A stretch of DNA of 23,944 nucleotides from a virus. Shown one piece after another: positions 1-23,944 of the stretch. The notes beneath the pieces were generated by a model that was not told the DNA's origin, did not search any database, and saw only the letters and a program-made list of their open reading frames with translations. Both the position numbers and the translations under genes were made by a program. The DNA lies in IMG/VR virus record IMGVR_UViG_3300003885_000042, positions 1 to 23,944 of that record; one strand, written 5' to 3'. Position 1 is the stretch's first letter. Every line of letters begins with the position of its first letter.

Positions 1-806
1 ATCTGATCATTATTGAGCAGAACAAGGGCCTCGGGAGCGGTCGAGCCAGTGAGTTCCTGTTTCTTCAGATTGGCAGGATCAAGGCCCTCGTATTGGTTCA
101 GCACCTCCATGGCAGTAGCCAGGGCGACGGGAGCGTTCGGTAGCGTTTTGTACAAGCGACGGAGGACCGCCTTCTTCCACCCTTCCGTCCAGAGTTTGTC
201 GGGATGCCACATTATAGAGTTCGGCATCTCTGACATATTCCGTATTCGCTGGACGATCTCGCGTGGCATGTGTTCTGACAGATGATCCCCATGCGATGTC
301 TTCGCCACTGCGAACACCTCGACGGCGTTATTCTCGATCTGCTGATCGTGCGAAGTATTGAGACGGTACTCGACATCGTGATGCGGACCGAGGTAGCCGA
401 ACTCATCGTTCTTGAACACCACCTCAGCACGGGCGAAACGGACGGCGCCAGAGGCAACCGGGATATGGATCAGGCCACGGTAGGACGGCGAGGCATAGGC
501 AAACGATGGGACCTCCTTGTACTTGTCCCAGGATTCGCCGTCTTTCTTCTTCCGCATCTTGCGCGGAATGATGTAGCAATGACCGACCGTCGGGTTCAGC
601 GTTAGGCCCATCGAGGCAGCCTGCAGCATCGCGTCGTAGATTGACTCCGGGGTACATTCCCGCAGCTTCGGCGTCCGCTTAAGCAGAGACAGAACGTGCA
701 GCTTCTCCTGAGCGAACTTCAACTCCTTGTCGGTACGAACCCCAGAGAACCGGCGGCTGGCCTGCTGGATCGCTTCGTCGATCGTCGTGATTTTATTATT
801 TGCCAT
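1..806 (-). CDS. recT: RecT-family single-strand annealing protein (partial, runs off the window)
   Basis: The reading frame is open for 268 codons from an ATG at 806 to the window edge, so the C-terminus is missing. RecT proteins bind ssDNA and anneal homologous strands in phage recombination, usually with a partner exonuclease. The family signature is seen at about residues 57-85: SIYDAMLQAASMGLTLNP followed by a CYIIPR strand. Further on come YRGLIHI and a W-x-EGWKKAVLRRLYK helix, both typical of the family. The start has a good GAGGAAA ribosome site and overlaps the preceding gene by 11 bases. It is the last visible gene of the leftward operon; a recombination exonuclease may lie just outside. 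Confidence in the family is high. Confidence 0.9.
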   Translation of the reverse strand, partial: MANNKITTIDEAIQQASRRFSGVRTDKELKFAQEKLHVLSLLKRTPKLRECTPESIYDAMLQAASMGLTLNPTVGHCYIIPRKMRKKKDGESWDKYKEVPSFAYASPSYRGLIHIPVASGAVRFARAEVVFKNDEFGYLGPHHDVEYRLNTSHDQQIENNAVEVFAVAKTSHGDHLSEHMPREIVQRIRNMSEMPNSIMWHPDKLWTEGWKKAVLRRLYKTLPNAPVALATAMEVLNQYEGLDPANLKKQELTGSTAPEALVLLNNDQ

Positions 807-1020
807 GGTTAGATTTCCTCGTGCTTTTAGCCTTCGCTCGGACTTCCAGGAGCGAGACGATCAAGCTGTCAACCTCATTACAATCAATAGAGATCACCTT
901 CTTCCCTTGGTTGATCTCGTAATAATGTTTCGTTACGAAATTGAACCGCACCGTCTGCTCGGCATATTTCCCCCAAGCCTTCCAGACGCACCTGCGTTCG
1001 CGTTTTAATTTTTCAGCCAT
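796..1020 (-). CDS. small hypothetical phage protein (74 aa)
   Basis: A 74-residue protein, lysine- and arginine-rich at both ends, beginning MAEKLKRERR and ending in a basic tail (RAKAKSTRKS). No signal peptide or membrane segment is seen and I do not recognise the family. The start is supported by a strong GGAGGAG site a few bases upstream. Its leader lies just 3' of the cleavage site of the hammerhead ribozyme at 1044-1099, so it would be the first gene on the RNA fragment released by self-cleavage. The 3' end overlaps the recT start by 11 bases, which suggests translational coupling to recT. A role in recombination is inferred only from position. Confidence 0.75.
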   Translation of the reverse strand: MAEKLKRERRCVWKAWGKYAEQTVRFNFVTKHYYEINQGKKVISIDCNEVDSLIVSLLEVRAKAKSTRKSNHGK

Positions 1021-1043
1021 TGAACTCCTCCAATGTTTAGTTT

Positions 1044-1099
1044 GACCGCGACCGGGAGTCCCTTCCCGGTTTCGTCCAGTCAGGACTCATCAGGCAGCC
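1044..1099 (-). ncRNA. type I hammerhead self-cleaving ribozyme (copy 1)
   Basis: On the minus strand the core CTGATGA (1093-1087) is followed by stem II GTCC/GGAC with loop TGACT, then GAAA (1073-1070), then stem III ACCGGGA/TCCCGGT with a 6-nt loop, then the cleavage triplet GTC ending at 1050. Stem I is open-ended: GGCTGC (1099-1094) pairs with GCGGTC (1049-1044), six pairs of which two are G-U. Every invariant core nucleotide of the hammerhead is present. Predicted cleavage is between 1050 and 1049. The TGA in the core (1092-1090) is also the stop codon of the DUF932 gene. The 3' product starts 30 bases before the ATG of the 74-aa gene and carries its ribosome site. Confidence 0.93.
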
Positions 1100-2175
1100 T
1101 GTGAAATCTCCTGCCATTGATGCCGCGGCAGCTCCAGGATCGAGCCACCGAGACGCTCAAAGTCGGTCGCACGATCATAGTCGTCGACGTCCTGTGAGAA
1201 CCGCGTGACAGCGTTCACCAGACCGAACTGACTCAGATCAGCACCTTCGATAAGATGGCGCAGCACACCGGACCGCTCACCATCTGTGAGGCCAAACCGC
1301 TTCTGCATCACCTCGATAGCAGCAACCGGATCACCATCGATCAGATTGGTCGTGGAGTCAGACATGCGACGAACGATCTCCTCGAACTTCACCTTATTAA
1401 GCGAGCCACGAACGACGTCCTGAACCTTCAGCCAGAAGGCGCGGTCATCGGCGCGAAGGGTCTCGTCGCGGAACATCTCGGCGACGGACTCACCGCCATC
1501 AGCGATGCGACCGACATGGTGCCGGGACATCGAATGGTCGGCGGCGATCATGCCGTTCAGGCAGACCAGGCGGTACACCAGAGGCTCGACCTTCAGCGCA
1601 CCATTGCCGATCTCGGAGTTGGTAATCACGATCCCTGACTGCACCGGGTCGTCTTTTTTGACCTCCATCTCCAGCTTCGGAAACAGCGCCTTGATGTACA
1701 TGCGCGAATCCGTGATCTCGGTCGAGACGATCTGGATGCCATCGGCCTCCTGCAGCACCGGAAGGACAGCCTCAGCAAGATCGAAGTTATCCAGAGTGCG
1801 GTAGCGATCAGACAAGAAGGCACGAGCATTACCATCCAGGGTGCGGACCATGCGGCGTTCCGGCTTGTTCTCGAACCAGTGCTGGACGTTGTTCACCAGA
1901 AGCTCTGGTGCATCGGTGATCATCCGGTCATAGTATTTCTGGGGGATGCCGACACGCTGCGCGATCTGGCGGTGAGTGTTGCTGGCCATATCGAAATAGC
2001 CCTGACCATTAACACGAAGGCGCCACTCTTCATGAGTAGCAGCGCTGCTATTCTCATGTTCACAATTAGGGCGATGGATCTCCAGCTGGCGAGTATCAGC
2101 AATAAAGTCGCGCTTCGACTTCTGCTGGCGCTCAAGTTCAACAGCCAGATCGGTTAGTGATTTTCCTGATTTCAT
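1090..2175 (-). CDS. DUF932 family phage/plasmid-like protein
   Basis: A 361-residue protein matching the DUF932 (phage/plasmid-like, TIGR03299-type) pattern: RTLDGNARAFLSDRYRTLDN at about 110-130, then SGIVITNSEIGNGALKVEPL and YRLVCLNGMI near 180-210, all conserved in the family. The biochemical role is not settled; these genes often sit beside ssDNA-annealing or nuclease genes on phages and plasmids, as here beside recT. The ATG has an AGGAG site (about 2180-2185) after a possible attenuator. The stop codon is built into the catalytic core of a hammerhead ribozyme, and the last two alanine codons form part of its stem I. No missing domain is apparent. Confidence 0.88.
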   Translation of the reverse strand: MKSGKSLTDLAVELERQQKSKRDFIADTRQLEIHRPNCEHENSSAATHEEWRLRVNGQGYFDMASNTHRQIAQRVGIPQKYYDRMITDAPELLVNNVQHWFENKPERRMVRTLDGNARAFLSDRYRTLDNFDLAEAVLPVLQEADGIQIVSTEITDSRMYIKALFPKLEMEVKKDDPVQSGIVITNSEIGNGALKVEPLVYRLVCLNGMIAADHSMSRHHVGRIADGGESVAEMFRDETLRADDRAFWLKVQDVVRGSLNKVKFEEIVRRMSDSTTNLIDGDPVAAIEVMQKRFGLTDGERSGVLRHLIEGADLSQFGLVNAVTRFSQDVDDYDRATDFERLGGSILELPRHQWQEISQAA

Positions 2176-2191
2176 GATTCTAATCTCCTTT

Positions 2192-2243
2192 AAAAAGCCC
2201 GCCTATCTCCCGGCGAGTGAGGGTTTAAAAGTTAGGCCCGCCT
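2192..2243 (-). promoter_or_regulatory. possible transcription attenuator before the DUF932 gene
   Basis: On the minus strand GGCGGG occurs twice, at 2242-2237 and 2203-2198, on either side of one CTCGCC (2217-2212). CTCGCC can pair with the downstream copy to form a 6-bp hairpin (one G-U, loop of 8), followed after one C by TTTTT (2196-2192), like an intrinsic terminator. It can instead pair with the upstream copy, which would prevent the terminator. The upstream copy is in the last codons of the 109-aa gene, so translation could choose between the two. The two forms are seen in sequence; regulation is inferred. The stem is short, so it may be weak. Confidence 0.4.
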
Positions 2244-2561
2244 TACGGAACGGACCAACTCATAATCGTGCATCGACTCAATATCGATGGCCTTCTCATG
2301 CTTGCCGTCGGGATCCAGATCAGAGCGCAGAACACTCCACCCATGATCGACGCACCAATAATTCTCGTTAGCATCGTAATCGAAGGCTCGGTAAGTATTG
2401 GGTCCGGCAGGACGAACCCGGACAACCTCATAGGCCACACCATTACGATGAGACCAGATGGTTTTTCCATCATCGTCGGTAAACCCGCTGCAGTGATCTC
2501 CAATATATTTCAACCGGGTCCCAGCAGACCATGGCGCTTCTTGTGGGATAGGGCGATCCAT
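2232..2561 (-). CDS. hypothetical phage protein (109 aa)
   Basis: A 109-residue acidic-to-neutral protein with a compact beta-rich look: GTRLKYIGDHCSGFTDDDGK, then VAYEVVRVRPAG and WCVDHGWSVL. The central pattern resembles small phage SH3-like or WW-like folds, but I do not recognise the family. The ATG at 2561 overlaps the stop of the preceding gene (TGATG); a GTG one codon upstream (2564) is also possible, but the GGAGGT site is better spaced for the ATG. It belongs to the middle segment of the leftward operon, between the two hammerhead ribozymes. Function unknown. Confidence 0.72.
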   Translation of the reverse strand: MDRPIPQEAPWSAGTRLKYIGDHCSGFTDDDGKTIWSHRNGVAYEVVRVRPAGPNTYRAFDYDANENYWCVDHGWSVLRSDLDPDGKHEKAIDIESMHDYELVRSVRRA

Positions 2562-2824
2562 CACGCACCTCCAGACCGACCAGTATCTTTCGCAAAACGA
2601 TCCCAGAGGAACCGTTCAGCAGCAACATGATCAGCGAAGCTTTGGCTCTCGTTGGAGACAGTGACGATGTATCCGGCGCCACCATCTTCTTCGATATACC
2701 CCGGCTCGTAAGTGTATCCGCCAGTGTTTAATGGGATTGAGTCATCGCCGGTGGCAGCAGATAGATCGTCATGATACTGACGAGTCTGTGCCCATTTTAG
2801 AAAATTGTTATCTTCTTTTGTCAT
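2561..2824 (-). CDS. hypothetical phage protein (87 aa)
   Basis: An 87-residue protein starting MTKEDNNFLKWAQTRQY. The middle, GYIEEDGGAGYIVTVSNESQSFADHVAAERFLWDRF in outline, looks like one beta hairpin and a helix; no catalytic motif is seen. A strong AAAGGAGGG site precedes the ATG. Its leader begins at the predicted cleavage site of the hammerhead at 2846-2900, 26 bases before the start codon, so it is the first gene of the second predicted RNA fragment. It is coupled to the 109-aa gene by a TGATG overlap. Family not recognised. Confidence 0.72.
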   Translation of the reverse strand: MTKEDNNFLKWAQTRQYHDDLSAATGDDSIPLNTGGYTYEPGYIEEDGGAGYIVTVSNESQSFADHVAAERFLWDRFAKDTGRSGGA

Positions 2825-2845
2825 GGTTCCCTCCTTTTTTTAGTT

Positions 2846-2900
2846 ACCGTGACCGAGCCATCGCTCGGTTTCGTCCGCACCACCGGACTCATCAGACGGC
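2846..2900 (-). ncRNA. type I hammerhead self-cleaving ribozyme (copy 2)
   Basis: On the minus strand: core CTGATGA (2895-2889), stem II GTCCG/CGGAC with loop GTGGTG, GAAA (2873-2870), stem III ACCGAG/CTCGGT with a 6-nt loop, and the cleavage triplet GTC ending at 2851. Stem I is open-ended and pairs GCCGT (2900-2896) with ACGGT (2850-2846), five pairs. All conserved core bases are present and stem and loop sequences differ from copy 1 while pairing is kept, which is covariation within one genome. Predicted cleavage is between 2851 and 2850. The core TGA at 2894-2892 is also the stop codon of the 155-aa gene. Confidence 0.93.
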
Positions 2901-3359
2901 GATAGTTTCGTTTAAAATCTCACCCAACTGGTCGCCATATTTATGTGCCAGCGCCTCTTTCACTTTGGCGCAATAAGGCAGATCAAGCTTCCGCCAATCG
3001 TGCAGATGATCACCTTTCAGTTTGAACATGACAGCCTTTTTACATTTGCGCTTTGCCCAACGGACATGCTCGTAATCATCGACCAGACTGGAAACGAAGC
3101 AATCGCCATCAGGGATATAGGTGTGCTCTTCATTGCCACCGAAGGTCTCGGTCACGGCTTCCAGCTTGACGACCATCGCATCGAAACGATCGCGCTCTTC
3201 ATTGGAGACGAAGTCGAAGTAATATTCACCGCCATGCGCCTCGTCGAGAACACTTGCGACCTTCTTCCCGTCTCGATATAGATTCGCACTGAAACCGTAA
3301 CCGTCATGACCCTCAAAGCTCTTAACATTTTTTACGGCGTATTTTTCTGTGTTTTTCAT
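2892..3359 (-). CDS. hypothetical phage early protein (155 aa)
   Basis: A 155-residue charged soluble protein. It has a beta-rich N-terminal half (KVASVLDEAHGGEYYFDF, then a helix ERDRFDAMVVKLEAV) and a basic C-terminal half (WAKRKCKKAVMFKLKGD). No known motif is recognised. The ATG lies behind a CCGGAGGGA ribosome site inside a 23-base leader that is duplicated in front of the neighbouring 81-aa gene. It is the second gene of the leftward operon. Its final Ala-Val codons and stop codon are part of hammerhead ribozyme copy 2, so ribosomes finishing this gene would sit on the ribozyme core. Confidence 0.75.
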   Translation of the reverse strand: MKNTEKYAVKNVKSFEGHDGYGFSANLYRDGKKVASVLDEAHGGEYYFDFVSNEERDRFDAMVVKLEAVTETFGGNEEHTYIPDGDCFVSSLVDDYEHVRWAKRKCKKAVMFKLKGDHLHDWRKLDLPYCAKVKEALAHKYGDQLGEILNETIAV

Positions 3360-3379
3360 TTGGATTCCCTCCGGGTTGA
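3357..3379 (-). repeat. duplicated start-codon leader, copy A
   Basis: A 23-base stretch covering the ATG and ribosome site of the 155-aa gene (core CCGGAGGGAATCC) is identical to 3626-3648 in front of the 81-aa gene. It gives both early genes the same translation-initiation region. It may come from local duplication or be kept for equal translation. Confidence 0.85.
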
Positions 3380-3382
3380 TTA

Positions 3383-3628
3383 TTAAAACGCTTTACCAGT
3401 GATCTCGGTATATTCTTCAGGGGAGATCGATCCCTGAGTTGCAGCAGCAAGAGCAAGATTGTCTCTGACGGCGAGGGCATCACCGATGTTTGCCCACGTC
3501 CGATTAGAAACGTTCGCCTCAATATTTCTGTTGAATTTTGAGATCTTGGAAATGAGGTCGTCAGTACAAGCCATGACACGGCCATGAACTGAGACTACTT
3601 CTTCGTGGTTTAATCTGCGTAATGACAT
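3383..3628 (-). CDS. hypothetical phage early protein (81 aa), first gene of the leftward operon
   Basis: An 81-residue mostly helical protein starting MSLRRLNHEEVVSVHGRVMA, with a C-terminal GSISPEEYTEITGKAF. The start at 3628 is chosen rather than an upstream in-frame ATG at 3664 because it has the same perfect GGAGGG leader as the next gene, and the leftward transcript is predicted to begin near 3675. No motif identifies a function. As the promoter-proximal gene of the early operon, it could be a small host-takeover or regulatory protein, but that is only inference from position. Confidence 0.72.
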   Translation of the reverse strand: MSLRRLNHEEVVSVHGRVMACTDDLISKISKFNRNIEANVSNRTWANIGDALAVRDNLALAAATQGSISPEEYTEITGKAF

Positions 3629-3648
3629 TTGGATTCCCTCCGGGTTGA
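3626..3648 (-). repeat. duplicated start-codon leader, copy B
   Basis: Exact second copy of the 23-base leader found at 3357-3379; it includes the ATG and GGAGGG site of the 81-aa gene. Confidence 0.85.
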
Positions 3649-3657
3649 AATTTAGTT

Positions 3658-3686
3658 TTGACATTTCCTAAGCACGCCTCTAATAT
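3658..3686 (+). promoter_or_regulatory. rightward promoter for the regulator gene, overlapping the leftward promoter
   Basis: TTGACA (3658-3663, perfect -35) and TAATAT (3681-3686) are separated by 17 bases. Transcription would start near 3693, 35 bases before the ATG at 3728. The -10 boxes of the two divergent promoters overlap, so two polymerases could not occupy both at once. The shared region contains a dyad (TCTA...TAGA and TTGAC...GTCAA) centred on 3684, a likely operator. Confidence 0.65.
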
Positions 3687-3710
3687 AGACGTGTCGAAGC
3701 AAGAAGTCAA
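3682..3710 (-). promoter_or_regulatory. leftward sigma70-type early promoter
   Basis: Reading the minus strand, TTGACT (3710-3705) and TATATT (3687-3682) are separated by 17 bases. Transcription would start near 3675, about 47 bases before the start codon of the 81-aa gene. The match to consensus is strong (5/6 and 5/6). Its -10 box overlaps that of the rightward promoter on the other strand. Confidence 0.75.
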
Positions 3711-3727
3711 CAAAAGAGACGATCTAA

Positions 3728-3955
3728 ATGAACAAAGATAACCCACAGATTCAAGAGCTTACGGCAGACCCAGAAATAATAAAGGCCAATTTCAGGCGTT
3801 TATGGGGAACAATCCACGAAGCGATCAGGGAAACCGGGTTGGCGAAGCAGACAATCTACAGAACAATCGAAAACGCAGAGGTCAGCGACACCATCGCTGG
3901 CAGGCTTTACAAGATGGGAATCGACCCGAAGGAACTGGTGAAGAATATCGAATAG
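3728..3955 (+). CDS. small DNA-binding regulator, Cro/repressor-like
   Basis: A 75-residue protein with a likely helix-turn-helix at about residues 28-65: TIHEAIRETGLAKQTIYRTI is a typical helix, turn and recognition helix, followed by AGRLYKMGIDPKELVKNI. Length suits a Cro-like or transcriptional-switch protein. It is the only gene reading right from the divergent promoter region and is followed at once by an intrinsic terminator, so it forms its own unit. It probably controls the symmetric divergent promoters, but the HTH family cannot be named. The ribosome site is weak (AAGAGAC). Confidence 0.72.
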   Translation: MNKDNPQIQELTADPEIIKANFRRLWGTIHEAIRETGLAKQTIYRTIENAEVSDTIAGRLYKMGIDPKELVKNIE

Positions 3956-3963
3956 GAATAAAA

Positions 3964-4000
3964 AAAGGCCGGGGGTATCAATTCCGGCCTTTGAGTTTTA
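3964..4000 (+). terminator. intrinsic terminator after the regulator gene, probably bidirectional
   Basis: A perfect 9-bp stem AAAGGCCGG (3964-3972) and CCGGCCTTT (3984-3992) encloses an 11-base loop and is followed by a T-rich stretch (TTTGAGTTTT). A run of A before the stem gives a U-tract for the opposite direction as well. Confidence 0.88.
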
Positions 4001-4050
4001 CCGCCAAGGGAGGAGAAGCGGTTTACAGATGCAACTTGAGGAGAAGCACC

Positions 4051-4164
4051 ATGACGTCAAATTTAACACATCGAACGAACCTCGCGCAACAAAACTCCTC
4101 ATTTATCCTGGATTGCATAAAAGATAAAACTGATTTAATATCTGTATTGTTAATACTATCTTAA
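4051..4164 (+). CDS. small hypothetical protein (37 aa)
   Basis: A 37-codon frame starting MTSNLTHRTNLAQQ, with a hydrophobic end (LISVLLILS). The ATG has a well-placed TTGAGGAGA site 8 bases upstream, which is the best support. The C-terminal 9 residues could be a short membrane anchor. It lies in a 220-base stretch between the terminator and the next clear gene. Family not recognised, and the short length means it may be chance. Confidence 0.4.
   Translation: MTSNLTHRTNLAQQNSSFILDCIKDKTDLISVLLILS
4113..4141 (+). promoter_or_regulatory. candidate promoter for the replication region
   Basis: TTGCAT (4113-4118) and TAATAT (4136-4141) are separated by 17 bases in AT-rich DNA, about 40 bases before the 65-aa gene at 4181. 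It follows the strong terminator at 3964-4000, so a fresh promoter is expected here. The match is moderate and it overlaps the 37-aa frame. Confidence 0.35.
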
Positions 4165-4180
4165 CAAAAGAGGCAACATA

Positions 4181-4378
4181 ATGAAGAAGACCCGACGAGA
4201 AGCTATCGACGCCCTGGAAAAATATTATGACACCAGGAAATCTTGTAAACATGGGCATACCTCAAAACGCAACACTGCAGATGGATCTTGTGTTTCCTGT
4301 CGGATTGAGTCCAGTGCTAAACAGGCCGAACAAAATAAAAATATACGCGCCATGTTGAATGAAGCCAGCAAAAATTAA
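4181..4378 (+). CDS. small zinc-binding-type protein (65 aa)
   Basis: A 65-residue protein with the pattern CKHGHTSKRNTADGSCVSC at about residues 22-40, a C-x2-H...C-x2-C arrangement found in many small phage proteins and in recruitment modules next to HNH nucleases. A helix (IDALEKYYDTRK) precedes it and a lysine/asparagine-rich helix follows. Here there is no nuclease core, so it is at most a zinc-binding DNA or protein contact module. It has a GAGGC ribosome site. It precedes the replication protein gene by 40 bases. The DNA is clearly more AT-rich than the downstream genes. Confidence 0.7.
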   Translation: MKKTRREAIDALEKYYDTRKSCKHGHTSKRNTADGSCVSCRIESSAKQAEQNKNIRAMLNEASKN

Positions 4379-4418
4379 AGGTCGTAATTAGACTAAGACA
4401 TATCAAAAAGGAGATTTT

Positions 4419-5207
4419 GTGTACGGCAAACTTTTCACGTCTATGTACGATGGAACACTCGCTGAAGATTGGCGAGCCCTGATCACATTCCAGCAGATGA
4501 TTATCCTGTGCGATGCTGATGGCTTTATAGATATGACACCAGAAGCGATCACGAGACGTACCGGAATACCAATTGAACACATCAAAACCGGGATTGAGAT
4601 ATTAAGCAGTTCAGATCCTCACAGTCGAACAAATGAGGATGATGGACGAAGAATAATGCTCATCGATGAACATAAGCCTTGGGGTTGGTACATCGTAAAT
4701 CATAAAAAATATAAACACTTACAAGATTCTGACATGATCAGAATACAAACAAGAGAGAGGGTTCGTAAGCATCGGGAAGCGAAACGGCAAGTAACGGATG
4801 GTAACGATAATGTAACGGACAGTAACGTAAAGAAACGACATATAGATACAAACACAGACATAAAAGAAAAAGATATGAAGGGTTGTATTAACGAAATCTT
4901 CGATTATTGGAGAACCACCCTCAAACATCCTAAAGCCGTACTTGATAATAAACGTCGTGCCAAACTTAAACAGGCACTGAAAACCTACTCTTCCGGCGAC
5001 CTTAAAAAATCGATCAAAGGGTGCTCGTTATCGCCATATCACATGGGCGACAACGACAGAAACACCAAGTACGACGACATCACCCTGATTATGCGGGACG
5101 CCGAACACATCGAGCGATTCATGGCCTATGCCGACAGTCCACCAAAACCAAAGGAAAAACCCTACTTAAGCGCGAACGAGAGTAGGCCCAGGAGACCGCT
5201 GACATGA
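4419..5207 (+). CDS. phage replication initiator/helicase-loader-like protein (O-like)
   Basis: A 262-residue protein starting at a GTG with an AAAGGAG site 5 bases upstream. Residues 1-100 carry a winged-helix-like phage module: MYGKLFTSMYDGTL, LCDADGFIDMTPEAITRRTGIP, then PHSRTNEDDGRRI and WGWYIVN. The C-terminal 100 residues (KRRAKLKQALKTYSSGDLKKSI and a DITLIMRDAEHIERF segment) resemble the conserved end of phage replication/DnaD-like proteins. The following DnaB gene overlaps it by ATGA, as in lambda O and P-type or loader-helicase pairs. Between the two domains the DNA holds six phased repeats that look like an origin. It probably binds the origin and loads the helicase; the family role is inferred from layout. 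Confidence 0.78.
   Translation: MYGKLFTSMYDGTLAEDWRALITFQQMIILCDADGFIDMTPEAITRRTGIPIEHIKTGIEILSSSDPHSRTNEDDGRRIMLIDEHKPWGWYIVNHKKYKHLQDSDMIRIQTRERVRKHREAKRQVTDGNDNVTDSNVKKRHIDTNTDIKEKDMKGCINEIFDYWRTTLKHPKAVLDNKRRAKLKQALKTYSSGDLKKSIKGCSLSPYHMGDNDRNTKYDDITLIMRDAEHIERFMAYADSPPKPKEKPYLSANESRPRRPLT
4781..4837 (+). other. probable replication origin: phased iterons inside the O-like gene
   Basis: GAAACG at 4781 and 4832 flank four GTAACG units at 4791, 4801, 4812 and 4822, giving spacings of 10, 10, 11, 10 and 10 bases, one helical turn each. An AT-rich stretch follows (about 4838-4885), as expected for an unwinding element. Lambda and relatives place their iterons inside the O gene in the same way. 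The repeat encodes a low-complexity VTD-type linker between the two protein domains. Confidence 0.65.
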
Positions 5208-6481
5208 TCCATGAGGCGGAGGAAGCGACCTTGGGCGGCCTGATGATCGACAACAGCCGCATCCACGACATCACACTGACGGCTGATGATTTCCACGAAC
5301 CAGTCCACCAGCACATATTCCAAGCGATCACCGAGCTCATTAATGCCGGCAGCGTGGCCGACAGCGTCACCACGGCAGAGTGGATGGAGAGGAACCACGG
5401 ATCCGATGAGGCCAGTCTGAGAATCATCGGGCAGATGACGAACAACACCCCGTCAGCAGTCAACGTCCACATATACGCAGACCTCGTCAAAAACGATTCC
5501 AGGCGCCGGCGAGCGTTCGGAATACTGCAGGATGGGATCCAGACCCTGAGCGAGGAGGGAACCGCCAGCATCGATGAAATCATCGCCGACCTTATGCAGC
5601 TGGTTGACGGGGCCAGGCGATATGAGAACACCATCCAGGGAGCGGTGGCCGAGGCCGCTAACAGGCTCGAGTGGATGGAGCAGAACCCAGGACTGATCGG
5701 TTTATCGACTGGCCTGCTGGATCTCGACAACCGGCTTGGAGGGTTTCAACCATCAGACCTTTACGTGATCGGTGCAAGGCCATCGATGGGAAAGACCGCG
5801 CTAATGTTGAACATGGCACTCAGCGCCGGCAGACCCATAGGATTATTTTCGGCGGAACAACCCATGGTGCAAATCGGCCAGCGAGTGATCGCTATATCCG
5901 GAGGCGCCTCAACATCGAACATGCGCCGGGCCGAGATGGGACGTGCAGACTGGGATGCCGTCAGCAAGACAATGAAGAACCTCAAGGACACCGTTATCCA
6001 CATCAACGACAAATCGGCTCCGACCATCATCGACGTGGTCAGACAGACCCGGAAATGGAAACGGGAACATGACATAAAAGGCATCTATCTCGATTACATC
6101 CAGCGCATGCGCGGGCCGAAGGGGATGAAGCGACACGAGCAGGTCGAGGAGATAGTCCGGGGCCTCAAAGAGCTCGCAAAGGAGCTGGACATCGCCGTCA
6201 TCGCTTTGGCGCAGGTCAACCGCGACGTGGAGAAGCGTTCTGACAAACGACCACACATGGCCGATCTCAGGGACTCTGGTGCCATAGAGCAGGAAGCCGA
6301 CAACGTGATGATGCTTTACCGGGATGAGGTCTACAACGAGAACACCAGGGCAACCGGTGTCGCCGAAATCAACATCGAGAAGAATCGGCACGGTCGAACA
6401 GGATTTATCAAGATCGAGTGGAGAGCCGAACAGATGGTTTTCATGAACCTCGGACCGCAACACATGGAGGATTACCAGTGA
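5204..6481 (+). CDS. dnaB: DnaB-like replicative helicase
   Basis: A 425-residue protein with an N-terminal DnaB domain (residues 1-100, EEATLGGLMIDNSRI, ADDFHEPVHQHIF) and a C-terminal RecA-like ATPase domain: STGLLDLDNRLGGFQPSDLY, Walker A GARPSMGKT (190-198), a hydrophobic Walker B strand IKGIYLDYIQ, QVNRDVEKRSDKRP and the arginine-finger region DLRDSGAIEQEADNVMMLYR. It unwinds DNA at the phage replication fork as a hexamer. The usual FSLEM segment after Walker A is changed to FSAEQPM, and the motif that normally follows is unusual, though the ATPase residues are intact. The start overlaps the loader gene by ATGA. Confidence 0.95.
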   Translation: MIHEAEEATLGGLMIDNSRIHDITLTADDFHEPVHQHIFQAITELINAGSVADSVTTAEWMERNHGSDEASLRIIGQMTNNTPSAVNVHIYADLVKNDSRRRRAFGILQDGIQTLSEEGTASIDEIIADLMQLVDGARRYENTIQGAVAEAANRLEWMEQNPGLIGLSTGLLDLDNRLGGFQPSDLYVIGARPSMGKTALMLNMALSAGRPIGLFSAEQPMVQIGQRVIAISGGASTSNMRRAEMGRADWDAVSKTMKNLKDTVIHINDKSAPTIIDVVRQTRKWKREHDIKGIYLDYIQRMRGPKGMKRHEQVEEIVRGLKELAKELDIAVIALAQVNRDVEKRSDKRPHMADLRDSGAIEQEADNVMMLYRDEVYNENTRATGVAEINIEKNRHGRTGFIKIEWRAEQMVFMNLGPQHMEDYQ

Positions 6482-6675
6482 GCGAGACCAGACCATGCCC
6501 GAGATGCGCGAACACCAGTGGATACGATCCGGAACCGGAACCGATGTGCTGTGGTTATCCGGTTACTGATGACTTTTCGGACGGGCTAATATGCTGCGGC
6601 AGCCCTGAACCAGACTGGGGGCCATGCAGAAGATGCGGCGGAACCCGGGAAGACCTGAAACCACAGACCCACTAA
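6478..6675 (+). CDS. cysteine-rich zinc-ribbon-type protein (65 aa)
   Basis: A 65-residue protein from a GTG that overlaps the dnaB stop (GTGA) with a GGAGG site upstream. It holds four cysteine pairs: CPRC near the start, CC and CC in the middle, and CRRCGG near the end, which suggests one or two zinc sites. Starting further upstream in the same frame (6418) would overlap the helicase domain and has no ribosome site. Such small zinc proteins are common beside phage replication genes; partner and function are unknown. Confidence 0.72.
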   Translation: MSETRPCPRCANTSGYDPEPEPMCCGYPVTDDFSDGLICCGSPEPDWGPCRRCGGTREDLKPQTH

Positions 6676-6690
6676 CAGGAGGGACAGAAA

Positions 6691-6954
6691 ATGAGCATCA
6701 ACTTCAACGAACCAGTCAACGAGGCGACGAACTCACTGATCAAGGAGCTGTTCGGAGTGCCAAAGGCGGACGATAGGAAAACGTATTTATTCGACGAACT
6801 GAACACAATATGGGGAAACAAGATGAAGCGCCTCACCAACCAGGCGCAACAACCGGTGACCGTCGAAGCCAACAGTATAGGAGACATCAAGACCATGGCC
6901 GACGGCACGCGTTACCGGGTAACGCATACGGGATGGGAGAAGACCGGTGGCTAA
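6691..6954 (+). CDS. hypothetical phage protein (87 aa)
   Basis: An 87-residue protein starting MSINFNEPVNEATNSLIKELFGV behind a strong AGGAGGGA site. The C-terminal part, IGDIKTMADGTRYRVTHTGW, looks like a short beta hairpin ending in an aromatic residue, a pattern seen in small phage proteins where the ending TMADGTRYxVT recurs. No catalytic motif. It overlaps the next gene by 8 bases, so they are likely co-translated. I do not recognise a named family. Confidence 0.72.
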   Translation: MSINFNEPVNEATNSLIKELFGVPKADDRKTYLFDELNTIWGNKMKRLTNQAQQPVTVEANSIGDIKTMADGTRYRVTHTGWEKTGG

Positions 6955-7528
6955 GAATACGGACAAAACCAGCCCACCAGGTGAAAAGCCGGCAGCTCCG
7001 CCGATGCCGGAGGAGCCAGAATCAGCCGATACGAACCCAGACTTCGTCGCCTATGCCGAACAAGTGATCCTCGTCGGATCTGACTGGTCGGATACCAGGG
7101 GATATACGTCGAAGTTTATGTTCACCGACAAGGACACTGGAGGGCATCCGCTGGAAGGATTCAACAAGGGCGCCAGATTCCAGATGGTCCTCGTCGAGGT
7201 CGCAGACGACGAGGAACCGATAAATCAGAGGCTCAAGAAGAAGCTAATGAAACAGCTCGATGACCAGAACAAGGGCGGCCGCTGGTCGAATGATTGTGGG
7301 ATGTTATGCAAGAGCACTGATTATCAACGCTACCTCTTCACCATCGGCAAGATCTCTGGGCAATGGGATGAGAAGACGAGAGTCGCGATGGCTAGAGAGC
7401 ACATCCTTGAAATGCTCAAAATCAAGAGCCGGCGCGAGATCGACCATAGCGAAAGTTCAGTCGCGGCATATGCCAATCTGATACTCGATCCATACCACGA
7501 GTGGGAGCGCACCAGGACGAAAAAATGA
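6947..7528 (+). CDS. hypothetical phage protein (193 aa)
   Basis: A 193-residue protein from a GTG inside the end of the previous gene. The first 35 residues are proline-rich and likely disordered. The body has conserved-looking phage blocks: KFMFTDKDTGGHPLEGFNKG, FQMVLVEVADDEEP, NDCGMLCKSTDYQRYLF and IKSRREIDHSESSVAAYANL. I recall this block order from other siphophage genomes without an assigned function. It sits in the replication region between dnaB and a row of small coupled genes, so a DNA-metabolism accessory role is possible. Its stop overlaps the next start by ATGA. Confidence 0.75.
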   Translation: MAKNTDKTSPPGEKPAAPPMPEEPESADTNPDFVAYAEQVILVGSDWSDTRGYTSKFMFTDKDTGGHPLEGFNKGARFQMVLVEVADDEEPINQRLKKKLMKQLDDQNKGGRWSNDCGMLCKSTDYQRYLFTIGKISGQWDEKTRVAMAREHILEMLKIKSRREIDHSESSVAAYANLILDPYHEWERTRTKK

Positions 7529-7737
7529 AGCTACCGACGCCGAAAATGACGATCTGGACCTATCGCTACAGCGACTCAATGCGCTGGAACGGAATGATCT
7601 GGCGCAGCCAGAAGGGGACCGCGCGCATCAAGATCGACAACATCATTCCAAGCAGCAGCAACATGGAGCCGCAGCAGGAGACCGCCGTCCGCCAGCGGAT
7701 CCTATTCAATTTTTGGCGGAAACTGGGGGCAGCATGA
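7525..7737 (+). CDS. hypothetical phage protein (70 aa)
   Basis: A 70-residue basic protein starting MKLPTPKMTIWTYRYSDSMRW at an ATGA overlap. It has several tryptophans (IWTY, MRWNGMIWRS, FNFWRKLG) and an extended, beta-like middle (ARIKIDNIIPS). The start is chosen because of the coupling; a start at 7501 in the same frame lies within the previous gene and lacks a ribosome site. Not recognised. It is one link in a chain of five genes joined by ATGA. Confidence 0.65.
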   Translation: MKLPTPKMTIWTYRYSDSMRWNGMIWRSQKGTARIKIDNIIPSSSNMEPQQETAVRQRILFNFWRKLGAA

Positions 7738-7919
7738 CGGAGAAACTGATCGAAGCACTGGCAAGGACCATCGAGTTCATCAAGGAGGAACGGGATTCGT
7801 TCTTCGAGTGCTGCTCCAACGGGGAAGGGTTCCTCGAGGACTCAGACGCCAAGGCACTCGCCGACATGGACGAGATCATCAACCAGGCCGAGGAGGCAAT
7901 CAGAGAGGCGCAATCATGA
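7734..7919 (+). CDS. small helical acidic protein (61 aa)
   Basis: A 61-residue acidic protein, MTEKLIEALARTIEFIKEER then a CCSNGEGF turn and EDSDAKALADMDEIINQAEEAI. It looks like two amphipathic helices joined by a turn containing two cysteines. The ATG overlaps the previous stop (ATGA) and has GGGGGCAG upstream. No motif assigns a function. Confidence 0.65.
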   Translation: MTEKLIEALARTIEFIKEERDSFFECCSNGEGFLEDSDAKALADMDEIINQAEEAIREAQS

Positions 7920-8281
7920 CCAGGGAAATCAAGTTCGACATCCCTGAAGGGACAGACCCGAGCCGATGCAAGGGCTGCCGAGCATTAATCTACTGGATCA
8001 AGACAGAGGCCGGGAAAAACATGCCGGTGGATAAGGACGGGACCAGTCACTTCGCTACTTGTCCTGATGCAAACAGGTTCAGGAACTACGATCCGGCCAA
8101 GGACCCGCGGCGGAAAAGACAGAATGAGATGTTCGGCCGACTAATGGAGATCAAACCAAGGCTGATAATGATCGAGCAAAGATTCGTCGATTCCATCGCC
8201 CAGAAATTCAGGGGAAACCAGAAGCAGCTGACCAAGGGCGAGGATTCGGCGCTGGAACGGATCCATAAGGAGCGGGGATGA
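7916..8281 (+). CDS. zinc-ribbon phage protein (121 aa)
   Basis: A 121-residue protein with the motif CKGCRALIYWIKTEAGKNMPV near residues 17-37 and HFATCPDANRFRNY near 44-58. The pattern CxxC...H-x3-C is shared by a family of small phage proteins of unknown role, and fits one zinc ribbon. The C-terminal half is a basic helix (RRKRQNEMFGRLMEIKPRLI). The start is at an ATGA overlap, and the end overlaps the next gene the same way. DNA binding is plausible but inferred. Confidence 0.72.
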   Translation: MTREIKFDIPEGTDPSRCKGCRALIYWIKTEAGKNMPVDKDGTSHFATCPDANRFRNYDPAKDPRRKRQNEMFGRLMEIKPRLIMIEQRFVDSIAQKFRGNQKQLTKGEDSALERIHKERG

Positions 8282-8436
8282 ATATCATCAAAATGATAAT
8301 CGATATTTTTATTGAATTATTCACCTTCTATAAACCAGATGAGGACGAAGGATACGACCAGGCCATGAACTCTGAGCCGCCGGCACCACACGATGAACTA
8401 GGAGACGATGATGGGATGGGCAGGAACAAAAAATGA
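8278..8436 (+). CDS. small hypothetical protein (52 aa)
   Basis: A 52-residue protein, MNIIKMIIDIFIELFTFYKP followed by a strongly acidic tail with DEDEG and DELGDDDG. The first 18 residues are hydrophobic and could form a membrane-associated helix. The ATG overlaps the previous stop (ATGA) and lies just after AAGGAGCGGGG. The last 26 bases overlap the next gene in another frame. Function unknown. Confidence 0.55.
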   Translation: MNIIKMIIDIFIELFTFYKPDEDEGYDQAMNSEPPAPHDELGDDDGMGRNKK

Positions 8437-8575
8437 AAACTCATATGGCAGAGCTACTTGTTCTTGGTGCAACAGGAGAATACTGCTCAAAAAGGACGGA
8501 TGTGTGAGAAAACACAAATGTATTCGTAAGCAGCAGTTAGGAAGGATTAGGAGTCCTACAGATGCCGACCGCTGA
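8411..8575 (+). CDS. small zinc-finger-like protein (54 aa)
   Basis: A 54-residue protein with the pattern CSWCNRRILLKKDGCVRKHKC at residues 17-37, here given in part as CSWCNRR...DGCVRKHKC: C-x2-C...H-x-C is a compact zinc finger seen in short phage proteins. The start follows AGGAG by 6 bases; an ATG one codon earlier is also possible. It overlaps the 52-aa gene by 26 bases and the next gene by 14 bases, each in a different frame. The conserved-type finger is the main reason to accept such a short gene. Confidence 0.65.
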   Translation: MGWAGTKNENSYGRATCSWCNRRILLKKDGCVRKHKCIRKQQLGRIRSPTDADR

Positions 8576-8900
8576 GATCAAGAGACACTGGGATAAAGTC
8601 GGGCAGATGTGCTGCTTGATCACGAACCGGCCGGGTCCGACCCTCCACCATTGCACCGGAGGATCTATGACAGAGATCATCGGCCTGACCGGGGTCGCGC
8701 TGAAGGTGAGCGACTGGTTGGTGATCCCACTTGATGCCCTGATGCACACGGGCAACCAAGGGATCGACGGTAGCATGGGGGTCGAGACTTGGGAGGAAAG
8801 GTTCGGTAAGCAGGCACACCACCTTGATGAGGTGAGCCGCAAGATCGGATACAACGTCTGGCTAAAAGCAGGCATCAACAGAGAGGTGACACTATGGTGA
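8562..8900 (+). CDS. HNH-like nuclease-family protein (Ref/DUF968-like)
   Basis: A 112-residue protein with CCLITNRPGPTLHHCTGGS at about 17-35, then KVSDWLVIPLDALMHTGNQG and ID..MGVETWEERFGKQ. The order Cys, His-His, downstream HTG-x2-GID is like the beta-beta-alpha metal nuclease cores of Ref/DUF968-type phage proteins involved in recombination. The usual second cysteine of the zinc pair is replaced, so metal binding may be simpler than in classical HNH enzymes. AGGAG precedes the ATG. It lies near the RuvC-like resolvase, which fits a DNA-processing role. Assignment is from pattern memory. Confidence 0.65.
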   Translation: MPTAEIKRHWDKVGQMCCLITNRPGPTLHHCTGGSMTEIIGLTGVALKVSDWLVIPLDALMHTGNQGIDGSMGVETWEERFGKQAHHLDEVSRKIGYNVWLKAGINREVTLW

Positions 8901-9748
8901 ATAATACTGACACAGACATAAAAATTCATGATCTCAAGATATGGCCGGAATTCTTCGACGACGTCGATACCGGGAGAAAATCATTCGAGTTACGGAGAAA
9001 CGACCGAAACTACCAAGTCGGCGAAATCTTAAAACTCAGAGAATGGGCGCCACAGAACAAGGAATATTCCGGGCGCGTCACATACAAACAAATCAATCAC
9101 ATCATGCGATTCGCAGATCTAGGATCAGATATTCTAACGACCCTTGGTCTTAACCCGAGGCCATCATCAATGAGCACCCTCGCCATCCTGTCAATAGCCC
9201 ATATGACAACAGAAGCATCAATCAAGATGACGTTTATGGAGATGAAGGCACGCCCACTGAACATCACTGAGATGGGGGACCCTGATTTCGAGTCGAACCA
9301 CTATCTCGCGGCGCAAATACACAAGATTGATGTGTACATCACCACACCGGATCAGGATGCCCTGCTGGACACATACCTGATTACCTCCAACGAGTTTCAC
9401 CCGGGATGGATTCAGTGGATTTGTACTCTCGTCCATCTTAGGGAAATCAACGGATCGAGGCCGGCCATCAAGGACTATCCCCAGGCAGAGTATGAGATGA
9501 CCGTGCAGGCCATCGATCCAGGGACGCCGATCAGTAGCAGAGAAACAGATTTCCACGACATCAGGTTCCTAAACCCTATCGACAGCAAAGTTCAGTTCAA
9601 TGGGATAGACGACTATCAGGCCAAGAACATCCAGACGATGATGATGCAGCTCATAGCAAACGGGCAAATATCGCCGGACTCAGACTTCAGGAGAATATGG
9701 ACACAGGAAGTTAACAGGCGCGTCCTGGAGATGAGAAGTGCCCACTAA
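8894..9748 (+). CDS. DUF3850 (ASCH/PUA-like) domain fused to an unknown C-terminal domain
   Basis: A 284-residue protein. Residues 10-105 match DUF3850: HDLKIWPEFFDDVDTGRKSF, ELRRNDRNYQVGEILKLREW, YSGRVTYKQINHI and a final strand LAILSI. DUF3850 belongs to the ASCH/PUA-like folds that bind nucleic acid or modified bases. Most DUF3850 proteins are about 80-100 residues; here a further 170 residues follow (AAQIHKIDVYITTPDQDALL, EFHPGWIQWICTLVHLREI, a helical end) that I do not recognise. The start overlaps the previous gene by 7 bases. Role unknown; nucleic-acid binding is inferred from the fold. Confidence 0.75.
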   Translation: MVNNTDTDIKIHDLKIWPEFFDDVDTGRKSFELRRNDRNYQVGEILKLREWAPQNKEYSGRVTYKQINHIMRFADLGSDILTTLGLNPRPSSMSTLAILSIAHMTTEASIKMTFMEMKARPLNITEMGDPDFESNHYLAAQIHKIDVYITTPDQDALLDTYLITSNEFHPGWIQWICTLVHLREINGSRPAIKDYPQAEYEMTVQAIDPGTPISSRETDFHDIRFLNPIDSKVQFNGIDDYQAKNIQTMMMQLIANGQISPDSDFRRIWTQEVNRRVLEMRSAH

Positions 9749-10289
9749 GCGGGCCATCTTTGTCGGGGTTGATCCTGGGTTAACCGGCGCCATCGGAATC
9801 ATCGACCAGGATAGCCGGTGCATAGCAGTGATCGACGTCGCCACCAAGTTCAGGGATATATCTAAGACCAGGATCAAGAAGGAGTTCGACGTCAAGGTTA
9901 CCGCGGACAGGCTGACGGACCGGATCGTGAACTACCTGGAATATGAGTGGCACGGCTGCATAGAGATGCCGTTCTCGATACCGGCGAAACCAGGAGACCC
10001 GAACTCTGGGAGTAACGTAATGAGCATGAACTCATTATTCCAGACCTACGGCGGCCTGCTGGCGATGCTCGAGATGGTCGAGATCGAGACGATGACCATC
10101 CGACCATCCGACTGGAAACGGGGATTCGGTTTAACAAAATCCAAGAATCTATCACTGGAAATTGCAGCGAATATGTGGCCGACAGCCGGGATAGTTCTCA
10201 AGAAGCAGCACAACCAGGCAGAGGCCCTGCTGATGGCAGAGTACGCACGTCTAACCTGGAAACGACAACAGATGGAGGCAAAGAGATGA
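9738..10289 (+). CDS. RuvC-like Holliday junction resolvase
   Basis: A 183-residue RNase H-fold protein starting at a GTG inside the previous gene. FVGVDPGLTGAIGII holds the first catalytic Asp (D12); CIEMPFS holds E76; PSDWKRGFGL is the typical K-rich segment before the last helix. The C-terminal acidic site, usually D-x2-D-A, reads HNQAEALLMAEY, so H158 and E162 stand where aspartates are common in cellular RuvC. Phage homologues vary at this position. It probably resolves branched DNA before packaging. Linked by ATGA to the J-domain gene. Confidence 0.85.
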   Translation: MPTKRAIFVGVDPGLTGAIGIIDQDSRCIAVIDVATKFRDISKTRIKKEFDVKVTADRLTDRIVNYLEYEWHGCIEMPFSIPAKPGDPNSGSNVMSMNSLFQTYGGLLAMLEMVEIETMTIRPSDWKRGFGLTKSKNLSLEIAANMWPTAGIVLKKQHNQAEALLMAEYARLTWKRQQMEAKR

Positions 10290-10945
10290 CGACAACAAAC
10301 TATCCACTAACATGGCCGGATGGATGGCCGAGAACAGAATCAGGGTGGCGCGAGAACGGAAAGTTCAGCACTAAGTCGACAAGATACACGGATCACGGTA
10401 GCTACCAACAAACAACCGGTCTGACGACTTCAGGAGCAGTCACCAGAGTCATAGAGGAGATCAGGCGTATGGGGATTGATGTGGAAGATATCATCATCTC
10501 GACGAACATAAAGACCCGGCTTGATGGATTCCCGAGATCAGGACAGCGAGCACCAGACGATCCTGGTGCCGCGGTCTACTGGCAAGAAGATGATCGCCAC
10601 CGGGTTATAGCGATTGACCGATACCACAAGGTCGAGCACAACCTGGCCGCCATTGCAGCCACGATCGCAGCCATGCGCGGGATCGAGCGATGGGGTGGGG
10701 CAAAAATCCTCGAACGGGTATTCAAGGGGTTCGATGCCTTGCCATCGCCAGAAGATGTCGAACCAGGAAACCCATGGTGGGAGGAGCTAAGGACAAATCA
10801 GGATGCTCCTCACCAAGAAATCCAGCTCGCATATAGACGCAGACGTAAAGAAACGCACCCAGACATGGATGGCGGGAGCACCACAGCATTCATGGCCGTA
10901 CAAGCCGCCTATGACGTAGCTAAGGCAGAGAGAGGGTTCGCGTGA
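10286..10945 (+). CDS. phage J-domain (DnaJ-like) protein
   Basis: A 219-residue protein. Its N-terminus, YPLTWPDGWPRTESG, recurs in phage J-domain proteins. A central part holds ISTNIKTRLDG and VYWQEDDRHRVIAIDRYHKV, a small mixed alpha/beta domain, followed by helix AATIAAMRGIERWGG. The C-terminal 45 residues form a J-domain: helix II IQLAYRRRRKETHPDMDGG with an intact HPD motif, then helix III FMAVQAAYDVAK. It may recruit host DnaK to the replication or resolution machinery. The start is at an ATGA overlap. Confidence 0.8.
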   Translation: MTTTNYPLTWPDGWPRTESGWRENGKFSTKSTRYTDHGSYQQTTGLTTSGAVTRVIEEIRRMGIDVEDIIISTNIKTRLDGFPRSGQRAPDDPGAAVYWQEDDRHRVIAIDRYHKVEHNLAAIAATIAAMRGIERWGGAKILERVFKGFDALPSPEDVEPGNPWWEELRTNQDAPHQEIQLAYRRRRKETHPDMDGGSTTAFMAVQAAYDVAKAERGFA

Positions 10946-11166
10946 GCGAGAAGCAGATCCGGAACACGCTAATCGGAATATGCTGGATATTATCGATTAC
11001 AGTGGCTTGGTTATGGAACGGCAGCGACCCGGAACTGCAGACGAAACTGGCCGAGAGATTACTGCAGACGAAGCAGTGCAAGCTGGCTGGATCGATAGGC
11101 ATAGATTTCAGCACAAAAAGGGCACAGATCACCTGCTGGTCTGGTGATGTATTCGAGAAACGATAA
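10942..11166 (+). CDS. small membrane protein (74 aa)
   Basis: A 74-residue protein from a GTG at a GTGA overlap. Residues 9-25 (TLIGICWILSITVAWLW) form one likely transmembrane or signal-anchor helix, followed by a soluble segment with two cysteines (KQCKLAG and ITCWSG) that could make a disulfide outside the membrane. Function unknown; position gives no clear lysis link. Confidence 0.65.
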   Translation: MSEKQIRNTLIGICWILSITVAWLWNGSDPELQTKLAERLLQTKQCKLAGSIGIDFSTKRAQITCWSGDVFEKR

Positions 11167-11181
11167 ATAGAGGAATTAACA

Positions 11182-11268
11182 ATGGAATCGATAGCAGAAG
11201 CAATAAATCTATTAGCCTTCATCGTGCTTTTTGTCGGAGTAATAATTTTTTTTAAGCCGGGACGATAG
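11182..11268 (+). CDS. tiny single-span membrane protein (28 aa)
   Basis: A 28-codon frame, MESIAEAINLLAFIVLFVGV then IIFFKPGR, with one hydrophobic span and a basic end, and a GAGGAATTAAC leader. The composition is that of real phage micro-membrane proteins, and it fills an otherwise empty gap. Its role cannot be told. Confidence 0.5.
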   Translation: MESIAEAINLLAFIVLFVGVIIFFKPGR

Positions 11269-11283
11269 GAATTAACAGGGCGG

Positions 11284-11397
11284 ATGGACCTCAAATACCC
11301 CGTCGGTAGGTATGCAATGGACCGGATGCCAGATGATGATGGCCCCTGCGCGTTTCATCCACATCATCAGGTTAAAACGCCATCCGGGAAACTTTGA
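11284..11397 (+). CDS. small hypothetical protein (37 aa)
   Basis: A 37-codon frame, MDLKYPVGRYAMDRMPDDDG with a histidine-rich middle (CAFHPHHQ). A modest CAGGG site precedes the ATG by 4-5 bases. It sits between two better-supported genes. No motif; acceptance rests on position and composition only. Confidence 0.35.
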   Translation: MDLKYPVGRYAMDRMPDDDGPCAFHPHHQVKTPSGKL

Positions 11398-11447
11398 ACG
11401 TGTAATCCGGACCAGCCGACACCAACCAACCAAAACAGGAGTAGATG

Positions 11448-11963
11448 ATGAACCTAGAAATTAACGAGATGACGATGGAAGTAACGAACATCAATACCGG
11501 AGTCGAAAACCATAGAGACGAGACGGTGCTGGCGACCGACATCAGCCTATCGGCTAACCTGCCAGTTGATGCCCTATCGAAATTTTCAGACACCGATAAG
11601 GACTGGGCGAAGGTATGGAAATCACTACTATGGAACAACAAAGGGGAAATAACAGGCCATTGCCTCAGCCACATCGAGTTCCAGCATGAGTTCACCGATC
11701 ACACCGTTCGCATCCAGGACGAGGACAGCAACACGATGGAGTTCGCCAGTGCCAGGGTGAGAAAATTCACCGCAGCTCCTCTTCCTGGTTACCGGATCAA
11801 CCTGAAATTCCAAGTCCGCGTTCATCCTGACAAACGCGAGAATGGAGAACTAACAGCTCTGCAGAAGGAGGATACAGCCGTCGAGATCATTGGATCACCA
11901 CAAGGTGATCTGCTTCAGGAAGACGGGAAAGTCGCCGACATAAATAGCGCGAAGGATAAATAA
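11448..11963 (+). CDS. hypothetical phage protein (171 aa)
   Basis: A 171-residue protein starting MNLEINEMTMEVTNINTGVE. The blocks DETVLATDISLSANLPVDAL, TGHCLSHIEFQHEFTDHTV and FKFQVRVHPDKRENG-like (here NLKFQVRVHPDKRENG) form a beta-rich domain that recurs in phages near replication or recombination genes, without a known role. AGGAG lies 6 bases before this ATG; an ATG one codon earlier is less well spaced. An acidic tail ends the protein. A nucleoprotein role is possible but only a guess. Confidence 0.72.
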   Translation: MNLEINEMTMEVTNINTGVENHRDETVLATDISLSANLPVDALSKFSDTDKDWAKVWKSLLWNNKGEITGHCLSHIEFQHEFTDHTVRIQDEDSNTMEFASARVRKFTAAPLPGYRINLKFQVRVHPDKRENGELTALQKEDTAVEIIGSPQGDLLQEDGKVADINSAKDK

Positions 11964-11968
11964 CCAGC

Positions 11969-12352
11969 ATGGAGGACAAAGACCTTCCTGAAGGTATTCA
12001 GGGCTGCACCTGCTACCAGGCTAAGCCGGATGACGTCGAGGCATATTTCTCCGGATACTGTAACCCGGCAGTAGGTAACGGCCCTGATTACTACGACGTC
12101 AAGATCAAGCTCCGGAGTGGGGAGTGGATTGATATTTACAGAAAAGAAGGATATCTGACGGCGATGCCATACAAGGCAACCGAGTGGAAAATCGCAGAGA
12201 TTATCTTGTGGTCTTATTGCGGAAACCAGAAGCTTGTAGGCCATACCGCATTGGCTAAGAAGCTGCGCGACTGGAAGGCGCACGATCTGAGACGAATAAC
12301 TCCCCACGAGATACGTCTATTCCTGGTCGAAAATCAAAAGCCCATGCCGTGA
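11969..12352 (+). CDS. hypothetical phage protein (127 aa)
   Basis: A 127-residue protein starting MEDKDLPEGIQGCTCYQAKP. It has a CTCY motif near residue 13, a central YDVKIKLRSGEWIDIYRKEG beta hairpin and a basic C-terminal half (LAKKLRDWKAHDLRRITP). The ribosome site is weak (AAGGATAA, 13-20 bases upstream), so translation may be coupled to the gene that ends 6 bases before it. Not recognised. A promoter follows, so this is probably the last gene of its transcription unit. Confidence 0.65.
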   Translation: MEDKDLPEGIQGCTCYQAKPDDVEAYFSGYCNPAVGNGPDYYDVKIKLRSGEWIDIYRKEGYLTAMPYKATEWKIAEIILWSYCGNQKLVGHTALAKKLRDWKAHDLRRITPHEIRLFLVENQKPMP

Positions 12353-12367
12353 TCGAATACAAAAAAA

Positions 12368-12376
12368 TGCTATAAT
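12368..12376 (+). promoter_or_regulatory. extended -10 promoter before the ParB-methyltransferase gene
   Basis: TGCTATAAT is a perfect extended -10 element. No good -35 is seen 17 bases upstream, which extended -10 promoters tolerate. Transcription would start near 12383, giving a 16-base leader that contains the GGAGGG site (12390-12395) before the GTG at 12399. Confidence 0.6.
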
Positions 12377-12398
12377 ATCAACCTGATATGGAGGGATA

Positions 12399-13802
12399 GT
12401 GGCAAAAAAAAATAAAGACGGTTCAGAATGGCAGAACCGGATTACCAGAACCGGTAAGGCAAACCCAGAAAAGCTACTGGCGAATCCGCGCAACTGGCGC
12501 ATTCATCCGAAGTACCAGCGCGAAGCCCTGAAGGCCGTCATGGACGAGGTCGGGTGGGTACAGCAGATAATCGTCAATCTCACCACCGGGCTCATCGTCG
12601 ACGGCCACCTGCGTGTTGCCATGGCAATAGAGCGAGGTGAGAAAAGGATACCGGTCAACTACGTCGAGCTCACTGAAGAGGAGGAGGCGATAGTCCTCGC
12701 CACCATCGACCCTATCGCGGCTATGGCTAAAGCAGACGACGATCTGCTGGACGAGTTGGCTGCAGCAATCGAGACCGACAACGAGGCCCTGCAGGACCTG
12801 CTCAACGGAATCACGCGGGACCACGACGAAGACGACGACGAAGACCCTGCCGAGCGGAATCGATCGAAGGCCATGATCAAGAAGTGGGGCGTGAAGGCAG
12901 GACAGACGTGGTCCATCGGCAAGCACAAACTCTGTTGCGGCAACTCAGGAGATCCGAAACTCTACAAGAAGCTTATGGGCGTGGAAAAAGCTGCACTATT
13001 ATTCACCGACCCACCCTATGGAGTCTCCTACAAGGCCAGGTCAGGCAAGTTCGATGACATCGCAAACGACGAGCTAACCGGTGACGCGCTCGTAAAGTTC
13101 CTCGTCAAAACCCTTCGCCACACCGTGAAGTACACCAGGGACGACGGTGCGTTCTACATCTGGCATGCCTCGAGCACCAGGGTCGAGTTCCAGGACGCGC
13201 TCAGAGCCATCGGCCTCGAGGAGCGCCAATATCTGATCTGGGTCAAACCGGCGGCCGTGCTCGGATGGGGCGACTACCGGTGGGCCCACGAGCCGTGCTT
13301 CTACGCCAGCAAGGCAGGCGAGACGCCCTTGTTTTACGGCGACCGCTCCAACACCACCACCTGGTATGTCAAGAAGGCCGAGACCGACGAGGTAGCGACA
13401 GCGGTCGGTTCAGGAGTCTTGCTGAGCAACGGCGAGAACGACACCCTGTACGTCACTGCCAAACCACCCAAGAACAAGCGCCTCCGCAAGATCAGACTTC
13501 AGGATGGAGCAACCGCCTGGTTGTACAGCCGAGACCAGCAGGACGATGTCTGGGAGGTTGGCAAAGTAGGCAAGCCCGAACACCCGACTGAGAAACCACC
13601 AGAACTCGCCAGGCGGGCAATCGAGAACTCCACCCAGGAGAATGAGATCGTGCTGGACGTGTTCGCTGGCACCGGTGGTACATTCATTGCCGCGGAACAC
13701 ACCGGGCGCCGGGCAAGAGGAATAGAACTTGAACCCGGATACGTCGCTGTCACGCTTGAGCGTATGTCAGAGATGGGCCTTAAGCCAGAGTTGGAGAAAT
13801 GA
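12399..13802 (+). CDS. ParB-domain / DNA adenine- or N4-cytosine methyltransferase fusion
   Basis: A 467-residue fusion. Residues 20-110 are ParB/sulfiredoxin-like (PEKLLANPRNWRIHP, GLIVDGHLRVAMAIERG). After an acidic linker (140-155, DHDEDDDEDP) comes an amino-methyltransferase: GKHKLCCGNS, catalytic DPPYGVSY (204-207 for DPPY), and near the C-terminus the SAM-binding FAGTGG (422-427) with ARGIELEPGYV. The order DPPY before FxGxG marks the beta class. It probably modifies phage DNA against host restriction; the ParB-like part is a common N-terminal partner of phage methyltransferases. It starts with GTG behind its own promoter. Confidence 0.9.
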   Translation: MAKKNKDGSEWQNRITRTGKANPEKLLANPRNWRIHPKYQREALKAVMDEVGWVQQIIVNLTTGLIVDGHLRVAMAIERGEKRIPVNYVELTEEEEAIVLATIDPIAAMAKADDDLLDELAAAIETDNEALQDLLNGITRDHDEDDDEDPAERNRSKAMIKKWGVKAGQTWSIGKHKLCCGNSGDPKLYKKLMGVEKAALLFTDPPYGVSYKARSGKFDDIANDELTGDALVKFLVKTLRHTVKYTRDDGAFYIWHASSTRVEFQDALRAIGLEERQYLIWVKPAAVLGWGDYRWAHEPCFYASKAGETPLFYGDRSNTTTWYVKKAETDEVATAVGSGVLLSNGENDTLYVTAKPPKNKRLRKIRLQDGATAWLYSRDQQDDVWEVGKVGKPEHPTEKPPELARRAIENSTQENEIVLDVFAGTGGTFIAAEHTGRRARGIELEPGYVAVTLERMSEMGLKPELEK

Positions 13803-13803
13803 G

Positions 13804-14418
13804 ATGGCATCCAGGAAACAAAGCACCAAGAAGACCACTCGTAAGAAGACTGGGAAATCGAAATCCCGCAAGAAGGCCAGCAAGCGGAAAGGCCGGAAAA
13901 AAACCCCAAGTAGATCTCCTATTCAAAAAAAATCCGATGAAGGTTATGGCGACAACGCTGAGCTTCCAAAACCCCAGGTAGGCAGACGAACGACCCTAAC
14001 TCCAGAGCTACAGTCCGACCTCGTCAAGATCATCCAGATCGGGAATTATTACGTGACAGCCTGCCGGTACGTCGGCGTCCCAGAGAGCACGTTCTACCGC
14101 TGGTTGGAGCGAGGAGAGAAGGAGATCGCCCGTATAATCGAAATTGAGGAGAAGAAGGGTAAAGAAGTGAGGCCGAATAAGCGGGAGCTTATATACGTGG
14201 AATTCTGGGAGGCTATTAAAAGGGCCGACTCGTCAAGCGAGGTTACAGCCATGCTTAAGGTCAAGTCAGCATTCGGGGACAGCTGGCAGGCCGCTATGAC
14301 ATTCCTTGAGCGGCGCTTCGCGGATCGATGGCGCCGGAAGGACCGGACCGAGATCACAGACGGGGACGGAAACCCGGTTCAAGTGATGATCTACTTGCCC
14401 GACAATAAGAGGGACTGA
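13804..14418 (+). CDS. terminase small subunit-like HTH protein with lysine-rich tail
   Basis: A 204-residue protein. Residues 1-45 are extremely basic and low in complexity (KQSTKKTTRKKTGKSK and onward), like a histone H1 tail. Residues 60-110 hold an HTH of the phBC6A51/TerS type: TLTPELQSDLVKIIQIGNYY, TACRYVGVPESTFYRWLERG. Then FWEAIKRADSSSEVTAMLKV and a coiled FLERRFADRWRRKD end, typical for this family. It starts one base after the methyltransferase stop. It is probably the DNA-recognition subunit of the packaging motor, although TerL lies 3.7 kb away; a repeat array lies 370 bases downstream. Confidence 0.7.
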   Translation: MASRKQSTKKTTRKKTGKSKSRKKASKRKGRKKTPSRSPIQKKSDEGYGDNAELPKPQVGRRTTLTPELQSDLVKIIQIGNYYVTACRYVGVPESTFYRWLERGEKEIARIIEIEEKKGKEVRPNKRELIYVEFWEAIKRADSSSEVTAMLKVKSAFGDSWQAAMTFLERRFADRWRRKDRTEITDGDGNPVQVMIYLPDNKRD

Positions 14419-14419
14419 T

Positions 14420-14755
14420 ATGAATTGGTGCCAACCCCACTGGGATCAGTTAAAAGCAGCAATTGAGATACGCGGCCTCTCCAAGTTCGTAGCAAAAGAC
14501 GGCTCCGAGAATGTAGCGAATATACGAGAGCAGATCGAGGGAGGGGAAGAGAAGTTCGACCCGCTGATGGGCGCATGGATCAGGATCAACGGGTATATGC
14601 TAAAAAGCCCTGCATGCAAAGGCAGAATCCTGATATGCCCGCTTTGCATCCTGGTTACCGATTGCAGACCAGAACTAGTTTCAGATTGGATAGACGGCGT
14701 CGCCGACGCCGCCCTCAAATATGCGATAGAAGAGGGATTAATGCCGTTGCAGTAG
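14420..14755 (+). CDS. hypothetical phage protein (111 aa)
   Basis: A 111-residue protein with a recurring phage layout: MNWCQPHWDQLKAAIEIRGL, then EEKFDPLMGAWIRING, then ICPLCILVTD near residue 72 and a final helix WIDGVADAALKYAIEEG. The paired cysteines (C4, CPLC) may bind metal. I recall this family from phage genomes next to terminase or methyltransferase genes, with no assigned function. It starts one base after the TerS-like gene, so it is in the same message. Confidence 0.72.
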   Translation: MNWCQPHWDQLKAAIEIRGLSKFVAKDGSENVANIREQIEGGEEKFDPLMGAWIRINGYMLKSPACKGRILICPLCILVTDCRPELVSDWIDGVADAALKYAIEEGLMPLQ

Positions 14756-14784
14756 CGAAATATGCAGCTTGTGAGCCATTGTGG

Positions 14785-14875
14785 GCGATGTGAGACAAAG
14801 ATATGCGATGTGCCCCATGGTAACCGCTGGTAACCGCTGGTAACCACCGGTAAAGCGATGTAGGCCATGGTAAGA
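14785..14875 (+). repeat. 10-bp-phased intergenic direct-repeat array
   Basis: GGTAA begins at 14819, 14829, 14839, 14849 and 14869, all in 10-base register; the first two units are identical (GGTAACCGCT). GCGATGT begins at 14785, 14805 and 14855, in its own 10-base register. CCATGG precedes GGTAA twice (14815 and 14865), so a longer unit of about 19 bases, GCGATGT..CCATGGTAA, occurs at 14805 and 14855 with 16 of 19 matches. The stretch 14756-14953 has no gene, and this array is its only clear content. It looks like binding sites for a phage protein: packaging site, origin or operator. Confidence 0.7.
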
Positions 14876-14953
14876 ATGTGCCAAGGGCCACAAACGCTGA
14901 TCATCCCAGGGACTAGACTTCTGCCGCAAAACGTCCGCATAATGGACGCGCGC

Positions 14954-15028
14954 ACGGAGGTGGCGGAATGGTATACGCCCCTCGCCACAATGAGGGAGTT
15001 GCGGGTTCGAGTCCCGTCCTCCGTGCCA
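14954..15028 (+). tRNA. tRNA with leucine-like D arm and abnormal anticodon loop
   Basis: A perfect 7-bp acceptor stem (ACGGAGG, 14954-14960, with CCTCCGT, 15018-15024), discriminator G and encoded CCA (15026-15028). D arm GCG...CGC with loop GAATGGTATA is leucine-like. T arm GCGGG/CCCGT has loop TTCGAGT. The anticodon stem CCCTC/GAGGG is perfect but leaves an 8-base loop GCCACAAT with no U33, or a 6-base loop if G-T pairs. The variable loop is 4 bases, unlike class II leucine tRNAs. The amino acid therefore cannot be assigned; it may be degenerate or non-canonical. Confidence 0.7.
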
Positions 15029-15077
15029 ACACAAGTCAGCGCATTAGCGCATCACAGTCACAAAAAGGAGAACGTCA

Positions 15078-15422
15078 ATGTCAGCAGTAGAAATCAAGAC
15101 CATCATCCCTTTGTACGAAGCCCGCGTCATCAGCTACAAACAACCAAACAGCGAACCACGAGAGATGCGGGTCGCAGAGGGGTGGGCAGCAATCATCAAG
15201 AGCGGGCCGAATCCAGAAGACATAGATTCGGCAACCATCTATTACGATCATCACGGTTTATACAGGGGATTCGTTGATATGGATTTGGGAAGTTTTGAAT
15301 TCATCTGGTCACCACACACAGACATAAACCCAGAGCAGAACGAGAAGGACGTCTCATGGGACATGGACGACGAGTTCGTGTTCCTGTTTTTGGAGTACCT
15401 GAACTACAAACAAACGAGGTAA
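15078..15422 (+). CDS. hypothetical phage protein (114 aa)
   Basis: A 114-residue acidic protein starting MSAVEIKTIIPLYEARVISY with an AAAGGAGAA site 8 bases upstream. It has a beta-rich first half and an acidic, aromatic end (WDMDDEFVFLFLEYLNY). It is the first gene after the tRNA, about 50 bases downstream. No family or motif is recognised. Confidence 0.65.
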   Translation: MSAVEIKTIIPLYEARVISYKQPNSEPREMRVAEGWAAIIKSGPNPEDIDSATIYYDHHGLYRGFVDMDLGSFEFIWSPHTDINPEQNEKDVSWDMDDEFVFLFLEYLNYKQTR

Positions 15423-15463
15423 TAATACCGGGCCAAGGACGGCCCAATGAGGACCAGAACATT

Positions 15464-15643
15464 ATGGCACACAGGACAAAAAACAAAGGGCCAGGATGGA
15501 TCGGATCAAAAGGCGATGATCAGATGTGGTACTGGTTGAGAACGATACGACGTCGGACACGAAACAAGATCGCAAAGGCATCACGCAGGATTAACAGGGA
15601 AGCGAATAGACGTAGATCTAAAAGACACAAATGCAGAAAATGA
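15464..15643 (+). CDS. small highly basic protein (59 aa)
   Basis: A 59-residue protein with about 40 percent lysine plus arginine, ending RRINREANRRRSKRHKCRK. N-terminal GPGWIGSKGDDQMWYW is a short aromatic segment. Probably nucleic-acid binding by composition. A GAGG lies 11 bases before the ATG. Its stop overlaps the methyltransferase start (ATGA), which supports the reading frame. A longer start at 15356 would lie inside the previous gene. Confidence 0.55.
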   Translation: MAHRTKNKGPGWIGSKGDDQMWYWLRTIRRRTRNKIAKASRRINREANRRRSKRHKCRK

Positions 15644-16854
15644 CAGCCTATTACAATGAACACGACCTATACGCTGCGGAATGGTTGCGGAACCTGATCA
15701 AGGCTGGGCATATCGCACCCGGCGAGGTCGATGAAAGGAGTATCGTGGATGTCCGACCAAATGACCTTCGAGGATTTACACAGTGCCACTTCTTCGCCGG
15801 CGTCGGCGTCTGGAGTTACGCCCTCAGACGAGCGGGATGGCCAGATGATCGAGAAGTATGGACCGGATCCTGCCCATGCCAGCCTTTCAGCGACACAGGC
15901 AAAAAAGGCGGGTTTGATGATGAGCGGCACCTCTGGCCCGCATTCGACTGGCTCATCCAGCAGTGCCGACCTGGCGTCGTCTTTGGTGAGCAGGTTGCAA
16001 GCAAGGACGGCCTCGCTTGGCTCGACCTTGTACAAACTGACATGGAAAACAAGGGCTACGCCATCGGGGCGGTTGATTTCTGCGCTGCGGGCGTCGGTGC
16101 TCCGCACATCCGGCAAAGGAGCTGGTTTGTCGCTGAAAGGTTGGACGACACCGCAGGCGCACGACACAAGTCCAAGGGGGGCAGGGAACAGGAAAAACCA
16201 GAAAGCAGGAAATGCTTGTCTGGCGTGGGATGCGAAAGCGGCGGGCTGGGTGACACCATCGACCCGGGACTGGAAGGACACCCCGGGCATGAAGACCACC
16301 AGGCCGGACGGAAGGAGCAGGATCGACCAGCTTCCGAGGCAAGCGGTACAGGCGGACTGGAACCTTGTGCCTTCTGCGGATACGAATTTGATCAAGAAAC
16401 CCTCGGACGATATGGATGCCCAAACTGCCTCGGAGAAGGACTCGATGAAGATGGCGGGATGGAAAACACCACGACTGAACGATTACAAAGGGGGCTTATC
16501 GCCGAACGGCAAAAGCAAACGGAAAATAGCGGATTACTTTCTACCGGATCAGGCGACGATGTTAGTGGGCCCGGCCAGACTAACGGCTACTGGAGAGATG
16601 CTGACTGGCTCGGATGCCGGGATGGAAAGTGGCGGCCAGTTAAACCCGGCACATTCCCGCTGGTTGATGGGCTTACCAGCGATATGGGATCTGTGCGCAC
16701 CGGCGAAGATAGCCCGTTCCGCGTTATCAAAGACTCGGAAACGGGCAAAAGTATAGGGCAGGCTCCATGGCGAGTTGGAATGCTTAAAGCTTACGGAAAC
16801 GCTATCAATGCTGAAGTCGCGACGGAAGTGATCAAGGCATATATCGGACGATGA
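15640..16854 (+). CDS. DNA cytosine-C5 methyltransferase
   Basis: A 404-residue protein from an ATGA overlap (an ATG 9 bases earlier is possible). Motif I is FFAGVG (51-56), motif IV CPCQPFSDTG with catalytic C80, the ENV motif reads GEQVA (116-120), then APHIRQRSWFVAERL for motif VIII. Residues 170-300 are a low-complexity, glycine/glutamate-rich stretch with a CAFCGYEF...GCPNC zinc ribbon. The C-terminus DADWLGCRDGKWRPV and GMLKAYGNAINAEVA (motifs IX-X) is normal for phage enzymes. It would protect phage DNA from restriction. A second gene is read inside it in another frame (15749-16756), which explains the odd middle. Confidence 0.88.
   Translation: MTAYYNEHDLYAAEWLRNLIKAGHIAPGEVDERSIVDVRPNDLRGFTQCHFFAGVGVWSYALRRAGWPDDREVWTGSCPCQPFSDTGKKGGFDDERHLWPAFDWLIQQCRPGVVFGEQVASKDGLAWLDLVQTDMENKGYAIGAVDFCAAGVGAPHIRQRSWFVAERLDDTAGARHKSKGGREQEKPESRKCLSGVGCESGGLGDTIDPGLEGHPGHEDHQAGRKEQDRPASEASGTGGLEPCAFCGYEFDQETLGRYGCPNCLGEGLDEDGGMENTTTERLQRGLIAERQKQTENSGLLSTGSGDDVSGPGQTNGYWRDADWLGCRDGKWRPVKPGTFPLVDGLTSDMGSVRTGEDSPFRVIKDSETGKSIGQAPWRVGMLKAYGNAINAEVATEVIKAYIGR
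15749..16756 (+). CDS. overprinted phage protein nested inside the cytosine methyltransferase gene
   Basis: A 335-codon frame, +1 relative to the methyltransferase and wholly inside it. The start has its own AAAGGAG site (15734-15740), 8 bases before the ATG. Blocks match a phage family I recall as separately annotated hypothetical proteins near Dcm genes: SPASASGVTPSDE, AHASLSATQAKKAGL, TSGPHSTGSSSSADL, LGSTLYKLTWKTRATPSGR, TTPQAHDT and TPSTRDWKD, and the end LNPAHSRWLMGLPAIWDLCAP. The serine/alanine-rich composition and TPxxRDWKD blocks are typical. Function unknown; no catalytic motif is known to me. Both frames carrying family-specific blocks over 1 kb argues for true dual coding. Confidence 0.78.
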   Translation: MSDQMTFEDLHSATSSPASASGVTPSDERDGQMIEKYGPDPAHASLSATQAKKAGLMMSGTSGPHSTGSSSSADLASSLVSRLQARTASLGSTLYKLTWKTRATPSGRLISALRASVLRTSGKGAGLSLKGWTTPQAHDTSPRGAGNRKNQKAGNACLAWDAKAAGWVTPSTRDWKDTPGMKTTRPDGRSRIDQLPRQAVQADWNLVPSADTNLIKKPSDDMDAQTASEKDSMKMAGWKTPRLNDYKGGLSPNGKSKRKIADYFLPDQATMLVGPARLTATGEMLTGSDAGMESGGQLNPAHSRWLMGLPAIWDLCAPAKIARSALSKTRKRAKV

Positions 16855-17045
16855 GCAAACCAGACAGAAATAAGGCAGAGCCGTCCGATAAGGACTACGG
16901 CGTAGGAGCCTCGCCCGGCCGGGGTCTGTCGAATACGCCGGGATTAATTCAATCGGGAGGCATCCACATCATACGAGACGACGACGACCGCCGACAGTGC
17001 CTGCACTGCGGCGCCCACGACCACGAAACGAGGAACTGCGAATGA
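16851..17045 (+). CDS. zinc-knuckle (CCHC) protein (64 aa)
   Basis: A 64-residue protein starting at an ATGA overlap with the methyltransferase stop. Residues 50-63 read CLHCGAHDHETRNC, an exact C-x2-C-x4-H-x4-C spacing, the zinc knuckle of retroviral nucleocapsids and cellular RNA/ssDNA-binding proteins. The rest is polar and probably disordered (SPGRGLSNTPGLIQSGG). Its stop overlaps the next start (ATGA). Single-strand nucleic-acid binding is likely from the motif; the partner is unknown. Confidence 0.72.
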   Translation: MSKPDRNKAEPSDKDYGVGASPGRGLSNTPGLIQSGGIHIIRDDDDRRQCLHCGAHDHETRNCE

Positions 17046-17293
17046 ACACACAAGACCCGAAGTACGACATCGAGGACGGCAAGCTGGTCAACTCATCTAC
17101 CAGGAAGCCGATCCCAGACGATGAGCCGATCTTCATCCTGCGAGCCAAGGATAAGAATGCAGTAGATGCGATTGAGCATTACAAGACGCTATGCAATAAC
17201 TCCGAACACCGGCGATCCGTGGCAGTCAGAGTGTGGGATTTCTGCGGGTTCTCCAGCGAAAACCCGGACCGCATGAAAGAGCCGGACAACTGA
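17042..17293 (+). CDS. hypothetical phage protein (83 aa)
   Basis: An 83-residue protein: YDIEDGKLVNSSTRKPIPDD, then EPIFILRAKDKNAVDAIEHY, a middle NSEHRRSV and a closing NPDRMKEPD. I recall this block order as a common small phage protein without a function. A start at the ATGA overlap is preferred over an in-frame ATG at 16997, which lies in the previous gene. Co-translation with its neighbours is likely. Confidence 0.75.
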   Translation: MNTQDPKYDIEDGKLVNSSTRKPIPDDEPIFILRAKDKNAVDAIEHYKTLCNNSEHRRSVAVRVWDFCGFSSENPDRMKEPDN

Positions 17294-17294
17294 G

Positions 17295-17837
17295 ATGAAC
17301 GAGAACAACACATCATCTGGGTCACTGCACGGTGGCGCCCGCCAGGAGGGCAAGACCATTACTCACGGCGACGAGATACAGCGCCTCCAGGACATCATCC
17401 TCCGGAAAACAAAGCTGACCACCAAAGTAATCGGCGAACGTGACCAACTCAGGGACCAGTTCGGATCGATACGCATGGCAGCGCAGCCATTCCTGAGCCT
17501 ATCCGGGATCGTCAGACAGGCGCACCTGATCAAGCTGGAGAATGCACTCAACGCCGCAGACAAGCTCGAGGCCGACACCGGAAAAGGCTGCAGCGTGTGT
17601 GGAGACTTGCCGGCCGTGAACGTCAGAATCGACCACGAGGACACCGATCTGTGGCTATGCGGTGGATGCGTCGGAGAACGGAGCGAGGTCCAGGGAGCGA
17701 TGGAGCGTCCGACCACGGAAGTATGGGCGGCCATGGCTGACCAGTTCGTCCTCTTTCACGGCAAGCACCACGATACGGCCATCACGGCCATACACGAAGC
17801 CATGGTTAAAGCTGCCTACAAAGGCAATACTGGATGA
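17295..17837 (+). CDS. hypothetical protein with coiled-coil and zinc-ribbon segments (180 aa)
   Basis: A 180-residue protein. Residues 25-90 are charged helices, probably a coiled coil (DEIQRLQDIILRKTKLTTKV, IKLENALNAADKLEAD). Residues 98-125 hold CSVCGD and, 25 residues on, LWLCGGC, four cysteines fit for one zinc ribbon. The end is a helix (HDTAITAIHEAMVKAAYKG). It starts one base after the previous stop and its stop overlaps the next gene by ATGA. No family is recognised. Confidence 0.7.
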   Translation: MNENNTSSGSLHGGARQEGKTITHGDEIQRLQDIILRKTKLTTKVIGERDQLRDQFGSIRMAAQPFLSLSGIVRQAHLIKLENALNAADKLEADTGKGCSVCGDLPAVNVRIDHEDTDLWLCGGCVGERSEVQGAMERPTTEVWAAMADQFVLFHGKHHDTAITAIHEAMVKAAYKGNTG

Positions 17838-17944
17838 CCAGTGAGCGCATCATCGATGCGATCACCGCGACTATTATCGTCGTAGGCTTTGCATTTGCAG
17901 CACGAGCCGAACTACTGCAGGCATGGTACCGATGGGCATACTGA
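17834..17944 (+). CDS. tiny single-span membrane protein (36 aa)
   Basis: A 36-codon frame, MTSERIIDAITATIIVVGFA then FAARAELLQAWYRWAY, with one hydrophobic helix (about 8-23) and an aromatic/basic C-terminus. The ATGA overlap with the preceding gene and the sensible composition support it. It could be a small lysis or membrane-signalling peptide, but nothing shows this. Confidence 0.5.
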   Translation: MTSERIIDAITATIIVVGFAFAARAELLQAWYRWAY

Positions 17945-18108
17945 GTGACACAGCGGACGGCCTCGCTGACATTTGCAAATCGATGGACAGCCTTAGCGAA
18001 AGCATAGAGAAGCATTCGTCGAACCTCGCCATCCTTGCCGAGGAGAATCGGTCCCTCAAGAAGGAGAACTCCAAACTGAAACTCCAGCTCTCCAAAGACA
18101 GAAAGTAG
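17932..18108 (+). CDS. small coiled-coil protein (58 aa)
   Basis: A 58-residue protein starting MGILSDTADGLADICKSMDS with a C-terminal leucine-heptad helix (LAILAEENRSLKKENSKLKL), a short parallel coiled coil. The start is uncertain: an ATG at 17923 is in frame, and neither has a clear ribosome site, so translation may be coupled to the overlapping 36-aa gene. It is placed just before terL. Function unknown. Confidence 0.6.
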   Translation: MGILSDTADGLADICKSMDSLSESIEKHSSNLAILAEENRSLKKENSKLKLQLSKDRK

Positions 18109-18114
18109 TACAAT
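18109..18114 (+). promoter_or_regulatory. candidate -10 box for a leaderless terL message
   Basis: TACAAT ends 6 bases before the terL ATG, so transcription would begin at or next to the A of the start codon. The gene has no recognisable ribosome site. A -35 box is poor (AGCTCT at 17-base spacing). The same -10-to-ATG spacing is seen before the DUF2213 gene. Confidence 0.3.
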
Positions 18115-18120
18115 CGTTCC

Positions 18121-19560
18121 ATGGCAGCACCCGCCACCAAGATAATCGAACTACGTCCGCAGCCAGGCCCCCAGGAAGCATTCTTATCGAGCCCGGCAGA
18201 CATCATCATCTACGGAGGCCATGCCGGCGGTGGCAAGAGCTACGGCCTCCTCCTCGAACCGACGAGACACATCAACGTCAAAGGATTCGGCGCCGTTATC
18301 TTCCGGCGGAAGCTGACCCAAGTCACGAACGAGGGGGGTCTGTGGGATGAGGCCCTTGGCATATACCCGATGCTTGGAGGCAGGGACCGGGGAGAACCAC
18401 ACCTCGACTTCAAGTTCCGTGGAGGGACGAAGATCGGGTTCGCCCATCTGCAGCTCGAGGACACAGTGCTGGATTGGCACAGCGCCCAGATCTGCATGCT
18501 CGGATTCGATGAGCTGACACAGTTCAGTAAGAAGCAGTTCTTCTACATGCTGACCCGGAATCGGTCGGTATGCGGCATCAGGCCCTACGTCAGGGCGACC
18601 TGCAACCCTGACGCGGACTCATGGGTAGCCGAGTTTATCAGTTGGTGGTGGGACCCAGAGACGGGCTACGCGATCCCTGAACGGTCTGGCGTTATCAGAT
18701 GGATGGTAAAAATCGACGAGGAGGTTAACTGGTTCAACAGCGATAAAGAGGCAATCAAATGGATTAAGGCAAATGGCCATCCGGAAGATCTCCTGCCCAA
18801 GAGCGTGACGTTCATCGAGGCGAAGCTGGACGACAACAAGAAGCTCCTGGAGAAGGACCCAAACTACAAGGCCAACCTGTACGCGCAGGACCGTGTAACC
18901 AGGGAGAGGCTGATGGCCGGCAACTGGAAGATCAGAGCCACAGGGGGAAACCTATTCAAGAGGGAGGACTTTGAGATAGTAGACGACTACCCGAGGGACT
19001 GGGTGAAGGCCGTGCGGTACTGGGACTTCGCTGGCACCGAGGCGAAGCGGGCCAGATCCAAGAACAAGATCCTCGAACACCTGACGAACGACCCCGACTG
19101 GACAGTCGGCATGAAGGGAGTGCTGGACCGGCACGGAACGATATTCATCGTCGACATGATCCGGAAGCGAATATCATCAGGGAAGACAGAGGTGCTCACG
19201 AAACAGACAGCAGAGATTGACGGCAAACGGGTTCAGGTGTGGATCGAGCAGGAGCCTGGATCATCAGGAAAATTCGTCGTCCATCATTATCGCAAGAAAG
19301 TCCTACTCGGCTACACTGTGAAAAGTGACAAGGTAACCGGATCAAAACTATCCAGGGCTGAGCCATACCAGGCGACAGCCGAGGCAGGAAACATCAAGCT
19401 GGTGCGTGGACCATGGAACGCGGTATTCTTGGACGAACACGATGCCTTCATTACGCCAGGGGTTCACGACGATACTGTTGATGGCGGGTCAGGCATGTAT
19501 AAGGCTCTGACAGAGAAACCAGCGAGCACGACCCAGGCCATGGCTAACAGGAGCAAATGA
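18121..19560 (+). CDS. terL: terminase large subunit
   Basis: A 479-residue packaging ATPase-nuclease. The ATPase domain has Walker A GGHAGGGKS (32-40), Walker B CMLGFDE (125-131), and coupling segment ATCNPDADSW (159-168). The nuclease domain has the first acidic residue in RYWDFAGTEA (D302), a central IFIVDMIR strand (D345) and the final HDDTVDGGSG near residue 458, matching the RNase H-like TerL nuclease. Length is normal. No ribosome site is seen before the ATG; a -10-like TACAAT lies 6 bases upstream. Its stop overlaps the portal start by ATGA. Confidence 0.95.
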   Translation: MAAPATKIIELRPQPGPQEAFLSSPADIIIYGGHAGGGKSYGLLLEPTRHINVKGFGAVIFRRKLTQVTNEGGLWDEALGIYPMLGGRDRGEPHLDFKFRGGTKIGFAHLQLEDTVLDWHSAQICMLGFDELTQFSKKQFFYMLTRNRSVCGIRPYVRATCNPDADSWVAEFISWWWDPETGYAIPERSGVIRWMVKIDEEVNWFNSDKEAIKWIKANGHPEDLLPKSVTFIEAKLDDNKKLLEKDPNYKANLYAQDRVTRERLMAGNWKIRATGGNLFKREDFEIVDDYPRDWVKAVRYWDFAGTEAKRARSKNKILEHLTNDPDWTVGMKGVLDRHGTIFIVDMIRKRISSGKTEVLTKQTAEIDGKRVQVWIEQEPGSSGKFVVHHYRKKVLLGYTVKSDKVTGSKLSRAEPYQATAEAGNIKLVRGPWNAVFLDEHDAFITPGVHDDTVDGGSGMYKALTEKPASTTQAMANRSK

Positions 19561-21140
19561 TGAGCGCGAAACTCAAGATCGTACCCGTGGCAGACAGAAA
19601 CCGGGAACGCATGGACCGGTGGATCAACCAGACAAACAAGTTCGGATCGGTCACAGATCCAATAGCCCGTACCTCATTTTTCAGAGACTTTAACGTAGAC
19701 AGATTCGTGCTGGAGGCGATGTTTAGATACGACTGGGTCACGAGACGTGCAGTTGAGATTCCGGCAAAGGACGCAACACGGGAATGGATTATCCTTCAGC
19801 ACGACGATCCAGAGCGAGTACAGGCAGCAGAGGACGAGCTCGAGCGCATAGACGCCCGCGGCAAGTTCGAGGAGGCTATCCTCTTAGGCAGACTTTACGG
19901 CGGCAACGTGATGATCCTCGGGGCGTTTGATGGCAGGGCACCGGAGGAGCCACTGACAGTAGCGAAGCGCCCAACACTGTTCGTGGCTAACGTTGATAGA
20001 TTCCTTGCATACCCTCAGACGTTCTACACAGACCCGCTGGACCCGAACTTCGGCGAGGTCGAGCTGTACCTTGTTAACCGGCCACACGTCCATGGCTCAG
20101 ACGTCAAGCGTGTCCACGAGAGCAGGATCATCCGGTTCGATGGCAACTACCTACCACCGCTTGAACGGATCCGAAACTTCACATATGGCGCGTCGATCAT
20201 TGAGAACATATTCGAGGCCGTGCGCCAGTTCGGAGTAGCAAACCAGTCTGGCGCATCGATCCTTGAGGACTTCATCACCAAGAAGCTTAAGATCGCTAAC
20301 CTGGCTGACCTCGTATCGAACGAAGCCGGTGAAGCCATGCTGATCAAGCGCATGGGGATCATGGCAGCAGAGATGGCGACCAACAACATAGCTCTGTATG
20401 GAGAGGACGAGGAGCTGGAGAAGATGGGGACACCAGTCTCTGGCCTGCCAGACATGGTCGATATCTTCATCGATATCGTATCGGCAGCGGTCGAGATTCC
20501 TAAGTCCAGGTTCTTCCACAACCAAACGGGCCGACTGGGCGGAGATGCCGGCGCCAACGACCTGCGGAACCACTACGACAACATAGCCGCATACCAGAAG
20601 AACAGACTACGAGCCAAGATGCAGAGGTTCCTTGATGTCGTGCTTGCTCCGCTTGGATTCGAGTCAGGTGAGATGGGGTTCGAGTGGGCTCCACTATGGC
20701 AACTGTCAGAGACCGAGCAGGCAGAGGCCAGGCTATCAGTCGCACAATCAGACCAGATCTACATCCAGAATGGTGTGGTCGAACCTGAAGAGGTCGCCAT
20801 GAGCCGATTCAGTGAAGAGGGCATCAACCTTGACGACATGACGATAGAGATTAAACCTCGAGAGGAGTTCCTGGCAGCATTGAAGGCAGGAGAAGGTGAG
20901 ACCCAGGAGGAGGATATCACTGGCGAAGAAGACTTCGAGGATCAGGAAGGCGGTATGTCCATGGATGAAGAAGGCAAGATGACCTGGCCGATGTTTATGA
21001 AGGGCAAGATGGGACCACTGATGAAGAAACACATGAAGGCAGGAAAGTCTCACTCAGAATCCCACGTCGCAGCCATTAAAGAGATCGCTGCCAAGTGGGA
21101 GAAATACAAAAAAGCACACAAGGGGAAAACAGATGGCTGA
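19557..21140 (+). CDS. portal protein (DUF1073 family)
   Basis: A 527-residue DUF1073-type portal protein. Typical blocks: WVTRRAVEIPAKDATREWI near 60-80, EEAILLGRLYGGNVMILG near 105, VHESRIIRFDGNYLPP near 190, and VEIPKSRFFHNQTGRLGGDAGANDLRNHY-type region (about 310-345). It forms the dodecameric channel at one capsid vertex, docking the terminase. The last 90 residues are an added acidic then Met/Lys-rich tail (EEDFEDQEGGMSMDEEG, WPMFMKGKMGPLMKKHMK) that is probably flexible. AGGAG precedes an ATGATG doublet; the second ATG (19560) is better spaced. Confidence 0.9.
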   Translation: MMSAKLKIVPVADRNRERMDRWINQTNKFGSVTDPIARTSFFRDFNVDRFVLEAMFRYDWVTRRAVEIPAKDATREWIILQHDDPERVQAAEDELERIDARGKFEEAILLGRLYGGNVMILGAFDGRAPEEPLTVAKRPTLFVANVDRFLAYPQTFYTDPLDPNFGEVELYLVNRPHVHGSDVKRVHESRIIRFDGNYLPPLERIRNFTYGASIIENIFEAVRQFGVANQSGASILEDFITKKLKIANLADLVSNEAGEAMLIKRMGIMAAEMATNNIALYGEDEELEKMGTPVSGLPDMVDIFIDIVSAAVEIPKSRFFHNQTGRLGGDAGANDLRNHYDNIAAYQKNRLRAKMQRFLDVVLAPLGFESGEMGFEWAPLWQLSETEQAEARLSVAQSDQIYIQNGVVEPEEVAMSRFSEEGINLDDMTIEIKPREEFLAALKAGEGETQEEDITGEEDFEDQEGGMSMDEEGKMTWPMFMKGKMGPLMKKHMKAGKSHSESHVAAIKEIAAKWEKYKKAHKGKTDG

Positions 21141-21324
21141 TCCAGAAGAAGCGATCACAGAACTTGAAGGATTTATCGGACATCGGGTATGTACTACGCT
21201 GATGGTGATTGGTGCAGAGTCAGGACATATCGAACGCAGCGAATGGGACACCCGTGTAGGACAGGCCGTTAAGGACGCCTACGATGACTTCTACAAACAG
21301 GACCAGACACAACGGAAAGGGTAG
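21133..21324 (+). CDS. small hypothetical head-region protein (63 aa)
   Basis: A 63-residue acidic helical protein, MADPEEAITELEGFIGHRVC, ending QDQTQRKG, with an AAGGGGAAA site before the ATG. It overlaps the portal gene by 8 bases and ends directly at the start of the Mu F-like gene. Position between portal and head morphogenesis genes suggests a structural or chaperone role. Family not recognised. Confidence 0.7.
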   Translation: MADPEEAITELEGFIGHRVCTTLMVIGAESGHIERSEWDTRVGQAVKDAYDDFYKQDQTQRKG

Positions 21325-22218
21325 ATGGCTAACGTCGTAGCAGTTAGCGAGAACATCAGGCGGCGCCGGCGCGGGCTCGAATTTGTAGAACGCAACAGAC
21401 GCAAGAAGCGCATGCCGCCACAGATGAAGCTGAGACGGTTCGAGAGGGCTCACCAGGCGCACATTATGGCGTTGATCAAGCCATACGAGGAGATGGTCAA
21501 AAGCGAACTGTTTCCGGTGATCGAGACCATTGTCAGTGAAAGCAAGGTCAGGGTGGATGATCCGACTGACATCATCGAGCGCATATTTAACGGCATCAGA
21601 GTCAGGTTCCTGACCACATTTACCGATCAGTCAATTGAACAGGCAACACTGAGGACAGCGGCAGCGATAGACCGTGAAAACAGAGACCTGTTCAGGCGTC
21701 AGTTTAAGACCGTATTCAATGCAGATCCGGTAGCAGCTGAGCCATGGTTGGAGCAGGAGGTCAGGACGTTCGTCGCAGAGAACGCATCGCTGATTAAGAC
21801 ATTACCAGAGGAGAACCTGGCTGACATCGAACAGATGGTGTTCAGAGACGCACGTCGAGGAGAGTCACCGCAGAAGATCAAAGCAAACATACTCGAGCAG
21901 TTCGAGTCCACCGAGTACAAGGCCAGACGCATCGCACGCGACCAGGTATCTAAGTTCAACGGCAGGCTGAGCGAACTACGCCAGCGGCAGACAGGAATCA
22001 CCAGGTACGAATGGCAGACGTCAGAGGACGGCAGAGTGCGATCAAGGGCGAATACGTCTGGATATTCTGACCATGCCAGGCTTAATGGAAAGATATTCTC
22101 ATGGGACGATCCACCGGTGACTGTGTTTAAGGGGAAGCGGGCCGGCGAACGAAACCACCCAGGCCAGGATATCCAATGCCGATGCCACGCGATCCCGGTG
22201 ATGGATGACCTCTTGTAA
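21325..22218 (+). CDS. Mu F-like/SPP1 gp7-like head morphogenesis protein
   Basis: A 297-residue protein. A basic N-terminus (ENIRRRRRGLEF, NRRKKRM) is followed by helices and, in the C-terminal third, the phage Mu F / SPP1 gp7 domain: YKARRIARDQVSKFNGRLSE, TRYEWQTSEDGRVR, DHARLNGKIFSWDDPP and the closing HPGQDIQCRCHA. Family members are minor head proteins linked to the portal that act in capsid assembly and may carry injection functions. It starts right after the preceding stop, with AAAGGG upstream. The TAA stop is inside a candidate -35 box for the next gene. Confidence 0.9.
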   Translation: MANVVAVSENIRRRRRGLEFVERNRRKKRMPPQMKLRRFERAHQAHIMALIKPYEEMVKSELFPVIETIVSESKVRVDDPTDIIERIFNGIRVRFLTTFTDQSIEQATLRTAAAIDRENRDLFRRQFKTVFNADPVAAEPWLEQEVRTFVAENASLIKTLPEENLADIEQMVFRDARRGESPQKIKANILEQFESTEYKARRIARDQVSKFNGRLSELRQRQTGITRYEWQTSEDGRVRSRANTSGYSDHARLNGKIFSWDDPPVTVFKGKRAGERNHPGQDIQCRCHAIPVMDDLL

Positions 22219-22241
22219 TCAACCGCAAGCCTGTCTACCAT
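22213..22241 (+). promoter_or_regulatory. candidate promoter for a leaderless DUF2213 message
   Basis: TTGTAA (22213-22218) and TACCAT (22236-22241) are 17 bases apart, and TACCAT ends 6 bases before the ATG at 22248. Transcription would begin at about the A of ATG, which fits the absence of a ribosome site. Each box matches consensus at 4 of 6. Confidence 0.35.
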
Positions 22242-22247
22242 TCGACC

Positions 22248-23944
22248 ATGGCTCTCAGATTCGACATCACGAAGCTCGACGACCCACGGCGTGATCACAA
22301 CGGCTACCTTGTAGCCGATGCACACGCAACCAGAACAGGCGTGTTCGTTTATCACCATCCTGATGGGTCTACCACACGCGAGCTTCGCCATCCTGATGAC
22401 GTTTTCAAAACCGGATCTGTTAACACCCTCAAAAACAGACCGCTCACAGATGGACATCCCCTCGAAGGTAAGGTCGACTCAAGTAATACCAAACGTCTCG
22501 CTGTCGGAATGACAATAGAGAACCCGAAACACGGTGACAGGTACATCGATACCAAGATACAGATCACAGATGAGACCGTCATCGAGAGGGTGCTTACTGA
22601 TGACAACCCACTTCGAGAGCTGTCATGTGGTTACGAGGCAGAGATTGTTAAGGAGGACGGCGTCTATCAAGGCGAGGAGTACGATCACCGTCAAACGAAC
22701 ATCAAGTACAACCACATCGCACTCGTCAAACGTGGTCGGGCAGGACCAGAAGTACGACTGCAGCTGGACGAAGAAGATGCCGCCGGCGATGGTCTCGAGG
22801 ACTTCGTGAAGACGGACATCGAGACTACCGAGGAAAAGATACACATCCCTGTACGTGGGAACGAACAGTTCAAAGAGGGAAGCTTCAGAACGATCAAACT
22901 GAAAGGGGTCGAAGGAGTCAGCCTGGTTACAGCAAAACTCAAGAACCCGACTGACGGAAAAGAGGGATCGATGGTCTCTCAGAAGTTCATCTTCGATAAG
23001 AACAAATTCAACATGGAGCAGGCTAAGGAGTTCGTATCTAAAAACAAAGGAGACGCCGCCGATGATCTCGTCGTAGATTTCCAGGAGACTGATAAAACAA
23101 TAGAGATCGACGTCAAGGGTTTCAATATGTTCGTCCCTAAGTCGTTCAGGACCGTCGACATCAAAGGGGTCGATGGTGTACAGGTACTCGTCGGAAGATT
23201 AAACAGACCTCACAGTGGAAAAGCTGGATCTGATACACCACAGAAGTACATATTTGATAAGGAAAAATTCTCGGTATCAGAGGCTAAAGCATTCATCGCA
23301 AAACGTGGCGATTCAGCCGACCTTGTAAAAATCAAAGATATCGACCAAACTAGCAACAGAGACAAGCCTAAACCCAGAGGGGACAGCGACATGATCAAGA
23401 TCAAACGCGACGCCGTAAAAATCCGCGCCTTCAACATGGATGCATTCGAGCTCCAGATCGAAGACAACGTAGAGAGCGGCGAGAAGGCCGTCGAACTCGT
23501 CATCGACAGACTGGACGTTGCCATTGCCCATATCAAAACACTCGAGGGCGAACTCGACCACAAACAAGGTCGCATCGATGCGCTTGGTGACCAAGGCAAA
23601 GTGTCACTGTCGAAACTTAACGATCTTGTTAAGGACCGGACAGATGCGATCAATGCCGCCCATTACCTCGGCCTCACCGACTATATGGACATGGAGACCG
23701 AAGCACTGAAGAAGGCGGTGGTCTGTAAGGCATACCCACAAGTCAAGCTCGATGACCTCACATCCGATCACATCGAGGGTCGTTACGATACGATCATCGA
23801 AGGAATCAAGACCGAGAACAACAACCTGAAGTCCATGCAGGAGCTCAAGAGTCCAGCAGGTAAGGGCAGTCGGTTCCCGGTCAGAGCAGACGAAGGCGAT
23901 CCTCGCTCAAAGTTCCTGGAAGATACGCAGAATATGTACATGAG
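22248..23944 (+). CDS. DUF2213 prohead protease/scaffold fusion (partial, runs off the window)
   Basis: Open for 565 codons to the window edge. Residues 1-165 match DUF2213, a putative capsid maturation protease: NGYLVADAHATRTGVFVYHH, LKNRPLTDGHPL, SSNTKRLAVGMT, LRELSCGYEAEI and IKYNHIALVKRGRAGPEVRL (conserved His and Ser are visible). Residues 198-283 and 285-368 are a tandem duplication of one domain (SFRTIKLKGVEGV / SFRTVDIKGVDGV, QKFIFDK / QKYIFDK, AKEF / AKAF). From about 382 the protein is helical and charged (DRLDVAIAHIKTLEGELDHK), like a scaffold. No ribosome site is seen at the ATG; a leaderless message is possible. Confidence 0.85.
   Translation, partial: MALRFDITKLDDPRRDHNGYLVADAHATRTGVFVYHHPDGSTTRELRHPDDVFKTGSVNTLKNRPLTDGHPLEGKVDSSNTKRLAVGMTIENPKHGDRYIDTKIQITDETVIERVLTDDNPLRELSCGYEAEIVKEDGVYQGEEYDHRQTNIKYNHIALVKRGRAGPEVRLQLDEEDAAGDGLEDFVKTDIETTEEKIHIPVRGNEQFKEGSFRTIKLKGVEGVSLVTAKLKNPTDGKEGSMVSQKFIFDKNKFNMEQAKEFVSKNKGDAADDLVVDFQETDKTIEIDVKGFNMFVPKSFRTVDIKGVDGVQVLVGRLNRPHSGKAGSDTPQKYIFDKEKFSVSEAKAFIAKRGDSADLVKIKDIDQTSNRDKPKPRGDSDMIKIKRDAVKIRAFNMDAFELQIEDNVESGEKAVELVIDRLDVAIAHIKTLEGELDHKQGRIDALGDQGKVSLSKLNDLVKDRTDAINAAHYLGLTDYMDMETEALKKAVVCKAYPQVKLDDLTSDHIEGRYDTIIEGIKTENNNLKSMQELKSPAGKGSRFPVRADEGDPRSKFLEDTQNMYM
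23377..23393 (+). promoter_or_regulatory. possible internal ribosome site and start for a separate scaffold protein
   Basis: GAGGGG (23377-23382) lies 8 bases before an in-frame ATG at 23391 (residue 382 of the DUF2213 protein), exactly where the duplicated domains end and the coiled-coil part begins. Lambda C/Nu3 uses such an in-frame internal start to make its scaffold. Use of this start is inferred. Confidence 0.4.

Follow-up and report, generated by a model that had tools for sequence, protein, structure and literature searches.

What could self-cleaving RNAs be doing between the genes of a phage operon? The question is raised by the IMG/VR record IMGVR_UViG_3300003885_000042, of which a stretch of 23,944 nucleotides (positions 1 to 23,944, here called the window) was analysed. 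The record is a fragment of a tailed phage, with genes for terminase, portal, head morphogenesis, a DnaB-like helicase and methyltransferases. An earlier note on this DNA had placed a hammerhead ribozyme between a DUF932 gene and the gene next to recT. The window holds two such ribozymes, A and B, which lie 1.8 kb apart on the minus strand and flank genes of one phage operon. This operon runs leftward in the order 93-aa ORF, 155-aa ORF, ribozyme B, 87-aa ORF, 109-aa ORF, DUF932, ribozyme A, 74-aa ORF and recT.

All these genes are read from the minus strand. The 155-aa ORF upstream of ribozyme B (2892..3359) has a weak match to phrog_17767, and the first gene past the predicted cut in B, the 87-aa ORF (2561..2824), has no PHROG match. 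Upstream of ribozyme A lies the gene for a DUF932 protein of 361 aa (1090..2175; PF06067, E 9.9e-13; phrog_1362, E 4.9e-50). The first gene past the predicted cut in A is the 74-aa ORF (796..1020), without family match in Pfam or PHROG, and the second is recT (3..806), which encodes an ssDNA-annealing protein (Pfam PF03837, E 4.4e-17; phrog_148, E 2.1e-33) and extends beyond the end of the record. A consensus scan yielded a candidate sigma-70-like operon promoter at 3682..3710 (minus strand; TTGACT and TATATT with a 17-nt spacer), a weak match of 10/12, and promoter-like sites are no commoner in the window than in shuffled sequence.

Ribozyme A (1044..1099, minus strand) is a type I hammerhead by its sequence, by a descriptor of the motif and by a covariance model, R1. 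Read from 1099 down to 1044, it starts with the 5' strand of the open stem I (GGCUGC, 1099-1094), followed by the core sequence CUGAUGA (1093-1087) and by stem II, in which GUCC (1086-1083) and GGAC (1077-1074) form four base pairs around the loop UGACU. After GAA (1073-1071) comes stem III, where ACCGGGA (1070-1064) and UCCCGGU (1057-1051) form seven base pairs, the A15.1-U16.1 pair included, around the loop AGGGAC. The 3' strand of stem I (GCGGUC, 1049-1044) is preceded by C17 at 1050 and completes a helix of six base pairs, two of which are G-U. The elements that had been described before, including the core, the stems and the GUC triplet, are thus all present on this strand at these positions, and hammerhead numbering from the GUC triplet bears out the cut predicted between C1050 and G1049.

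Ribozyme B (2845..2901, minus strand), also of type I, was missed in the earlier note and was found both by the descriptor and by the same covariance search as A. Its stem I consists of GCCGU (2900-2896) and ACGGU (2850-2846), its stem II of GUCCG (2888-2884) and CGGAC (2877-2873), each of five base pairs, and its stem III of ACCGAGC (2869-2863) and GCUCGGU (2858-2852), with seven. The core occupies 2895-2889 and C17 is at 2851, so that the cut is predicted between C2851 and A2850. In both copies the invariant core is complete (CUGAUGA, GAA, A15.1-U16.1 and C17), and the three helices are paired directly beside it, with 6/4/7 base pairs in stems I/II/III of A and 5/5/7 in B. Both have the type I layout, with an open stem I and loop-closed stems II and III. 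An A outside stem I on its 5' side, found in 93 of 133 relatives, is present in copy A and absent in copy B. Fast hammerhead cleavage requires contact of loop II with the region beyond stem I; no pseudoknot that would make this tertiary contact could be made out with confidence in ribozyme A or B. By eye only, GGUGGU in loop II of copy B might form a pseudoknot with ACUAUC, which directly precedes the 5' strand of stem I.

With a permissive type I descriptor of the whole motif, two matches were obtained in the window, while eight were obtained when the entire window was dinucleotide-shuffled 2000 times, or about 0.004 per shuffled window. The core and stem II pattern has an expectation of 0.00 occurrences by chance. 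When this pattern was searched in IMG/VR, at least 119 stretches were found. Among the matches listed, 123 in viral contigs had enough flank, and 115 of these (93%) could be completed to a type I or type III hammerhead; once the flanks had been shuffled, the proportion was 4.6%. Stems I and III were absent from the search pattern, while the descriptor that selected the relatives did require pairing; it served both to choose and to describe them, a choice that does not enter into the comparison with shuffled flanks. A first alignment of mixed lengths (A1), in which stem III was misaligned, was rejected and replaced by another (A2). The covariation score of the relatives' alignment is 0.897, as compared with 0.168 after shuffling and at most 0.13 when the alignment is slid. 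R1 was trained on 31 phage hammerheads, with the window excluded, and 99% of the stem I-III pair cells in its training alignment are standard pairs. In the window it places ribozyme A exactly at 1044-1099 (51.7 bits, E 5.3e-16) and detects ribozyme B with 38.3 bits (E 3.5e-11); no other match exceeds 11.2 bits. Three lines of evidence uphold the assignment of a type I hammerhead to the transcribed strand: the independent covariance model, the strong covariation among relatives and a position in gene gaps that recurs.

The earlier note had named a search with the Rfam models as a check, and here the outcome is divided: neither ribozyme matches at the gathering threshold, relaxed thresholds giving weak matches only, while the independently trained R1 matches ribozyme A at E 5e-16. 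Compared with the model RF00163 (Hammerhead_1), the window copies share the core, the stem order with stem I open and the triplet GUC; they differ in having seven base pairs in stem III, where the model has two. Its gathering score of 34 bits is not reached by ribozyme B (15.7 bits), and for ribozyme A no RF00163 match was listed. The best Rfam match of A is the RAGATH-1-hammerhead RF03152, which resembles the window copies in its type I-like order and long stem III; however, it models a stem II of one base pair and, on the 5' side, an additional hairpin, which is not conserved in the present case. Against its gathering score of 56.3 bits, A has 19.0 and 17.5 bits and B has 15.8. Ten of the loci from the IMG/VR pattern search contain about 40 hammerheads according to the descriptor, of which only three are called by Rfam at gathering. 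Most canonical phage hammerheads thus escape the same search, so the missing match is not a refutation, and the threshold failure reflects the model rather than the ribozyme class. The proposal that a hammerhead without a covariance-model match should be given up would thus be misleading if Rfam were meant.

The placement of these elements relative to genes recurs as well. A comparison set of 133 distinct type I hammerheads was assembled, of which 131 are from viral contigs, among the matches listed, and two from the window. In ribozymes A and B alike, the upstream ORF terminates at the first UGA within CUGAUGA, at 1090..1092 (minus strand) for the DUF932 ORF, as also read from its translation, and at 2892..2894 (minus strand) for the 155-aa ORF; for A, the earlier note had overlooked this. 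Of the hammerheads with an upstream ORF, 65% have its stop between -15 and +1 of the core, compared with 8.8% for randomly chosen sites. No single offset is more frequent than that in which the core's own UGA serves as the stop (19/92), while many other hammerheads have the stop at -3 or at -7 to -9. Of the 36 upstream reading frames that run into the core after 70 or more open codons, 26 are terminated by the core UGA, the remaining 10 being in the two other frames (binomial p 2e-6); counted by contig and with the window excluded, 18 are in the core-UGA frame and 5 and 4 in the others. Downstream, the distance from cut to ATG has a median of 27 nt (133 hammerheads, among the matches listed), and an ORF start is found on the ribozyme strand for 113/133 as opposed to 31/133 on the opposite strand (Fisher p 5e-25). 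In the window, the predicted cuts would leave leaders of 29 nt for A (1021..1049, minus strand; Shine-Dalgarno GGAGG at 1031-1027) and 26 nt for B (2850-2825, minus strand; Shine-Dalgarno GGAGGG at 2834-2829). No shared function or family was found for the neighbouring genes across the phage hammerhead set, which fits the expectation for a processing element. Single viral contigs hold up to nine hammerheads in successive gaps. Type I arrays were seen in L117 (nine copies), L068 and L104 (six each), L095 (five) and L114 (four), many of the copies sitting between successive small genes.

A stop at or in the core, a cut about 27 nt ahead of the next start, a common strand and unrelated neighbours point to operon processing, and self-cleavage of the operon RNA is the likely role of both ribozymes. 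The two hammerheads probably split the leftward operon RNA into independently stable and independently translated segments. Their sequence, fold, position and recurrence are established by the present analysis; that A and B cleave is expected from the hammerhead class to which they belong. Each ribozyme would fold in the polycistronic transcript after the upstream gene has been read through to the core UGA, and would then cut 3' of C17 without the help of a protein. By analogy with hammerheads in general, the upstream message would carry a 2',3'-cyclic phosphate and end in the ribozyme body with the stem II and III hairpins, while the downstream message would begin with a 5'-OH and a leader of 26-29 nt containing the Shine-Dalgarno sequence. 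On the strength of what is generally known of bacterial RNA decay, the folded 3' end may hinder 3' exonucleases and the 5'-OH may allow the downstream message to escape 5'-monophosphate-dependent decay. The resulting segments would consist of the 155-aa ORF and what lies upstream of it; of the 87-aa ORF, the 109-aa ORF and DUF932; and of the 74-aa ORF and recT. After the cuts, the stability and the translation of each segment would become independent. The suggestion that the cut frees recT on a message of its own needs to be amended, as the predicted downstream RNA comprises the 74-aa ORF as well as recT.

As core and stop codon overlap, cleavage could also be gated by the terminating ribosome. 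Such a ribosome would cover stem I and the core and so delay cleavage for as long as the upstream gene is translated, and the ribozyme would be a timer or a sensor of translation instead of cutting constitutively. In favour of this are the core UGA as stop in both window ribozymes and the frame bias among relatives, but this bias also fits a need for any stop that keeps ribosomes off the ribozyme, and many relatives stop at -3 or at -7 to -9 rather than at the core UGA; gating by translation seems rather unlikely. The same doubt applies to its wider form, in which the core UGA of phage hammerheads, used as a stop, would provide a protein-free, translation-coupled switch that times the excision of each cistron, and that would be widespread in phages but absent from annotations because it falls below the Rfam thresholds. 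The fold of ribozyme A would permit yet another kind of control. Whereas the minimum-energy fold of ribozyme B is exactly the hammerhead (-24.7 kcal/mol), for the isolated 56-mer of A an alternative fold is favoured over the hammerhead by 2.0 kcal/mol, owing to possible pairing between GGACUC in loop III and GAGUCC in the core and stem II. The fold predicted for a longer transcript retains stems II and III and loses stem I. An 81-nt stretch folded freely gives z -1.7 and a minimum fold other than the hammerhead, a result that is uninformative for so small a motif. As modelled, the alternative fold allows a switch, in which the pairing of loop III with the core and stem II would be the inactive state and translation, an RNA or a protein would shift the balance. 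A gap as large occurs in about 16% of the 133 relatives. However, the hammerhead is the minimum-energy fold of B and of most relatives, the median gap being 0; 2 kcal/mol is within the error of a model that ignores stabilisation by the core and by tertiary contacts; and A is without a close relative on which conservation could be judged. That ribozyme A is such a switch is very doubtful.

The ribozymes could also be selfish or vestigial motifs of little effect that move between phages or have arisen many times, and for which any slot for a harmless hairpin between genes would do. The relatives of the DUF932 gene, from an alignment query that gave 80 viral loci and 80 genome (prophage) loci with a related gene, are of interest here. 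A hammerhead-like motif occurs in three of the 80 viral loci, each time directly beside that gene: a type I motif before it in L185, a type III motif before it in L130, and a type I-like motif after it in L159 (2918-2976, plus strand), in which CUGACGA is separated from stem II by an additional U and which may be a variant core or inactive. None of the 80 genome (prophage) loci has a convincing hammerhead. With the window counted, about 4 of 81 viral loci have an adjoining motif, so the ribozyme is dispensable for the DUF932 gene. A single-sequence search found no close DUF932 relatives in IMG/VR. In the closest relative, L129 (62% identity), a plain hairpin stands in place of the hammerhead, and L128, a recT relative at 66%, has no hammerhead. 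Nucleotide relatives of the locus were not found in INPHARED, where the main match is a methyltransferase elsewhere. By eye, a strong GC hairpin is seen in the gap downstream of DUF932 in L129, L131, L133, L134 and L138, which are all without hammerhead. To judge from these sequences, the ribozyme seems to come and go beside DUF932, and the structure that replaces it looks like an ordinary intergenic hairpin. Sporadic occurrence, plain GC hairpins in the same gap and variable neighbouring genes would all suit a motif of little use, but compensatory changes in all three stems together with a strict placement at the level of codons indicate selection, and some phage contigs carry up to nine hammerheads in successive gaps; a selfish or vestigial nature is accordingly improbable. 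As to the absence of a gathering match in Rfam, it would also agree with a chance resemblance, or with a simple intergenic hairpin, a terminator or stabiliser without catalysis. Against this stand the rarity of descriptor matches in shuffled windows, the R1 E-values and an invariant core that is complete in both copies. Chance resemblance is refuted by the shuffle counts and the E-values, and the whole of this explanation is hardly credible.

The idea of operon processing by phage hammerheads has precedents. Tandem type I hammerheads flank phage or prophage genes, for example in the ardA region of Agrobacterium tumefaciens, in Azorhizobium caulinodans and in Clostridium scindens; cleavage has been shown for some of them in vitro, for the Agrobacterium set also in E. 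coli, and the splitting of long phage transcripts was already proposed for them in 2011 (Perreault et al. 2011, PMC3088659). The view that hammerheads occur in some phages and are rarely noticed holds for their presence in phages and prophages, but they had already been documented and partly tested (PMC3088659). The window copies resemble the prophage sets of that paper in their canonical core and in their tandem arrangement around single genes or short blocks of a phage operon; they differ in the genes concerned, which here are DUF932, small ORFs and recT. The use of the core UGA as the upstream stop, seen in both window copies, was not found mentioned in the portions of PMC3088659 considered here. 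HDV-like theta ribozymes, which adjoin phage suppressor tRNAs, are likewise a type of small self-cleaving RNA within a phage operon, but they belong to another ribozyme class and their target is tRNA processing (PMC10879173). A review of 2017 regards the role of prokaryotic hammerheads as an open question and notes that their link to phages is a persistent one (PMC6155905). Operon-flanking phage hammerheads as such are therefore already known; what is added here is the second copy, the reason for the Rfam misses and the stop-codon and leader geometry. The record contributes a clean pair of hammerheads and shows that, at the Rfam gathering threshold, most phage hammerheads whose stem III is long go undetected.

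Finally, some minor features of the window can be mentioned. A tRNA-like gene lies at 14954-15028 (plus strand), inside the ORF 14867..15277, with an Rfam tRNA score of 44.7 bits; its amino acid could not be named by ARAGORN. A near-identical leader, CAACCCGGAGGGAATCCAAATG, precedes two successive ORFs of the leftward operon, at 3645-3628 and 3378-3360 (minus strand). The leader after cut A can fold as a hairpin (ACATTGGA / GGAG / TTCAATG; window 1035-1018, minus strand), which contains both the Shine-Dalgarno sequence and the codon at which the 74-aa ORF starts.
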